Origin: an uncultured Isosphaeraceae bacterium
GTDB lineage: Bacteria; Planctomycetota; Planctomycetia; Isosphaerales; Isosphaeraceae
Direction: 5' to 3'
DNA length: 64,000 nucleotides
Assembly: GCA_945957605.1 (NCBI GenBank)
Contig: CAMFLR010000001.1
Coordinates: 372,001-436,000, forward strand
How positions within the stretch are numbered: the first letter of the stretch is position 1; each line of letters begins with the position of its first letter. The position numbers and the translations under genes are program-made. The notes under the pieces are model-generated. The model was given only the letters and a program-made list of their open reading frames with translations. It was not told the DNA's origin and searched no databases. Positions 1-64,000 of the stretch are shown here, one piece after another.

Positions 1-668
1 AATTCGCGCCAGAAATCGTCGTCTTCGATCTCGGCGGCAACATCGAGTCGCCAGCCGTCGATGCCGAAATCGATCCAGTACCGCGCGACGTCGAGCAAAA
101 ACTTACGAGCAGGAGGTGATGCGACGTTGAACTTCGGCAAGGCGTGTAGATTCCACCATGCGCCGTAGCCCGGCGGCTTCGAGTAGTCGTACGCGTTGAT
201 CGGCCACTCGTGCACGGTGAACCAGTCGAGATAGGCAGACTCGCGGCCGTTTTCCAGGATGTCGTGGAACTGGAAAAAACCGCGCGACGCGTGGTTGAAC
301 ACGCCGTCGAGCACCACTTTCATGCCGCGTCGATGGGCTTCGTCGAGCAGCAGTCGAAGCGCATCGTTACCGCCCAGCATTGGGTCGACGCGATAATAGT
401 CGTGCGTATGATAGCGGTGATTCGAGGCCGACTGGAAAATCGGCGTGAAGTAAATCGCGTTGATCCCGAGGTCGAGCAGGTAGTCGAGCCGTTCGACGAC
501 GCCAACCAGATCGCCGCCCTGATAGCCATGGTGCGTCGGCGTTGCGCCCCACGCGTCGATATGCGTGGGCTTGCTCACGTGTAAGCTGCGAGCGAACCGG
601 TCGGGGAAAATCTGGTAGAAAACGGCGTCACGCACCCAGTCGGGTGTCTGTGGCTCGGGCAGCGGCAC
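1..668 (-). CDS. GH13 alpha-amylase/neopullulanase-like glycosidase, 3' part cut off by window edge
   Basis: The protein hydrolyses or rearranges alpha-glucans (GH13 family, neopullulanase/cyclomaltodextrinase side). The first 222 residues are visible. They contain FYQIFPDRF near the start, the region-I motif DGVFNHAS, and region [12 protein letters not shown], whose Asp is the family's catalytic nucleophile. The C-terminal barrel half and the acid/base Glu lie outside the window. The start is a GTG at 668 with GGAGAG eight bases upstream; an in-frame TGA lies about 50 bases further upstream, so a much longer form is excluded. No signal peptide is visible, which suggests a cytoplasmic enzyme. 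The family is certain; the exact substrate is not. Confidence 0.9.
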
Positions 669-795
669 GGGGCTGGCTCTCCGCAAATCGGGTTCGGACG
701 CAAACGCAGGCGCGTCGCCTCAATTCAGGCTCGCCTGAGTTGGGTCACATTGTAGCGTCCGCTACGGAGGTTTGTCGCGGTTGGCTTTGGGAGTG

Positions 796-3096
796 TCAGC
801 GTGAGGTCGAAACCTTCATCCAGTAAAGCTGCTGACGATCGCCGCGGAATCGCAGGTCGGTCAGAAGTGCAGCCGGGTCGGATTTCGCCGGTCCTTTGTA
901 GAACGCGCGATTGTTGATGCGTACTTCGAGCTTGCGTTTGAAGTCAATGAGTTTCGGGCTGATCCAAACATCAAGCCGCTCGACACCGTTCGTCGTGATA
1001 TTCAGCAGGTTACTCGGCGCACTCGTTCGCACCGTGAGTTTTGCCGGGTGAATATTCTTGCCGAGTGCATCGGCAGCTTCAGGCGCAATGGCGCGGCCTT
1101 CGCCAAGTTCCTGAATCACCACGCCATAAAATCGCGCGTCGCTCGGACGCGCAGAGTATGCGTCGAACGTCCGGGGCGTCGCGTCGCGTTTGCGTTTATC
1201 CATCCACTCGAAGGCCGCTGGCGCTTCTTCGGGCAGGTCTTCAAGCCCGCGGCGGAAGTATTCGACGAACGTCACGTCGAGCGCCTCGGAAATCATTTGC
1301 CGCGCGAAGCCATCGAATACCGCTTCCTTCGCGGCTGGCGCAAGTTCGCCGGTAACGATGTAGAGCGGCAGGCGCTCCGCGTGTTTGCGATAAGCGTAGA
1401 CGTATTTTGCCGGCTGGCCCGAAATCGACACGATGCCGGCGAACAGGTCGGGATGACCGAAGCCGAAGTCGAGCGCGATCGTGCCACCCACAACCTGTCC
1501 ACCCAGGAAAACGCGGTCGGAATCGATCGAATATCGCTTGCGAGCGTCGCGAAGTGAGAGTTCGATCGCCGCATGTTCGCTGTCGCTGAACTGATAGTCG
1601 CGCGGCTGGCCAGCGAGCAAATACTCAGGAGCGATGACGATATAACCGCGACGAGCGGCTTCGGTCTTCCACCATTCGATCGCCGACGCTGGACCGCGGC
1701 CGTCGTGAATCGCTACGACCGTTGGATAGTAGCGCAAGGGGTGATAGTCGGGGGGAAGATAAACCATGTACTCAGTGGGAACATCGTTGGAATCGTTCCC
1801 CACGCGATGCGTCACCGGCTTGCCCGCTTCCGTCGCGCCCGTGTCGCGCAAGGCCGGCGGCATCAGCACGACGAGCTTGCTCAGCGTATCGAGGTCAATC
1901 TTGCCGTCGACCTTCGTTGCCGTCTTGCTGAATTCGAGGGCCTGAAGCTCGTTGAGCAACTCGGTGCGTTTTGAATCGTCGTCAGCCCGCAGGTAATCGA
2001 CGACCATTTGTCGCGCTTTCCACAGCGCCGATGCGTCGGAAAGGTTCGTCGTCGCTCCCTCACTGCCGACGATCCAGCCCGAAAGCGCCAGCGCCAGCTT
2101 GTTCTCGGGAGACGCCTTGGGATCGGCCTTGGCGAACCCGTCGAGGCGCGAACGGACGGCGTCGGGGGCTTTTTCGAGTTCGCGGAGCATCTCGGCGATC
2201 GACTTGCTCCACTGCTTGGCGACCGTCGACGAAAGCTGCCCCTCGACCGCGCGAAGCGACTCACCGAGGCGTCGATCCGCCGCGGCGAGGTCTTCTTCCT
2301 TGCGAAGCTGTTCGCGAGCGTCGCTAAGAACGTCTGGGGCGACGTTTTCGCTCGGGAAGCTGCGAAGTCGCGTAAGGAGTTCAGTTGGACGCTGGGCCCG
2401 ACGGAGAACGCTCAATTCCATGAGCTGCTTGCGGGCGTCGAGGTCTTGAATCGACTTCAACAACTCGTTCGATCGGTCGCGTTCCATCGGGAAGTCGCGA
2501 GCGATTGACTCGACTTCCGTCTTCGCTTCGGCGTACCACTCAGCCTGAAGCAAGAATCGCGCGATGCGCTGGCGTTCGTTCAACTGCTTGCGATCGATTT
2601 TCCCAAGGATGCCCATGATGACCGACTTGGGAACCTGTGTCGTCGAAACCTGGCCGACCCAGAAGCCGTCGATTCCGCGGTACCTGACGATGTGCGGTGC
2701 GATCGCGATGATCGCCTGAGTCATCGCGATCGGCGTGCGCGATCGCGGGCCGAAATAGCTAAACTGGCGGCGTCCTTTTTCGTTCCAGGGACTTGCAGTC
2801 ACGCCGATGGCGGCCGTCGGCATCGAGCCGGCGTGAACTTCGATCGGCTGAACGATGCCGAACAGCTCCGGGTTGGGATGAACAGCGCCTGGCGTGATCT
2901 TTTCGATCTTCGAATCGCGAATAACGATCCGTTTCAGGCCGTCGGAAATCTGGCGAAGCGTCGCGTCGTCCTTGTCGACCCGCCCGTGCAGGACCGTCTT
3001 GTTCTTGAGCAGGACGTCGTCGCCAACGGCGGTATACGCCGCTGCAATCGCAGCAGCGAAGACGATGAGATTGGTCAGGCGACACCCTGCGATCAT
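796..3096 (-). CDS. Secreted protein with C-terminal alpha/beta-hydrolase domain whose nucleophile is replaced by Val
   Basis: A 766-residue exported protein. It has a signal peptide at residues 1-25, a middle region rich in charged helices (about 160-400), and an esterase/PHB-depolymerase-like alpha/beta-hydrolase domain from about 440 to 660. The beta-strand/loop pattern of the domain is well kept (YYPTVVAIHDGRG, then RVFLGGQVVGG followed by HPDLFAGIVSISG). At the nucleophile elbow GxSxGG the serine position is Val535. Either the domain is not a classical serine hydrolase or it acts as a binding domain. The start is ATG at 3096 with GGAGG ten bases upstream. It is divergent from the zinc-ribbon gene at 3396. 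No neighbour suggests a pathway. Confidence 0.85.
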   Translation of the reverse strand: MIAGCRLTNLIVFAAAIAAAYTAVGDDVLLKNKTVLHGRVDKDDATLRQISDGLKRIVIRDSKIEKITPGAVHPNPELFGIVQPIEVHAGSMPTAAIGVTASPWNEKGRRQFSYFGPRSRTPIAMTQAIIAIAPHIVRYRGIDGFWVGQVSTTQVPKSVIMGILGKIDRKQLNERQRIARFLLQAEWYAEAKTEVESIARDFPMERDRSNELLKSIQDLDARKQLMELSVLRRAQRPTELLTRLRSFPSENVAPDVLSDAREQLRKEEDLAAADRRLGESLRAVEGQLSSTVAKQWSKSIAEMLRELEKAPDAVRSRLDGFAKADPKASPENKLALALSGWIVGSEGATTNLSDASALWKARQMVVDYLRADDDSKRTELLNELQALEFSKTATKVDGKIDLDTLSKLVVLMPPALRDTGATEAGKPVTHRVGNDSNDVPTEYMVYLPPDYHPLRYYPTVVAIHDGRGPASAIEWWKTEAARRGYIVIAPEYLLAGQPRDYQFSDSEHAAIELSLRDARKRYSIDSDRVFLGGQVVGGTIALDFGFGHPDLFAGIVSISGQPAKYVYAYRKHAERLPLYIVTGELAPAAKEAVFDGFARQMISEALDVTFVEYFRRGLEDLPEEAPAAFEWMDKRKRDATPRTFDAYSARPSDARFYGVVIQELGEGRAIAPEAADALGKNIHPAKLTVRTSAPSNLLNITTNGVERLDVWISPKLIDFKRKLEVRINNRAFYKGPAKSDPAALLTDLRFRGDRQQLYWMKVSTSR

Positions 3097-3395
3097 GAGC
3101 GGTCTCCCTCCGCATCGCGGGGTTTGCCACCGCCGCGAACTGCAAGCGCGGGCGAGACCCCCAGGTCATGACGATCCGTCACGGTTCAAAATTCAGTCGA
3201 GAGCTCTTTACCTCACATTGTGACATGCCAGCACCCGTGGTCAAGACTCGCGAGTTCGCGCGAAGACACCCACGTGTCGCGGGTGGCGTAACGGGTACGA
3301 ATTCCGTAGTCTAACAACAGGCGAATGCGTCGCCTCGCACTTCTTGTCATCCACGGCTAAACGCACGGAAGCGGTTCGGTTGGGAGCGGCCATTC

Positions 3396-4121
3396 ATGGC
3401 GGACGATCTGCTGCGATTTCGCTGCTTTCAGTGCAACAAACTGCTCGGCGCACCTGTTCGCAAAGCGGGCAAGACGATCACGTGTCCCAACTGCAAGGCC
3501 GACCTGATCGTTCCAACCCCCTCCACCGACCCGCCGCTCGAGGACGCCATTCGCGCATTGACGCCCAACGTCGACGAGTCCGCACACATCAATCAGCCTT
3601 CTAGCCCGCGCCACGACCCGGGCTTTTCGTGGGAAGAAATCGACGCGTCGATTTTTGAAGGCCCCGAAGTCCTCACCTCGAACGACCTGCCGCCGATCGA
3701 CCTCGAAAGCGCCCCGGCGATCGAAACAGCCGAGTACACGCTGCCGAGGTTCGACAAGCCCGTTCCCTCGCTTTCGACCGAAGCCTCGAGCCCACCGCTC
3801 GACTTCATCGCGCCGCCAGAAAACCTCGCCGATTCGACTTCGAGCAGCCCCGTTGATTTCAAGTTCGCACCAGTTGACCCACGCGTCGACGTCCTGTTGA
3901 TTCCGCCCGTAAGTCCAACAGCGCAGGCGATTCCCGACCTGACCGTCGAAACCCCGACAGTCAGCGCAGCCCCCAAACTTGCACCAGCGAGTCGTCGCCG
4001 CGATGGCAACGTCGTCCTGGCGCAATCGGTGCTGATTTCGTGGTCGCTGTTCGTGGTACTTGCGCTGGCAATATCGTTCGTGGCGGGGCTACTCGTCGGC
4101 CACTTCTTCTGGAAGAATTAG
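3396..4121 (+). CDS. Zinc-ribbon protein with C-terminal membrane anchor
   Basis: A 241-residue protein with three parts. An N-terminal zinc ribbon has two pairs of cysteines (CFQC about residues 10-13 and CPNC about 30-33). A long acidic, Pro/Ser-rich, probably disordered middle covers about 45-200. One transmembrane helix ends the protein (about 213-236, SLFVVLALAISFVAG). Such ribbon-linker-TM proteins are frequent in planctomycetes and have no assigned function. The ATG has GGGAG nine bases upstream. The gene converges with the TIGR03067-type gene downstream, with only nine bases between the stops. The ribbon most likely faces the cytoplasm (inference). Confidence 0.8.
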   Translation: MADDLLRFRCFQCNKLLGAPVRKAGKTITCPNCKADLIVPTPSTDPPLEDAIRALTPNVDESAHINQPSSPRHDPGFSWEEIDASIFEGPEVLTSNDLPPIDLESAPAIETAEYTLPRFDKPVPSLSTEASSPPLDFIAPPENLADSTSSSPVDFKFAPVDPRVDVLLIPPVSPTAQAIPDLTVETPTVSAAPKLAPASRRRDGNVVLAQSVLISWSLFVVLALAISFVAGLLVGHFFWKN

Positions 4122-4130
4122 CGGCGAAGT

Positions 4131-5383
4131 TTAATTCAAAGCCCCCTGCACAAGGTGAATCTCGCTCAGCAAGTAATACGGATGCGCGGGATGTTTGACG
4201 AAGAAGTCGACGTCGATGACGTTCCCTTCCTGCAGCATCCGCGCTGCGTCCTTGTTGGTGAGACGTTTACCCGCCTGGTCGTAGGTTGCGGCGTGCGGTT
4301 CGTCGGCATAAATGCGGAGTTCTGAGCCGTCGATGGTCAGGGCGATGTAATCCTTCGTCGACTTGCCAACCACCGCCCGTTTCAGCGCCTTCGAGTCGTT
4401 GGGACCAGACCCAGCCGTGGTTCGCGTTGCGTTCGTATTTCCTGCATTGCGCGGTCGCTTACCTGGCTTCGCGGCTTCCGAACCTGCGCGCACCCAGACC
4501 GAAACATTTCCCTGGGCCGCGCCATTTTGAAACACGTTCGCGCGGGGCTGGCCGATTCCAGACCGGTGGATTGTTAATTTGTCCCCGTCGAGCTCGTAGA
4601 TCCCGTGAATTGTCTTGAGAGTCCGCGTGCCAACCGTCGGATTCATGAAATCAATGGCTTTGGGCGAACTATTGGCATCGAGACGAATGTGCGCAGCGAA
4701 CTTTCCTTCGCCACGGGCGAGTTTCGCGGTTGTTACGAGCATATCGCCCTGGATCACGAGCGTTTCGTGCTGGAAATTGATCGAACCCGATTGATTGGTC
4801 CACTGACCTTGCAACAGCTTCAAATCGCCGGCTAGCTCAACTGGCATCGCCGATTTCTTGGTCGTTGATTTGGTCGTCGTGTTCGTCGTGGGCGGCGGCA
4901 ACAGCGTCATCATCTCGTCCATCGTGTGCTCGCCGCGGACGTAAGTGGTGATCACCAGGCCGCGTGCAGGGGCAATTTTCGCGGGGAAGGTATTGCCCAG
5001 AATGTTGATGCACATCTTGAATGTCTTACCGTCGAGCTCGTAGCTCGCAGTCATCTTGGGCAGGCCGATTTTTTCTTCGGGCGAGCCTGGTTTGGGATTA
5101 ACGAACTTCCCTGCAAGCAACGTGATCGTTTTGGGTGATTTCTTCTCGTTGAGCGAGAATTTCTGCGTCGATGACGTGAGCGGGCCGGCCTCGCTACTCA
5201 TGGCCGAGTTGAGCGTGTCGCCCTGAATGTCGATGACAGTGAGCGTGTTCCGCCCGGAAGATGCGCGATTGTTGTCCATTTGCCCTGGAGCGTCGCCAGG
5301 TCGCCGGAGAGATCTGCTTGCGCGAATAATGGCGGAGCCAGAAACGCGAAAAACGCCGCCACAAATCCAAACGTGCATTTCAT
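4131..5383 (-). CDS. Secreted tandem TIGR03067-type protein, frameshifted near the 5' end
   Basis: A planctomycete protein of unknown function with two copies of a TIGR03067-like beta domain. Each copy opens with LQGxW (LATLQGKWT and LKLLQGQWT) and includes a YELDGKTF/YELDGDKLT strand. A third, unrelated C-terminal segment follows. The natural start is ATG 5383: it begins MKCTFGFVAAFFAF, a clear signal peptide, and runs into LQGKWT. The rest of domain 1 and everything after it lies in another frame, which opens only at about 5378/5279. The two frames must switch between about 5240 and 5285. This is a real frameshift, giving a pseudogene, or a sequencing error. The body of the gene looks under selection, so I keep it as a CDS. 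Confidence 0.7.
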
Positions 5384-5727
5384 AAGCTGCAGACTCACAT
5401 CAATGAGGGAGAGTGTTATGCCATCGTAGGCCGTCGATGCGATCGTCGTCGCCAATCAGTCAACATGAGCGGACACCTCGATGCAAGTGTGTATGAATTG
5501 GTTTTGTAAGCCGTTTGGCCGTTGGTGTTTAGAGCGTGAAGTCGGGCCGAAATGGTTCGTTTCTTCAGAAGAGGTGGGCCGTCGCAGCTTGTGAAGTGGC
5601 TGTCGACGTCTCTAAAATAGAAGGTTCATCCCTGGAACAAGCGGTGGTGAGCCGCTTTTGCGGTCGTGTTGTCGATTCTCGATGCGCCCAGGGCGCATTC
5701 TTGCTGAATGAAGGTGAGTGAGCGCCG
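5384..5727. other. Intergenic region between divergent TIGR03067 gene and ilvD
   Basis: No convincing gene. A short hairpin (AAGCGG at 5639-5644 pairing with CCGCTT at 5652-5657) lies in the presumed ilvD leader. A 61-codon open frame here has no ribosome binding site or family signature. The region must hold divergent promoters, but no clear -35/-10 pair was recognised. Confidence 0.4.
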
Positions 5728-7635
5728 ATGTCTTCTGAATCGTCCGTCCCGTCGATGCGGTCCGACACCATCAAGCGCGGAGACTCCCGCGCCGCCCATC
5801 GCAGCCTTCTGAGGGCCACGGGTGTAGGCGAAGGAGACTGGAACAAGCCATTCATCGCCATTTGCAATAGTCATATCGACATCATTCCTGGACACGTCCA
5901 TCTTCAAGCGGTGGGCAACTACGTCAAGGAATGCGTGCGTGCCGCTGGTGGTGTGCCGTTCGTCTTCAACACGATCGGCGTCGACGATGGCATCGCGATG
6001 GGCCACGCGGGGATGAGGTACTCCCTCCCTTCGCGCGAATTGATCGCTGATTGCGTCGAAACGGTGATCGAAGCGCACCAGTTCGATGGCATGATCTGCA
6101 TTCCGAACTGCGACAAGATCGTCCCTGGGATGTTCATGGGTGCAATGCGCTGCAATATCCCGACGGTTTTCGTTTCGGGTGGTCCGATGGAAGCCGGTGA
6201 AACCGCGAGCGGCAAGACCGTCGACCTCATCGACGCGTTCGTCGCCGGAGTGAAGCGGCAGAGCGGGCAGATTTCGGCCGAAGAACTCGACGAGATCGAA
6301 AAGGCCGCGTGTCCAACCTGCGGTAGCTGCTCCGGCATGTTCACCGCAAATAGCATGAACTGCCTCGCCGAAGCGATTGGCATGGCGTTGCCCGGCAACG
6401 GCACGATTCTCGCGACCTCGGCCGACCGTAAGGCGCTCTACAACCGCGCAGCCCAGCGCATCGTCGAAATGGCGAGGGAATTCGGCCGCAAGGGCGAAGG
6501 TCACGGCTTGCTGCCGCGCGAAATCGCCACGGCGGCTGCGTTCGACAATTCGATGATTCTCGATATGGCGATGGGTGGTAGCACGAACACCGTGTTGCAC
6601 ATCCTCGCGATTGCGCACGAAGCCGGCGTGAAGTTCGACCTCAAGCGCATCGCCGAACTGAGCCACAAGACGCCGAACCTTTGCAAGGTCGCGCCTTCCA
6701 GCCACTATCACATTCAGGACGTCGCGCGAGCCGGCGGCATCCATACAATTCTCGGCGAAGTCACGCGTGCTCGTCCGGGTCTGCTGAATGAAAACCTGCC
6801 GACCGTGACCGGTAAGACGATTGGCGAGAACATCAAGGAATACGACATCCGCTCGACGGCCGTCAGCGACGATGCCCGCTTGCTCGCCCGCGTTCGTCCC
6901 GGTAATGAACGCACCAGCGAAGCGTGGACGGTTCCAAGCGTGGCGACCTCGAGTTCGCTCGCTGGCCTCGCCGTGCTCGAATCAGAAGGTGAAGAAAACG
7001 CGCCTAACGGCGGAGACGGCGGCGACGGTTTCAAGCCGTACGATGTCATCCGCACCGGCGAGCATGCCTATTCGCAGGAAGGCGGCTTGTCGATTCTTTA
7101 CGGCAATCTCGCCCCCAACGGCGCGGTAGTGAAGACGGCGGGCGTCGATCCCAAGATGCTCAAGCACAGCGGTCCCGCCGTGATCTTCGAGAGCGAAGTT
7201 GATGCCTACAACGGCATCGTCTTCGGCAAGGTGAAGGCGGGCGACGTCGTCGTCATTCGTTACGAAGGTCCCAAGGGTGGCCCGGGCATGCAGGAAATGC
7301 TCGCGCCGACGACCGCGATCAAGGGCGTGAATCTCGGCGACAAATGCGCACTCGTGACGGACGGCCGCTTCTCCGGTGGTACGGCTGGAGCATCGATCGG
7401 CCACGTTAGCCCGGAAGCGGCGGTTGGCGGACCGATCGGTCTGATCGAAGAGGGCGACATCATCGACATCGACATCCCGAACGGCAAGCTCGCCGTGCGA
7501 TTGAGTGACGAGGAGCTCACCGCCCGTCGCGCCAAGTGGCAGGCCCCTGCCCCGAAGCACACCCGCGGCTATCTCGCCCGCTACGCTGCCATGGCCACCA
7601 GTGCGGATACCGGTGCGATCCTGAAGTGGGATTGA
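5728..7635 (+). CDS. ilvD: Dihydroxy-acid dehydratase
   Basis: Catalyses the dehydration of 2,3-dihydroxy acids to 2-keto acids, the penultimate step of valine and isoleucine synthesis (leucine via valine's precursor), in the cytoplasm, with an Fe-S cluster. The 635 residues contain the family blocks [37 protein letters not shown] and the C-terminal [16 protein letters not shown]. The cysteines of the second and third blocks supply cluster ligands. Between the GENI strand (about 365) and DVIR (about 432) there is an extra stretch of some 60 residues rich in Gly/Asp (NGGDGGDG) compared with the short form of the family. The start is ATG with AAGGTGAG upstream. It stands alone, followed by a strong terminator; other ilv/leu genes are not nearby. 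Confidence 0.97.
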
Positions 7636-7663
7636 TCGCGATCGAATAGATCCAACGCTTCAA

Positions 7664-7711
7664 GAAAACGCTCTCGTTGCACGGCTCGAACGTCGCAGCG
7701 AGAGCGTTTTC
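7664..7711 (+). terminator. Intrinsic terminator of ilvD
   Basis: Seventeen-base inverted repeat: left arm 7664-7680 (GAAAACGCTCTCGTTGC), right arm 7695-7711, one mismatch that is a G-T wobble, loop of 14 bases, then CGTTTT. Confidence 0.85.
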
Positions 7712-7855
7712 GTTTTGATGTGTGAATCATTTTCTGGCCATCTACAAACTCGATCAACGATTTCAAACCAACGTCTGTCGAACCGTGAAATGTTGAGCTA
7801 TGGTCTTTGAAGGCGTTCGCCCGAGAACATTAAAACGCAGACCAGGAGCAGACGG

Positions 7856-9061
7856 ATGTCCACCGCCCAGGTTCCGTTCCTCAGCCCCGAGGTAATGGCC
7901 AACCCGTATCCGCTCTATCATCGCCTTCGCGCCGAGAAGCCAGTCGCGTGGGTGGAAGGGATGCACTCCTGGCTGCTAACGCGGTTCGACGACATCAACG
8001 ATGTTCTGCGCGACGGCAAAACTTTCTCGTCGGCTCGCGGCCAAGACGCGCTCGCGAAAGCCGATAATCCCGCCGCCCAGGCGATGGTGAAATCGCGTTC
8101 GAACAGCATGCTCAACGCCGACGGTACGCAACATGCGCGGCTTCGTGCGCTCGTAAGTAAAGCGTTCTCGCCGAAGACGGTCGAGGCGATGCGCCCGAGG
8201 ATTCAGGAACTGGTCGACGGCATGCTCGACAAGGTTGCCGCGAACGGCCGGATGGATGTGATGGAAGACCTCGCGTTTCCGCTGCCGGTGACCGTGATCG
8301 CCGCGATGCTGGGAATCCCCGCCGAAGAGCGCGAACGATTCAAAGACTGGTCGGACAAGATCACGATTCTCGCCAACCCCGGCCCCTCGATTAAGCCGCA
8401 GCACATCGAACAGGCGGTCGCCGCGTATGGCGAATTGACCGAGTATCTCCGCGGAATCGTCGCACGGCTCAAGCTCACGCCCGATACCAGCCTTCTCGCC
8501 GCGATGGCCGCAGCAGAGGAGGCGGGCGAGAAGCTCAATGAGACCGAACTCTACGCCAACGCCGTCACGCTGCTTAACGCGGGACACGAAACGACGACCA
8601 ACCTGATCGGCAACGGCACCCGCGCGTTGCTAAAAAACCCCGATCAATTCGAGGCGTTGAAATCAAATCCGGATCTCGTCGAAAACGCAGTCGAGGAGTT
8701 GTTGCGTTTCGATAGCCCTGTACAGTTCACGTCGCGGATCGCCACCGAAGATGTCACCGTCGGCGGCCAGGCGATCGCGGCGGGGCAATCGCTCGTTTGT
8801 GTGCTGGGCGCGGCGAATCGCGATCCTTCGCACTTCAACGATCCCGACAAACTCGATCTCACCCGATCGAACCTCAAACACGTCGCGTTCGGTTTTGGGC
8901 CGCACTATTGCCTGGGTGCTTCACTTGCGCGAATTGAAGGTCAGGTCGTTTTCTCGACGCTCGCCAAGCGATTCCCGAATATGAAGATCGACGGCGCGGA
9001 TCCTGTGTATCGCGAGAACTTCAATCTCCGCGGTCTCACGGCGCTTCACGTCGTTTTCTGA
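7856..9061 (+). CDS. Cytochrome P450
   Basis: A 401-residue soluble bacterial P450 of the CYP107/CYP102-like monooxygenase superfamily; such enzymes oxidise small organic molecules using electrons from a ferredoxin partner. Visible motifs are the I-helix AGHETT (about residue 243), the K-helix ExxR block (EELLRF) and the heme loop FGFGPHYCLG with the thiolate ligand at about Cys352. The length is typical. The start is ATG with AGGAG seven bases upstream. It is flanked by the ilvD terminator and by its own terminator, so it is monocistronic. No ferredoxin or reductase gene lies beside it, so its redox partner must come from elsewhere. Substrate unknown. Confidence 0.95.
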   Translation: MSTAQVPFLSPEVMANPYPLYHRLRAEKPVAWVEGMHSWLLTRFDDINDVLRDGKTFSSARGQDALAKADNPAAQAMVKSRSNSMLNADGTQHARLRALVSKAFSPKTVEAMRPRIQELVDGMLDKVAANGRMDVMEDLAFPLPVTVIAAMLGIPAEERERFKDWSDKITILANPGPSIKPQHIEQAVAAYGELTEYLRGIVARLKLTPDTSLLAAMAAAEEAGEKLNETELYANAVTLLNAGHETTTNLIGNGTRALLKNPDQFEALKSNPDLVENAVEELLRFDSPVQFTSRIATEDVTVGGQAIAAGQSLVCVLGAANRDPSHFNDPDKLDLTRSNLKHVAFGFGPHYCLGASLARIEGQVVFSTLAKRFPNMKIDGADPVYRENFNLRGLTALHVVF

Positions 9062-9094
9062 ACTGACAATCACGTCAAACTAAGATCAAACGAG

Positions 9095-9129
9095 AAACTC
9101 CGGACCCGACTTTGCGGGTTCGGAGTTTT
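9095..9129 (+). terminator. Intrinsic terminator of the P450 gene
   Basis: Arms 9095-9108 (AAACTCCGGACCCG) and 9115-9128, one mismatch, six-base loop, ending in a T tract. Confidence 0.85.
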
Positions 9130-9442
9130 ACTGCTTTGTGCAACTTGTGAAAATCATTGAAGAATAGTCGTCTGTGAAAGAGAGTTGCTTGTGAAACCGA
9201 AGTGTATTTGAAATCGACAAAATAAGATTTCAGCACTATTGCACGATGCGCCGAGGAATGGAACAATCGATCTATTCGGTTTCGCTTACCGCGCGCCGCA
9301 ATTCTTTCATCTCTACTGACTAGCGCGTGGTGGTTGCACTCACTCACCCTTCGGGTCAACGAGGGTGGTTGGGGGCTGCCGAATTCGTCCCGGCAACGGA
9401 GCCGGTCGAAAAACTCGGTTTTCTTCCTGAGAGGAGAGCTCG
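9130..9442. other. Intergenic, AT-richer than surroundings
   Basis: No gene recognised. The first half is noticeably AT-rich and probably carries the promoter of the small gene at 9443. I could not fix a confident -35/-10 pair. Confidence 0.35.
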
Positions 9443-9742
9443 ATGCATCGCCTACGCATCGAAGATCTCGGCGCCGAATACGACGATCGGGCGGCAATCC
9501 ATGAGCATCAGGCTCTGATCGATCGTCAATACGTCGTGCGTCACGAGGACGAATTCGTTACCAGCTTCGATCCTGAAGAGGGTGACACACTCACCACGGT
9601 TCTCCGCCATCTCGTTACAGGCTTCCAGAAACCCCACGGCCAAGGCTACGATTACACAGACATGGTTGTGTGGAGGAACCGGCGAATCGTCGCCGTCGTA
9701 CGCCAGGGCAGTGATGGAAACCCCATCGCGACCGTGTTCTGA
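9443..9742 (+). CDS. Small hypothetical protein
   Basis: A 99-residue, rather acidic soluble protein that I do not recognise. It has alternating beta/alpha character, ends with a strand-rich segment (DMVVWRNRRIVAVVRQG), and has no cysteines, signal peptide or membrane segment. The ATG is preceded by an excellent GAGAGGAG site. That favours this strand over the equally long open frame on the opposite strand at 9452-9751. No conserved neighbour. It may be a small regulatory or stress protein, but nothing in the sequence shows this. Confidence 0.55.
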   Translation: MHRLRIEDLGAEYDDRAAIHEHQALIDRQYVVRHEDEFVTSFDPEEGDTLTTVLRHLVTGFQKPHGQGYDYTDMVVWRNRRIVAVVRQGSDGNPIATVF

Positions 9743-9988
9743 GCCAGACACCTGCGATTACGCGCTCCCCGGCTTTGCCGTCCCATCCTCGGGTCCAACG
9801 TGCCTGTCCCGCCCACAGGCGCAAATCCCATTCGGGAACCCGATTACAGGCATGTTGAATAATGTCAACATCCTTGACCGATCAATGACTGCATGCAATC
9901 GTAGTGATTGTGGTACTGCATGTGTGAATGCGGTGCCCACAGGGTGAGCAAGGCCGAAAAACCGACACACGTTGCGCAAGTTACGTGA

Positions 9989-10015
9989 GCCGACGCCCGT
10001 CCGGCGCTTTTTTTT
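9989..10015 (+). terminator. Possible weak terminator
   Basis: A four-base GCCG/CGGC stem (9989-9992 with 10002-10005) is followed by GC and eight T residues (10008-10015). The stem is short, so the call is tentative. The region 9743-9988 holds no gene; it contains the imperfect palindrome ATGTTGA-n6-TCAACAT near 9853-9873. Confidence 0.35.
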
Positions 10016-10041
10016 GACAAACCTTGCCCCTTGTGTACACT
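10014..10041 (+). promoter_or_regulatory. Sigma-70-type promoter of the giant surface protein
   Basis: TTGACA at 10014-10019, sixteen-base spacer, TACACT at 10036-10041. This leaves a leader of about 110 bases before the ATG at 10156. Confidence 0.65.
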
Positions 10042-10155
10042 CTTCAATCAAACCATTTTGCGCAAAGCCTCTAGCATCTTAAAATCAAACCGGGCGGTAT
10101 CGCGGGGGCTGTCTCGCGACCGAAGCTGGACCGGCACGCAATCGGAGACCGTCGC

Positions 10156-13100
10156 ATGACCGCGCATCGTTCCGTCCGGGATTCTCGCAAGCATCGTCGC
10201 GACTTGACGTTGGAGCGGATGGAGAGTCGCGAGCTGCTGACAACCTTCACCGTTACCAACAATGGTGATTCTGGCGCAGGCACTCTGCGCGACGCAATAA
10301 ACTCGGTGAACGCCCAGGGCGGCAATAATACGATTCTGTTCAACCTGCCGTCGAACCGTCTCGTGATCACGCCGCTGACTCCCCTGCCGGCGCTCCTTCA
10401 GTCGAACACATTGATCGACGCAGAGACGGCCCAGCCGGGATACAGCGGCCGGCCGATCGTCACCCTCAGCGGTGCGGCCGCGCCTGTACAGTCAACCGGT
10501 CTCGATATCCAGGGCGGTGCCACAACCGTTCAGGGGCTCGTGATCACGAACTGGGGCGGCGCCGGCGGTATTGGTATCAAGCTCAGCAATCAAGGCGGCG
10601 ACATCATCCAGGGATGCTACATCGGCGTCGACTCAACCGGTTTGGCCATCGGCCCGAACGGCGACGGCATTTCGATGTCGAGCTCCAACAATACGATCGG
10701 CGGCCTGACTTCGCAGACCCGCAATGTCATCGCCGGCAATCTTTTTGACCAGATCACAACCGGATTCGGCTTCGCCACGTCCGGCAACGTGATTCAGGGC
10801 AATTACCTTGGCGTCGGTTCCGACGGTAAGACACCGTTCGGCGCGCTTACGGGGCTGAACCTGTCGAATACGCGAGGCAACCAGATCGGCGGTACCGCGG
10901 TCGGTGCCGGTAACGTGATTTCTGGCAACCTCACGGGCATCCAGATCGCAGGCAACAACAGCGCGAATACGATCCAGGGTAACTTCGTCGGTACCGACTC
11001 GACTGGCAAGCTCGCAGTCGGCAACACGTTCGACGGTATCGATATCAACGGCGCTCCCGGCAACCAGATCGGTGGCCTTGGCAACGCCCGAAACGTGATC
11101 TCGGGCAACGGCCGAGCGGGTATCTCGATCTCGGGCGCTGCTGCGAAAAACAACGCGGTCTTCAACAATTACATCGGCGTTGGTAAAGACGGAACGACTC
11201 CGCTCGGTAACGCGACCGAGGGGATCGTCGTCAACGGCGTATTCAACGTGCAGATCGGCGGCGACCCGTCGACGTTGGGCAACGTCATTGCCAATAACGG
11301 CAATCTCTTCACCAACTACGGCATCAACATCCAGTCGGGTTCGGGCGTTCAGATCCTGTCGAACTCGATCTACAACAACAAGGGCGGCGGCATCACCATT
11401 GGCAATAACGCCAACGGTAACATTCAGATTCCGCTCCTCGCCGCTGCCGAATCCGCCGCTGGCCAGACGAACGTCACGGGCAGCATCAGCGCTGCTCCCA
11501 ACGCCAGCTACCTCGTCCAGTTCTTCAGCTCGCCGACCGCCGATCCCTCAGGCTTCGGTCAGGGCCAAACCTACCTCGGTGAAGTCGCTATTCTCACCGA
11601 CGGAAGCGGCATCGGCACCATCGATACCCGCTTGCTCGCTGGGGTCACACCCGGCCAGATCGTCACCGCCACAGTGACGGATCTCTCGAACGCAAACACC
11701 TCGTCGTTCGCGCAAGACGTCGTCGTCACCCCTGCCCCGGTGACGAACATTCAGGTGAGCATCATCCCGAGTCCGACGACCGCCCTCCTCGGTCAGATCG
11801 AGTCGTACACGGTCACGGTGACGAACCAGGGACCGAACGACGCGACGGGTGTTACTGTCGCCAACACGGTTGACTTCAACTCGACGATTCTCAATACGAC
11901 CAACAATCCGCTGCCGCCGAACAGCGTGATCAACCCGAACAATCCGCTCGAGCTTGATACCACGATCGGCAACCTTTCGGCCGGCAGCTCGGTGACCTAC
12001 ACGATCTATGTTTCGCCAAACGACGTTGGCACGATTTCGCTCACGTCGACGGCGTCGAACATGGAAATCGACTCCAACACCAATCCCTCGGCGACAGTCT
12101 CGCTGACGGTGAATCCGGCGGTCGATCTCGTCGTGTCGCTCAATGCCGACCCCAACCCGGTCGCCGTTGGTAGCCCGGTCACCTACGTGATGTCGATCAC
12201 GAACAACGGGCCGAGTCTGGCGACCAACGTCATCGGCACGTTGGTGGTTCCCGACAATGCCACGCTCGACACGAACAACTTGCAGCCCGGCGTGTCGGTT
12301 TCCGCCGACGGCAAGACGGTCACCTTCTTTGCGGGTAACCTGCCCCAGACTGGGACCGCCACGCTCACCGTCAGCATCATTCCCGACGGTGTGGGAACAG
12401 TTGATGTCACGGCCAGCGCTGCTTCGGACGAGGCCGAACTTGTCCCGTCGAACAACTCGGCCGACCTGGTGACGAACGTCGACTTCTCCACCGACCTCGC
12501 CGTTGCGTTCGCCCCGACTCCCACCACGGCATTCGTCGGCCAGCCGCTCGTCTATGTCGTGACGGTGACGAACAACGGTCCGTCCGATTCGACCGGCGCG
12601 TTCCTGACCGACACTCTGCCCGCCGGCGTGACTTTCAATAGCGTCGTGCAAAGCCAGGGCCCCGCGCCCACGGTTGTAACCGACCCGATCACTGGCATTA
12701 CCACGATCACCATCGCCTTTGGTCCGATTGCGGCTGGTGGCAATGCCACGCTGACGATCCTGGTTACGCCCAACGTCAGCTCGTCGCTCGGTAACGTCGC
12801 GCAGGTTACCAACACGACGCCCGATGAACTCGACACAAACCTCACGAACAATATCGCAGTCGACCCCATCGTGCTCGTCAGCCCGGTCGCTCTGTCGATC
12901 GGCCTCACAGCTCAGCCCGAGCCGACGTTCGTTGGCAACACGCTGGTCTACACGATTGACGTCAAGAACAACGGCCCGGCCGATGCGACGAACGTGTCGA
13001 TTGCCGACCAACTCCCCGCCGGCGTCACGATTTCTTCGATCACCGCGAGCGATGGTGGAACACCCGTCGATAACGGCGGCCTGATCACCTACACGTTCGC

Positions 13101-14706
13101 TTCGATCCCGAACGGTGGCGACGGCGTGATCACGATCACCGTGATTCCGACCTCGAGTGCCAAGCTCGTGGATACCGCGTCGATCACGGGTGTCGACCAG
13201 ATCAACACCAACGATACGACGACCGCCAGCGTCACCAGCACGGTGAGCCCGGCCGACCTGAACGTGGGAATCGCGGCCTCGAACGCGACCACGATTGTCG
13301 GTAACCAGGTCACCTTCACGGTGAACTTCGGCAACTCCGGTCCGTCTGATGCGACGAATTTCGTGCTCGCGATTCCGCTGCCCGCCGGTCTGAGCATTGC
13401 TTCGCTCAGCTCGACCATCGGCACGGCGACGATCGATCCGACCACGAACATTCTCACGCTCACCTTGCCCTCGCTCGCCGCGGGTGCGACCGGGAGTCTG
13501 ACGCTGGTCGCCATGCCGACGATTGCTGAAACCGCCACGCTCACGGCGACGGTGGCGTCGGAAAACGTCGATCCCAACAGCGCTGATAACAGCTCGTCGA
13601 CGGCGGTGAACTTCGTCGCTCTGCCGGGTACGTTCAACTTCTCGTCGCCGATCTACACGGTGAACGAGACTGACGGATTCATCACGCTGACGATCACCCG
13701 TACTGACGGGATCAGCGGCGACGTGGTCATGACGTACGCCACGGTCGACGGCACCGCCAAGGCCGGCGTGAACTACGCCGATACCGCCGGTGGAATCCTC
13801 TTCGCTGCGGGCGTCCGCACCCAGACGATCACGATCCCGATCGTTCACGACGGTCTGATCACCCCCAACCTCGACTTCCAGGTCGTCCTGACCGGGTCGA
13901 GCAGCGGTGGCGGTCTGATTGGTCCCGGCGGTGTGGCGACTGTGACGATCGTGAACACCGATCGCGACACGATTTCGCCGCAAGTCACCGGAATTCAGCC
14001 GGTCCTCGGACAGGGCAACCTGCTCGGCTTCGTCATCGGCTTCACCAAGGCACTCGACGAGGCTTCGGCGACGAACATCGGCAACTACGTGATCTTCGAG
14101 TCGGGCCACGATATCAAGCCGGGCCTCGGTAACGTTCCGTTCCAGATCGTGAGCGCGACTTACGACCCGAACACGTTCACCGTGACGCTGAAGACCGCCG
14201 TGCCGATGTCGCTCAATAAGTTCTACGGCGTCGCTATCAACGGCAGCACCGCGAGCGGCGTGAAAGACGTTTCCGGCAACCTTGTTTCCGGCAACGGAAC
14301 GGGTACGCCGAGCGACTTCGACACCTACGTCGGCTACGGCACGAACATGACGTATGTGGACGCGTCGAACAATACGGTGAACATCAAGATCACCGGTGGC
14401 GGCGTGCTGTTGATCACCCGGTTCGCGAATGGCTCGGCCAATCTCGTGCAACTGATCAACATCAACCCGCACCACACGAAGCTCTCGGGTTCGGTGACAC
14501 ACGCCGTGCAGCACGGCAAGAAGGTCAAGCTCGTTCGCGGCTCGACCGTGATCAACTCGATCGTTGGCCTCGGCCGCTTCGGCGACGTGCACAGCACGCT
14601 CACCACGCCTGGCTTCTACGTGACGAACCCGCCGATCGTCTTCCCGGCGGTCGCCCAATCGGTGCCCAAGGGACCGATCAAGCACTCGCTGGTCAAGCAG
14701 AAGTAA
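10156..14706 (+). CDS. Giant surface protein: beta-helix, five DUF11 repeats, Calx-beta and Ig-like domains
   Basis: A 1516-residue exported protein, probably an adhesin or cell-surface fibre. The N-terminus is Arg-rich and carries the LERMESRELLT tag that precedes mature surface proteins in planctomycetes; there is no classical signal peptide. Order of domains: a GTLRDAINSVN-type start of a right-handed parallel beta-helix with Gly/Asn-rich repeats of the NxIxGN kind (about 40-420); a linker; five DUF11 repeats (about 530-1155), each with a VTNxGPxxAT core; a Calx-beta domain (about 1160-1275); an SbsA-type Ig-like domain (about 1280-1390); and a beta-rich tail ending in a basic segment. The ATG has GGAG eight bases upstream. 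The gene is monocistronic between its own promoter and terminator. Confidence 0.9.
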   Translation: MTAHRSVRDSRKHRRDLTLERMESRELLTTFTVTNNGDSGAGTLRDAINSVNAQGGNNTILFNLPSNRLVITPLTPLPALLQSNTLIDAETAQPGYSGRPIVTLSGAAAPVQSTGLDIQGGATTVQGLVITNWGGAGGIGIKLSNQGGDIIQGCYIGVDSTGLAIGPNGDGISMSSSNNTIGGLTSQTRNVIAGNLFDQITTGFGFATSGNVIQGNYLGVGSDGKTPFGALTGLNLSNTRGNQIGGTAVGAGNVISGNLTGIQIAGNNSANTIQGNFVGTDSTGKLAVGNTFDGIDINGAPGNQIGGLGNARNVISGNGRAGISISGAAAKNNAVFNNYIGVGKDGTTPLGNATEGIVVNGVFNVQIGGDPSTLGNVIANNGNLFTNYGINIQSGSGVQILSNSIYNNKGGGITIGNNANGNIQIPLLAAAESAAGQTNVTGSISAAPNASYLVQFFSSPTADPSGFGQGQTYLGEVAILTDGSGIGTIDTRLLAGVTPGQIVTATVTDLSNANTSSFAQDVVVTPAPVTNIQVSIIPSPTTALLGQIESYTVTVTNQGPNDATGVTVANTVDFNSTILNTTNNPLPPNSVINPNNPLELDTTIGNLSAGSSVTYTIYVSPNDVGTISLTSTASNMEIDSNTNPSATVSLTVNPAVDLVVSLNADPNPVAVGSPVTYVMSITNNGPSLATNVIGTLVVPDNATLDTNNLQPGVSVSADGKTVTFFAGNLPQTGTATLTVSIIPDGVGTVDVTASAASDEAELVPSNNSADLVTNVDFSTDLAVAFAPTPTTAFVGQPLVYVVTVTNNGPSDSTGAFLTDTLPAGVTFNSVVQSQGPAPTVVTDPITGITTITIAFGPIAAGGNATLTILVTPNVSSSLGNVAQVTNTTPDELDTNLTNNIAVDPIVLVSPVALSIGLTAQPEPTFVGNTLVYTIDVKNNGPADATNVSIADQLPAGVTISSITASDGGTPVDNGGLITYTFASIPNGGDGVITITVIPTSSAKLVDTASITGVDQINTNDTTTASVTSTVSPADLNVGIAASNATTIVGNQVTFTVNFGNSGPSDATNFVLAIPLPAGLSIASLSSTIGTATIDPTTNILTLTLPSLAAGATGSLTLVAMPTIAETATLTATVASENVDPNSADNSSSTAVNFVALPGTFNFSSPIYTVNETDGFITLTITRTDGISGDVVMTYATVDGTAKAGVNYADTAGGILFAAGVRTQTITIPIVHDGLITPNLDFQVVLTGSSSGGGLIGPGGVATVTIVNTDRDTISPQVTGIQPVLGQGNLLGFVIGFTKALDEASATNIGNYVIFESGHDIKPGLGNVPFQIVSATYDPNTFTVTLKTAVPMSLNKFYGVAINGSTASGVKDVSGNLVSGNGTGTPSDFDTYVGYGTNMTYVDASNNTVNIKITGGGVLLITRFANGSANLVQLININPHHTKLSGSVTHAVQHGKKVKLVRGSTVINSIVGLGRFGDVHSTLTTPGFYVTNPPIVFPAVAQSVPKGPIKHSLVKQK

Positions 14707-14742
14707 TCAGCGAGTTCTACGTGTAGCAAAGTTCAAAACAGC

Positions 14743-14783
14743 CCGAGGCGATTCGACTTGCTCGAATCGCCTCGGTGCTTTTT
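14743..14783 (+). terminator. Intrinsic terminator of the surface-protein gene
   Basis: Perfect 14-base stem (CCGAGGCGATTCGA at 14743-14756 with 14762-14775), five-base loop, followed by GTGCTTTTT. It sits between convergent genes. Confidence 0.85.
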
Positions 14784-14810
14784 ACGCGAAGTGTTTATCC
14801 CGACCATCGA

Positions 14811-15926
14811 TCACTCAGGATCGAGCGCAGCGAGGGCGGGATTGACGAACTTGCCGTCGACGCGAATCGGCACGCCGTCGAACGAGATCGTGCCACCGCC
14901 GTATTCTGGGCGCTGGATCTGCACGAGATCCCAGTGAATCTTCGATCGATTGCCGTTGTCGGCCTCGTCGTAGGCGTTGCCGGGAGTCAGGTGGAAACTG
15001 CCTGCGATCTTCTCGTCGAAGAGAATGTCACGCATCGGATGCAGCACGCGCGGGTTGCAGCCGATCGACCACTCGCCGCAGTAAGACGCCCCCTCATCGG
15101 TTTCGAGCACGCGACGGAGCCGGTCGACGTCACCATTCGAGCACGTTGCGTCGACGACCTTGCCGCGTTTGAACGTCAGAGCGATTCCATCGTACGAAGC
15201 GCCCTGATAAATCGTCGGCGCGTTGAATCGCACCGTACCTTCGATCGAGTCGCGCACAGGCGCTGTGAACACCTCGCCGTCGGGAATGTTCATCTCACCG
15301 GCGCAGGGGATGACCGGAATTCCTTCGATCGAAAACCTCAGGTCGGTGCCCGGCCCCGTGATATGCACGTCCTTGGCGTTTTCCATCATCTCGACGAGCG
15401 GCACGAGCGCCTTTGCGAGCCTGGGATAATCAAGGTTGCAAACGTCGAAGTAAAAATCCTCGAACGCCTCGGTGCTCATCCCGGCCTGCTGCGCCATGCT
15501 GGCGTTGGGCAATCGCAGTACGCACCACTTCGTTTGTTTGATCCGGCAATCAAAATGCACTGGCTTCATCACGTGAACGTTGAACAGATTCATGCGATCG
15601 GCCGGCACGTCTGACATCTCGCTGATGTTGCGTGCGCCTCGAAGCGCGACATACGCCTGCACCATCTTCATGCGACCGAGTTCGTAAGCTCCGAGCGCCT
15701 TCATCTGCGATTCGGATGCGTTACGAATCAGCTCTCGGTTGATGCGTGAATCCTTCAGGTCGACGAGCGCCGCCGCTCCTCGACGCGCCGCGTGCTTCAC
15801 AAGCAGGCGAGGCAACGTGCTGTCGTCGAGGTCGAAGCACTCAACGAGTACCAATTCTCCCTCGCTGAGCTTGATGGAGTGGTTGATAAGAATATCGGCA
15901 AGTGCTTCCCAGCGTGGGTCGGGCAT
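14811..15926 (-). CDS. M29-family aminopeptidase
   Basis: A 371-residue cytoplasmic metallo-aminopeptidase of the AmpS/PepS/thermophilic aminopeptidase family, which removes N-terminal residues from peptides using a dinuclear metal centre. Ligand blocks are visible: GEMNIPDGEVF with two Glu (about 230-240), the FHL His (about 317), and the C-terminal HWDLV giving His and Asp (about 338-340), all intact. The ATG at 15926 is preceded by AAGGCGG. Length is normal for the family. The gene stands alone, converging with the surface-protein gene across a terminator and divergent from the SDR gene. Confidence 0.93.
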   Translation of the reverse strand: MPDPRWEALADILINHSIKLSEGELVLVECFDLDDSTLPRLLVKHAARRGAAALVDLKDSRINRELIRNASESQMKALGAYELGRMKMVQAYVALRGARNISEMSDVPADRMNLFNVHVMKPVHFDCRIKQTKWCVLRLPNASMAQQAGMSTEAFEDFYFDVCNLDYPRLAKALVPLVEMMENAKDVHITGPGTDLRFSIEGIPVIPCAGEMNIPDGEVFTAPVRDSIEGTVRFNAPTIYQGASYDGIALTFKRGKVVDATCSNGDVDRLRRVLETDEGASYCGEWSIGCNPRVLHPMRDILFDEKIAGSFHLTPGNAYDEADNGNRSKIHWDLVQIQRPEYGGGTISFDGVPIRVDGKFVNPALAALDPE

Positions 15927-16210
15927 AATCGGTCGGGCCGCCTTCGATAAGTCTCAAGCCACGCGGGCCGCTCGCAAGTGGCGAACTCCGTCCCGCAACT
16001 CCGCCCATGATGCGGCGAGCCACTGGCCGCGTCAACCAAGTAACGAAACTTGAACGGCCGAGGCGCCTTTCACACCCAAATCCCGCCTTCATCGCCTCTT
16101 AACGCAGGTTGCAAGTGCCGAGCGAGTTGAACCGTCATTGACTCGGCGGCTATTCTCTTCTACCGGCGCAAATCGATTCGTCCGACCGTCTCATTGAGAT
16201 CACCACCGCC

Positions 16211-16981
16211 ATGTTCAGCCCGTTTGACCTGACTTCACGCGTCGCGATCATCACCGGCGGCAACGGCGGACTCGGACTCGGCATGGCGCGCGGACTTGCT
16301 GCGGCCGGCGCAGACATTGCTCTCGTCGGTCGCAACCGGGAAAAACTCGCAACCGCCGCCCAAGCCATCGCCGATGACTTCGGCAAATCCTCGCTTCAAA
16401 TCCAGGCCGACCTCACGCAAGAAACCGACGTCACGCGAGCCGTCGGGGATATTTATGAGCACTTCAAGCGCGTCGATATCCTGATTAATAATGCCGGGAT
16501 GAACATTCGCAAAAACCCACACGAGTGTTCGCTCGACGAGTTCCGACAAGTGATCGACGGTAATCTCACCTCGGCGTTCCTCGTCGCGAAGGCCGTTTAC
16601 CCCCTGATGAAGTCACAGCAGGCTGGCAAGGTGATCAATGTCGGTAGCATGGCGTCTGTCTTTGGTGCGCCTTTCGCGGCCGCGTACGCCAGCGCCAAGG
16701 GAGGCGTGGTGCAATTAACCAAAAGCCAGGCACTTGCCTGGGCCGCCGACAACATTCAGGTGAACGCCATTCTTCCCGGCTGGTTTGACACCGACCTCAC
16801 ACGTCGCGCTCGCGTCGAGGTTCCAGCGACTTACGATCGCGTCATCACACGAATTCCACTCGGACGCTGGGGCGATCCTGCGGATATCGCGGGAACTGCG
16901 GTCTGGCTCGCATCATCAGCCAGCGACTATGTAACTGGCGTGGCGATTCCCGTTGACGGCGGCTATACGTCGCAGATTTGA
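16211..16981 (+). CDS. SDR-family oxidoreductase (sugar-acid dehydrogenase-like)
   Basis: A 256-residue classical short-chain dehydrogenase using NAD(P)H. It has TGGNGGLGLG in the cofactor loop (residues 15-24), NNAG (about 94), the catalytic Ser in NVGSMAS (about 144) and the YxxxK motif YASAKGG (about 157). The C-terminal GDPADIAGTAVWLAS and PVDGGYT blocks match the gluconate 5-dehydrogenase/2-deoxy-D-gluconate 3-dehydrogenase group, so a sugar-acid substrate is likely but not proven. The Shine-Dalgarno site is weak (GAGATCACC). It is monocistronic; a MITE-like repeat follows within 20 bases of the stop. Confidence 0.92.
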   Translation: MFSPFDLTSRVAIITGGNGGLGLGMARGLAAAGADIALVGRNREKLATAAQAIADDFGKSSLQIQADLTQETDVTRAVGDIYEHFKRVDILINNAGMNIRKNPHECSLDEFRQVIDGNLTSAFLVAKAVYPLMKSQQAGKVINVGSMASVFGAPFAAAYASAKGGVVQLTKSQALAWAADNIQVNAILPGWFDTDLTRRARVEVPATYDRVITRIPLGRWGDPADIAGTAVWLASSASDYVTGVAIPVDGGYTSQI

Positions 16982-17000
16982 TGGGTCACACAAATGTTAA

Positions 17001-17147
17001 GATGAGGAGTTAATCCCATCGTACAGGGCAATGGAAAAGATTGAGTGCCAGGTGGCGCTTGCGACAAATGAGCGAGGCCTATTATTGCGTAATCCTCTCG
17101 TCGCTGCGCGACCGGGGCAACAAGTTGTCCTGGCCACCCTATCTTTT
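17001..17147. repeat. MITE-like repeat, copy A (degenerate)
   Basis: Clearly related to the element at 24991-25185. Both begin ATGTTAA..TGAGGAGTTA, share CCAGGTGGCGC, and end in a CGCGACCGGG..CAAC..GTTGTCC hairpin followed by GGC(C/T)ACCC. Here the hairpin arms (17112-17121 and 17124-17133) have two mismatches. The right-hand end does not retain a recognisable copy of the terminal repeat, so this copy looks decayed. No coding capacity. Confidence 0.6.
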
Positions 17148-17220
17148 CAAGCTTTCAATACTAAACTTATGGCCTCTGGTTATGTGTGAATTTCTAGGAT
17201 ATTGATACTTCTTGCCCAAA

Positions 17221-17265
17221 AAATCACGCGGACGCCGCTGGGTCTCAGCAACGTCCGCGTGATTT
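17221..17265 (-). terminator. Intrinsic terminator of the minus-strand gene at 17296
   Basis: Perfect 14-base inverted repeat (AAATCACGCGGACG at 17221-17234 with 17252-17265). On the minus strand the stem is followed by a six-T run. Confidence 0.85.
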
Positions 17266-17295
17266 GAAATCTCAAGCTCTCAACCTTAGTCGAGA

Positions 17296-18390
17296 TCACT
17301 CAGGCTGAGCTTTGGGCACGACCTGCGCGTGAATTTCAAGGTCGAGCAAACGTCCGAGCGACACGCGAACGGTCTGCGGCTTGCCGCTCGCGAGCACGGC
17401 GCCGTTGAGCGGGATGTTGTTCAGCGAAGCTTGATTGACGCTGCTGTCACGCATCGAATTGCGCGCGATCGCAGCGGTCTGCGGCGAGCTTTGCGGAGCG
17501 GGCGGGCCGGTGAACGACGCCAGATCGAGATGCGCGTCTGACTCTGCATGCGGCAACGGCGGCAGATTCACGTGCTTGCCATCCGGGCCAACAGGGGCGA
17601 GCAACGAACGGCTCGGAACCTTGGGCATCGGATTCGTACGCAAGATCGCCACCTGGCGACCGCTACCCGGCTCGGTGCGGAACCCGCTCGGGAAATAGGC
17701 GGCGGGAGCAATCGCCGTGTCGACTTCGTTTGACTCGGCGTCGATCCAGCTATCGATCACGACCAGTCGCTCGCGAATCTTGCCTTCCGCATCCGCCTGC
17801 TGGCCAACACTGACGACCAGCACGTCGTTACGACCAATGCTCCACGAACCGCGAACGTCCGCCGTCATCACCTGCGGCATCTGAACGGTAACCGTCGGCT
17901 CGCCGGCCTTGGGTGTCAGTTCAACGTCGCGCACGCTGCCGATCCACGAGCTGTGAAGTTCAACCGAGGACGTGATCCCTCCGTCGGTTTGCTGGGCTGA
18001 GACGGTGAGGTGATAACCATCGCTCACCCCTTCGGTGACCGGCGTCGATTTCGCAGACTTCGCGTCGGTGACGGTTTTGAAGCCGGTCACATAAACGCGC
18101 TGGGTTTGCGCCTGAACCACGACCGAATCGCCCTGCTTCGCTGGTTTCTTGCGAACGCTCAGGGGCTTGTGCGTCGCAAGTTCTTCGAGAATCGCGCCGC
18201 GAGGCATGGTCCAGATCTGGCTGGTCCCTTGTCGGCCCAGCGGGTTGAGGGTGTTCCAGTTTTCTGCGCGCCAGTCGCCCGGGGCGACCTCGATGGTCTG
18301 AACCGAGTGCGTAACCTTAGGGGCTGATTGCTTTTCCGTCGGTTCTCCGGCAATCGCCGCCAGTGCCATCATTCCAAGCGCCAGATTCAT
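17296..18390 (-). CDS. Exported hypothetical protein
   Basis: A 364-residue protein that I cannot assign to a named family. The N-terminus (MNLALGMMALAAIAG) resembles a short signal peptide without the usual basic n-region. The body is strand-rich with a secretin-like feel (SVELHSSWIGSVRDVELTP, then VTVQMPQVM, then DVLVVSVGQ), and the C-terminal third is Pro/Ser-rich before a last predicted strand. No cysteine pairs or catalytic motif. The ATG at 18390 has GGGAG ten bases upstream. Monocistronic with its own terminator. It might be an envelope or pilotin-like component; that is a guess from strand pattern only. Confidence 0.65.
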   Translation of the reverse strand: MNLALGMMALAAIAGEPTEKQSAPKVTHSVQTIEVAPGDWRAENWNTLNPLGRQGTSQIWTMPRGAILEELATHKPLSVRKKPAKQGDSVVVQAQTQRVYVTGFKTVTDAKSAKSTPVTEGVSDGYHLTVSAQQTDGGITSSVELHSSWIGSVRDVELTPKAGEPTVTVQMPQVMTADVRGSWSIGRNDVLVVSVGQQADAEGKIRERLVVIDSWIDAESNEVDTAIAPAAYFPSGFRTEPGSGRQVAILRTNPMPKVPSRSLLAPVGPDGKHVNLPPLPHAESDAHLDLASFTGPPAPQSSPQTAAIARNSMRDSSVNQASLNNIPLNGAVLASGKPQTVRVSLGRLLDLEIHAQVVPKAQPE

Positions 18391-18532
18391 GGGCGACAGA
18401 CTCCCTTCCGCTTTCGGTTCGATCTTTCCGCCGATCCAGGCAGGCGCACATCCTAGCGCCCGCCATGAAACGGCGGCAGAATACGCCGACTACGAAGTTT
18501 CGTCAATCGCGTCTGTTGCTTTGTTAATCGCC

Positions 18533-19549
18533 TTACAAACGACGACTCTGCGCCTGGCGCTGAATCATCCAGTTGGGATAAAGGTCTGAAGGCGCCGTCA
18601 TCTCGTCGAGCGTGTTGATATCATCGGCGCACGCGCTGAGCGACGTGGCTCTCAGATTCTCGACGAGCTGGTCGATCCGCTTCACGCCGATAATCACCGA
18701 CGTCACGATCGGCTTGCACAGCAGCCACTTGAGCGCGAGTGTGGCGGGCGTCGTGCCGTTCTTCTCGGCAAGCGCGACAAGTTTGTCGACCACGTCGAAT
18801 CCCTTCGCCTTGTCGACGGGCGGGAATTCGCCGAACTTGCTAGTCGCGAATCGTGAGCCTTCGGGCTTCTTCGCATCGTCGCGACGATACTTGCCGGTCA
18901 AGAATCCACCGGCGAGCGGGCTCCAGGGTAGGAACGCCAGCTTCTCGTGATGGCAGAGCGGCACGACTTCATGCTCGACGTCGCGACCCACCAGGCTGTA
19001 GTACATTTGTGCACTCACAAACCTGTTGGCGCCGAGCGCATCGGCCCGACCAAGCATCAGTGCCGCCTGCCAGCCAGCGAGGTTGCAAAATCCGGGATAA
19101 AGAATCTTGCCCGACTGAATTAGCAATTCGAGCCCACGGATGACTTCATCAACCGGCGTGTTCGCGTCGAAACCGTGAATCTGGTAGAGATCGATCCGAT
19201 CGGTTCCCAGTCGCTTGAGTGACTCTTCACACGCCCGCACCAGATGAAACCGACTCAGCCCTGAATCGTTGGGACCAGGACCCATCTTCCCCAGCGCCTT
19301 GGTTGCGAGCACGAATTTGTTGCGACGCTCTCCTTTGATGGCACGTCCAAGGATCAGTTCAGAATCACCTGCGCTGTAGACGTCGGCGGTGTCGATGAAG
19401 TTGATGCCGCTTTCGAGCGACTTGCCAACGATCGCGTCGGCCTGGGCGTCGTCGATGCCGCCGAATCCCCAACCTTCGCCGAAAGTCATCGTTCCCAAAC
19501 AAAGCTCGCTCACCTGAACACCGGTCTGTCCCAGTGGCAAATAACGCAT
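18533..19549 (-). CDS. Aldo/keto reductase
   Basis: A 338-residue cytoplasmic NADPH-dependent oxidoreductase of the aldo/keto reductase superfamily (TIM barrel), YajO/Tas-like side. The catalytic tetrad is present: Asp and Tyr in FIDTADVYSAG (about residues 53-58), Lys in VLATKALG (about 84) and His in YQIHGFD (about 125). The C-terminal cofactor block SVIIGVKRIDQL is typical. The ATG is preceded by GAGGA ten bases upstream. Natural substrate unknown. The gene is divergent from the TPR gene at 19720. Confidence 0.94.
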   Translation of the reverse strand: MRYLPLGQTGVQVSELCLGTMTFGEGWGFGGIDDAQADAIVGKSLESGINFIDTADVYSAGDSELILGRAIKGERRNKFVLATKALGKMGPGPNDSGLSRFHLVRACEESLKRLGTDRIDLYQIHGFDANTPVDEVIRGLELLIQSGKILYPGFCNLAGWQAALMLGRADALGANRFVSAQMYYSLVGRDVEHEVVPLCHHEKLAFLPWSPLAGGFLTGKYRRDDAKKPEGSRFATSKFGEFPPVDKAKGFDVVDKLVALAEKNGTTPATLALKWLLCKPIVTSVIIGVKRIDQLVENLRATSLSACADDINTLDEMTAPSDLYPNWMIQRQAQSRRL

Positions 19550-19719
19550 GGTTGTGCTTTCCTCGGTGGGTGAGAGAGACGGTCCGCGGACGAGGTCCGC
19601 GCAAATGTACGAGCGGCGTCAACCGGCGAAGGGCTGGAAGAAGCCTCGGCAACGACCTACAATGTGGGCCGACTGGATTTTGATCGAAGCAGCACCGACC
19701 GAACAGAGGATGATTCGCG

Positions 19720-20040
19720 ATGGCGACCGCGTACGACTTGTATGATGAGGCAATTGCACTCCGTGACGCCGGCGAAAAACCAGGCGCGGTGGCAAAGCTG
19801 GAAGCGGCGGTTGCGCTCGACCCCGAATTCGCGATCGGCCACGGTCTGCTCGCCAAGCTGTACGTCGATCTCGCCGAATCCGACAAGGCGATCTTCCACG
19901 CCAAGCGCGTCGTTGAAATCGAACCCGACGATACCTTCAGCTACACCGCCCTCTCCATCATCTACCAGCGCTGCGGCAAGATTCCCGAGGCCGAACACGC
20001 CAAGGCGATTGCCTTCAACAAGCAGCACGGTCTCGACTGA
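19720..20040 (+). CDS. Small TPR protein
   Basis: A 106-residue soluble protein consisting of about three tetratricopeptide repeats (for example AIALRDAGEKPGAVAKLEAA, then LAKLYVDLAESDKAI, then LSIIYQRCGKIPEAEHAKAI), a helical scaffold for protein-protein contacts. No signal peptide, TM or catalytic residues. The ATG follows AGAGGATGATTCGCG. The M20 hydrolase gene starts 36 bases after its stop, so the two are probably cotranscribed, but a functional link is not evident. Confidence 0.85.
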   Translation: MATAYDLYDEAIALRDAGEKPGAVAKLEAAVALDPEFAIGHGLLAKLYVDLAESDKAIFHAKRVVEIEPDDTFSYTALSIIYQRCGKIPEAEHAKAIAFNKQHGLD

Positions 20041-20076
20041 TTTCTGTTTCCGCAGATTACTTCGAGAGGACGCTCC

Positions 20077-21339
20077 ATGCGACGGCTACTCTGCGCCTTG
20101 ATGTTTCTTGCCGCAGCCTCAACGCCGTCGCGCGGCGACCATCTTCTCGATCTGTACAAGCATCTGCATAGTCATCCCGAGCTTTCATTCAAGGAAGTCG
20201 AAACCTCGAAGCGCATCGCGGCCGAGTTGAAAGCCGCGGGCGCCGAGGTGACGGAAGGCGTGGGAAAAACGGGCGTCGTCGGCGTCATGAAGAATGGCGA
20301 CGGCCCGACGGTGCTCGTCCGTTCCGACCTCGACGCTCTTCCGGTCATCGAGCAAACCGGCGTACCGCACGCGAGCAAGGTGACGACGCTCGACGACGAG
20401 GGCAAACAAGTCGGCGTGATGCACGCCTGCGGCCACGACGTTCACATGACCTGCCTCGTCGGAACGGCTCGCTATCTGAACGAGCATAAATCCGAGTGGC
20501 GCGGTACGGTTCTGTTCATTGGCCAGCCTGCCGAGGAAAAAATCGGCGGCGCGAAGGCGATGCTCGACGACGGCCTCTATACTCGCTTCCCCAAGCCGAA
20601 CTATGCGTTGGCGCTGCACGTAACGCACGACCTGCCGAGCGGCAAACTTGCGTATACGCGCGGTCCGGCGCTCGCGAGCTCAACATCGCTCGACATTATT
20701 GTGCGCGGCAAAGGCGGCCACGGCGCGATGCCGCACAACACCGTCGATCCGATCGTTCTCTCGGCCCTGCTCGTGCTCGACCTGCAAACGATCGTGAGCC
20801 GCGAGATCAACCCGCTCTATCCTTCGGTGGTGACAGTCGGCTCAATTCACGGCGGCTCGAAACACAACATCATTCCCAATGATGTGCACTTGCAACTGAC
20901 AATCCGCTCGTACGATCCCAAGGTTCGCGCGAAACTGATCGAAGGCATCGAGCGTCGAGCGAAAGCTTTGGCAATGGCTCACAAAGCACCAGAGCCGTCG
21001 GTCGTTGTAAGCGACGATACTCCCGCGACGATCAACACGCCCGAATTTGTCGACAAGGTGGTGCCCTCGCTTGAAAAAGCGGTCGGCAAGGAAAACGTCG
21101 AGCCGGTTGAAGCGACGATGGGTGCGGAGGATTTCGGCCTTTTCTCCGCTGGCGGCGTGCCGATTTTCATGTTTCGATTAGGGACGATTCCACCCGAGCG
21201 GTTCGCGGAAGCGAAGGCCAAAGGTGAAACGCTGCCGAGCCTGCACTCAGCCGTTTATCACCCGGATATCGAGCCTTCGATCGCCACCGGCGTGAAGGCG
21301 ATGTCCCGTGCGGTGATGGACCTTTTGCCGGTCAAATAA
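20077..21339 (+). CDS. Exported M20D amidohydrolase (N-acyl-amino-acid/IAA-amide hydrolase-like)
   Basis: A 420-residue zinc amidohydrolase of peptidase family M20, subfamily D, which cleaves N-acyl or amide-linked amino acids. A signal peptide is visible at residues 1-20. Metal-binding and catalytic blocks are present: DLDALP, HACGHDVH, GQPAEEKIGGA with the catalytic Glu pair, and the dimer-domain His of GGHGAMPH. The last ligand His lies in LHSAVYHPD near the C-terminus. The ATG follows GAGAGGACGCTCC. Export of an M20D enzyme fits periplasmic scavenging. It converges with the nitrilase-like gene, with three bases between stops. Confidence 0.93.
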   Translation: MRRLLCALMFLAAASTPSRGDHLLDLYKHLHSHPELSFKEVETSKRIAAELKAAGAEVTEGVGKTGVVGVMKNGDGPTVLVRSDLDALPVIEQTGVPHASKVTTLDDEGKQVGVMHACGHDVHMTCLVGTARYLNEHKSEWRGTVLFIGQPAEEKIGGAKAMLDDGLYTRFPKPNYALALHVTHDLPSGKLAYTRGPALASSTSLDIIVRGKGGHGAMPHNTVDPIVLSALLVLDLQTIVSREINPLYPSVVTVGSIHGGSKHNIIPNDVHLQLTIRSYDPKVRAKLIEGIERRAKALAMAHKAPEPSVVVSDDTPATINTPEFVDKVVPSLEKAVGKENVEPVEATMGAEDFGLFSAGGVPIFMFRLGTIPPERFAEAKAKGETLPSLHSAVYHPDIEPSIATGVKAMSRAVMDLLPVK

Positions 21340-21342
21340 GAA

Positions 21343-22269
21343 TCAGACTTTGTTCGCGCGATCGAGTGCCGCCTTGCGCTCGTCGCGCGAGCGTTTCCAG
21401 TAACGATCGGCCGTTTCGAGGCCAAATTCCTTGACGATTTCATAAATGTCGGCATCGCCGCGATACTCAACAACGTAAAACGCTTCGCGCGTGTGATAGT
21501 CGAACGTGAGCGCCTTTCCATACTTGGCGAGCATCGCGTCCATCTTGCTCCAGTTGAAATCCATGTGCATGGCGACGCTATTCGTGTTCACAGTCGCGAC
21601 ACCCAGCGTTTCATAAGTGGATTCCTTGACGATCCGCCCGCCTCGCCCGATGATTTGACCCAACTCGGCATCGATCGCCGTGACAACGATCGAACCCAGC
21701 TCAAATGCCAGCGTCTGCGCTTGCAAGCCCCCGCGATACATTGACGAGAACACGACGATATCGGGCTTTCCGGCGGCAAGTTCGTCGTGAACTTCGCGGA
21801 AATTCATGTCGAAACAGATAAGCATGCCAATCCGGCCGATTTCTGTTCCAAAGACGGGGCAGCTAGTTCCCGGGATGATCCCTTTCGCGAGCTCGGTAAC
21901 CGTCGGGAACATCTTCTCGTATCGCCCGACCACTCCGCCCGCCTTGTCGACCAGTACCGACACATTACGCAGCCCGCGTTTCGGATCATATTCCACGCGC
22001 GGCCAGACGATCATCACCTGGTTCGCCTTGGCGAGATCGCGAATGGTCGTGAGCGTGCCGCCCTCGGCCGGCTCACCGAAATGCGCAAAATCAGGCGTTG
22101 CGGCTTGAGGATAGACTTCGGGAAACGCGACGAGATCGGCTCCCATTCGCGCGGCGCGTACGATGTAGGTCTCGGCGGTTTTCAGGAATTTCGCCGTGTT
22201 TTCGGGCGTGTCGATTCCGTGCGTCGGCCGATGCGAAACTGTGGCGAGGCGTACTTCGCGGCGTTTCAT
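21343..22269 (-). CDS. Carbon-nitrogen hydrolase (nitrilase superfamily)
   Basis: A 308-residue cytoplasmic amidase of the nitrilase superfamily. The Glu-Lys-Cys triad is visible: Glu in AFPEVYP, Lys in RYEKMFP and Cys in LICFDMNFRE. The ATG at 22269 (MKRREVRLATVS) has GGAG six to ten bases upstream. Longer in-frame extensions to 22425 begin in sequence that looks non-coding, overlap the divergent gene's promoter region and are rejected. Exact substrate unknown. It is divergently arranged with the D-serine dehydratase-like gene at 22403, about 130 bases apart. Confidence 0.9.
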   Translation of the reverse strand: MKRREVRLATVSHRPTHGIDTPENTAKFLKTAETYIVRAARMGADLVAFPEVYPQAATPDFAHFGEPAEGGTLTTIRDLAKANQVMIVWPRVEYDPKRGLRNVSVLVDKAGGVVGRYEKMFPTVTELAKGIIPGTSCPVFGTEIGRIGMLICFDMNFREVHDELAAGKPDIVVFSSMYRGGLQAQTLAFELGSIVVTAIDAELGQIIGRGGRIVKESTYETLGVATVNTNSVAMHMDFNWSKMDAMLAKYGKALTFDYHTREAFYVVEYRGDADIYEIVKEFGLETADRYWKRSRDERKAALDRANKV

Positions 22270-22402
22270 CGTCTGGGCTCCGTCTCGTGCGTCTCCCGCT
22301 GTATTCTGGTTCAATCGTTGCAGGCGCGACGGCTCGACGCAAGTCGGTGTGCGCGGTACTCTCAACATCCTGGAATCGACTCGCTGCCCGGAGTTTCGTT
22401 TG

Positions 22403-23524
22403 ATGCTGCCGCAATACCGTGTCAATCACGTCGATCGCCTGCTCAGCCCCTCGCTTGTGATCTTTGAAGAGATCGTTCGCGACAATCTCAAGACCGCGAT
22501 CGAACTGGCCGGCGGTGTCGATCGATTGCGCCCGCACGTCAAAACGCACAAAATGGCCGCGCTCGTGAAGCTGCAGGAAAGCTTGGGCCTGCACAAACAC
22601 AAGTGCGCGACGATCGCCGAAGCCGAGATGATTGCACAGAACGGCGGCCAGGATGTGCTTGTCTCCTACCCGCTCGTCGGTCCAAACGTGGCGCGATTTG
22701 TCGCGTTGATCAAGGCGTATCCCAGCACGACATTTCGCACGACGGTCGATCATACCGAAGCTGCGAACGCTCTCGATTCCGCCGCTCGCGAGGCGGGACT
22801 CGAAAAGCCAATCAGCGTGTTGCTCGATCTCGACGTCGGCATGGGTCGCACAGGTATCGACCCGGCCAAGGCCGACGAGCTTTATGCACTGGTCAATTCG
22901 CTGGCGACCCTCCACGCCGACGGCCTTCATTGCTACGACGGCCACCAGCGCACATTCGATGTCCATCAGCGTATCACTGAGGCGACTGCGGGTTTGCAGT
23001 CGGCTCTCGACCTGCGCGATCGCCTGATCTCTCGTGGTCTGGCCGTGCCGCTGTTCGTTTTGGGCGGAACTCCAAGCTTCCCCGCGCATTGCAAGAGCCA
23101 GATTCCCGGCACCGAATGCTCGCCAGGCACAAGCACGCTACACGACGCGAGCTATGCCACCAAGTTTCCCGACCTGCCGTTTCAACCCGCGGCGCTTTTG
23201 CTCAGCCGCGTCATCAGCGCCCCGCGCCCAGGACGAATCACGCTCGATCTCGGTCACAAAGCGGTTGCAGCCGACCCTGTTGGCGCACGTCTCGTCCTTC
23301 CCGATTTGCCCGAAGCTCAGCTCGGCGGCCAAAGCGAGGAACATCTCGTCGTCGATCTGCCTGAGGCGATCGCAGCGAACTATCCGCCGGGTACACCCGT
23401 CTGGGCGATTCCCATGCACGTCTGTCCCACCGTCGCACTGCACAAAGAGGTCTATGTTGTTCGCGGTGGCGAAGTTGTTGATAAGTGGGAAGTCTCGGCG
23501 CGCAATCGTGTGATTGGGATTTGA
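22403..23524 (+). CDS. D-serine dehydratase/D-threonine aldolase-family PLP enzyme
   Basis: A 373-residue fold-type III PLP enzyme (alanine-racemase-like barrel plus beta domain) that degrades D-serine or cleaves D-threonine-type hydroxy-amino acids. The PLP lysine lies in RPHVKTHKMAAL near residue 40. The metal-binding His and Cys pair typical of eukaryote-like D-serine dehydratase is seen in PMHVCPTVALHKEVYVV near the C-terminus. The ATG at 22403 has GGAG about ten bases upstream; upstream in-frame codons overlap the neighbouring promoter region and are not used. A hairpin terminator follows. The choice between dehydratase and aldolase cannot be made from sequence alone. Confidence 0.9.
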   Translation: MLPQYRVNHVDRLLSPSLVIFEEIVRDNLKTAIELAGGVDRLRPHVKTHKMAALVKLQESLGLHKHKCATIAEAEMIAQNGGQDVLVSYPLVGPNVARFVALIKAYPSTTFRTTVDHTEAANALDSAAREAGLEKPISVLLDLDVGMGRTGIDPAKADELYALVNSLATLHADGLHCYDGHQRTFDVHQRITEATAGLQSALDLRDRLISRGLAVPLFVLGGTPSFPAHCKSQIPGTECSPGTSTLHDASYATKFPDLPFQPAALLLSRVISAPRPGRITLDLGHKAVAADPVGARLVLPDLPEAQLGGQSEEHLVVDLPEAIAANYPPGTPVWAIPMHVCPTVALHKEVYVVRGGEVVDKWEVSARNRVIGI

Positions 23525-23545
23525 TTTGTAAAAAATTTGAGCTGG

Positions 23546-23580
23546 ATCTTATGCTGGCTGGTTATACGTCAGCATAAGAT
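23546..23580. terminator. Bidirectional terminator hairpin between convergent genes
   Basis: Perfect 11-base stem (ATCTTATGCTG at 23546-23556 with CAGCATAAGAT at 23570-23580) with a 13-base loop, midway between the stops at 23524 and 23593. Confidence 0.7.
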
Positions 23581-23592
23581 TTCGCGAGTCGA

Positions 23593-24117
23593 TCACGAAC
23601 TTGTCAATTGCAAGTGAGCTTCGATGGCGGCGCACAGTTCTTCGGGACGTTGGCTGCCAATTAGTATTTTGCTGCCATCGATCATAAAGAGCCGCACGCC
23701 GCGATTGCCGCGTGCGCTCAGAATTCGTTCTCCGTCGGGGCCAGTGCGCACGCCCCACCCTCGCGCTTCGCGCCATGGGTTATAAGTTACGACGGCAGCC
23801 CGTTCGATCGCGCCAATATCAATCACTCGCCGAACTGTGGGAATCCAGCCGAACGACACGGCGATTCGACCGGGATAGACCACGGTCGTCATCCGAAGAA
23901 CAAACGGGATCAGCATGGCCGGGAGCGCGAAGCCGACGATTGTTCCGAACGAGTGCAAGTAGGTGCTACTGCCTTCAACACCATCAAGCCTGAGCTTTAA
24001 AAAATAACAAGAAAGCCCAAGCAACAAGCCAAGCAGACCATAAATCCACCAGCCGAAGCGTTGCCCTTCGACATAGATGGCGCTCGGCGCTGGGAGCGTG
24101 ACAGACCCGCTGGACAC
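23593..24117 (-). CDS. Two-TM protein with PH-like cytoplasmic domain
   Basis: A 174-residue inner-membrane protein. Two transmembrane helices (about 23-43 and 58-80) are followed by a soluble domain of the bacterial-PH-like (DUF6141-type) kind: a YNPWREARGWGVRTGPDGERI block and GNRGVRLFMIDGSKILIGSQRPEEL, which are characteristic. The start is GTG 24117, only two bases after the stop of the isomerase gene, with GGGGGAG seven bases upstream lying inside that gene. The two are therefore an operon with coupled translation. No catalytic residues; role unknown. Confidence 0.85.
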   Translation of the reverse strand: MSSGSVTLPAPSAIYVEGQRFGWWIYGLLGLLLGLSCYFLKLRLDGVEGSSTYLHSFGTIVGFALPAMLIPFVLRMTTVVYPGRIAVSFGWIPTVRRVIDIGAIERAAVVTYNPWREARGWGVRTGPDGERILSARGNRGVRLFMIDGSKILIGSQRPEELCAAIEAHLQLTSS

Positions 24118-24119
24118 AG

Positions 24120-24959
24120 TTACGCTCCCCCTCGCGCGGGTGACGGCTTCGCAAGTGCGATCGTCCGTGTCAGAGCGTGCATTCCCAGGTCCGCCACTCG
24201 ATCGCCGATGATTTCCCAGAGCGAGGGATTGAGCAGTTCAAGCGACACATATCCCTCGTAACCAATCGTTCGCAGGTGCTCCATGATCGGCTGAAGCTGA
24301 AAATCGCCGTCGCCGGGAAGGACGCGATCCGAGTCGCCCGCAACCTCGCGAGGCGTGCCCGAAAGGTCGCTGGCCTGAACCCATGCGAGATTTTCACGCG
24401 TCAAATACGCGAGATCCTCGAACTTGCTCGGCCCGGTGTAGTAATGAAAAAGGTCGAGGCAGACGCCAACATTTTCAGCGCCCGATGAACCAATGAGTGC
24501 CATCGCCGTTTCGAGGCACGAGCAGTAACCGCTTCCTTTCTGGAACTCCAAGGCGAGCCGCACGCCGGCCTCTTTCGCGGCCAATCCTGCTTCTGCGAGC
24601 GATGCCGCACCACGCTGATAGTCTTCCTGCGCAGGCTGCGACACAAAGTCGGGCGCGATCACAAGCGTGCCCACGCCGAGTTCGTGCAGCCATTCGAGTC
24701 GCTTGCGGAAGTGCGCCCAATGTGTTTCGCGTTCGGCTCCGCGCGAGAGGAGCAATCCCCCCTGCCCCGCGGCTGCGACGGGTTGCAATCCCGCGTTTTG
24801 GAACGCAGTTTTCACCTCGGCGACCGAGCGGCCGCCGAGGTACGTTTCCAGCTTCGTCAGCCAGATCTCAACCGCCGAGAAACCCGCGCTCGCGTAATAC
24901 GCAAGGTCGTCCTCGAACGGAGTGCTCAGGGTTGTCGCCTGGCTGATACAAGGAATCAC
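24120..24959 (-). CDS. Sugar phosphate isomerase/epimerase-like TIM-barrel protein
   Basis: A 279-residue protein of the xylose-isomerase-like TIM-barrel (AP-endonuclease 2/IolE) superfamily, which isomerises or epimerises sugars or inositol derivatives with a divalent metal. Likely ligands sit at strand ends: Glu in LALEFQKG, Asp and His in CLDLFHYY, Asp in VQASDLSG and Glu in VSLELLNP. The start is GTG 24959 with GGGAG seven bases upstream. It is the first gene of a two-gene operon with the PH-like membrane protein. The region upstream carries the MITE-like element B, so the promoter lies within or next to that repeat. Confidence 0.9.
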   Translation of the reverse strand: MIPCISQATTLSTPFEDDLAYYASAGFSAVEIWLTKLETYLGGRSVAEVKTAFQNAGLQPVAAAGQGGLLLSRGAERETHWAHFRKRLEWLHELGVGTLVIAPDFVSQPAQEDYQRGAASLAEAGLAAKEAGVRLALEFQKGSGYCSCLETAMALIGSSGAENVGVCLDLFHYYTGPSKFEDLAYLTRENLAWVQASDLSGTPREVAGDSDRVLPGDGDFQLQPIMEHLRTIGYEGYVSLELLNPSLWEIIGDRVADLGMHALTRTIALAKPSPARGGA

Positions 24960-24990
24960 AACAAGGCTCCCGGTCGTTGCGATGTTAATG

Positions 24991-25185
24991 AGGAGTTACG
25001 CACGATTAGGGCAGAATAATCGATTAGAACCGGGTGGCCTGGACAACTTGGTCGTCCAGGTGGCGCAGCCACAAGAGGGCAAGGCGAAACTGATCGCAAT
25101 CACCTCTTGTCGCTCCGCGACCGGGACAACGAGTTGTCCCGGCTACCCCTTCCATCTCGTGTCCAACAACTCGCTCGTAACTCCT
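24991..25185. repeat. MITE-like inverted-repeat element, copy B
   Basis: Bounded by perfect 10-base terminal inverted repeats AGGAGTTACG (24991-25000) and CGTAACTCCT (25176-25185). Inside are two further hairpins: CCTGGAC/GTCCAGG (25038-25044 with 25054-25060) and CCGGGACAAC/GTTGTCCCGG (25121-25130 with 25133-25142). There is also an ACAAGAGG/CCTCTTGT pair. No coding capacity. It is related to copy A at 17001-17147. This looks like a non-autonomous mobile element or a folded repeat family. Confidence 0.7.
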
Positions 25186-25226
25186 ATAAAAATAAACGAT
25201 TTCTGTTGTGAAGAAATCATTTCGCG

Positions 25227-26849
25227 TTACTCGGAACCTTCGGACACTTTCTCGCCACCAGGAATCGGCTGGCCGTCGAGCAGGTCACGAACCGCTTGAA
25301 GCACGCCCGCAGCCGGTACGCGCCACTGGGTGCAACTATCGCGGTCGCGGAAGGTAACGGTGTCGTCCTGCAAAGTCTGGCCGTCGACCGTGATCCCGAA
25401 CGGCGTCCCCGCTTCGTCCTGACGACGATAACGGCGGCCGATCGCACCCTTCTCGTCGAAGAAGACGTTGAAGTGTCGCTTCAACTCGCGATAGATCGCC
25501 TCGGCCTTCTCGGGCATGCCGTCTTTCTTGACGAGCGGAAACACGGCCGCCTTGATCGGCGCCAGGCGCGGGTGGAACTTGAGGACCGTGCGCAACTCGC
25601 CGCCGACCTCGTCTTCTTGATACGCCTCGCACAGGAACGCGAGAGTTCCACGATCGGCACCGGCCGACGGCTCGATGACGTGCGGAACATATTGATAGGG
25701 ATAGCCCGGCTTCTCGGCTCCCTTGTTCTTTTCGAGGTACTGCTTGAACGAGGTCATCCCCATGCCGGCCTTTTCCTTCTCCCAGCGATCCTCGTCGAAA
25801 TAGCTGAGATCCTTGCCGCTGAACTTCTGGTGTTGCGACAGATCGTAATCACCGCGATGCGCGATCCCTTCCAGTTCGCTGATGCCGAACGGGAAGTCGT
25901 ACTCGATGTCGGCCGTGGCCTTCGAGTAGAACGCGAGCTCATCGGGATCATGGTCGCGCAGCGTCAGCTTGCTCGACTTCAGCCCGTGAGTGACGTACCA
26001 CTGATAGCGCGTGTCGCGCCAGTATTTGTACCAGTGGGCCGATTCTTCGGGATGGCAAAAGAACTCGAGTTCCATCTGCTCGAACTCGCGCGAGCGGAAC
26101 GTGAAGTTGCGCGGATTGATTTCGTTGCGGAAGCTCTTGCCGACCTGTGCGATGCCGAACGGCGTCTTGACGCGACCGGTATCAACGACGTTGCGGAAGT
26201 TCGCGAAAATCCCCTGCGCCGTTTCGGGCCGGAGGTAAACCTTGTTCGCTTCGTCGGCAATGGCGCCGGCGTGGCTCTCGAACATGAGGTTGAAGTTGCG
26301 CGGTTCGGTGAGCGTCGCTTCCTTGTTGCAAGTCGGGCAGGTGAACTTGGCCCGCACCTCGGGATCGAGGTCGAGAAACGTGCCCGATGTCCGCGTTAGC
26401 GATTCACCGGGCTTCACGCCGTTCGTGAGCTTGTCGATCTTCTTGGCGTGCTGCTCGGCGACTTCCAGTTCGTTGCCTGAGCCGAAGAAGAAGATGTTCT
26501 TGGCGGGCGCTGCGCCGCCTTCGGTGCTCAGCACGAAGAGGATGAACGTGAGCTGGTCGGCGCGGAAGCGACCTTTGCAGTCGCGGCAGTCGACCATCGG
26601 GTCGGAAAAACCGCCGACGTGTCCCGACGCTTCCCAGACCTTGGGATGCATGATGATCGAGCAATCGAGGCCGACGACATCGTCGCGCGTGGTGATCGTG
26701 TCCTTCCACCAGGCGTCCTTGATATTCCGCTTCAGCTCGACTCCGAGCGGGCCGTAGTCCCAGAAGCCGTTGATGCCTCCGTAAATTTCGCTCGACGGGA
26801 AAATGAACCCTCGGCGCTTGCACAGAGACACCAGCTTATCCATGTCCAT
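25227..26849 (-). CDS. glyQS: Glycyl-tRNA synthetase, alpha2 type
   Basis: Charges tRNA-Gly with glycine. The 540 residues correspond to the single-chain homodimeric form found in Bacteria such as Mycobacterium and in Archaea/eukaryotes, not the alpha2-beta2 form. Class II motifs are visible: the N-terminal GGINGFWDYGPLGVELK, motif 1 region around HVGGFSDPMVDC, motif 2 IGKSFRNEINPR..FRSREFEQME (here VGKSFRNEINPR), and motif 3 EPSAGADRGTLAFL. The C-terminal anticodon-binding domain runs from about residue 425. ATGs at 26849 and 26843 are both possible. comB lies 95 bases upstream on the same strand, so the two may be cotranscribed. Confidence 0.97.
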   Translation of the reverse strand: MDMDKLVSLCKRRGFIFPSSEIYGGINGFWDYGPLGVELKRNIKDAWWKDTITTRDDVVGLDCSIIMHPKVWEASGHVGGFSDPMVDCRDCKGRFRADQLTFILFVLSTEGGAAPAKNIFFFGSGNELEVAEQHAKKIDKLTNGVKPGESLTRTSGTFLDLDPEVRAKFTCPTCNKEATLTEPRNFNLMFESHAGAIADEANKVYLRPETAQGIFANFRNVVDTGRVKTPFGIAQVGKSFRNEINPRNFTFRSREFEQMELEFFCHPEESAHWYKYWRDTRYQWYVTHGLKSSKLTLRDHDPDELAFYSKATADIEYDFPFGISELEGIAHRGDYDLSQHQKFSGKDLSYFDEDRWEKEKAGMGMTSFKQYLEKNKGAEKPGYPYQYVPHVIEPSAGADRGTLAFLCEAYQEDEVGGELRTVLKFHPRLAPIKAAVFPLVKKDGMPEKAEAIYRELKRHFNVFFDEKGAIGRRYRRQDEAGTPFGITVDGQTLQDDTVTFRDRDSCTQWRVPAAGVLQAVRDLLDGQPIPGGEKVSEGSE

Positions 26850-26944
26850 CGCGAATCAGCCCTTCCCGGTGCAGACCTTGGTCTGGCCCGCCCCGGCCTC
26901 ATGAAGTTGGTTGATGAGAAACGTTGCACTAGTCGAAACTGAAA

Positions 26945-27685
26945 CTAATCCGCCCGAACGATACGCGTCGGATCGCGTTCAACCCGCGCGACCAGGTCGA
27001 TCGTGTCGACCTCCGCCACGCGCTTGATATCTGGTGTCAAACCGATTTCCGTCACTCGCCTTCCGCCGTAACCTCTTGCCAGGACGGCGTAAGGGTCTGT
27101 ATCGCCTCGACCGTTCCAAGCCGCCGCCGTCAGGAGCGCCTCATCATTGCCAATCGGCGCATGAGTTCCGGCGAGCCCTTGAACGATCGCCCCGGCGAGC
27201 AAGCTGTCTTCCCAGCTTACCAGGCCGTTCGTGCCAGACCCAACAAGATGCACCGGTCGCTTTTCGGCCCGCAGTCGGCGTACCGTACTGGCGAGATTCA
27301 GAAACGCCGCGATGTAAACGACTTCAGCGTCGAGCGCAGCCAGGATCGCTTTTGTACCATTCGTGGTCGTCATCACGACCGTCTTGCCGCCCACCGATTC
27401 GCGCGTGAATGCGCCCGGCGAGTTACCGAAGTCGAACCCTTCGATCGGTAAACCGAGCCGTTCTCCTGCGAGAACCGCCGATCCAGCAGGAAGTTCTGCG
27501 GCCAGCGCCTGAGCGTCGGCGATTTCGAGACACGGCCGAATCGACTCGGCTCCGGAGTCGAGGGCCTGCACCATCACGCTCGTGGCGCGAAGGACGTCGA
27601 GCACCACCGCGACACCGCCGCGAAGCGACCCGGCAGGGATCAGATTCGGGAGCAGATGGACGTAAACCAAAGGTGAATCAGACAC
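26945..27685 (-). CDS. comB: 2-phosphosulfolactate phosphatase-like protein
   Basis: A 246-residue member of the ComB family, whose founding member dephosphorylates 2-phosphosulfolactate in coenzyme M synthesis; bacterial homologues may make sulfolactate or act on other substrates. Diagnostic stretches are VVLDVLRATSVMVQAL, LAGERLGLPIEGFDFGNSP and GGKTVVMTTTNGTKAI. The start is GTG 27685 (VSDSPLVYVHLLP) with GAGGGA about eleven bases upstream. An upstream in-frame extension to 27787 is Cys/Arg-rich without a site and is rejected. No other coenzyme M genes are near, so the physiological substrate remains open. Confidence 0.92.
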   Translation of the reverse strand: MSDSPLVYVHLLPNLIPAGSLRGGVAVVLDVLRATSVMVQALDSGAESIRPCLEIADAQALAAELPAGSAVLAGERLGLPIEGFDFGNSPGAFTRESVGGKTVVMTTTNGTKAILAALDAEVVYIAAFLNLASTVRRLRAEKRPVHLVGSGTNGLVSWEDSLLAGAIVQGLAGTHAPIGNDEALLTAAAWNGRGDTDPYAVLARGYGGRRVTEIGLTPDIKRVAEVDTIDLVARVERDPTRIVRAD

Positions 27686-28053
27686 TCGACGCGATTCCCT
27701 CGTTCCCAACCGTTCCAGCCTCAGCGCTGACAGATTATGGCATGACTTGCAACAATTTGGGGAGTCCAGCTTCAGCCCGGCGTGCATTTCCTGTCGTTAC
27801 ATCAAGCCATAAGCGAAGACTGGAAGAAGGCTTTCGACGATCGGGGATGTTTGGGCAAGTCGGGAGAGATCAGATGAATGGGTCGCGCGGGATTTGTTGA
27901 GGACGGCCTCTAATTTTATGAAGGCTCGTCTTCACGTCCTTGGCGATTTCGGATAGTTTCCGCGTCGTGCTGGCCTCTCCAGATCGCACCGTGGCTCCTC
28001 CTCAAGCTGTCAGACCTGGATGTGGGTATGTAAGGTCGATTTGAGGTGCAAGG
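27686..28053. other. Intergenic region between divergent comB and acyltransferase genes
   Basis: No gene, RNA or clear repeat recognised. A 163-codon open frame crossing it from within comB lacks any family feature and is treated as spurious. Confidence 0.4.
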
Positions 28054-28887
28054 ATGCACGAGCCAACGGGTATTATCATCCCGATTTCAGGACCGAGGCG
28101 TTTCATCAACGACCTGGTTCACTTCGCGCGCCGAATTCCATCGGTGCCGGTGAGCAGGTCGATGAATCTTTCGCGCCTTATGGTCCCCCGGCAGACGCAT
28201 CCTGCGAAGCCATCGTGGGTTACGCTCTTCATGAAGGCGTACGCCCTGGTCGCGGCAGAGAATCCGCCGCTGCGCCGGGCGATGCTCACCTGGCCCCGGA
28301 TGCGTCTCTACGAACACCCGCAATCGCTCTGTTCGCTCGCTGTTGAGCGCGTGGTCGATGGCGAAGAAGGGGTTTTCGTCGGGCAGTTTCGCGCGCCCGA
28401 AGCGCAGTCGCTTGGGCAGATTCAGCAATCGGTATCGAGCTACAAGAACGACCCGCTCGACTCGATCGGCTACTTCCGTCAGGCCCTTCGCGTCAGCCGG
28501 GTTCCAACCGTACTCAGGCGGCTACTCTGGTGGGCCGCCTTGAACGTCTCGGGTCCGAAACGTGCGAAACGATTCGGCACCTTCGGGCTAACCTCTTACG
28601 GTTCGCTCGGCGCCGAGTCGCTCCACCCGATCTCACCGCTGACGACTACCGTAACTTTCGGGCCGATCGACGCGCAGGGCAACGTCTGCGTAAAGATCAT
28701 CTACGACCATCGCGTGCTTGATGGCGCTTACGTCGCCCGCAGGCTGGCCGACCTCGAAGCCGCGCTAAATGGCCCGGTCCTCGAAGAACTGCTTCGGCGC
28801 GAGATCTTCTCCGACGCCGAAACGCCGATCAAGCGACCGCATATCGCCACCGTCCTTGCGCCCGCAGAACCGTCGACGCACCATTGA
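28054..28887 (+). CDS. Stand-alone 2-oxoacid dehydrogenase E2-type acyltransferase domain
   Basis: A 277-residue protein made only of a chloramphenicol-acetyltransferase-like E2 catalytic domain. The C-terminal active-site block IIYDHRVLDGAYVARRL carries the catalytic His and following Asp (DHRxxDG). There is no lipoyl domain, no E1/E3-binding domain and no E1 or E3 gene nearby, so it cannot work as a normal E2. It probably transfers an acyl group from another donor, or serves a free-standing role. The ATG follows TTGAGGTGCAAGG. A strong terminator follows, shared with the convergent membrane-protein gene. Confidence 0.82.
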   Translation: MHEPTGIIIPISGPRRFINDLVHFARRIPSVPVSRSMNLSRLMVPRQTHPAKPSWVTLFMKAYALVAAENPPLRRAMLTWPRMRLYEHPQSLCSLAVERVVDGEEGVFVGQFRAPEAQSLGQIQQSVSSYKNDPLDSIGYFRQALRVSRVPTVLRRLLWWAALNVSGPKRAKRFGTFGLTSYGSLGAESLHPISPLTTTVTFGPIDAQGNVCVKIIYDHRVLDGAYVARRLADLEAALNGPVLEELLRREIFSDAETPIKRPHIATVLAPAEPSTHH

Positions 28888-28911
28888 TCGGTGCGGCATC
28901 GAACTCAAAAC

Positions 28912-28943
28912 AAAAAGACCCAGCCTCGCGGCCGGGTCTTTTT
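28912..28943. terminator. Bidirectional intrinsic terminator
   Basis: AAAAAGACCC (28912-28921) pairs with GGGTCTTTTT (28934-28943) across a 12-base loop. It has T tracts on both strands and lies between convergent genes. Confidence 0.88.
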
Positions 28944-28968
28944 GCATTTCGAAGATCCCATGGCCAAT

Positions 28969-29829
28969 TTACGGCAAGGGCTGTTCGGCTTCCTGGTCGG
29001 TCGTAACACGAACCGAGAGGCGGCTCATGATCAACTTGAGGGCTTCTTCCTTCTTGTTGATGTAGAGCACATTGTCGAGAATGATCGCCTTTTGCTCCCC
29101 CGAAACATGGAACACAAGTCGTCCCGAACCGAAGAGCAAGTGCTCGAAAATATCCGGGATTTCCTTGTCGAACTTGAGGTTCATCGTGGGGAACCGTTCG
29201 AGGTCGCTCCACGGGCCGTGGTGGTGGAGAATCTCGTTCGGGCGGAACTCCCAGTAGTCGAGCCAGCGGGTGACGAGAATCACCGCATACATCACGAGGA
29301 TGATCAATGCAAACGTGAGGTAGAACCCGGCGTTCGCACTCACATAAATTCCCTGGAATAAGTGGAATAGCACTGGCAAGAAGTCGGTAATCATCCCCAG
29401 CCATAAGAGGAAGAAGACCGCCGTCGTTACCAGGAAGCCGATCGCGACGATCGAATAGCGCGGGAAATCGAATGTCAAAATGAGCATGTTGAATGCCCAG
29501 ACGCCGAGGAATCCGAGCGCGAGCAAGTTCTGCGCGCTGCGGAAGTCGTGCACATTGGGAGGCACTGGCGTTTTTTCCGGCGTCGCGGTGGCCTTGCCCG
29601 ACTTGTCGGGAGTAACCGGGGCATCGGCGGACGAAGTCGAGAAACGTAGGCTCGGGCGCTCGGTTGAGTCCCTAATGATCATCATGCCGATCCAGCAGAC
29701 AACTGCCATGATCAGCGTCGGAAAGATGAAAATCAGCTTGGGATAGGTGAAGATCCGGACGCCCTTCTCGCGATTCGCGAGCTCGACTGCGGGTGAGTTG
29801 CTAGCAGGTGGTTTCGCGTCGGACGACAT
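28969..29829 (-). CDS. Multi-pass membrane protein of unknown function
   Basis: A 286-residue inner-membrane protein with about four to five transmembrane helices (about 28-50, 103-122, 127-150, 165-190). A Pro/Thr/Ser-rich loop lies between the first and second. A soluble C-terminal domain from about 195 (WLDYWEFRPNEILHHHGPWSDLERF) is reminiscent of a PH-like or membrane-associated beta domain. The His triplet at about 204-206 is notable. The ATG follows TAGGAGATCCCTGGCG. I do not recognise the family. Monocistronic, closed by the bidirectional terminator. Confidence 0.8.
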   Translation of the reverse strand: MSSDAKPPASNSPAVELANREKGVRIFTYPKLIFIFPTLIMAVVCWIGMMIIRDSTERPSLRFSTSSADAPVTPDKSGKATATPEKTPVPPNVHDFRSAQNLLALGFLGVWAFNMLILTFDFPRYSIVAIGFLVTTAVFFLLWLGMITDFLPVLFHLFQGIYVSANAGFYLTFALIILVMYAVILVTRWLDYWEFRPNEILHHHGPWSDLERFPTMNLKFDKEIPDIFEHLLFGSGRLVFHVSGEQKAIILDNVLYINKKEEALKLIMSRLSVRVTTDQEAEQPLP

Positions 29830-30049
29830 CGCCAGGGATCTCCTAGAAGTGGCTCAATTTCAGACATGAAGCCGAAGCATGGTAACGGTGCCGGATGTTT
29901 GGGTAAAGTACCCAACGCGTGTCAGCGTCGTGACATCCAGCTGCGAATTCTGCGCCGCATCACATGCGTTTGAGATGTGTTCGGCGGCCGCGCGTGAAGA
30001 TTATTCCGCCTCCGCACGAAATTTGCGCGCGAGATCGGTCCAGTTCGCG

Positions 30050-30078
30050 TTGACCCCGCAAGCCTCCGGCGTAACAAT
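30050..30078 (+). promoter_or_regulatory. Likely promoter of the tRNA-Ser gene
   Basis: TTGACC at 30050-30055, then TAACAAT at 30072-30078 after a spacer of 16 bases. The mature tRNA begins 22 bases downstream. Confidence 0.5.
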
Positions 30079-30099
30079 AGCGATTCGCCCACGATCGCC

Positions 30100-30184
<85 letters not shown>

Positions 30185-30520
30185 CTTCTTCGCCTGCGGC
30201 GAAGAGAAGGTTGAATTGAGAAAGTTGAGAGTAGAAGAAGATATTTTTTGGGATGCAGAGTTCGCTTGAAAGAGTTGGGTGACTGGTAATCTTGGCCCTT
30301 CATGCCGCGAATTATGGGTTTGAGCTAGAGGCATTCGGTCGGATTGAAGTAATTCGTATTTTGGCGAATCCATATGGCTGATTTTCAGACGTAACTGTTA
30401 GGGAATGCATTGCTCGGATCAAATGCTCGGTTGAATCGCATTTGAAGTGCATTCGCGCATTGGCGGGAGCTTGAGATTTTGCGCACGAGTTGTACAGCCA
30501 TCCCTCAGTGCGAGTTGAAA
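30185..30520. other. Intergenic, no gene seen
   Basis: Purine-rich just after the tRNA, then AT-richer. Open frames on the minus strand here overlap the tRNA and are rejected. No terminator with a clear stem was found. Confidence 0.35.
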
Positions 30521-30549
30521 TTGTTATCGCAGATCATTTTCCCTATAAT
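30521..30549 (+). promoter_or_regulatory. Sigma-70-type promoter of yebC
   Basis: TTGTTA at 30521-30526, a 17-base spacer, and a consensus TATAAT at 30544-30549, about 60 bases before the ATG. Confidence 0.7.
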
Positions 30550-30610
30550 GACTTGCGACGAAACCACTCGCGACTCGACTCCGCTGAGATAATACGAAAG
30601 CAGAATTCGC

Positions 30611-31333
30611 ATGGGACGGATCTTCGAGAAGCGCAAAGAGTCGATCTTCAAAACCGCCGCACAGAAATCAAAGCTCTACTCAAAGTACGGCAAGCAATTG
30701 TACATGGCGGCCAAGAATGGCGTGCCCGACCCGGACGCCAATCCAACCCTGCGCAGCGTCATCGAGCGTGCCAAACGCGACAACGTCGCAAGCCATGTGA
30801 TTGAGAAGGCGATCCAGAAAGCAGCCGGCGCGGGCGGCGAGGACTTTCAGCCTGCGCGCTATGAGGGTTTTGGCCCCGGTGGTTCCTTACTCATCGTCGA
30901 TTGCTTGACCGACAACAATACACGCACCATCTCCGATATCCGCAGTTGTTTCAGCAAGACCGGCGCCAAGTTGGCGGCCAATGGATCCGTGGTGATGTCC
31001 TTCGATCACCTGGCAGTGCTCTCGTTCAATGGCGATGACGAGGAAAAGGTGATCGAGGCGATGTTTGCCGCGGACGTTGCCGTCGAGGAGGTTGAATCCG
31101 AGGGCGGCACCATTACCATCTTCGCCCCTCCCGCCGAGTTCTACAAAGCGAAGACCGCCTTGCTCGAAGCGTTCCCCGGTCTTGAACTGCAAGTTCAGGA
31201 AATTACTTTTCTACCGCAGACAAGCAAGACTCTGAGCGCGGAAGATTTGGTCGTGTTCGAGAAGTTACAGGGCATGCTGAACGATTGTGACGACGTGCAG
31301 GAAATCTATCACAACGTTGAACTTCCCAGCTAA
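30611..31333 (+). CDS. yebC: YebC/PmpR-family protein
   Basis: A 240-residue member of the YebC/TACO1 family. Family members bind DNA as regulators, or assist ribosomes on proline-rich stretches. Typical features are the basic N-terminus MGRIFEKRKESIFKTAAQKSK, the DNPTLRSVIERAK-like helix (here ANPTLRSVIERAKRDNV), the YEGFGPGGSLLIVDCLTDNN block, and the acidic third domain ending in YHNVELPS. The N-terminus is closer to the YeeN side than to classical YebC (no MAGHSKW). A consensus promoter precedes it and a strong terminator follows, so it is monocistronic; the ribosome binding site is poor. Confidence 0.93.
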   Translation: MGRIFEKRKESIFKTAAQKSKLYSKYGKQLYMAAKNGVPDPDANPTLRSVIERAKRDNVASHVIEKAIQKAAGAGGEDFQPARYEGFGPGGSLLIVDCLTDNNTRTISDIRSCFSKTGAKLAANGSVVMSFDHLAVLSFNGDDEEKVIEAMFAADVAVEEVESEGGTITIFAPPAEFYKAKTALLEAFPGLELQVQEITFLPQTSKTLSAEDLVVFEKLQGMLNDCDDVQEIYHNVELPS

Positions 31334-31357
31334 CGTTCGGATGAGACCAAGAGAACG

Positions 31358-31414
31358 GAGATTCGAGAAAGCTTTGGGTTGACCTCCCTATCGCTTTCTC
31401 GACTCTCTTTTTTT
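31358..31414 (+). terminator. Intrinsic terminator of yebC
   Basis: Fifteen-base arms (31358-31372 and 31393-31407; one mismatch) around GAGAAAGC/GCTTTCTC, with a 20-base loop, followed by seven T residues (31408-31414). Confidence 0.85.
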
Positions 31415-31645
31415 ATGCCGATGATGGCGTCGGATGAGCGTCGAAAGCACGTTTATCCAGCGCACTTGACCTGGTGCAAACAATTTGGTGTCGGAAGTTC
31501 GATTCGAGCGGTACTCTTGCAGTTGTGATTAGGCAAACGTGATCGTTGTCTACTCAAAGTGCGTGTTGCCTGTCTCAACGTTTAAGCGACTATGTCCTTG
31601 TCGAATGAGCGGATTGCTTTCGGCCTCTGTTGATGGGGGTTCGCG

Positions 31646-32215
31646 ATGCGTACCACGCTCGACCGGCTTGTCGATCGCAAAAGGCGAGTTGATTTTGCGA
31701 CGTATGAACGCAGAGGTACCCTGGTTATCGATGTTACTGATGTCGCCAATTCGCGCGATATCTACTTTGGAAACGTTTTGATTGACAATTGCATTTACGG
31801 CGATTTACGCAGTCGGGAATCGAGCGAGTTTCGCATCGAACCGGGTAAGCACGAAGTGAAGGTGCGAACTCGCGGACAGAAGCCAAGGACGAAAGTGGTT
31901 GAAGTTGAGGCGGGACAAACCGTTCGCTTGCCTTTGGTGGCGAAGTCCGGATGGAAAATGCCAATTGTGGCAACCGGGCCCTACAAGTCGGCATTGTTGT
32001 TCACTTTCGCCCTGACACTCTTGGTCACTGCGGTCGTCACCCAGCTTATCGTGTGTCTCGGCTGGTCTCGGCTGGCACCAGAACCTCTCTCTGTCATCGT
32101 ATTTACACTTGTTGGATACACTGGAGCCGGAATACTCTTCGTCGTCGACTATCGACGGACGAAGTGGTTGAGAGCACGTTTCGCCAAACTGGTTGATACA
32201 GATCTTGATTTTTGA
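31646..32215 (+). CDS. PEGA-like membrane protein of unknown function
   Basis: A 189-residue protein. Residues about 25-98 form a beta-sandwich resembling PEGA domains (VLIDNCIYGDL, then FRIEPGKHEVKVRTRG, then VVEVEAGQTVRLPLV). Two transmembrane helices follow (about 110-135 and 142-162) with a short basic tail. The soluble domain probably faces outward from the N-terminal side, but topology is uncertain. The ATG follows GGGGGTTCGCG. No neighbour in an operon. The stop codon overlaps a perfect 18-base hairpin that also ends the opposing gene. Confidence 0.7.
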   Translation: MRTTLDRLVDRKRRVDFATYERRGTLVIDVTDVANSRDIYFGNVLIDNCIYGDLRSRESSEFRIEPGKHEVKVRTRGQKPRTKVVEVEAGQTVRLPLVAKSGWKMPIVATGPYKSALLFTFALTLLVTAVVTQLIVCLGWSRLAPEPLSVIVFTLVGYTGAGILFVVDYRRTKWLRARFAKLVDTDLDF

Positions 32216-32258
32216 CGCGGCGAAGACCCAGTGATTTACCCTGGGTCTTCGCCGCGTC
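32214..32258. terminator. Perfect 18-bp hairpin between convergent genes
   Basis: GACGCGGCGAAGACCCAG (32214-32231) pairs perfectly with 32241-32258 around a nine-base loop. It lacks a T tract on either side, so it may stop transcription bidirectionally through structure or act in RNA stability. Confidence 0.65.
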
Positions 32259-32277
32259 ATTTCAGCAGAGCTCTCGC

Positions 32278-34140
32278 TCAGCGATATTGCTGGCCAACGA
32301 TCAATGTAATCCGCCCATCCGGCAAGCGGCGAATATTGGTGATCGACACCGGCAACCCGCCGCCGAGTGGCGACTGGCTCGAAGGGACTGTATCGGGCGT
32401 GAACGCGTGATTGCCTGAGCTGGGATACGGCACTGCGCTGGCGAACGAAACCGGGCCGGCCGGACCAATCACACCGTGCGATTCTTCGAGCGTCGGCTGG
32501 TCCTTGACGACTCGCCAGATGAGCAGCCCTTCGCCGGGCAAGTCCTGATCCCACCCCTTCTTCGCACGATTTTCGAGCAGGAAATACTCCGAACCATCCG
32601 ACCGCACGAGGATTTTGAGGCAATCATTCGGCGCATCTTCAATGGGCGATAGGATTAGCCTTTGTTCAAGCGTCGGGTCGATCACGGTTGGCTTGATCCA
32701 GCCAAGTCGCTCCCTGGCCCAAGGGTTGAGACTCTGGGGCCGGTTGGTCGTGAATGTGTTCGACAACGCACACCAGGCGCCAAGTCCTTCGGAATCGGCA
32801 TTCTCTGAGCGAGCGGCCAGACTCGGCAAACCAAGCACTCGGCTGAATTCGCGCGCGAGCACGCCGATTGGCGTCAGTCGCGTTCCGCCTTCGGGTACGA
32901 AAACGTACGGCCAGCGCTTGGATTGGAAGCTGCGAATCATTCCCGCGTGGGGATAATAAACGGCACCCGGATTCGTGCGAATCGCCTCGCCAGCATAAAT
33001 GAACAGGAATCCGTCGAAGCCTTCGAGTGCAGTTTTACCGTCGCGATCCGAGATCTTGCCCAACGCTTCCATGAGCACGGCGGTGATGTTCGTTGTGCCG
33101 CTTCCGGGAGCGTATTCCGCCCGTTTTTTGCTCACCTCAATCCAGTCGAAGACCTTGCCGTCGAGCCGGAAGCTGCGGGCCGATTGTTCCAGGAAATAGT
33201 CATTGAGGCTACCGTGGACCGAGTCGCCCGCCGCGTTCTTTTTGTCGTGATAAACGCCTGCGCTAAGAATCGCCTCGCGCCAGTCGTCCTTCGACACCTT
33301 TGCGTTGTGCTTGACGTCGGGAAACTCGATACCAATCACAGCGACGCGATACACGGGCTTCTTCCATAGCTCAATCGCGATCGGACCGCGACCGATCGCC
33401 AGTGCATTGGCCCCCTGCCCCGTCCGCGGAGCATTCGGGTCGGCCAACTGTGGCTTGAGCAGAAGCTGCTCGGTGCCGCGGCGAATCGCCACGCTGAGCG
33501 GATCGCCGGGCCGTTTTTCTGCGAGGATGTCCTGAAGCGCGGCGGGACTGGAAAGGTCGGTACTGTCGATCTTGACCAACTGATCGCCGGGTTTCATTCC
33601 AGCCGCGGCCGCCGGCGATTGCGGTGTCACCTGTTCGATGCGTACCCCCTCGCCTTCCTTCCCCTCGCCGAGGACGACGCCTAGGTACGGAGTGCGCGGA
33701 TTGACGATGCGCGGCCGGCTAGTCGCCGCGAGCGCGACCGTCGTTTCGATCTTTTCGGCCCCTCTCAGAACCGACAGCTTTACCTTGGCGTCGGCACCGC
33801 GCGATTGGAGCGTTTCACGCAACCGGGCCGCCGACTTGAGCGGCTCGCCTTCGAGATGCGTGAGACGATCGTTCTTGCGCAAACCAGCCTTCGCCGCGGG
33901 TGAGTCGGCCTGGACCTCGTCGACGATGAGATTGCCCGAACCATCGCGTGAGAGTGAAACGCCGAGGTAACCTGTCTGTCCGGTCTTGCCAGGCGCGGCT
34001 GAAACTTCCCGCGTTTTCGCCTGTTTGAGCGTGCGATAATCCGAGAGGTCAGGCTTTGTTGGCGGATCGGCAGCCCTCAGTTGCGGACTGATGGCGACAC
34101 ATGCGAGGCTGAAGAGTCCAGCGAGAATGAGCCGTTTCAT
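32278..34140 (-). CDS. Secreted PDZ/M6-peptidase paralogue with destroyed zinc site
   Basis: A 620-residue exported protein: signal peptide 1-23, two PDZ-like domains (about 56-140 and 150-232), then an M6-type peptidase domain (about 260-600). It is the downstream paralogue of the protein encoded at 34202-36034, with which it aligns throughout. Where the paralogue has the zinc motif HEFGHMLGLPD, this protein has REFSRVLGLPS (about residues 430-440). Both His and the third-ligand Asp are gone, while the Glu and flanking residues remain. It should not be a zinc peptidase; a regulator, inhibitor or binding partner of the active copy is the likely role (inference). The ATG at 34140 has GGAG twelve bases upstream; an extension to 34197 is rejected. 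Same operon as the upstream active copy. Confidence 0.88.
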   Translation of the reverse strand: MKRLILAGLFSLACVAISPQLRAADPPTKPDLSDYRTLKQAKTREVSAAPGKTGQTGYLGVSLSRDGSGNLIVDEVQADSPAAKAGLRKNDRLTHLEGEPLKSAARLRETLQSRGADAKVKLSVLRGAEKIETTVALAATSRPRIVNPRTPYLGVVLGEGKEGEGVRIEQVTPQSPAAAAGMKPGDQLVKIDSTDLSSPAALQDILAEKRPGDPLSVAIRRGTEQLLLKPQLADPNAPRTGQGANALAIGRGPIAIELWKKPVYRVAVIGIEFPDVKHNAKVSKDDWREAILSAGVYHDKKNAAGDSVHGSLNDYFLEQSARSFRLDGKVFDWIEVSKKRAEYAPGSGTTNITAVLMEALGKISDRDGKTALEGFDGFLFIYAGEAIRTNPGAVYYPHAGMIRSFQSKRWPYVFVPEGGTRLTPIGVLAREFSRVLGLPSLAARSENADSEGLGAWCALSNTFTTNRPQSLNPWARERLGWIKPTVIDPTLEQRLILSPIEDAPNDCLKILVRSDGSEYFLLENRAKKGWDQDLPGEGLLIWRVVKDQPTLEESHGVIGPAGPVSFASAVPYPSSGNHAFTPDTVPSSQSPLGGGLPVSITNIRRLPDGRITLIVGQQYR

Positions 34141-34201
34141 CGGTATGAACTCCACACATCCGCTACAGCGCGAACGTGGAATGGATGGGATAAGCAATCA
34201 A

Positions 34202-36034
34202 TTAAAGATATTCGTAACCGATGTGAAACGAGATCCGGCCGTCAGCAAGCCGGCGGATGTTGGTAATGTGCACCGGCCGACCCCCTTCGCCCGGGGCGCG
34301 GCTCGATGGAATCGTGTAGGGTGTAAAGGCGTTATTCGCGGTGCTGGGATAAGGCACGTCGGTGAGAAAAACGCGCGGACCGGCCGCACCTTCGACTCCA
34401 TGTGCTTCCTTGAGCGATGGCCGGTTTCCCACGACGCGCCAGATCAACAAGCCCTCGGCCGGAAGGCTTTCGTCGAACCCCTTCTTGCGGCGATTTTCGA
34501 GCAGGAGGTATTCGGAGCCATCGGGACGGATGAGTATCTTGAAGCATTCCTTGGGCGAATCTTCGATCGGCGATAGGACGAGCTTTTGCTTGATTGTGGG
34601 ATCGATGAGCGTCGGTTTGACCCAGCCAAGTCGTTCTTTCGACCACGCGCAGAAGTGTTGCGGCTTCCCTCGTCCCTGCTGTTGCGACATCGCACACCAA
34701 ACGCCCGCGCCTTCCATTCCCGGATTTTCGGGCCGAGCGTAAAGGTCGGGCAGTCCGAGCATGTGACCGAACTCATGGCAAAACACGCTGATGTTTTGCA
34801 TCCGCGGTCCGCCCTCATCGCAAATGAAGTACGGCCACCGCTTGCCGGCATGGCTCACGCTCGACCGGTGCGCCCAGTACAGGCTGCCTCGCGCCGCCGG
34901 ATAACGCGCGCCTGCATAAAGGAAGAAGACGCCGTCGAAATCTTTGAGCGCTTCCTTGCCATCGCGGGCCACAAGCTTGTCGAGCGATTCCGTGAGCAAA
35001 GCGGTGCGATTGCCCGTGGCGTAGTCGGCGCGTTTCTTGCTGACTTCTACCCAGTCGAAGACTTTCCCCTCGACTTCGAAGTTATGGTACGACTGTTCAT
35101 AATAGTAGTCGTACATGCTGCCAAAAACGGGCTGGCCGGTGGCGTTCGTCTTCGCCGTCCAGGCGTGAGTGAACAACTGCTCGTGCCACGCTTCCTTGGT
35201 GATTTTCGGGTTGTGTTTGACGTCGGGATATTCGACGCACACGATTGCTAGCCGGAACTTGGGCTTGATCCAGATTCCGCTGCCAATTCCGCGATTGCCG
35301 AACCGATTGCCACCTGCCGGCGTCCCGCTTTTCGGCTCGGCGTCGAGCTTTACCCTTATATCGAGCGCCTTTTCGGCGAAGAGCATTGTCAGAGCAAGCG
35401 GATCGCTGCTCTTTTTCGATGCGAGGAGGTCGATCATTTGCTGGGGGCTGGTCAGCTCGGTCTCACCGAGTTTGAGAATCACCTCACCGGCCTTGAGTTT
35501 CGCCTTCGCTGCGGCCGAGTCGGAGATCACGTTGTCGATCACAACGCCGTGGCCGTCTTTCGAAGCCGAAACGTGCACGCCGAGCGGGTCTCGCACGCGA
35601 GCCGAGCCTTGATACGGCCGGCTCCACGAGCCGAGAAGGACGTCGGCGGTCTGCGGCTTCCCCTGCCGCTGGAATTCTAATTTGATCGTTTCACCGACCC
35701 ATCGCTTCGTCAGTATCTCATTGAGGCCGTCATAGTCCTTGATCGGTTTACCGTCGAGCTTCAGCAAGACGTCGCCGTTTTTCACACCAGCGCGGGCAGC
35801 GGGAGAGTCGAGATCGACGTCGCCGACGGTTGCGCCCGAGGGCAACCGGACACCGAAATACGCGGCGGTGGTTTGTGCGGCCTGCTTGACGTCGCGCGAT
35901 ATCGACGTGACGACCGCTGTTTCTACGGTTTTGTACTCGGCGAGTTCAGATTTGGTTTCGGGCTCGAGCGGGACGGCGAGCGCCACCCCCGCGCGCAAGA
36001 GTAGCAAGGCGACAATCGCGGTCGAACGGACCAT
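34202..36034 (-). CDS. Secreted PDZ-domain M6-type metallopeptidase (active-site intact)
   Basis: A 610-residue exported protein: signal peptide 1-20, two PDZ-like domains (about 57-135 and 150-230), and an M6 (immune-inhibitor-A-like) zinc peptidase domain. The domain has HEFGHMLGLPD at residues 420-430; this gives both His ligands, the catalytic Glu and a third ligand. A conserved C-terminal half contains ENRRKKGFD and GLLIWRV blocks, typical of M6 proteins. The start is ATG at 36034 with AGGA upstream. Its stop lies 61 bases before the start of the inactive paralogue, so the pair is probably one operon. PDZ domains in a secreted protease suggest recognition of exposed C-termini or regulated activation. 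Confidence 0.9.
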   Translation of the reverse strand: MVRSTAIVALLLLRAGVALAVPLEPETKSELAEYKTVETAVVTSISRDVKQAAQTTAAYFGVRLPSGATVGDVDLDSPAARAGVKNGDVLLKLDGKPIKDYDGLNEILTKRWVGETIKLEFQRQGKPQTADVLLGSWSRPYQGSARVRDPLGVHVSASKDGHGVVIDNVISDSAAAKAKLKAGEVILKLGETELTSPQQMIDLLASKKSSDPLALTMLFAEKALDIRVKLDAEPKSGTPAGGNRFGNRGIGSGIWIKPKFRLAIVCVEYPDVKHNPKITKEAWHEQLFTHAWTAKTNATGQPVFGSMYDYYYEQSYHNFEVEGKVFDWVEVSKKRADYATGNRTALLTESLDKLVARDGKEALKDFDGVFFLYAGARYPAARGSLYWAHRSSVSHAGKRWPYFICDEGGPRMQNISVFCHEFGHMLGLPDLYARPENPGMEGAGVWCAMSQQQGRGKPQHFCAWSKERLGWVKPTLIDPTIKQKLVLSPIEDSPKECFKILIRPDGSEYLLLENRRKKGFDESLPAEGLLIWRVVGNRPSLKEAHGVEGAAGPRVFLTDVPYPSTANNAFTPYTIPSSRAPGEGGRPVHITNIRRLADGRISFHIGYEYL

Positions 36035-36566
36035 GGAACGATCCTAGAGAGGGCGGGCCAAGGGGATCAGATTCAAGGCAGGAGCCGGCTGCACCCGAGG
36101 GAGCGGGTGCGAGATTACGTCTGGATCATCGTCCAAGATCCGGCGCCCGTTGTCGATGGGGTACGCGCGCAATCAATACGTGGCGATCGGATGACGGTCA
36201 TGTGCCAGCCTTCATAAGCGCGGCAATCGTTGTGACTTTTCAGTCATCCCGACTGCATACTCACCCAAATCCTACCGGCGACCGGCATTCAATGCGTATT
36301 ACAACCGATTCAACCCGCAAATCCGCACATAACACCGCATTTTTTGTCCCGCTTAATGCTGCATTTTGCTTGGCAATGTCGATAATTCAGGAGGCTTTTG
36401 CCGCTCGGGAAATCGGGCGAAGAAGTGCCGTCAGGGAAAGCCGCGACGTCGCTCTCCGACGTTGGATTAATGACACGACGACCGGTATTTCCTGATATTA
36501 GGCCTGGGTTACCTGGGTTATCGTTGCATTGACGGATTCTTTTTAACGCATTTGGGGAACTCGTCC
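36035..36566. other. Intergenic region upstream of the metal-transport-like cluster
   Basis: About 530 bases without a gene I can support. A 97-codon open frame with a GTG start (36202-36495) has no binding site, no family match and a hydrophobicity pattern like its surroundings. This stretch should carry the promoters for both the minus-strand peptidase operon and the plus-strand cluster. Confidence 0.35.
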
Positions 36567-36884
36567 ATGTCCAGCGAATCGGTCAGCACGACGTCCACGG
36601 ATCCGCTCAAGGCGGTTGCCGACGCGCTCGACGCCGCTGCGCAGGCCGCGAAAGACGGCGCGGAAGACGCGCGGGCCGCTGCCTCCAGTGCGATCCCAGC
36701 CGCCGGCCAGTTTCTCACTAATCTTCTTTATAAGACCTGCTACGGCGTCTCCTATGGTGTCGTTTTCCCGACGATGTTCGTCGCGAAGTCGATCCCCAAG
36801 GACAACGCCTTCGTCAACGGCATCATCGACGGCGCACACGCTGCGCAAGACATGGTCGCCGAGATGAAGAACAAGAATTCGTAA
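36567..36884 (+). CDS. Small hydrophobic protein, YGVVFP family (first copy)
   Basis: A 105-residue protein: an Ala/Asp-rich amphipathic helix (about 10-50), then a hydrophobic segment with KTCYGVSYGVVFPTMFVAKSIPK (about 55-78), then a helix (NGIIDGAHAAQDMVAEM). It is a clear paralogue of the protein at 49142-49483; both share TCYxxSYGVVFPxxxxAxSIPKxNAxVxGxIDGAxAA. Unknown family. The ATG at 36567 has GGGGAAC upstream and is preferred over an in-frame ATG at 36552. It sits 170 bases before the P-type ATPase start, the same arrangement as the second copy before the DUF454 protein. Probably a small membrane-associated partner of the double-HMA protein that follows (inference). Confidence 0.75.
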   Translation: MSSESVSTTSTDPLKAVADALDAAAQAAKDGAEDARAAASSAIPAAGQFLTNLLYKTCYGVSYGVVFPTMFVAKSIPKDNAFVNGIIDGAHAAQDMVAEMKNKNS

Positions 36885-37056
36885 CCCCCCGTTCGTCGTT
36901 CACTCTCTCGTCGGTTACTGGTTTCACCGACGCCGCCGTCGCGTTCTTCGATCGCTGATGGGCCATCTAAGCGAACAAACGCAGACGATCACCGGGATGG
37001 ATCCCGCAACGCTTGCACGCCCCTCTGATTCACCGGTAACCAAGAGAGCCTTCACG

Positions 37057-39786
37057 ATGTCCACCTTCGATATCGACGTGACATTCCCCCAGCCGGGAGT
37101 GATACGTCTGCGCAGCCGGAGTCTCTTCGCCGACGCCGGAAACCCCACGTGCAAGCTTTTCGTCGAACGCGCGCTCGAGGCCGAGGAAATCGCCAATATC
37201 ACCGTGGAAAGCGGTGAAGCCGCCCAGGCCGAGCTACATTACAGCCCTAAACTCACAACGCTGCAGCAAGTTGTGAAAAAGGTTGTGTCGCTGCTCTCCC
37301 GCGCCCGTGAAGCGAATCACACCGAGTCGAACGGCCATCTCGCCAACGGCCATTCCACGAACGGCACACATACAACCAACGGCGCCGCTCACAACGGACA
37401 CGCGTCGACCAACGGTTCGGCCCACGCCAAGCCGCAGCCCGTTGAGTCCGCGACCAACTACGCGTCGAAACCGACCGAGCGCCCCAACGTCCTTCGCTTC
37501 CACCGCGTCGGCGTTGCTTCGACAGGTGACTGGGAGATCAAGAGCGAATCGCACGGCCGCTTGAACTTGCGGAATCGCGTGCTCTATCGCAAGGGCGAAC
37601 TCTGCCAGGCGATCGAACGTGAACTCGTAAGCGTGCTTGGTATCGATAAGTTCAAAACGAACGCGTTCTGGTGCACAGTGCAGGTCGATTACGACCCGCG
37701 CATGCTGACGCGCGACCAGGTGCTCGAAATCCTTAACTCGGCCCTGGCGAACACCGAACATCCCACGACGCTCGATAAGCTCGATCTCCATTTGCCGATC
37801 TGCACCGCGTCGCTGCCGCTCGCCGCAGTCGCGCAATTCGCCGTGCCGCCGCTCTTGCCGGTCGCCGCGGCCGTATTTGCGTACACTTCCATTCCGACGT
37901 TCCGCGAAGCGAAGCATGTGCTGTTCGAGGAAAAACGCCTCGGTGTCGACGTGCTCGATGCCATCGTCGTCGTCGGCTGTTTGGGGACAATGTCGATCTT
38001 CCCCGGTGCGGTTTTGTGCTGGTGCTTGAGCTTCGGCCGCGTGCTTGTGAAACGCACGCAAGATAATTCCAAGAAGCTGCTGCTTAACGCCTTCGGTAAA
38101 CAGCCGCGTTACGTTTGGCTTTATCGCGACGGCACCGAAGTGCAAATCTCGATGGATCGCCTGCAGAAGGGCGACATTATCGTCGTGAACACCGGCGAAG
38201 TCGTGCCGGTCGACGGTCACGTCGTCGAAGGGATGGCTATGATCGACCAGCACGCCCTCACTGGTGAATCGACGCCGGCTGAGAAAGGTGTTGGCGACCG
38301 TGTCTTCGCCTCGACCGTGATGGTCGCGGGCAAGATCTTCGTCAACGTCGAAACATCAGGCACTGAAACAGCTTCGGCCAAGATCAGCCAAATTCTCAAC
38401 GACACCGCCGGCTACAAACTTTCGTCGCAGCACAAGGGCGAACGGCTCGCCGACAAGGCGGTCATTCCAACGCTGGCGATCGGCAGTGTCGGTCTCGCGA
38501 CAATGGGCCCTGCCGGTGCCGTCGCAGTCTTGAATAGCGACTTCGGCACCGGTATCCGCATGGCGGCTCCGTTGGCGATGCTTAGCAGCCTGGCGTTGTG
38601 CGCCCACAAGGGGGTGCTCGTCAAGGACGGCCGCGCGCTCGAATTGATGAACGAGGTCGATACCGTTCTGTTCGATAAGACGGGAACGCTGACGCGGGAA
38701 CGTCCCGAGGTTGGCCGGATCATCGCCGACCACGGATTCGGTGAGGAACAGATTCTCGGTTACGCCGCGGCGGCCGAGCGCAAGTTCCATCACCCGATCG
38801 CCCTGGCAATTCTTCACAAGGCCGAAGAACTCGGCCTCGAACTGCCGGCGACCGACGAAACGCAGTACAAGGTCGGCTACGGTATCACGGTGCATGTCGA
38901 CGGCCACACGGTGCGCGTCGGCAGCAAGCGATTCATGGAGATGGAAGGAATCGCGATTCCGCCCAAGGTGATGGAAGCACTCGACGAAGCCCATCGCGAA
39001 GGCTTTACGATGGTCATGGTGGGCGTCGACGACCAACTCGGTGGCGCGATCGAGCTGCAAGCGGCGGTTCGTCCCGAAGTCAAAGACATCATCACCGGAC
39101 TGCGGAAGCGCGGGATCAAGCACATCGCGATCATCTCGGGCGACCACGAAGCGCCGACGAAGAAGCTCGCCGAATCGCTGGGAATGGATCGCTATTTCGC
39201 GCAGGTCTTGCCGGCGGATAAGGCGGATTACGTCGAGCGGCTGCAGAAGGAAGGCAAGAAGGTTTGCTTCGTGGGCGACGGGATCAACGACTCGATCGCC
39301 CTCAAGAAGGCGAACGTGTCGATCTCGCTCCGAGGCGCTTCATCGATCGCGACCGACACGGCGCACATCGTCTTCCTTGAAGAAGGTTTGGCGAAGCTGT
39401 GCGAGCTGCGGGATATTGCCCGTGAGCTTGATCAGAACGTGAAGCGAAGCTGGTCGTTGATTCTCGCGCCGAACATCGCCTGTATTGCGGGGGTGTTCAC
39501 CCTCGGGTTCGGGATTATGATGTCAGTCGTGACGAACAACGTCGCGGCGCTAGCGGCCCTCGCGAACGGTGTACTACCCTTGCGCAAGGTGGCGCAAATC
39601 GAGGCCGAACGACGCCACAGGCTGGAGACGAGTCAGAGCCATGGGCTGGAAAGAAACGCTTCACACTCGTCCGCTGAAACGTCCCATCGACACGGCGGCA
39701 CGCGAGGCGATCACGCGCGAGTACAACAAGCGCAAACAGCAAATCCCGATGGCCACCGAGCTCCACTGGCACGCGCATCGGCCTGA
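37057..39786 (+). CDS. P-type (P1B-like) metal ATPase with two HMA-like N-terminal domains, non-CPx
   Basis: A 909-residue ion-pumping ATPase of the inner membrane. Order: HMA-like ferredoxin-fold domain 1 without CxxC (about 3-85); a low-complexity Asn/Gly/His linker (about 90-130); HMA-like domain 2 (about 145-235); TM helices; the actuator TGES (402-405); the TM6 motif DFGTG where typical P1B pumps carry CPx (about 495-499); the phosphorylation site DKTGT (Asp540); a nucleotide domain HP pair (about 579); and GDGIND (740-745). All catalytic motifs are intact. TM6 resembles the non-CPx CtpC/P1B-6 group, so Mn, Fe, Zn or Co are candidates; the ion is not determined. The start 37057 (MSTFDIDV) has AAGAGAG upstream; a start at 36958 is possible but without a site. 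The His-rich tail overlaps the next gene by 146 bases. Confidence 0.92.
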   Translation: MSTFDIDVTFPQPGVIRLRSRSLFADAGNPTCKLFVERALEAEEIANITVESGEAAQAELHYSPKLTTLQQVVKKVVSLLSRAREANHTESNGHLANGHSTNGTHTTNGAAHNGHASTNGSAHAKPQPVESATNYASKPTERPNVLRFHRVGVASTGDWEIKSESHGRLNLRNRVLYRKGELCQAIERELVSVLGIDKFKTNAFWCTVQVDYDPRMLTRDQVLEILNSALANTEHPTTLDKLDLHLPICTASLPLAAVAQFAVPPLLPVAAAVFAYTSIPTFREAKHVLFEEKRLGVDVLDAIVVVGCLGTMSIFPGAVLCWCLSFGRVLVKRTQDNSKKLLLNAFGKQPRYVWLYRDGTEVQISMDRLQKGDIIVVNTGEVVPVDGHVVEGMAMIDQHALTGESTPAEKGVGDRVFASTVMVAGKIFVNVETSGTETASAKISQILNDTAGYKLSSQHKGERLADKAVIPTLAIGSVGLATMGPAGAVAVLNSDFGTGIRMAAPLAMLSSLALCAHKGVLVKDGRALELMNEVDTVLFDKTGTLTRERPEVGRIIADHGFGEEQILGYAAAAERKFHHPIALAILHKAEELGLELPATDETQYKVGYGITVHVDGHTVRVGSKRFMEMEGIAIPPKVMEALDEAHREGFTMVMVGVDDQLGGAIELQAAVRPEVKDIITGLRKRGIKHIAIISGDHEAPTKKLAESLGMDRYFAQVLPADKADYVERLQKEGKKVCFVGDGINDSIALKKANVSISLRGASSIATDTAHIVFLEEGLAKLCELRDIARELDQNVKRSWSLILAPNIACIAGVFTLGFGIMMSVVTNNVAALAALANGVLPLRKVAQIEAERRHRLETSQSHGLERNASHSSAETSHRHGGTRGDHARVQQAQTANPDGHRAPLARASA

Positions 39787-39952
39787 GTTCACAATCCGAT
39801 CTCCGATGATCTCGTTCATCGTCCACTTCACGGACGACAAGATGACCGTTGACGCCGATCTTTCGCTCGCCGCGAAGATGATGGCGACCCAGCAAAACCG
39901 TAAGGATGCCGTCGACTTCATCGACTCGATCGTGAACGACCTCGACCTCTGA
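39641..39952 (+). CDS. Small protein, PHA-granule-domain-like
   Basis: A 103-residue soluble protein. The C-terminal two thirds (MATELHWHAHRPEFTIRSP, then FIVHFTDDKMTVDADLSL) show the strand pattern of the polyhydroxyalkanoic-acid-system family; the N-terminal third is a basic helix. That assignment is tentative. It overlaps the end of the ATPase frame by 146 bases in another frame, and both frames look plausible; the ATPase tail there is low in family similarity. The ATG at 39641 has a weak GGAGACGAG upstream. An upstream frame extension to 39569 is rejected. It may be a small accessory protein in the ATPase operon. Confidence 0.6.
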   Translation: MGWKETLHTRPLKRPIDTAAREAITREYNKRKQQIPMATELHWHAHRPEFTIRSPMISFIVHFTDDKMTVDADLSLAAKMMATQQNRKDAVDFIDSIVNDLDL

Positions 39953-40023
39953 CCCAGACGTCCCATATTTGCGGGGCGTCTGGTCTGTTAATCGTGCCCC
40001 CTCATTCGCGGTGGTGAATGGCC

Positions 40024-40575
40024 ATGTCTGACTCGACTTGCCCCGAACCCAGCCACGACCATCCGCACGAGGCTGGACACGAACACCACCACCATAAATC
40101 TCTGCGCACTCGCGCAATGATCGCGCCGCCGGATCCCAAGGCCAAGCGTTTCGACATCTTTCTGATCGACACGCATTGGAACTCGCCGGTCTCGCGCGCG
40201 ATTCGCTCTCACTTGCGGCTGCTCCAGGAATATCAGCCGCAGGACAGCTTTTACGAGCTCACGCGCGAACAATCGGTCGAGGTCCTCAAGCACGACCCCA
40301 AACTGATCGGCATGGATCCAACGATTGTCGTCTACGACATTTACGGATCAAGCCGGGGCGATTGCGGCGCCTATCGCGGTTTTCGGCTCAATCTCGGACT
40401 GATGCGCAACGGTGAACAGGCGCTTGCACGACTGCATGAGTTCCTGCGATTCATCGCCGAGCACCGGATGGCCGAACATCTCGACCGCGAGGTCAAGCGC
40501 GAGCTGCACCGCGAAGGGGTTGATGGCATGATCAAGATCCTTCGCGAAGCATCAGTCGACTTGCTCATTGAGTGA
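40024..40575 (+). CDS. Histidine-rich N-terminus protein, thioredoxin-fold-like body
   Basis: A 183-residue soluble protein. Residues about 5-27 form a His-rich tract (DHPHEAGHEHHHH) with strong metal-binding potential. The rest shows a beta-alpha-beta-alpha-beta-beta-alpha pattern (FDIFLID, SPVSRAIRSHLRLL, a FYELT strand, then GMDPTIVVYDIYG) that looks like a thioredoxin-type fold, with a Pro before the third strand but no CxxC; this fold call is inference. A long helical tail (HLDREVKRELHREGVDG) follows. GGTGG lies nine bases before ATG 40024; an ATG at 40018 is too close to that site. It is in the ATPase cluster, 27 bases before the small TM protein. A metal chaperone or buffer is the likely role. 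Confidence 0.75.
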   Translation: MSDSTCPEPSHDHPHEAGHEHHHHKSLRTRAMIAPPDPKAKRFDIFLIDTHWNSPVSRAIRSHLRLLQEYQPQDSFYELTREQSVEVLKHDPKLIGMDPTIVVYDIYGSSRGDCGAYRGFRLNLGLMRNGEQALARLHEFLRFIAEHRMAEHLDREVKRELHREGVDGMIKILREASVDLLIE

Positions 40576-40602
40576 GCTATTTTCGACTATAGGAGTCTTA
40601 CG

Positions 40603-40809
40603 ATGCATGAAGAACATTCGATTCTGCCGCTCGTTGTCGCCGGCGTGGTTCTCGCCGGAGTCGGCTTCGAGGTCGACCGCCGCCGCAAGAAGCTGCGCCA
40701 GGTGTTCAACACCTTCGACAAGCAGGAAAGCCGCATCGCCGAGGCACTCGAGTCGCTCGTAAGGAGCGGTCAGCTCAAACCTTACTTCGTTGGCGGCACC
40801 CACTCCTGA
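40603..40809 (+). CDS. Small single-TM protein preceding the pseudo-ATPase
   Basis: A 68-residue protein: N-terminal transmembrane helix (about 7-23, ILPLVVAGVVLAGVGF) followed directly by basic residues (DRRRKKLRQ) and an amphipathic helix (DKQESRIAEALESLVRSG). The predicted orientation is Nout with a cytoplasmic tail. The ATG has AGGAG seven bases upstream, and its TGA overlaps the ATG of the next gene by one base (TGATG). It is therefore translationally coupled to the pseudo-ATPase. It resembles in size and layout the small membrane partners found beside some P-type ATPases; no sequence similarity to a named one is evident. Confidence 0.75.
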   Translation: MHEEHSILPLVVAGVVLAGVGFEVDRRRKKLRQVFNTFDKQESRIAEALESLVRSGQLKPYFVGGTHS

Positions 40810-43262
40810 TGAGATGGGTCGTTACGACGCGTGCGAGGATGAAGATGGGTTCCACTCCACCATCCCGAACAACAATCGCCGCCTCCGCGCCCCAGATCAC
40901 CTGGGACGCCGGCGTGGTTCGCATTGTTGACGTGTCGACATTCGGCAAAGGGAACGACGCAGCCGCCGCTCGCTTTCTCGACCGCGTGTTTCAGATCGAT
41001 TCCGTCGCCGCGGTGGAGTTGAATCGCGAGCGCGGCGCGATCGAGATCAAGCTAGCTAGTTCCAAAACCAGCCCATCCGATTTTCTGGGTGCGTTAGCCC
41101 TTGCAGCACGTCAGAATGGCGCGACCAAACCTTCAGTTTCACTGCCGCGCTGGGCGGTCGAGCGCAACTGCACGCTGCACCGTAACTACGGTCTCGTTTC
41201 GACCTGCAAGATCATCACCGATCGCCCTGGCGTGCTGCGAATCAAGCACGAGGCCATTCGCGATGACCGCGTTGTTTCCGATGATTTCGCGAGTGCCATC
41301 GCATCAATTCCGGGTGTGCTGAGTGCCCGAATCGGCATGTGGTCGAATGTTTTGACCGTTCGGTTCGACTCGAAACGACTCGCTGTTGCACGCCTGGTTC
41401 GGCAGATTGAAACCGTTCTCGACGCCGCTCCCGGATGGGAAGACACGCTGCCGCAGCCCGTCAAAACGCGTTATGCGATTCCGAATCTCACGCTCGCAAC
41501 CGCGGCGGTGGGAGACTTCCTGCTTCCTGTCGTGGCGCCGGCGAGCGCAGCGATGCTGATCTGGCTGAACATTCGCACGTTCCGCACGGCTGGTGCGCAA
41601 CTCAAACAGCGCAAAATCGGCGTGCCGTTGCTGTATTGCACCATTCTCGGCACGGCACTCCTCAGCGGTCAGTTCTTCGCCTCTGCGCTGATGTACTGGA
41701 CCTTCAAATTCTGGCACGGCCGGCTTAGCCGCGATGTCGCATCGCAGCGCCGGCGGCTTGTCGCCGAGAGTCTGCCGCGTCCCCAACTCGCCCGCATGCT
41801 GATTGCCAATAACAGTGAGGTGCTCGTTCCGCTCGATCGCCTTCGTCCCGGCGATCGCTTCGTCGTGAGTGCCAACGAAACGGTTCCCGCCGATGGCGTC
41901 ATCGTCGAAGGAACGGCAATCGTTGATGAACGCGGACTGCAAGGCGGCGAATCGGTTTCGCGAAAACGTAAGGGCGACAGTTTGCACGCCTGCTCGACCG
42001 TGCTTGTGGGCGAGCTGACCGTCGAGGTCCGCCGGTCAATCGACGAAACGCGATCGTCGCAAATCGTCAAGTCGCTCGTGATGGCGACCAGCCCGTCCCC
42101 TGGCCCGCTCGGCCCAACCCGTCGCGCCGAAGAATTCGCCGATCGCAAGGTTGGCGCGACGCTGGCAACCGCGGGTTTCGGCTTACTGGTTGGTGATCTG
42201 ACGACTGCAGCCGCGATTCTCCGGCCCGACTATGCCACCGGCCCAGGAGTGACGACTCCGCTCGAAACCCTGCGGTCCGTCACGCTCTGCGCTCGCCAAG
42301 GAATCGCCGCCCGCGATCCTGAAGTGTTCGACCGGCTCGCGAAGGTCAATGAGATCGTGCTGATCGACACGCCCGACTTGCATCGCGGGATGCTCACGGT
42401 CGTCACCGTGCACTCGCCGTACATCTCCGAAAATGAAATGCTCCGCTATGCTGCGAGTGCGTTTCGCCATCTGATTGACGACCGCGCAACAGCTCTGATC
42501 GACGCCTGTCGCGAGCGGCAAATTCCTGTTTTGAATCTCGCCGCGGTCGATTTCGAGTCGGGTGTCACGGCGATTCAGGACAAACACAAGATTCGCGTCC
42601 GCGAACGCGAGCGAGCGCTTGGCGCGGTGGGCCCTCTTGAAGTTGAAGTCGATGGCCGACCGCTTGGGTGGATTAGTTTCGCTCGCTCGACACGATCGGC
42701 CGCCGCTGGCTTTGTTTCGGAACTTCGTCGAGTCGCCAATTGCCCGGTCATTCTCTTGACCGATCGCCCCGCCAGCGAGACCGACGATCTGATTCGCAAG
42801 CTCGGCGTGACCGAGATCCACCGAGGTGCCGCGCCCGATCGCGCATCAGAATTCCTGGCGGTGCGCAGAAAGGCTGGACGTCGCTGTGCGCTCATTGGTG
42901 ATTGCACACGATATAGTGATGCGGTGAATCAATCGCACGTCTCGATTTCGAACGCGCCTGAAGCGTCGTGGGAGTCGAACACCGCTTCTGTGCTGCTGCT
43001 CGACGGCCGACTCGACAATGCAGCGAAGCTTTTCGAAATCGCCCGAACGCATGCCGCGCGAATTACTGTGGCCGAGCGATTTATCATTTGGCCTGGCCTC
43101 TTTTGCGTCGCCGGCGCATTCTTTTTCGGAGCCACGGCGCTAACGGCCGTGCTCGTGAGCAACCTGGGAACGCTGGGGCTTTACAACCGTTCGGTCGAAG
43201 GCCTACAGTCGCTCAAACCTCGTACACGCGCGCTCGCGCCGCCTTCCCGAATTGTCGCGTGA
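40809..43262 (+). CDS. Catalytically dead P-type ATPase paralogue with two HMA-like domains
   Basis: An 817-residue membrane protein aligning over its whole length with the intact ATPase at 37057-39786: two HMA-like domains without CxxC (about 34-102 and 138-206), TM helices, actuator, TM6, P-domain and C-terminal TM pair. Every catalytic motif is altered. TGES is GGES (379-382); DKTGT is DTPDL (520-524); GDGIND is GDCTRY (697-702); the HP pair is HL (about 554); the TGD/SGD block is TDR. TM6 keeps DYATG in the place of the active copy's DFGTG, with the following Pro. It therefore cannot form a phospho-enzyme in the normal way, but may still bind ion or partner. A long open frame argues against recent decay. 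The start is ATG 40809, coupled to the preceding gene; ATG 40845 has GAGG upstream and is an alternative. Confidence 0.9.
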   Translation: MRWVVTTRARMKMGSTPPSRTTIAASAPQITWDAGVVRIVDVSTFGKGNDAAAARFLDRVFQIDSVAAVELNRERGAIEIKLASSKTSPSDFLGALALAARQNGATKPSVSLPRWAVERNCTLHRNYGLVSTCKIITDRPGVLRIKHEAIRDDRVVSDDFASAIASIPGVLSARIGMWSNVLTVRFDSKRLAVARLVRQIETVLDAAPGWEDTLPQPVKTRYAIPNLTLATAAVGDFLLPVVAPASAAMLIWLNIRTFRTAGAQLKQRKIGVPLLYCTILGTALLSGQFFASALMYWTFKFWHGRLSRDVASQRRRLVAESLPRPQLARMLIANNSEVLVPLDRLRPGDRFVVSANETVPADGVIVEGTAIVDERGLQGGESVSRKRKGDSLHACSTVLVGELTVEVRRSIDETRSSQIVKSLVMATSPSPGPLGPTRRAEEFADRKVGATLATAGFGLLVGDLTTAAAILRPDYATGPGVTTPLETLRSVTLCARQGIAARDPEVFDRLAKVNEIVLIDTPDLHRGMLTVVTVHSPYISENEMLRYAASAFRHLIDDRATALIDACRERQIPVLNLAAVDFESGVTAIQDKHKIRVRERERALGAVGPLEVEVDGRPLGWISFARSTRSAAAGFVSELRRVANCPVILLTDRPASETDDLIRKLGVTEIHRGAAPDRASEFLAVRRKAGRRCALIGDCTRYSDAVNQSHVSISNAPEASWESNTASVLLLDGRLDNAAKLFEIARTHAARITVAERFIIWPGLFCVAGAFFFGATALTAVLVSNLGTLGLYNRSVEGLQSLKPRTRALAPPSRIVA

Positions 43263-43287
43263 GCCGTTCCGTTGTGAGAAACTCTCC

Positions 43288-43629
43288 GTGATCGATCAAT
43301 CGGCCCCCGAATTGCATGATTTGCGCGAGGCGACATCGGAAAGCGCCGAGCCTGCGCGCGAAATCGATATGACCCAATTGCCCCGCGAAGTCGGCGCAAT
43401 GCTTGTTTCGGTCGGCGTGCTCGGTGTTGTGCTTCCCGGAATCGCAGGAGTTCCGGCGCTTGTTGTAGGTGGACTTGTACTGTGGCCCGAGGGATTCAAA
43501 CGTGTTGATCACTGGTTCCGTGCTCGCTGTCCCAAGCTTCACGAAACCAGCATGAAACAGGTCGGCCGCTATCTCGACGATCTGGAGCGCCGATTCCCGA
43601 ACTCAACCGTAAAAACCGAGTCGCCATGA
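43288..43629 (+). CDS. Small PGPxGxP-type membrane hairpin protein, copy 1
   Basis: A 113-residue protein with a soluble N-terminus, a hydrophobic glycine-rich segment (about residues 35-60) containing a GVVLPGIAGVPALVVGG hairpin, then LWPEGFKRVDHWFRARCP and a helical tail (SMKQVGRYLDDLERRFP). It is paralogous to the next gene; both share LP(R/K)EVG, the G(x)LPG(x)xGxP hairpin, and LWPxxFxR followed by a CPxxH block and LxxLERxFP-like tail. It resembles PGPGW/DUF454-type short membrane proteins. The GTG start at 43288 is chosen with a modest GAGAA site; TTG 43252 overlaps the preceding stop. Its stop overlaps the next start. Confidence 0.72.
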   Translation: MIDQSAPELHDLREATSESAEPAREIDMTQLPREVGAMLVSVGVLGVVLPGIAGVPALVVGGLVLWPEGFKRVDHWFRARCPKLHETSMKQVGRYLDDLERRFPNSTVKTESP

Positions 43630-43952
43630 AAGAGTCCGCCATGGAACCAGCCTACGCCGACGGCCCCGTCTCGCTGCCGATGACTCGGGACGACGCTTCC
43701 GCATTCGAGCCGCAAACGCTGCCGAAGGAAGTGGGTGTGCTGGTGATGGTGGCGGGTGTCGGCGGCCTGATTCTGCCGGGACCGATCGGCACGCCGCTCA
43801 TTTTGATCGGCGGCGTGATTCTCTGGCCCAGGATGTTCGGCCGAATCGAGCGTGCATTCCAGCGTCAGTGTCCGTCAATTCACGCGCAGGCGCTTCGCCA
43901 GCTGCAACGGTTTCTCCACGACCTCGAAGCACGTTATCCGCTGCCCAAGTAG
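43626..43952 (+). CDS. Small PGPxGxP-type membrane hairpin protein, copy 2
   Basis: A 108-residue paralogue of the preceding protein: soluble N-terminus, hydrophobic hairpin GLILPGPIGTPLILIGG (about 50-70), then LWPRMFGRIERAFQRQCP and a helix (QALRQLQRFLHDLEARYP). The ATG overlaps the preceding TGA (ATGA), so the pair is translated coupled. ATG 43641 is an alternative with AAAGAG upstream. Both copies contain one Cys in the CPxxH block, a possible metal contact or disulfide. They may bend membranes or pack as a scaffold; that is a hypothesis based only on the hairpin. Confidence 0.75.
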   Translation: MKESAMEPAYADGPVSLPMTRDDASAFEPQTLPKEVGVLVMVAGVGGLILPGPIGTPLILIGGVILWPRMFGRIERAFQRQCPSIHAQALRQLQRFLHDLEARYPLPK

Positions 43953-43995
43953 GCCGGCGAACGATTCATCAACGATGATCAGAATTCGCGGCGTG

Positions 43996-44014
43996 GACGC
44001 TACTTTTTAGCGTC
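43996..44014 (+). terminator. Short hairpin between gene blocks
   Basis: GACGCTA (43996-44002) pairs with TAGCGTC (44008-44014) around a five-base CTTTT loop; the stem is flanked by a direct repeat GCGGCGTGG. No strong T tract follows, so an attenuating rather than absolute terminator is possible. Confidence 0.4.
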
Positions 44015-44123
44015 GCGGCGTGGTATGAAATGACTGCCAGTTCATCACGCTTCTCATGTTTAGGCGTGACGGGCTGTTTTGCGCGCAAACCCGACTTGCT
44101 TCCACCGCGCCAGGAGCCTGGAC

Positions 44124-45233
44124 GTGAGCTTGAATTACCTGCTCGTGTTCGTGCCGATTGCGATCTTGCTCGATCAGGTGGGAGAGAAGCTGGGAATCGG
44201 TCCGGTCGTCATCTTCTTCTGCTCGGCAATCGCACTGATTCCACTCGCAAGCCTGACCGAAAAGGCGACCGACGCTCTCGCGTCCTATCTCGGCGCGACC
44301 TGGGGCGGATTGCTTAGCGCATCGCTCGGAAATGCGCCCGAAATCATCATCGGTTTCTTCGCGCTGAAGCAGGGACTTGTCGAGGTTGTAAAGGCGTCGA
44401 TCACCGGGTCGATCATCGGCAATTTGCTGTTCGGGCTTGGCGTCTCAATGTTCGCCGGTGGCGTCAAAAACGGCGTGCAAAAATTCAATAAGGTGATCGC
44501 GGGAATGAACGCCGGCCTGCTCACGCTCGCCGCAACTGGCCTGATCATCCCTGCCGTTTTTCACTACTCGTCAGCCGCTGTCACGAACGAAATCAGCCGA
44601 GAAATCGCCGTCGTTCTCTTCATCATTTATCTCGCTAGCCTTGCTTATACCTTTATCACGAATCGTCGACTGATCGACGCCGAGGCGATTCGCGAGCAGA
44701 TCGAAAAGACACCCGAACCTCCTGGTGGAGAGTCGGGCTGGAGCCGCAAGAAAGCGCTGGTGATTCTGACGATCGTCACAATCACGTTGGCGTATCTGAG
44801 CGAAATCCTTACATCGGCGATTGAACCGGCCTCGAAGAGCTTGCACTTCACCGCGCAGTTTTCTGGCGTCTTCTTGCTGGCGCTTGTTGGCAATGTCGCG
44901 CAGGTTTTCAATTCGATTAGCTTCGCGCGCTCGGACAAGATGGACCTCTCGCTCGGCGTCACTGTTGGTTCCAGCATTCAGGTCGCGCTCGTCGTGGCGC
45001 CGGTACTCGTGTTCTGCGGGTTTCTCATGGGACATCCCATGAATCTGCTGTTTAGCCGGTTCGAGGTGATCGGCGTCGCGCTCGCTGTGTTTCTCATCCG
45101 GCAACTGATAAGCGACGGCACTTCGAACTGGCTCGAAGGCTTGATGCTGATGGCGGTCTATTTCATGCTCGCCTTCGCGTTTTACCATCTGCCAGGCCAT
45201 CCTGCGCAAGCCGCCCATGTGATGGTGCACTAA
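44124..45233 (+). CDS. CAX-type cation/proton exchanger with altered second acidic motif
   Basis: A 369-residue inner-membrane protein with about eleven TM helices, of the Ca2+/H+ antiporter (CAX) family. The first alpha-repeat motif is intact: SLGNAPEII with Glu73. The second, normally GNAAE, reads GNVAQV (256-261): the key Glu is Gln260. The cytoplasmic loop after TM6 has no acidic cluster. The exchanger may have a changed ion preference or reduced transport. The start is GTG 44124 with AGGAG seven bases upstream; a TTG start at 44079 is rejected. It forms a block with the large membrane protein 28 bases downstream. It belongs to the cation-handling cluster by position. Confidence 0.88.
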   Translation: MSLNYLLVFVPIAILLDQVGEKLGIGPVVIFFCSAIALIPLASLTEKATDALASYLGATWGGLLSASLGNAPEIIIGFFALKQGLVEVVKASITGSIIGNLLFGLGVSMFAGGVKNGVQKFNKVIAGMNAGLLTLAATGLIIPAVFHYSSAAVTNEISREIAVVLFIIYLASLAYTFITNRRLIDAEAIREQIEKTPEPPGGESGWSRKKALVILTIVTITLAYLSEILTSAIEPASKSLHFTAQFSGVFLLALVGNVAQVFNSISFARSDKMDLSLGVTVGSSIQVALVVAPVLVFCGFLMGHPMNLLFSRFEVIGVALAVFLIRQLISDGTSNWLEGLMLMAVYFMLAFAFYHLPGHPAQAAHVMVH

Positions 45234-45261
45234 AAAGCGTTGATGCTTTTGGGATAGATTC

Positions 45262-46461
45262 ATGCAAGATCCAGTCACCGGAAGCTCGTCCGCCGGGTCG
45301 GGTTTCTTCCAGCGCGGACCGATCGGCAAGGCTTATCGCGAAGCCCTTCGACTCGGGTTTCACCAAACGCAACGCCCGCGCGTGTTGATGGCTTTGCTTT
45401 CGCCCATGGTAACGTGGTTTCCCTTGCTCATTCTTTCACTGATCGCCGGACACGCGATCGGCCATTCCGTGGTCATCCCATTTCTCCACGACCCTTCGGC
45501 CTACGGGCGATACCTCTTCGCGCTGCCCCTGCTCTTGCTGTCCGATCACGTGATCAACACACTTCGCTCGGCGCAGACCGGTTACTTCCTCGAAACCGGA
45601 ATGATCGGCGAGGAATCGATTCCGACCTACAAGACGCTGCTCGATCAACTCGTTGAACTTCATCGCTCGAAGCGCATGAAGGTGATTTTGCTCATTGCGA
45701 GCTATGCGATCGTCATCATTTTCCGCACGCAAATCGCCTATAGCGCGGGGGATTCAAGCTGGGAGAATCTCAAGTCGCGTACTTCTCACTCAATTACCCC
45801 TGCCGGCTGGTGGTGCATTCTGGTCAGCCTTCCGGCGATGGGTTTTCTCTTCGCCCTGTCATTCTGGCGGGCTTTGGTGTGGTCGTGGTTCCTGTTCAAG
45901 GTCTCCCGGCTTCAACTCGAGCTGACCGCGACTCACCCCGACCGTTCGGGTGGACTTGGCTTCCTGTGCTGGGGCCAGGCGAGCTTCGGCCTCATTCTCG
46001 CGGCCGTCTCGGCGGTTCTCTCGGGAAGCTTCGCGGCCGAAGTGCTGTACCATCACGAGACGTTTGACGGTCTCAAATATCACTTCGTGATTTTCGTCGC
46101 GCTCAGCCTGGCGATCCTGATTGCACCGCTGCTTGTATTCTCGCAAAAAATGTCTCGCGTCCGCTTTCGCGCGTTGCTCGACTATGGTTTGCTCACCTGG
46201 AAACATGATCGCGCGTTCGATCGCAAATGGATCGCCAATCCCGAGCGTTCGGCTGAGGAACTGCTGGGCAGTCGCGACGTTGCGACGCTCGCCAACATTG
46301 GCGATGCCTATGAGCAGGTGTCGAAAATGCGCGTCGTACCGTTCGATCAGCAGGCGTTTATCATCATGGTCGCCTGCGCAGTTGTGCCGATGGTTCCCTT
46401 CGTGCTGACGACCCTTCCGCTGACAGAGATCATGAAAAAGCTCGCGGTCTTCCTGGTTTAA
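45262..46461 (+). CDS. Large multi-pass membrane protein of unknown function
   Basis: A 399-residue inner-membrane protein with about seven to eight TM helices (first pair about 46-66 and 83-101; others about 140-158, 182-205, 240-262, 272-292, 370-388). An ATHPDRSGGLGFLCWG block at about 220-236 is a recognisable conserved turn of an uncharacterised family; I do not know its name. A cytoplasmic stretch (TLANIGDAYEQVSKMRVVPFD) precedes the last TM region. The ATG follows TTGGGATAGATTC. It starts 28 bases after the CAX gene, so one transcript is likely. Probably a channel or scaffold. Confidence 0.78.
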   Translation: MQDPVTGSSSAGSGFFQRGPIGKAYREALRLGFHQTQRPRVLMALLSPMVTWFPLLILSLIAGHAIGHSVVIPFLHDPSAYGRYLFALPLLLLSDHVINTLRSAQTGYFLETGMIGEESIPTYKTLLDQLVELHRSKRMKVILLIASYAIVIIFRTQIAYSAGDSSWENLKSRTSHSITPAGWWCILVSLPAMGFLFALSFWRALVWSWFLFKVSRLQLELTATHPDRSGGLGFLCWGQASFGLILAAVSAVLSGSFAAEVLYHHETFDGLKYHFVIFVALSLAILIAPLLVFSQKMSRVRFRALLDYGLLTWKHDRAFDRKWIANPERSAEELLGSRDVATLANIGDAYEQVSKMRVVPFDQQAFIIMVACAVVPMVPFVLTTLPLTEIMKKLAVFLV

Positions 46462-46577
46462 CAGAACTGCGCTGTGACCGGCGGCCTGTTAAAGTTTGCC
46501 GATTATTCCGTCGATACCTTCTGGGTGGTGCTTGACGCCGAGTCTGCGCGCTGAGAAATCGGCGGACTCGCCCGACG

Positions 46578-47825
46578 ATGCAGGCTCCGAGGTGTCGATT
46601 GGCTCGGTCCCCCCGACGAACCTGCCTTTGGGCATTGCTGGCAGCTCTTGCTGCGAGCGTCGGGTGTGCAACGTCAGATAGCGTGGTGCGATTTCAGAGC
46701 CCCGACTTACCCCCCTTACCTCCCGCCACTGCGCCGGCTGACCCCCCGGCGCCGCCCGAAGCGCTTGCCGGTGTTGGCGAAGTGCCGCCAGGTTCGATCG
46801 ATGCGTTCAGGCCGATCGGCCCCGACCCGGACGGCCGTAGTTCAATCGCGCAGAACCGTTTGCGCAACATGGGCGACGAGGATACGGAAGACATCTCCCG
46901 ATTCCCAGACTTCCACGATGATCCGCTCAAGCATTCGGGAATCCCGGCCTCGGAACGCGATCCGTTCCTGTTCCCAGGATTGATGAATTTGATCTACGGC
47001 GACACCTGGCGCCTCGAAGAAGACGCTCGCGTCGCGCGCGAGAAACGATTCAGACGCCAGGCAAACATTGACATTCGCGATCCAGACCCGGACACCGCAA
47101 ACTTTCCCAACGGTGCCTATACCCTGCCGAAGGGGCGGCTCTACCTCGAAACATCACCGATTGGCCTTTATGGCAGCAGCAACAGCACTCCCAAGACCTA
47201 CCAATGGGAATATTTGGTTCGTTACGGTTTGACCGATAACCTCGAACTCCGCATTTTCTCGAACGGCCTGACCGTGCAGGACACTCGGCAGCGGGTGATT
47301 GGCGTGTCGCCGATCGCCTTTGACTTCAAGGTTCACTTCTGGGAAGAGAATCTCAAATATCATATCCCAGCGATGGGCGTTGAGATGTACATTTCCACGC
47401 CTTTCGGCTCGCCTCAGTTCAGCCAGGGAACAGCTCCATCACTCAATCTCCTGTTCGATCAAAGTCTGCCGTTTGACGTGGGATTTGAATACAACTTCGG
47501 TATCACGGGTGTTCAAAACGGCATCCATGAGAATCGCTATCAATTCAGTTTCGCCTGGTCCTTTCAGCGTGAGGTTGTGCCCGACTTCGACGTCTTCGTG
47601 CAGGGTTTCTACAACGCCACTGGCCTGCCCCGCGTTCCGCGCAAGTCGGAATTCCATCTCTCGTCGCTCGAACACGACGTCTCGATTCCCACCGTTAACG
47701 TCGTCGGCGTGGGTGGGATCTGGACGGTTAACGATCGCCTCGCCATCTTCGGTAGCTACAACTTCGGCACGAACCCCGCCTCGCCGCACCACATCGCACT
47801 GCTGGGATTTGCCGTCGCCTTTTAA
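46578..47825 (+). CDS. Outer-membrane transporter-like lipoprotein (Phenol_MetA_deg-type barrel)
   Basis: A 415-residue exported protein. The N-terminus has Arg-rich residues, a hydrophobic core (WALLAALAASVGC) and a lipobox-like LAASVGC with the lipid-attachment Cys about residue 30. A Pro-rich linker (about 40-70) and an acidic region follow, then a beta-barrel-like domain from about 175 to the C-terminal LLGFAVAF: alternating aromatic strands (YQWEYLVRYGLTDNLELRI). This matches the 'transporter' family also called Phenol_MetA_deg. It may form an outer-membrane pore. The ribosome binding site is weak. It is separated by 116 bases from the membrane protein, so it could have its own promoter. 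Confidence 0.78.
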   Translation: MQAPRCRLARSPRRTCLWALLAALAASVGCATSDSVVRFQSPDLPPLPPATAPADPPAPPEALAGVGEVPPGSIDAFRPIGPDPDGRSSIAQNRLRNMGDEDTEDISRFPDFHDDPLKHSGIPASERDPFLFPGLMNLIYGDTWRLEEDARVAREKRFRRQANIDIRDPDPDTANFPNGAYTLPKGRLYLETSPIGLYGSSNSTPKTYQWEYLVRYGLTDNLELRIFSNGLTVQDTRQRVIGVSPIAFDFKVHFWEENLKYHIPAMGVEMYISTPFGSPQFSQGTAPSLNLLFDQSLPFDVGFEYNFGITGVQNGIHENRYQFSFAWSFQREVVPDFDVFVQGFYNATGLPRVPRKSEFHLSSLEHDVSIPTVNVVGVGGIWTVNDRLAIFGSYNFGTNPASPHHIALLGFAVAF

Positions 47826-48102
47826 TCGCGCTGAAACGGTTTGACTTGGCGGTCAGACTCACCTTAAACTAGTCGACTGGAAGTTTGGGCGATCTGGTTG
47901 GTTTATGACGAATTGGTTTTCTCTCATGGCATGGCGGCCGAGTGTGTTCAGGGACGAAGAGTCTCGATCGCCGTCAAACTGACGTTGGCTAGCTGCAAGT
48001 AACTCCTCTCCGGTCGAGAATCACCGCACTCTCCTGGCGGAGATTCCGTATCCTTTGAAGAAGATGCCACCAGGGGTGGCCGGTCTCGGAGGATTCGCGA
48101 CG

Positions 48103-48993
48103 ATGACCTGCAAGTCGTTGCCCGGAATGTCGGTCCTGGCTTCATCCCAGGCGAGCCAGTGGAAAGCGCTCGATGCGTTCGTGCTCGACGGGCGGTCGGA
48201 ATCCCCGTTCTGCCACCGGGGCGACGTTCATCGCGTCGTTTTCCACCTTCGCGGCAGTGCCCGCGTTGAATGGAAGAGTCCCGGGCGATTCGTGCGGTTC
48301 TTTTCGAGCCCAGGTGCGTTTACCGTCATTCCCGCGCGGGTCGAAAGCGAGTTCGTGTTTGACCGGCCGATCCAGATACTCGCGCTGAATATCAAACCGG
48401 GAACGCTCGAAAGTCTTGCCTGCGACGCATGGGACCTGAACGACGCAACCGTCGAACTCACACCTGCCCCCAATAAGCGAGACCAGGAATTCTGGAACCT
48501 GGGCCAGAAGCTGGCTAGCCTGCTCCAGGCACCTTCAGCTGGCGCGAGAATCTACGCCGAAGCGCTGCAAACCCAAATTTGCCTTCAACTTCTGTGGCGT
48601 TTCTCGTCGCTTGGTACTCCGGCTGAATCTGAACCCGAAAGCGCTGAAGGACAGCGATTCAAGCGCGTGCTCGACTACATTCAGGCGTCGCTCGGTGATG
48701 AATTGTCGCTCAACGAACTCGCGAGTGTCGCCGGCTACAGCCCGAACTATTTCCTCGGCGCGTTCAAACGCGCGACCGGCCGCTCGCCGCATATTTACCT
48801 CACCGAACAGCGCATCCTCCGCGCCTGCGAGCTTCTGAAAAACCCCCATCGACCGATCGTCGCAGTGGCGCTCGAAGTTGGGTTTTCGTCGCAAAGCCAC
48901 TTTACGTCAGTTTTTAGGCGATTGCGCAAAACGACGCCTGCCGCTTATCGTCGCGACGTTCTCGGCATCTCCGCTGAAGATCCGACGCTCTGA
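48103..48993 (+). CDS. AraC-family transcriptional regulator
   Basis: A 296-residue regulator: an N-terminal cupin-like sensing domain (about 20-180) and a C-terminal double helix-turn-helix of the AraC/XylS type (about 190-290) with LNELASVAGYSPNYFLGAFKRATG (HTH 1) and IVAVALEVGFSSQSHFTSVFRR (HTH 2). The ATG at 48103 has GGAGG ten bases upstream; a TTG at 48055 is rejected. Just upstream of that site a perfect six-base stem GCCACC/GGTGGC (48066-48071 with 48075-48080) might affect translation. Located inside the metal-like cluster, it may sense its inducer and control the operons around it (inference). Confidence 0.88.
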   Translation: MTCKSLPGMSVLASSQASQWKALDAFVLDGRSESPFCHRGDVHRVVFHLRGSARVEWKSPGRFVRFFSSPGAFTVIPARVESEFVFDRPIQILALNIKPGTLESLACDAWDLNDATVELTPAPNKRDQEFWNLGQKLASLLQAPSAGARIYAEALQTQICLQLLWRFSSLGTPAESEPESAEGQRFKRVLDYIQASLGDELSLNELASVAGYSPNYFLGAFKRATGRSPHIYLTEQRILRACELLKNPHRPIVAVALEVGFSSQSHFTSVFRRLRKTTPAAYRRDVLGISAEDPTL

Positions 48994-49141
48994 TTCGTCC
49001 GACCCGATCATGCAATTTCGCAAACGAATCGTGAAGATCTTGATAGCGGGGCGGTTTTGATAAGATAGACTAACCTGGGAAACACCGCTTTTTGTCGGTG
49101 CCGCACACTCATTGATTCGACTCACTTTGCGAGGTGCAACC

Positions 49142-49483
49142 ATGTCCGATACGACGGTTCAGGGCGAAGTCACATCGGCGGCTGAATCGGCCATGCAATT
49201 GGTGACTCGTGCCACGAAAGAAGGTGCCGCCAGCGCCCGCGAAGCCGCCGAGAAGACCTGGGCTGCCACCAGCCTGTTCGCCTGCCGCTTCGTTTATACG
49301 ACCTGTTACACAATTTCGTACGGCGTGGTCTTCCCCGCGACGCTCATTGCCTGCTCGATTCCCAAGAATAACGCCGCGGTTCGTGGCCTTATCGATGGTG
49401 CCAGCGCCGCCCGCGCCAAGGTCGACGACATCAAGGCTCACGGCCTTTCGGGAAGCTCGTCGCCAGCTATTGCGAACGCCTGA
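49142..49483 (+). CDS. Small hydrophobic protein, YGVVFP family (second copy)
   Basis: A 113-residue paralogue of the protein at 36567-36884: an Ala/Glu-rich helix (about 10-45), a hydrophobic part with TTCYTISYGVVFPATLIACSIPK, and an IDGASAARAKVDDIK helix with a short Ser/Ala-rich tail. Its ATG has GCGAGGTGCAACC upstream (49142); a start at 49112 is rejected. It precedes, by 146 bases, the double-HMA/DUF454 protein, mirroring the first copy's position before the ATPase. Together with the shared double-HMA domains this points to duplication of a two-gene module. Confidence 0.75.
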   Translation: MSDTTVQGEVTSAAESAMQLVTRATKEGAASAREAAEKTWAATSLFACRFVYTTCYTISYGVVFPATLIACSIPKNNAAVRGLIDGASAARAKVDDIKAHGLSGSSSPAIANA

Positions 49484-49629
49484 GCCAAGCATTTTATTGA
49501 CGGGGGATTTCGGTCGTGCATCTGCACCGATTGCGGGTGCACGCGATTCCCTGCGCTCCGCTGATCCGCGTTTTTGCCTGGAATTGGCGATGGACGCCCC
49601 AGGTTCCGGACATCTCAGTGAGGAGCATC

Positions 49630-50730
49630 GTGCCCAGATCACTCGCCCTTCCCCAGCCGACGGAGCCGAGCGAATCCGCAGCCGCGGTTGGCCCATTCTC
49701 GACGCCACTGACGATTGAAATCGACGAGCAAACCGGCATCGTCCACTTGCAGGACGTACGCAACTTCGTCGCCCGCAAACGCGCGTTTTGCCGGCGATTT
49801 CTCGAACTAATCTCGCTTCATCCCGAAGCCACTCGCGCCGAAGTGGAGTTGGAATCATCCACCTGCCGGATCGAATTTGAATCAGCGTGGGCTACGTCGA
49901 AGCTCATGGCGGAAGTGGTTACATCCGCGATTCGTCAGGCACTTGAGACCGCTCCGGCCGAACCGCGGATCACCTGGTGGCAGCCCGCAGGTGCCTGGTC
50001 GACCCTGACGTTTTATAGCGATCAGGATGACCTCTCGATCTGGGAAACGCGCGAACGCCGGCAGGGCGCAATTCGCTTCCGCCATGCGTCACGATCGGGA
50101 CGCAAAGCTCGGTTAAGCCGCATCGCTCAAGAATTGGACGCTGTTCCGCTGTGCCGCAACTGCCACCTCGTGCGCTGGTCGCGCCGGCTGGCGATTGATT
50201 GCGAAGTTGAGGGCCAGGATTCTCGGCTCATTCTCGACCAGGTCGAACGTCTGCGCAACGATGTTGATACTGAACTCGCCCGCTCCCACGCCTTGGAGGC
50301 AGGCGAACGAGCGTTCGTCGTCGCACGAGGCCCGAAGCGCTGGGGGTATATGTTTCTCGGTGGCTGCTCGTTCGTGATGTCGGTGATCGGCCTCATCGTT
50401 CCGGGGATTCCGACCGTCCCCTTCCTGCTCGCAACGAGTTACTGCTTCGCCCGTTCATCCCCCGCGCTGAACGAGATGCTTCTCGACTCCCCCTTCTTCG
50501 GCGACATCCTTCAGGAGTGGGAAGAATTCGGCGGGGTGAGCAATGAGTCAAAGCTCAAACTCGCGGGATTCACACTCGTAGTCATTCTCATCACGGTCGC
50601 ATTCGCGCCAATTTCGCCAGTGATTATGGGAATTGTCGCAGCGATTTCGGCAACAAGTCTCTACGGCATTGCGCGACTTCCGGGAATCGATCCGGCACGC
50701 AACTCGTTACCGGCTCCCGCGGCGATTTGA
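49630..50730 (+). CDS. Double HMA-like domain fused to DUF454 (YbaN-type) membrane domain
   Basis: A 366-residue membrane protein. Two HMA-like ferredoxin-fold modules without CxxC (about 20-105 and 130-215) match in layout those of the two P-type ATPases of the cluster; a HLVRWSRRLAIDCEVEG block in the second resembles the corresponding strand there. Then comes a DUF454 domain (about 238-345): GYMFLGGCSFVMSVIGLIVP, a PGIPTVPFLLATSYCFARSSP hairpin (given here in two overlapping parts) and TM helices after it. DUF454 is uncharacterised. The start is GTG 49630 with AGGAG four bases upstream; the in-frame GTG at 49516 lies in sequence unlike the family. Probable membrane partner of the ATPases via shared HMA modules. 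Confidence 0.8.
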   Translation: MPRSLALPQPTEPSESAAAVGPFSTPLTIEIDEQTGIVHLQDVRNFVARKRAFCRRFLELISLHPEATRAEVELESSTCRIEFESAWATSKLMAEVVTSAIRQALETAPAEPRITWWQPAGAWSTLTFYSDQDDLSIWETRERRQGAIRFRHASRSGRKARLSRIAQELDAVPLCRNCHLVRWSRRLAIDCEVEGQDSRLILDQVERLRNDVDTELARSHALEAGERAFVVARGPKRWGYMFLGGCSFVMSVIGLIVPGIPTVPFLLATSYCFARSSPALNEMLLDSPFFGDILQEWEEFGGVSNESKLKLAGFTLVVILITVAFAPISPVIMGIVAAISATSLYGIARLPGIDPARNSLPAPAAI

Positions 50731-50840
50731 GCGATTTCCCGTCGTTAAGGCTGGAAATCAAGGAAGGGGCGGCGCACACTCAGGATCGTTTCTGTTGTCC
50801 CGCGTGACGCGCAGACTTGGCGATCATCGAGGATCCGCTG

Positions 50841-51086
50841 ATGGTCTATATCCTCTTACTCATCGGCGTTCCGATTTTTCTCGGCATTTGCTTGTTCGGT
50901 ATCAAAGTCGATCGCACGGACTTTAACAATCGCTTCCCGCCGATAACGGACGAGGAATTCATGGCGCTCTGTCCAGCGGGAACGCGTCCCGAAATCGCGC
51001 TCAAAGTTCGGCGTATTGTGTCAGAGCAAGCGGGAGTCGAATACGAACGCATCTATCCGTCGACACGTTTCATCAATGATCTCTGA
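50841..51086 (+). CDS. Membrane-anchored truncated ACP-like protein, copy 1
   Basis: An 81-residue protein: N-terminal TM helix (about 3-20), then a FPPITDEEFMALCPAGTRPE block and a helix plus loop closely resembling the first part of an acyl carrier protein (ALKVRRIVSEQAGVEYERIYPSTRFINDL). It ends exactly where an ACP would continue with the GxDS motif. So the phosphopantetheine serine and helices II-IV are missing. The ATG at 50841 has GAGGATCCGCTG upstream. Paralogous to the next gene, 149 bases downstream. It lies between the HMA/DUF454 gene and the chemotaxis operon. Unknown function. Confidence 0.7.
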   Translation: MVYILLLIGVPIFLGICLFGIKVDRTDFNNRFPPITDEEFMALCPAGTRPEIALKVRRIVSEQAGVEYERIYPSTRFINDL

Positions 51087-51235
51087 ATGGATTGATAGCA
51101 CCTATTGAACGGTTTCTCGATCAATTTGCTGGAAGTCGAGCCGGCGTCGACGCACACTGAGGGATGATTGCCAACTCTTGGCGTGCTGACTTCCGACCCT
51201 TGCGACCTGGTCCGGCAAGTTTGGAGGAGACGCAT

Positions 51236-51505
51236 ATGGCTATGGCGCTTTTCTTTTTGTTTATCGTGTGTCTGGCCATCTTTGACGAGCTTGATCGCGA
51301 CACCTTTCCTGATCAGGTTGATACGCCCAAGTTCCCAGACCGCTTCCCGCCAATCTCCGACTGCGAATTCATGGCCCTTTGCCCGCCTGGAACGCGTCCC
51401 GAAATCGCGCTCAGAGTTCGTCGTATCGTCTCAGAGCAATTGGGCATTGATTACGACTGCATCTATCCGTCGAGTCGGTTCGTCGAGGACCTTGGCTGTG
51501 ACTGA
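51236..51505 (+). CDS. Membrane-anchored truncated ACP-like protein, copy 2
   Basis: An 89-residue paralogue: N-terminal TM helix (about 2-17, ALFFLFIVCLAIF), an acidic linker, the block FPPISDCEFMALCPPGTRPE, then the ACP-like helix-loop ALRVRRIVSEQLGIDYDCIYPSSRFVEDLGCD, here split from the last part by its stop. The frame ends at DLGCD, one residue before the Ser of the ACP DSL motif. The ATG at 51236 has TTGGAGGAGACGCAT upstream and an upstream ATG at 51164 is rejected. Copies 1 and 2 share LCPxGTRPEIAL and VRRIVSEQ at near identity. Unknown role; perhaps a docking or decoy module for enzymes that recognise carrier proteins (inference). Confidence 0.75.
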   Translation: MAMALFFLFIVCLAIFDELDRDTFPDQVDTPKFPDRFPPISDCEFMALCPPGTRPEIALRVRRIVSEQLGIDYDCIYPSSRFVEDLGCD

Positions 51506-51546
51506 TGGCCGCACAGCACTCTCTTACCGCTTCCGCCGCCTGCCTA

Positions 51547-51576
51547 TGGACAATCCATATGGTAAAATGGGATAAT
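51547..51576 (+). promoter_or_regulatory. Possible promoter of the chemotaxis operon
   Basis: TGGACA at 51547-51552, an 18-base spacer and GATAAT at 51571-51576, about 42 bases before the GTG of cheA. Confidence 0.35.
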
Positions 51577-51617
51577 TGAGATGATTGGCGAATTTGCGGC
51601 AACTCTGGGGTGGGCGC

Positions 51618-53858
51618 GTGCTCGAAGAGTTCGTCAAAGACTATCTGATTGAATGTCAGGAGGGGCTCGAACAGTTCGAGACCCAGTTGCTTGCGCTTGA
51701 ACGCGATCCGACTTCGAAACAGGTCGTTTCCGCCATATTTCGCGTGGTGCATTCGATCAAGGGGGCCTCGGGCTTCCTTGGTTTTCCGAAAATGGCGAAG
51801 GTCACCCACCAGGGTGAAGAGCTCCTCGGCAAGCTCCGCGATGGTTCTCGGGAAACTACGCCTGCGGTCGTCAGCGGATTGCTCGGTCTGATCGACGTCA
51901 TCCGCCGCATCATGCAGTCGATCGAAGCGACCGGCACCGAAGGCGACGAGGACGATTCCGCCTTCATCGCTCAACTCAAAGCGCTGCAGACGGCCGATCC
52001 CGCTCCATCAACTCCACCCGTCGCGACACCTCCGCCCGAAGTTCCTCCCGAGCCTGCTCAGCCAGAGCCGATTGCGCCTGAACCAACTCTCGTCGCCGAA
52101 AAGCCGCCGGCCGAACCCGCTCCATCGCACGCGCCCGAACCATCCGCCGAGTCGCCCACCGCGCCGGCATCGGCTCTCACCGATTCGACCATTCGCGTCG
52201 ACGTCGCGCTGCTCGACAAGCTGATGAACCTCGTCGGCGAGCTGGTTCTCACGCGCAATCAAATGCTGCGCTGTTCGCTCGTACGCGACGAGGCCATGTT
52301 CCAGGCCAGTTCGCAACGGCTCAATCTCATCACCACCGAGCTGCAAGAAGGGATGATGAAAACGCGGATGCAACCCATCCGCAACCTTTCGTCCAAGCTC
52401 CCGCGCGTGGTGCGTGATTTGGCAATTCAGTGCGGCAAGCAAGCCACAATCATCATGGAAGGTGAGGAAACCGAGCTCGATCGCACGCTCAGCGAAGCGA
52501 TTAAAGATCCCATCGCCCACATTGTCCGCAACGCCGTCGACCACGGTCTCGAGACGCCCGAACAGCGTGTCGCACGAGGTAAGCCGCCTGAAGGAGTGAT
52601 CCGCCTCCGCGCCTATCACGAAGGCGGCATGGTCAATATCGAAGTTTCGGACGATGGCAACGGTATTGATCCCGCGAAGCTCAAGCGCAAGGCGCTCGAA
52701 CGCGGCTGGCTCACAGAAGAACAGGCGGCAAGCTGGACCGATCGCGAACTGCTGGGCCTGATCTTCCGCCCCGGCTTTTCAACCGCCGAAACGCTCTCGA
52801 TGGTTTCCGGCCGCGGCGTGGGGATGGACGTCGTCAAGAGCCGCATTGAGTCGATTGGTGGCAGCGTCGATGTCTCGAGCCGTATCGGCGAAGGCACGAC
52901 GATGAAAATGAAAATCCCGCTCACGCTGACGATCATCAACGCCCTGATCGTCTCGGCCGGCGGCGATCGCTTCGCAATTCCCCAGGTCAATCTCGTCGAA
53001 CTGATCCGCCTCAAGGGCGACGCGATTGGCGCGGGGATGATCAACCTGCAAGGCACGGCCGTCAGCCGGTATCGCGGCAAACTCTTGCCGCTCGTCGATC
53101 TCAATCGCGTTCTCAACATCGAAGCCGAAGCCAGGCCGACCGAGAGTGACGCGGTAAACATCGTCGTGCTCCAGGCCGATCAGCAACGTTTCGGCCTCGT
53201 CGTCGATCGCATCGATGATGCCCAGGAAATCGTCGTACGTCCCCTCGCCCGCCAGCTCAAGAGCATCTCGTGCCTCGCCGGCGCGACGATCATGGGCGAC
53301 GGCAAAATCGCCTTGATTCTCGACGTCTTTGGCCTGGCCAAGGATCTCGACGGTACGCGCGACCGCACCGGCAATCTCACCGCGCGAGACGACCAGCCCG
53401 CATCGCAACCGATCGACGAATCGCACGCGATGATCCTCCTTCGCGGCACTGATGCTAGCCCCTTTGCGATCGGGCTTCGCGAGGTCGATCGCCTCGAAAC
53501 CTTTGCCGCGTCGACGATCGAATGGATCGCCGGCCGTCCGCTCATGCAGTATCGCGGCAACTTGCTCCCCCTTCTCGACGTCGCCGCGTGGCTCACGAAT
53601 AAACAATGGCTGGGCGATACCAGCGATTCAACCTGGTACCAGATTGTCATTCACGAACACGAAGGAAAACGGCTCGGCCTCGTGTTCGACAAGGTGCTCG
53701 ACATTGTCGAAGACCGGCTCGACGTACGCGGCGAAGCTAGCCGCACCGGTGTTCAATTCACTGCGGCAATCATGGGGCGAGCGACCGAAGTCCTCGACGT
53801 CCCACAGATTCGCGACCGTTACGAAGAATCGCTCCGAGCGGGAGGAGTTGCGCGATGA
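51618..53858 (+). CDS. cheA: Chemotaxis histidine kinase CheA with two CheW-like domains
   Basis: A 746-residue sensor kinase that phosphorylates CheY/CheB in response to receptors. Order: Hpt domain with the phospho-His in VVHSIKGASGF (about His45); a Pro/Ala/Glu-rich linker (about 130-190); dimerisation helices; a GHKL ATPase domain with NAVDHGLE, DDGNGID and GRGVGMD; a first CheW-like domain (about 430-575); and a second one at the C-terminus (about 590-735). The second is a departure from the usual single P5 domain. The start is GTG 51618 with GGGGTG upstream; a TTG at 51585 is rejected. It overlaps cheW by four bases (ATGA). Confidence 0.94.
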   Translation: MLEEFVKDYLIECQEGLEQFETQLLALERDPTSKQVVSAIFRVVHSIKGASGFLGFPKMAKVTHQGEELLGKLRDGSRETTPAVVSGLLGLIDVIRRIMQSIEATGTEGDEDDSAFIAQLKALQTADPAPSTPPVATPPPEVPPEPAQPEPIAPEPTLVAEKPPAEPAPSHAPEPSAESPTAPASALTDSTIRVDVALLDKLMNLVGELVLTRNQMLRCSLVRDEAMFQASSQRLNLITTELQEGMMKTRMQPIRNLSSKLPRVVRDLAIQCGKQATIIMEGEETELDRTLSEAIKDPIAHIVRNAVDHGLETPEQRVARGKPPEGVIRLRAYHEGGMVNIEVSDDGNGIDPAKLKRKALERGWLTEEQAASWTDRELLGLIFRPGFSTAETLSMVSGRGVGMDVVKSRIESIGGSVDVSSRIGEGTTMKMKIPLTLTIINALIVSAGGDRFAIPQVNLVELIRLKGDAIGAGMINLQGTAVSRYRGKLLPLVDLNRVLNIEAEARPTESDAVNIVVLQADQQRFGLVVDRIDDAQEIVVRPLARQLKSISCLAGATIMGDGKIALILDVFGLAKDLDGTRDRTGNLTARDDQPASQPIDESHAMILLRGTDASPFAIGLREVDRLETFAASTIEWIAGRPLMQYRGNLLPLLDVAAWLTNKQWLGDTSDSTWYQIVIHEHEGKRLGLVFDKVLDIVEDRLDVRGEASRTGVQFTAAIMGRATEVLDVPQIRDRYEESLRAGGVAR

Positions 53859-54298
53859 ACTCACTCCAGCAAGTTTGCACATTTCAAATTGACGGCGGAC
53901 TCTTCGGCGTTGAAGTCAAGCGCGTTCAGGAAGTGTTGCGTCACCACGAGATGACGCGCGTCACGCTTGCCCAGAAGTTCATTCGCGGCCTGATCAATTT
54001 ACGCGGCCAGATCGTCATGGCCATTGACCTTCGTCGCGTGCTCGAGCTTCCCAACGCTGCCGACGAAAAGGCGATGAACCTTGTCATCCGTACTGAAGAT
54101 GGACCGGTCAGCTTTCTCGTCGACAAGATTCTCGACGTCATCGATGTCGACGAATCGACATTCGAGCCGCCGCCGCCCAACCTTCACGGGCCAACCAGGC
54201 GCATCGTTCGAGGCTCCTACACCGTCGCCGATCGCTTGCTCCTCCTCGTCGATGCCGACGCGGTGCTCGCACTCATCGAACAACCGGCCAGCTCCTGA
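53855..54298 (+). CDS. cheW: Chemotaxis adaptor CheW
   Basis: A 147-residue adaptor that couples receptors to CheA in the cytoplasmic array. The family pattern is visible: QVCTFQIDGGLFGVEV, FIRGLINLRGQIVMAIDLRR and VVD-type FLVDKILDVIDVD. The length is normal. The ATG overlaps the cheA TGA (ATGA), so translation is coupled. A conspicuous inverted repeat lies after its stop, before the receptor gene. Confidence 0.95.
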   Translation: MNSLQQVCTFQIDGGLFGVEVKRVQEVLRHHEMTRVTLAQKFIRGLINLRGQIVMAIDLRRVLELPNAADEKAMNLVIRTEDGPVSFLVDKILDVIDVDESTFEPPPPNLHGPTRRIVRGSYTVADRLLLLVDADAVLALIEQPASS

Positions 54299-54334
54299 GC
54301 TTTCATTTGAGTGAGATTCGTCCTATTTGCGAAT

Positions 54335-54367
54335 CCATTTTATCAATAATTCTTAATGATAAGATGG
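54335..54367. promoter_or_regulatory. Inverted repeat between cheW and the receptor gene
   Basis: CCATTTTATCA (54335-54345) pairs with TGATAAGATGG (54357-54367) with one mismatch and an 11-base loop, 31 bases before the receptor ATG. It may be an operator, an mRNA-processing stem or a weak terminator; it has no T tract. Confidence 0.45.
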
Positions 54368-54398
54368 AACCCGACCGCTTCGGGGAAGGTGCACCACG

Positions 54399-56414
54399 AT
54401 GGGCTTCTTGAAGAACATGCGGCTGTCGCGAAAACTGATCCTGATCAGCGGCATCTTCAGCCTGCCGATCGCCTGGCTGCTCTGGCTCGCCGGGGTTGAT
54501 GCCAGACAGGTGCTCAATCAAACCTCGATCGAAGTCGAAGGGATGACGTACATTCGCCCGCTTGTGCGGCTCATCTCGGCGGTGGGTTCGCACGAGCTTT
54601 ACTCCATTCAGGTTGCGGGTACGCGTCCCGAATTGGAGCCAGAACGGGCGGCCGTCGAGGCGACGATCGACGACCTGATTCGCACGGTCCTCGCGAACGA
54701 CGCCCGCCTTGGTAACGATCTCGAATTCACTACTGAAGGACTTGAAAAACGCGGTCGCCGCGGTGCCAGCGCTGTTGAACTCGAACGCCAGTGGGACAGC
54801 CTCAAGCGTCGCAGGCTCACGCTCAAGCCTGCCAACCTCGAATCCGAACACGTCGCGCTTCTCAATACGATTTACACCATGATCAAGCACGCATTTGACA
54901 CATCGACGCTCGTTGTCGATGTCGATGCGGACGCGTTTTATTCCGCATTCGTGCTTGCTGTGAACATCCCACACTTTGAGTTCGTTACGACAAACGCGCT
55001 CAACTCTGCGACGATCGCGCTCGAACACAAACCGCCGACAACCGTGCACGATCGCACAACCCTCGCTGGACAGCTCGCGACAATTCTTTGGGAACGCGAT
55101 TTGGTATCCACGCGAACAAAAGCTTCGCTCAACGAGGATGAGAACTATAACGGTACGAGCCAGACACTGCAGGAACGCGTACCTCAGCCTCTCAAGGCGT
55201 TCGAGCAGGAAACGCAAGGCTTTAACGATCTGGTGAAGAAGCTTATCGACCTGGATCAGCCCGACGTTACCCCTGCGATGCTGCGCGACGCAGGCAAGTC
55301 GCTACTGACCGCAAGCGCGACGCTCTGGAAAACGCTCGATGAGGAGCTCATCAAACTCTTCACGATCCGGCGTTCCAACGTCATTCGCCACAACGCCATC
55401 AGCCTCAGTTTGATCATTGCGGCACTCGCGTTCGCCTTCATCATGGTCGGCCTTGTTTCGCGAAGCATGACACGCCCTCTCTCGACTTGCGTCGTCAGTC
55501 TCGAAGGTTTGGCGCAGGGCGATCTGACTCCCCGCGTTGCCACGGGAGGCCGAGACGAGGTGGGCCGGATGACAACCTCGCTCGTTGCTGCAGTCGCCGG
55601 AATGGCAGGTACGGTTCGGTCAATCGCCACCGGCGCGGCCAATTTGATGAGGTCGTCAGGCGAACTCGCGAACGCCAGCCAGCAAATGTCGGCAAATGCT
55701 GAGGAAACATCGATTCAAGCCGGCGTCGTTTCCGCCGCCGCCGAACAGGTGAGCAAGAGCGTACAAACCGTCTCGATTGCCACCAAGGAAATGAACGCCA
55801 GCATTCGCGAGGTTGCCAAGCAGGCGACCGACGCCGCCAAGGTTGCCACTACTGGCGTGAAGGTCGCCAACGCAACTAACACCACCGTCGCGAAGCTGGG
55901 CGAGTCGAGCGTTGAAATCGGCAAGGTCATCAAGGTGATTACCTCGATCGCCGAGCAGACGAATTTGCTCGCACTCAATGCCACGATTGAGGCTGCTCGC
56001 GTGGGTGAAGCTGGTAAAGGTTTCGCGGTCGTCGCGAATGAGGTGAAAGAACTGGCGCGTGAAACCGCTCGCGCGACCGAAGACATCAGCCGCAAGATCG
56101 AAGCGATTCAGGCTGATAGCCGGAACGTCGTGGGCGCGATTAACGAAATCGGTTCGATCATCAATCAGATCAATGATATTCAGGGCACGATCGCGTCGGC
56201 GGTCGAAGAGCAGACCCTCACCACGCGTGAAATCGGCCGCAACCTTTCCGAAGCGGCCAGCGGCGCAACCGAAATTGCCCGCAACATTCAAGGCGTGGCC
56301 GATGCCGCGAAGAATACATCCATCGGCACGCATCAAACGCAAAGCTCGGCGTCGGACCTTGCCGCGCTTGCTTCAGACCTTACCGGCCTTGTATCGCGCT
56401 TCAAATTCGAGTGA
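54399..56414 (+). CDS. Methyl-accepting chemotaxis protein
   Basis: A 671-residue transmembrane receptor: TM1 at about 13-33; a long helical periplasmic sensing domain (about 34-333), of the all-helical nitrate/nitrite-sensing-like type; TM2 at 334-354; HAMP at about 355-410; and the signalling domain. The conserved hairpin tip [20 protein letters not shown] at about 517-536 is nearly consensus, with the [14 protein letters not shown] stretch after it. The gene lies in the che operon between cheW and cheB, so this is probably the receptor that works with this CheA/CheW. ATG 54399 has GGGGAAGGTGCACCACG upstream. Ligand unknown. Confidence 0.95.
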
Positions 56415-56500
56415 TCTTTGGCGCATTCTTGGCCAGACTCGAACGACGGCGGTATATTGACCTGTAGACGCCGAGCTGAGGGCGCCGATCGTTCGAGTGG

Positions 56501-57634
56501 ATGACCGTGCCGCGAAAAATCCGAGTTCTAATCATCGACGGTGAACTTCTTTCGCGCCGACTCGTCGGCCGTGCGGTCGAAGGAATCGCGCTGTTTGAAC
56601 TTATTGGCACTGCTGGATTAGATGCGGGGACGGTCGAAAAAGTTGGCCGGCTTCAACCCGAACTCATCCTCCTCGGAATCGGCGCGAAGGCGGCGGCTGG
56701 GTTCGAGTTGCTCACAGAACTTCGCACCCGCTCGCGCGACGTGCCCATCGTCATCATCAACCCGCACGCTCGCAAAGGAACGCCCCTTACCGTCGAGGCG
56801 CTTAGCCTGGGGGCGTCGGGTTACGTCGCCTACGAAGAGACCGCGGCCGATGATGCGACGATCGCCCAACTGGGAGCCAAGCTTGCTTCCGAGGCTCGCC
56901 GGCTGATTTTGCACGACTCGCACGCGAAACCTGCGGACGACAAGGCGACCGTCGTCATGAATGCGCATTCGCCCGCTCGTTCGGCTCCGCCGGCGAAGTC
57001 CAGCACATTTTCAATCTCGGCGCCGATTGAAATCGTCGTCATCGGTGTGTCGACGGGCGGTCCCAACGCGCTCGCCGCGATCATGCCGAAGTTTGACGAG
57101 GATTTTCCCGTACCCATCGTCATCGTTCAGCATTTGCCCGAGAATTTCAGCCAACCGCTTGCCGCCCGATTGAACGCACTGAGCGGATTGATCGTCCGAG
57201 AAGCACAAGCCGGAGCCGAAGCCAGGCCAGGTACTGCCTGGATTGCCCCCAACGGCGTCCATCTTGAGGTGAAGCAAGACGTCAAAGGAGTCCGGCTGAC
57301 ATTCAGTGATGGTCCCGAAGAAAATATGTGCAAGCCCGCAGCCGATGTGCTCTTCCGCTCGGCCGCTCGCGTCTTTGGCAGCCGCGTGTTGGGCGTGGTG
57401 CTGACAGGAATGGGGTTCGACGGAGTCGCTGGCAGTCGCGATATCCGGGCGGCTGGCGGTACCGTGATCGTGCAGGATATTCCCACAAGCGTGATCAAGG
57501 GCGGTATGCCCGGAAACGTCGCCGAGGCTGGACTCGCCGATAAGGTCTTGCCCATCACCGAACTTGGTCAGGAAATCGTCCGCATCGCGCGTTTGGGACG
57601 CACTTCGCCGCCTTCGTCCGAGCAAAAGGGGTAA
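56501..57634 (+). CDS. cheB: CheB methylesterase with degenerate receiver domain
   Basis: A 377-residue protein-glutamate methylesterase that resets receptor methylation. The C-terminal esterase domain is intact: Ser184 in GVSTGGPNA, His211 in VQHLPENFS and Asp307 in GMGFDGVAG. The N-terminal receiver domain is not. The acidic pair at the start reads IIDGELLSRR (D13-G14), and the phospho-acceptor position in LLGIG is Gly59 instead of Asp. The conserved Lys near residue 110 is also absent. So CheA cannot activate it by the usual phosphorylation. A linker (about 135-170) joins the halves. ATG 56501, with GTG 56507 as an alternative. CheR follows after six bases. Confidence 0.92.
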   Translation: MTVPRKIRVLIIDGELLSRRLVGRAVEGIALFELIGTAGLDAGTVEKVGRLQPELILLGIGAKAAAGFELLTELRTRSRDVPIVIINPHARKGTPLTVEALSLGASGYVAYEETAADDATIAQLGAKLASEARRLILHDSHAKPADDKATVVMNAHSPARSAPPAKSSTFSISAPIEIVVIGVSTGGPNALAAIMPKFDEDFPVPIVIVQHLPENFSQPLAARLNALSGLIVREAQAGAEARPGTAWIAPNGVHLEVKQDVKGVRLTFSDGPEENMCKPAADVLFRSAARVFGSRVLGVVLTGMGFDGVAGSRDIRAAGGTVIVQDIPTSVIKGGMPGNVAEAGLADKVLPITELGQEIVRIARLGRTSPPSSEQKG

Positions 57635-57640
57635 GCCGAC

Positions 57641-58468
57641 GTGGGCGAGTCGCTATCGCGCACCGACTACCTGTTCCTCCAGGAATTCCTGCGCGAACGC
57701 ATTGGCCATGAACTGGGCGAGGGCAAAGAGTATTTGGTGATGAGCCGGCTTGGACCCGTCGCCGAATCGACGAATCTGGCGAGCGTTGCGTCGTTGTTTG
57801 AAGTGCTCCGGAGCAAAAGGTATTTCGCACTTGAGAATTCAGTCTGCGAGGCAATGCTCACGTGCGAGACAAGCTTCTTTCGCAACCCTTCGGCATTCGA
57901 ACGATTGCGACTGACCGTACTCCCCGAGCTACTGGAACGCCGCCGCGCCGAGCGAAGATTGCGGATCTGGTCGGCCGGTTGCTCGACAGGCCAGGAAGCG
58001 TATTCGATCGCGATGCTTCTGCTCGAAAACTTTCCCGAAGTTCGGTTTTGGGACGTGAAGATTCTTGGCACCGACCTCGCCGAACGCGTCCTCGAATCCG
58101 CTCGTCGCGGTGAATATTCGCAATCCGAAGTTGGCCGCGGACTTCCAGACTCGTATCTGAAGACCTACTTCGCTTCCAGAAAACACCGCTGGGCGCTCGA
58201 CGCGAGTGTGACCCAACTTGTGAAATTTGAAAAGCAGAACCTGCTATCTTTATATCAATTGAATGAAGAATTCGACGTAATTTTTATTCGTAATGTGTTG
58301 ATTTATTTCGCAACTGAACCGCGCATTCGCATCTTTCAAGGGTTGCGTCGAATGATTCGCGACGACGGCTACCTCTTTCTCGGCGAATCCGAAACCATCA
58401 TCGGCCAGGGCGAAGATTTTCGCTTCGCCGAGGCCGGAATGGATTTCTACCGCCCGACGCTACGTTAA
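57641..58468 (+). CDS. cheR: Chemotaxis methyltransferase CheR
   Basis: A 275-residue SAM-dependent methyltransferase that methylates receptor glutamates. The N-terminal helical domain is followed by the SAM-binding fold: IWSAGCSTGQEAYSIAM (about 109-125), ILGTDLAERVLESAR (about 148-162), and FDVIFIRNVLIYF (about 221-233). The last is the family's NVLIYF signature. GTG start with AAGGGG upstream, six bases after cheB. Last gene of the operon; it converges with the DUF1501 gene, stops being two bases apart. No cheY or cheD is in the cluster. Confidence 0.95.
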   Translation: MGESLSRTDYLFLQEFLRERIGHELGEGKEYLVMSRLGPVAESTNLASVASLFEVLRSKRYFALENSVCEAMLTCETSFFRNPSAFERLRLTVLPELLERRRAERRLRIWSAGCSTGQEAYSIAMLLLENFPEVRFWDVKILGTDLAERVLESARRGEYSQSEVGRGLPDSYLKTYFASRKHRWALDASVTQLVKFEKQNLLSLYQLNEEFDVIFIRNVLIYFATEPRIRIFQGLRRMIRDDGYLFLGESETIIGQGEDFRFAEAGMDFYRPTLR

Positions 58469-58470
58469 CT

Positions 58471-59883
58471 TTACGCGAGCAACTTGGAAACAACATTGCC
58501 CGAGACGTCAGTAAGGCGGAAGTCTCGCCCCTGAAGACGGTAGGTCAACTTCAGGTGATCGAGGCCGAGCAGATGCAAGATCGTCGCCTGGAGGTCGTGC
58601 ACGTGTACCGGTTCGTCGACGATGTGAAAACCGAGATCATCGGTGCGACCCATCGTTTGGCCCGGCTTGATCCCACCACCGGCCATCCACATCGTAAACG
58701 CCTGAGGATGATGATCGCGTCCTAGACTTCGCCCGAGATTCGCGTTCGACTCGACCATTGGCGTGCGGCCGAATTCACCGCCCCAAACAACGAGCGTATC
58801 TTCGAGCAATCCACGGCGCTTGAGATCGATCACGAGTGCTGCCGCACCTTGATCAGTTTGTCCACAAGCCCCCTTCAAACCACCCGCGACGTCGGAATGG
58901 TGGTCCCAGCCTTCGTGAAACAGATTGATAAATCGCACGCCTCGCTCCGCAAGCCGGCGCGCGAGCAAGCAGTTTAGCGCAAATGATGGCTTGCCTGGCT
59001 CAGCGCCGTAGAGTTCGAGCGTTTCCTTCGTTTCGCCCCTGAGATCAAGAAACTCGGGCGCACTCGACTGCATCCGATACGCCATCTCGTACGCCGTGAT
59101 ACGCGTGTTGATTTCGGGATCGCCGACCGATCGCAGGTGATCTTCATTCAGCGAGCGAATCAGGTCGAGCGAATCGCGCTGGAGACGTTTGTCGATTCCA
59201 GCGGGATTGCTCACATTCAGAATCGGGTCGCCCTTGGTGCGGAACGGCACGCCTTGATATGTGGTGGGCAAAAAGCCGCTGCTCCAGTTCGCCGCACCGC
59301 CGCTCGTTCCCCCTGCCGACGACAGCACGACGAAGCCCGGCAGGTCATTCGTTTCGCTACCCAGACCGTATGTCACCCAGGAACCGATGCACGGCCGACC
59401 GGGACGCGGCGAGCCGGTGTTCATGAAGATCTGAGCAGGTGCATGATTGAACTGGTCGGTATGCATCGACTTCACGATGGCGATGTCGTCCACCACCTTC
59501 GACAGATGCGGCAACATCTCCGATAGTTCTGCGCCTGACTTTCCATGCTTTTTGAACGCAAAGCGTGAGGCCATCAAGCTTGCGTTCGGCTGGATGAACG
59601 CGTAACGCTGGTCCTTTACAACCTCGGCAGGAACCGGCTTGCCGTCGTGCTTTCGGAGCGATTCCTTGTTGTCGAAAAGGTCAAGCTGGCTGGGAGCGCC
59701 CGCCATGAAGAGGAAAATCACCCGCTTCGCTTTGGCCGGAAAGTGCGAGGGACGCGTCGCGGCTTCAACTCGCGCAGTGTTCATCAGCCCTTCAGCAAGA
59801 AGCGAGGCGAGTGCGATCTTGCCGACACCTACACCACACTCGCGGAAGAAGTGCCGCCGCGTTTGATCAAGAAGCGGATTCAT
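58471..59883 (-). CDS. DUF1501 protein (sulfatase-fold, Tat-exported)
   Basis: A 470-residue exported protein of the planctomycete-abundant DUF1501 family, related to the alkaline-phosphatase/sulfatase fold. The N-terminus has a twin-arginine type RRHFFRECG followed by a hydrophobic stretch; typical blocks are [32 protein letters not shown] and [11 protein letters not shown]. The function of the family is unknown; it nearly always follows a PSCyt/PSD1 gene, as here, where the upstream gene ends six bases before its ATG. They form one operon. The binding site AGGAATAAG lies inside the upstream stop region. Confidence 0.95.
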
Positions 59884-59889
59884 GACAAC

Positions 59890-62800
59890 TTATTCCTTTG
59901 TGATGGTTTCGTCGAGGTTGAGCAACGCGCGAGCGACCGCTGTCCACAAGGCACGCTCGGCAGCTTCCTTGTTGAGGTTCTTGGCTTCAGTCGCGGAAGT
60001 TTGCTGTCGCGTTATGAAAGCCTCGATCATTTCAATTTCGTGTGGCTGTGGCACTCGACCGAGCACCAAGCGATAGCCATGCGTGATTCGATCCTTTGTA
60101 TACGGCGCCGCTTCCTTGAGAATCCGACCTGCGAGTGCGGTCGCCGCTTCGACATAGACAGGATCGTTCAGCAGCGTGAGCGCTTGAAGCGGAGTATTCG
60201 ACCGTTCCCGCCGCACGCAGGCGACGTCGGAGTTTGGCGCATCAAACAGGCCAAACGTCGCATAAGGGGCGGTTCGCTTGATAAACGTGTACATGCCGCG
60301 ACGGTAACGATCGGCACCGGAACTGGTGGGCCATGACGCACCGCCATATGCGAGCGACGTTACTCCGTCGGGTTGCGGGGGATAAACGCTTGGCCCGCCG
60401 ACTTTCAGGTTGATCAAGCCGCTCGCGGAAAGTGCGATATCCCGCACCATTTCTGCCTCGACGCGAACACGAGGCCCACGAGCCAAACGGTCGTTGTGCG
60501 GGTCGCCTGCCAGCGAGCCTGCATCAACCTTGGACGCTTGCCGATAGCTCGCACTCGTCACGATCAGGCGATGAAGTGCTTTCTGGCTCCAGCCGAGTCG
60601 GATCGCTTCGTTCGCCAGCCAATCGAGCAACTCGGCATGGCTCGGTTTGTCGCCTTGCGTGCCGAAATCTTCAACAGTGGGCACCAACCCGCGCCCGAAG
60701 AACGCTTGCCATGCCTGGTTGACGAACACGCGAGGAGCGAGCGGATTGTCGCTCGCCACAAGCCAGCGGGCCAAGGCGAGCCGGTCGGCCGGGGCATCGC
60801 TGGGCAGCTGTCGCAGGAAACCAATCACACCTGGCTCGACAACTTCAGTTGGCTGCTGGAATTCGCCGCGTTTGTGAATCCGCGTGCGCCTCGCTTCAGG
60901 CTTTGGCCGTTCTTCCATGATCATCGACGTTGCCGTATGCGGCTTGGTTCGACGGAGATCGGCAATCTTCTTGTTGTACGCTTCGAGCTCGGGAGCGACG
61001 GACAAATAATAGTTACGAAGCGCCTGAATATCTTGATCCGATCGTGACCCCGTCGGCCGGGCGACAATTGCTTCAAGCTCAGCCGGCACGCTCGACGCCA
61101 GCACTGGCCCTTTGGTCTTCGTGGTCGCGATGCGGAAGCGGCCGATCGTCATTTGGTGGATGCCATCCTGCCGCAAGGTCAGCCGCAAGCGAGTTCCCTT
61201 GGGGTGGTTCGGCAGCGGCGTGGCGAATTCAAAAACCGCCGCGTGCGGCTTGCCGATACCGCCCTTTACCGTCCAGCCGGTATCGGTGGCGGCGTCGATC
61301 GCGAGCGAGGCAGGATGCCCGGCTTCGGAATAATCTTCGGACGCCCGCGCGAAGGTGAGAGGTGTCGGCTTCGCGTCATCACCCGTCACGAACTCGGCCG
61401 AAATGTTGGTCAGAATGAAGTCGCCGACCGAGAACAACGGAGCACGGCCGGGACCGTTATCTGGAAGTGATTCGTCAGGCAAAACCTCGACGCGCACGGC
61501 CGACACGCCGGTCAAGTCGCCATCGAGATCGACGAAATACGTATCATTGTTCGGCTTGTCGCCGCGAGCCAGAATCGAGCCGTCTGGGCGCGGATCCATC
61601 GTTGCGCCCTTCAGCGACCGCACCGCTGTTGGCTTTTCGATTTTCCACTCGTGCGCCTGTTGCGCATCGAGCCAGGCCTGGAATCTGGCCTGTAAATGTT
61701 TGGCGCGTCGTTCAGGTTTCGCAGCCTCGGACGCGAGTGCGGGATCTTCTGCCTTGATTGCCAAAAGCCGGAACCGCTCAAGCGTATGTCCGCCGCCGTA
61801 ATTCTGGCGGATTTTCACATGAAGCTTTGACCCGCTTGAAGTCTTGAGCGTTTCCTTGAATTTGAAATCGGCTTGATGCGGCTTGCGAAGGTTCTGCTTT
61901 CCATTGTCGATCGCCCAGCCGGTTTCATCATTGCCGTCAATCGCTTGCGAGACGTCGAATCCCGACTGCTGAACGTCGGCAGACGCGCCACTCCATGCCA
62001 GCGCCGCCGCTTTGGGCGAGTCGCTTTTCCGTAGTTCGGCCTGAATTTCCGTGATGACAAAGTTACCGTGCGGAGTTCGTCCCGGACCGGATTTCCCCTT
62101 CGCATCGGCCACGGTTTCAAGCCGAATTGCGTCGAATGCACCAGCGGGCAACTCGAATTCGAGGTCGTAAACATCCTTGGCCGCAACGGCTCCGCTCGCG
62201 ACGATCACCCCATCTTTTTCGGCCGTGAGCGACGTCTTCGACTCTGCGTGAATTGTCTTGGGCACGAGTGCCGTCACACGATCACGAGGATCCTCAATCG
62301 GAAAATGATCGGCGCGAGCGAGTTCGAGTTTTCTGGCCTCGGCTTCGACGGTTGCAGCTTTTGCCTCGATTTCTTGCGTCGGCAGCGGCAGGTCGATTTC
62401 GTCGCAGTTGTTCAGCAGAGCGAAGAAGCGGTAATAATCGCGCTGGGAGATGGGATCATACTTGTGCGAATGGCACTGGGCGCACTGCAGCGAAAGGCCG
62501 AGCCATACGGTTCCCGTCGTGGAAACGCGATCGACGATCGACGCGAAGCGGAATTCTTCGACGTCGATTCCACCTTCTTCGTTAATCATCGTGTTGCGAT
62601 GAAATCCCGTCGCCACGCGCTGCGAAGGTGTGGCGTTTGGCAAAAGATCGCCAGCGATTTGTTCGATCGTGAACTGGTCGAACGGCATGTCGCGATTGAG
62701 TGCGTTAATCACCCAGTCACGATACGGCCAAATGGAACGTTCGCGGTCTTTTTCATATCCATTCGTGTCGGCATATCGAGCACGATCAAGCCAGCGCCGC

Positions 62801-63525
62801 GCCCAGCGCTCGCCGTAATGCGGCGATGCCAGCAAGCGATCGACTTGCTTTTCATAAGCATTCGGACTTTTATCCGCCAGGAAAGCGTCGATCTCCGCGA
62901 TCGTCGGCAGCAAGCCAATCAAGTCAAGGCTCAATCGCCTGAGCAATGTTTCACGCGTTGCCTCGGGCGCGGGTTTCGTTCCCTGACGTTCGAGACTGGA
63001 AAGCACGAACGAATCGATCGGGTTGCGAACCCACCCCGGCGTTTTCGTGGTGGGAATATTGTGTTGTTTGATCGGTTGAAATGCCCAGTGGTTCGAGGTG
63101 AACTTTGCCTTGCCGGCGAGTGCATCTGGCCAGGTAGCCCCTTGGTCGATCCACGCGCGAAGCAAGCCGACTTCCTTGGCGGAAAGCGCCTCGCCCACGC
63201 CAGTCGGCGGCATAACGAGGTTGTCATCAAGGCCGGAAACGGCGGTGATTAGCTTACTTTCCGCACTCTTGCCGCGCTGAATGATCGGCCCATCATCGCC
63301 TCCCTTGAAGGCGAGGTCGCGCACATTGAGCACGAGGCCACCCTTCTGGGCACGGTCGCCGTGGCACTTCACGCACGAGCGTTCGAGCAGCGGGCGAATT
63401 TCGGTCGCGTAATCAACTTTATGACTTGCAGGCGGCGGCAAATCATCGGCCAGAGTGATTGATGTCACGCTGCCGATGACCAAAACCAGCGAGATACGAA
63501 TGGAAATCAGAGAACTACGCGACAT
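59890..63525 (-). CDS. PSCyt1/PSCyt2/PSD1 planctomycete cytochrome-domain protein
   Basis: A 1211-residue exported protein. A signal peptide (about 1-26) is followed by a PSCyt1 heme-c domain with the CVKCH motif (about 50-54), a PSCyt2 domain (about 160-370) with a second CAQCH motif, two tandem copies of a discoidin-like beta domain (about 450-590 and 655-790; both with a GxGRxPxxxxxxFxIT stretch), and a C-terminal PSD1 domain (about 860-1180). The family is a planctomycete hallmark and may act in polysaccharide breakdown with electron transfer (inference from genomic context in the literature). ATG 63525 with GGAAGG ten bases upstream; an extension to 63603 is rejected. First gene of the operon with DUF1501. 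Confidence 0.94.
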   Translation of the reverse strand: MSRSSLISIRISLVLVIGSVTSITLADDLPPPASHKVDYATEIRPLLERSCVKCHGDRAQKGGLVLNVRDLAFKGGDDGPIIQRGKSAESKLITAVSGLDDNLVMPPTGVGEALSAKEVGLLRAWIDQGATWPDALAGKAKFTSNHWAFQPIKQHNIPTTKTPGWVRNPIDSFVLSSLERQGTKPAPEATRETLLRRLSLDLIGLLPTIAEIDAFLADKSPNAYEKQVDRLLASPHYGERWARRWLDRARYADTNGYEKDRERSIWPYRDWVINALNRDMPFDQFTIEQIAGDLLPNATPSQRVATGFHRNTMINEEGGIDVEEFRFASIVDRVSTTGTVWLGLSLQCAQCHSHKYDPISQRDYYRFFALLNNCDEIDLPLPTQEIEAKAATVEAEARKLELARADHFPIEDPRDRVTALVPKTIHAESKTSLTAEKDGVIVASGAVAAKDVYDLEFELPAGAFDAIRLETVADAKGKSGPGRTPHGNFVITEIQAELRKSDSPKAAALAWSGASADVQQSGFDVSQAIDGNDETGWAIDNGKQNLRKPHQADFKFKETLKTSSGSKLHVKIRQNYGGGHTLERFRLLAIKAEDPALASEAAKPERRAKHLQARFQAWLDAQQAHEWKIEKPTAVRSLKGATMDPRPDGSILARGDKPNNDTYFVDLDGDLTGVSAVRVEVLPDESLPDNGPGRAPLFSVGDFILTNISAEFVTGDDAKPTPLTFARASEDYSEAGHPASLAIDAATDTGWTVKGGIGKPHAAVFEFATPLPNHPKGTRLRLTLRQDGIHQMTIGRFRIATTKTKGPVLASSVPAELEAIVARPTGSRSDQDIQALRNYYLSVAPELEAYNKKIADLRRTKPHTATSMIMEERPKPEARRTRIHKRGEFQQPTEVVEPGVIGFLRQLPSDAPADRLALARWLVASDNPLAPRVFVNQAWQAFFGRGLVPTVEDFGTQGDKPSHAELLDWLANEAIRLGWSQKALHRLIVTSASYRQASKVDAGSLAGDPHNDRLARGPRVRVEAEMVRDIALSASGLINLKVGGPSVYPPQPDGVTSLAYGGASWPTSSGADRYRRGMYTFIKRTAPYATFGLFDAPNSDVACVRRERSNTPLQALTLLNDPVYVEAATALAGRILKEAAPYTKDRITHGYRLVLGRVPQPHEIEMIEAFITRQQTSATEAKNLNKEAAERALWTAVARALLNLDETITKE

Positions 63526-63618
63526 GTGTTCGTCGCCTTCCAAGGAGAGCGTGGCGGGACTTTCATGCCTCAAGCGGGAGCTTGATTCTATACAAATCGC
63601 CACGAATTTGCGAGGGCA

Positions 63619-64000
63619 TCACTCGCTGCAAGCGTTGAACTTCGCGGTATCGGACTTTTCATACAGGGCCTTGAGCGCGTTTTCAAACTTGGAGATGACA
63701 TGCCGCCGCCGCACCTTGTGCGTCGCAGTCAACTCGTCATCAGACGCCTGAAGCGCCCGGCCAAGGATGAGAATCTCCTTCACTCGCTCGGGCTTACTGA
63801 CCTGTTCCATGAGTTTCGCAACGCGATCGCCCAAAAACTGGCGAATCGCCTGCGATTGAATCAAATCGTTCTCGGCATCCAGCGTCGTTCCTAATTCGCG
63901 AGCCTTTTCAGCGAGCAATCCCAGATTCGGCACAATCAGCGCCGATACGAACGGCCGCCCGTCTCCATAAACGACTGCCTGGTCAATGAACGGGTCGCTC
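63619..64000 (-). CDS. C-terminal end of a long-chain acyl-CoA synthetase (AMP-dependent), cut off by window edge
   Basis: The last 126 residues of an AMP-dependent synthetase are visible. They include a DPFIDQAVVYGDGRPFVSAL block, the standard start of the C-terminal subdomain. They also include ELTATHKVRRRHV, carrying the catalytic Lys-type region, and a basic, helical tail. The family activates fatty acids to acyl-CoA in two steps. The frame is open to the right-hand edge, so start and N-terminal domain lie outside. It is followed by 93 bases and then the PSCyt gene on the same strand. Confidence 0.88.
   Translation of the reverse strand, partial: SDPFIDQAVVYGDGRPFVSALIVPNLGLLAEKARELGTTLDAENDLIQSQAIRQFLGDRVAKLMEQVSKPERVKEILILGRALQASDDELTATHKVRRRHVISKFENALKALYEKSDTAKFNACSE

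Follow-up and report, generated by a model that had tools for sequence, protein, structure and literature searches.

A tandem pair of M6 peptidase homologues, one with an erased zinc site, recurs in six bacterial genomes and may form a heteromeric secreted enzyme

Introduction

Why would a bacterium keep, beside a gene for a secreted metallopeptidase, a paralogue whose zinc site has been erased? Two neighbouring genes of the M6 peptidase family raise this question in a 64,000-nt stretch of DNA from an uncultured Isosphaeraceae bacterium, called the window here; all coordinates are positions within it. A first-pass annotation of the same DNA had proposed an active enzyme with a dedicated inactive partner. 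Pseudopeptidases are already known in several metallopeptidase families, and two-gene pairs of a catalytic and a non-catalytic member are documented for family M16B. The literature that we searched, which covers part of the field, yielded no account of an M6 enzyme accompanied by an inactive paralogue that is conserved next to it, and M6 is missing from the tables of a review on inactive metallopeptidases (PMC11266112).

Results

The upstream gene encodes a predicted active M6 peptidase. It lies on the minus strand at 34202..36034, and its 610-residue product carries a signal peptide, two PDZ domains (residues 66–133, 35636..35839, Pfam PDZ_2; residues 148–216, 35387..35593, Pfam PDZ) and an M6 domain (residues 265–533, 34436..35242, TIGR03296). 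The M6 assignment scores 151 bits against TIGR03296 (cut-off 110.8) and 52 bits against Pfam M6 (PF05547, cut-off 22). Within the domain an intact HExxHxxGxxD zinc site, HEFGHMLGLPD (34745..34777), supplies H420, E421, H424 and D430. A profile of active copies matches the solved M6 peptidase InhA (4yu5/4yu6) with E = 8.6e-11 and places this motif, which aligns with 4yu5, on the zinc-site region of InhA. The match spans the homologous M6 catalytic domain only, and InhA is not known to have a tandem inactive partner of this kind.

The downstream gene encodes a homologue of the same layout in which the zinc site is gone. Read from an ATG at 34140, it occupies 32278..34140 on the minus strand and yields 620 residues with a signal peptide (MKRLILAGLFSLACVAISPQLRA), two PDZ domains (33730..33972, Pfam PDZ_2; 33478..33639, Pfam PDZ_6) and an M6 domain (32512..33330, TIGR03296). 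The listed open reading frame opens earlier, at a TTG at 34197 (32278–34197, 639 residues); the ATG is the likely start because the signal peptide begins there, the signal peptides of both copies having been read by eye. The HExxHxxGxxD motif is absent, and REFSRVLGLPS (32821..32853) stands opposite HEFGHMLGLPD. The first-pass annotation had read both histidines and the third ligand as replaced, and the alignment bears this out with one refinement: the Glu of HExxH is retained. The domain scores 33 bits against Pfam M6, above the cut-off, and 95.9 bits against TIGR03296, below it. Judged by its zinc site, the downstream copy is an M6-family homologue but predicted to be no peptidase. AlphaFold models of both copies (five sequences) reached pLDDT values of 45 and 53, too poor for inspection of the site.

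The two genes are paralogues with the organisation of a candidate transcription unit. Their proteins share 45% identity and 62% positives across 622 alignment columns, and they are the only whole-length matches in their own genome, where the remaining hits cover just PDZ stretches. Both frames lie on the minus strand at the coordinates given at first pass, and the adjacency and shared layout reported there hold. A gap of 61 bp with no convincing terminator (34141..34201, minus strand) separates the upstream stop from the downstream ATG. Past the downstream gene, between the pair and a convergent plus-strand gene at 31646–32215, lies a perfect 19-bp inverted repeat with a 9-nt loop (32213..32259), probably the terminator that closes the unit. 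Together the gap and the repeat fit a two-gene transcription unit and candidate co-transcription. In four of the six pairs described below, the downstream gene has a candidate start codon in a 4-bp overlap with the upstream stop; the other two have a plausible second start within about 90 bp.

Five more genomes carry a pair arranged in this way. With the downstream protein as query we searched overlapping genome sets from the class and the phylum, several hundred distinct genomes in all. Close homologues are mostly solo genes, and the nearest named ones belong to Verrucomicrobiota; a scan of genome contigs with a degenerate pattern likewise returned solo copies only. The tandem pair is present in six genomes from three families (f1, f3 and f8): the window genome, G079, G055, G201, G255 and G320. 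All six have the active gene first and the inactive gene second. This recurrence argues against chance or assembly error, and because a couple with the same member disabled is found in five other species, the disabled copy looks like a maintained partner and not genetic debris. The genes flanking the pair are not common to the genomes compared, which indicates that the pair itself is kept as a unit.

Every downstream copy has lost the zinc histidines, and the loss takes a recurrent form. Every upstream copy of the six pairs reads HEFGHxLG(L/M)PD, and the first His, Glu and second His are kept in all 65 active homologues of the main set (58 solo, seven partners). The downstream sites read REFSRVLGLPS in the window and KEFALLLGLPN, KPLCELLGVPD, KEACKLLGLPD, KPFGELLGLPD and RPFASMLGLVS elsewhere. 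Both zinc histidines are missing from all six, none of these orthologues carries HExxH, and Arg or Lys invariably replaces the first histidine. The Glu of HExxH survives in three of the six and the Asp in three, which could hint at an enzyme that works by different chemistry or through another metal site. We regard such an enzyme as very improbable, since this Glu/Asp pattern varies between orthologues and a positive residue in place of the first ligand makes a metal site unlikely.

Loss of the zinc site most likely happened once. We computed a tree of active and inactive copies from an alignment stripped of the site columns. The six inactive copies group in one clade (bootstrap 100, SH-aLRT 99) and the seven active partners in a separate one (100/99); a 73-row tree agrees on both. 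The seventh partner, in G252, sits at a contig end, where any downstream gene would be cut off. Well-supported branches of the two clades are concordant, with G079 beside G320 and G055 beside G255. Two separate, concordant clades are best explained by a single loss with the pair retained since, and they contradict lineage-specific duplication, in which pairs would have formed anew in each species.

The window's pair may have arrived by transfer. It nests among pairs from families f3 and f8, and a search of the 44 other members of the window's family that were covered, the genus mate included, found no close homologue in any of them. There, TIGR03296 detects only less similar M6 proteins in few genomes. 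Transfer of the whole pair into the window's lineage is the simplest reading, the alternative being loss elsewhere. An empty site was sought in family members but not found, the orthologues of the YebC-like and ATPase neighbours lying on separate contigs there. A second M6 hit, in G004 on the contig that carries the YebC-like gene, turned out to be another kind of M6 protein: it has HEVGH and lacks the layout of the pair.

Purifying selection acts on both copies. Neutrality (omega = 1) is rejected by pairwise codon models for the active copies as well as the inactive ones (2dlnL 237 to 452), and strongly for the inactive copies alone, where the values span 237 to 377. Among inactive copies, the closest pair has an omega of about 0.055; omega values are imprecise because dS is saturated in most comparisons. 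In matched genome pairs the dN of the inactive copies is 1.05 to 2.4 times that of their active partners, so the inactive copies evolve moderately faster without being neutral. This somewhat raised dN is what speaks for a decaying duplicate, a pseudogene in progress, or for a sequencing or assembly artefact. Long intact frames, the shared loss of the zinc site across six genomes and three families, the monophyly of the inactive copies and the rejection of neutrality among them all weigh against it, making it the least probable account of all.

Substitutions in the inactive copies cluster at the zinc site. We defined family-conserved columns as those at least 95% conserved in active copies (n = 121); 81 of them are unchanged in all six inactive copies. 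Conserved M6 columns were lost at 11 of 20 positions in the site region versus 8 of 89 in the remainder of the M6 sequence (Fisher p = 1.6e-5), in keeping with the first-pass view that the rest of the domain is preserved. The inactive clade also has invariants of its own: Y432, two residues past the third ligand, is Ala, and Y311 is Phe. Purifying selection, clustered losses and private invariants are together what one expects of a protein that is kept for a non-catalytic role.

Exclusive pairing is the strongest sequence evidence for a partnership. In the genomes searched, the inactive copy was found only directly downstream of one particular active clade, and that clade was never seen alone except at the contig end in G252; this co-distribution comprises six pairs, in one of which the active gene is cut by a contig end. 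A direct complex would be the simplest cause, and the dedicated inactive partner proposed at first pass gains support from the exclusivity and the recurrence in six genomes. The two checks suggested there also speak for it: no downstream orthologue has an intact HExxH, and selection on the inactive copies is purifying. The protein type in general would do without such a partner, because 58 relatives keep a solo active copy. Residue 184 in the second PDZ domain is Glu in all six paired active copies that cover the position and Asp in solo active copies, a trait that may reflect mere common descent.

Two other roles for the inactive copy were weighed. It could be an inhibitor or safety lock that silences the active peptidase during export until the peptidase is set free by a trigger such as cleavage or a PDZ ligand. 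The adjacency of the genes, which makes co-production likely, and their exclusive pairing suit such a lock, as does the make-up of the active copy, in which two PDZ domains precede the M6 domain and a domain search recognised no propeptide domain. We nevertheless consider it unlikely: solo active homologues of the same layout manage without such a partner in many genomes, and the inactive gene stands second, not first, in every pair. Slightly more doubtful is an independent secreted binder of peptides or substrates, built from PDZ domains and a pseudo-cleft, that has a substrate or pathway in common with the peptidase but makes no contact with it. The PDZ domains of the inactive copy score at least as high as those of the active copy in Pfam, and conservation of the remaining M6 domain would serve a binder well, but the protein is never seen away from its one specific clade of active partners. 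Sequence data do not tell subunit, inhibitor and independent-binder roles apart.

The neighbourhood holds further genes of note. Directly adjoining the pair are two plus-strand P-type ATPase homologues, at 36958–39786 and 40809–43262. The first carries DKTGTLT; the second reads VLIDTPDLHRGMLT and so seems to be without the phosphorylation motif. In the relatives G008 and G016, homologues of both occur together, that of the second ATPase at about 44% identity, so a second enzyme/pseudoenzyme pair also looks conserved. A YebC/PmpR paralogue at 30611–31333 (plus strand) shares only about 33% identity with the other YebC of the genome and has closer orthologues (82–87%) in G004, G006 and G008, not in the genus mate. 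In the pair-clade genomes G201 and G252 a large Vps10/BNR-repeat protein adjoins the M6 gene (L066:5961-9086 and L102:1629-4886); the two share 35% identity, and the one at L066 has a PDZ domain. Functional link and coincidence are both possible. Near the pair in G055, L065:5748-7859 encodes a product that has FG-GAP repeats and matches matrixin (Peptidase_M10).

Discussion

We propose that the pair encodes a secreted, heteromeric M6 peptidase in which a non-catalytic subunit is dedicated to the catalytic one, akin to the two-gene M16B peptidases, and put the probability of this reading at roughly 0.55. The upstream product would be the catalytic subunit. The downstream product would be a pseudopeptidase that keeps its signal peptide, both PDZ domains and most conserved M6 positions and would not bind zinc in the usual way. 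Both proteins would be co-produced from neighbouring genes, which often may overlap, and co-exported. The pseudo-subunit would most likely dock on the catalytic one and help shape or regulate the substrate cleft, adding PDZ peptide-binding sites in the manner of the inactive halves of M16B enzymes. Arg or Lys at the first zinc-His position plausibly fills the cavity with positive charge. We infer complex formation, co-translation, loss of activity and the direction of regulation; the paired genes, the erased sites and their single origin, the recurrent adjacency and the purifying selection on both copies are observed.

The closest parallel comes from an unrelated family. Two-gene M16B peptidases are heterodimers of catalytic and zinc-motif-free paralogous subunits, encoded by neighbouring genes in bacteria (PMC12731061, PMC11266112). 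TTHA1264/TTHA1265 and SPH2681/SPH2682 are examples, as are the alpha and beta subunits of the mitochondrial processing peptidase. As in the M6 pair, adjacent paralogues with and without the metal motif are kept across species, here in six genomes of three families. M16B differs in its inverted HxxEH motif, and its heterodimer has been shown, whereas that of the M6 pair would follow by analogy.

Other M6 proteins resemble the pair in part. Solo PDZ-M6 peptidases (TIGR03296), for example that of Chthoniobacter flavus Ellin428 (L027), have the layout and zinc motif of the upstream copy at about 43–58% identity but differ in having no inactive partner. NF052323 describes a T9SS-dependent M6-like inactivated metalloprotease and shares with the downstream copy its annotation as an inactivated M6 homologue. 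The two copies score only 23 and 20 bits against it (20.3 for the downstream copy; cut-off 600), and its model of 1043 positions, annotated as T9SS-dependent, differs from the copies here, which measure about 600 residues.

The M6 pair is a clean natural experiment, with one inactivation event and six divergent descendants beside active partners. Solo active homologues, including that of Chthoniobacter flavus Ellin428, are usable as controls. More tentatively, and at somewhat less than even odds, we see an M6 heteromer with Arg or Lys in its pseudo-site whose two-gene unit would have moved between families of the phylum by horizontal transfer. The pair permits a direct test of how a pseudopeptidase may serve its active paralogue in a secreted bacterial enzyme.
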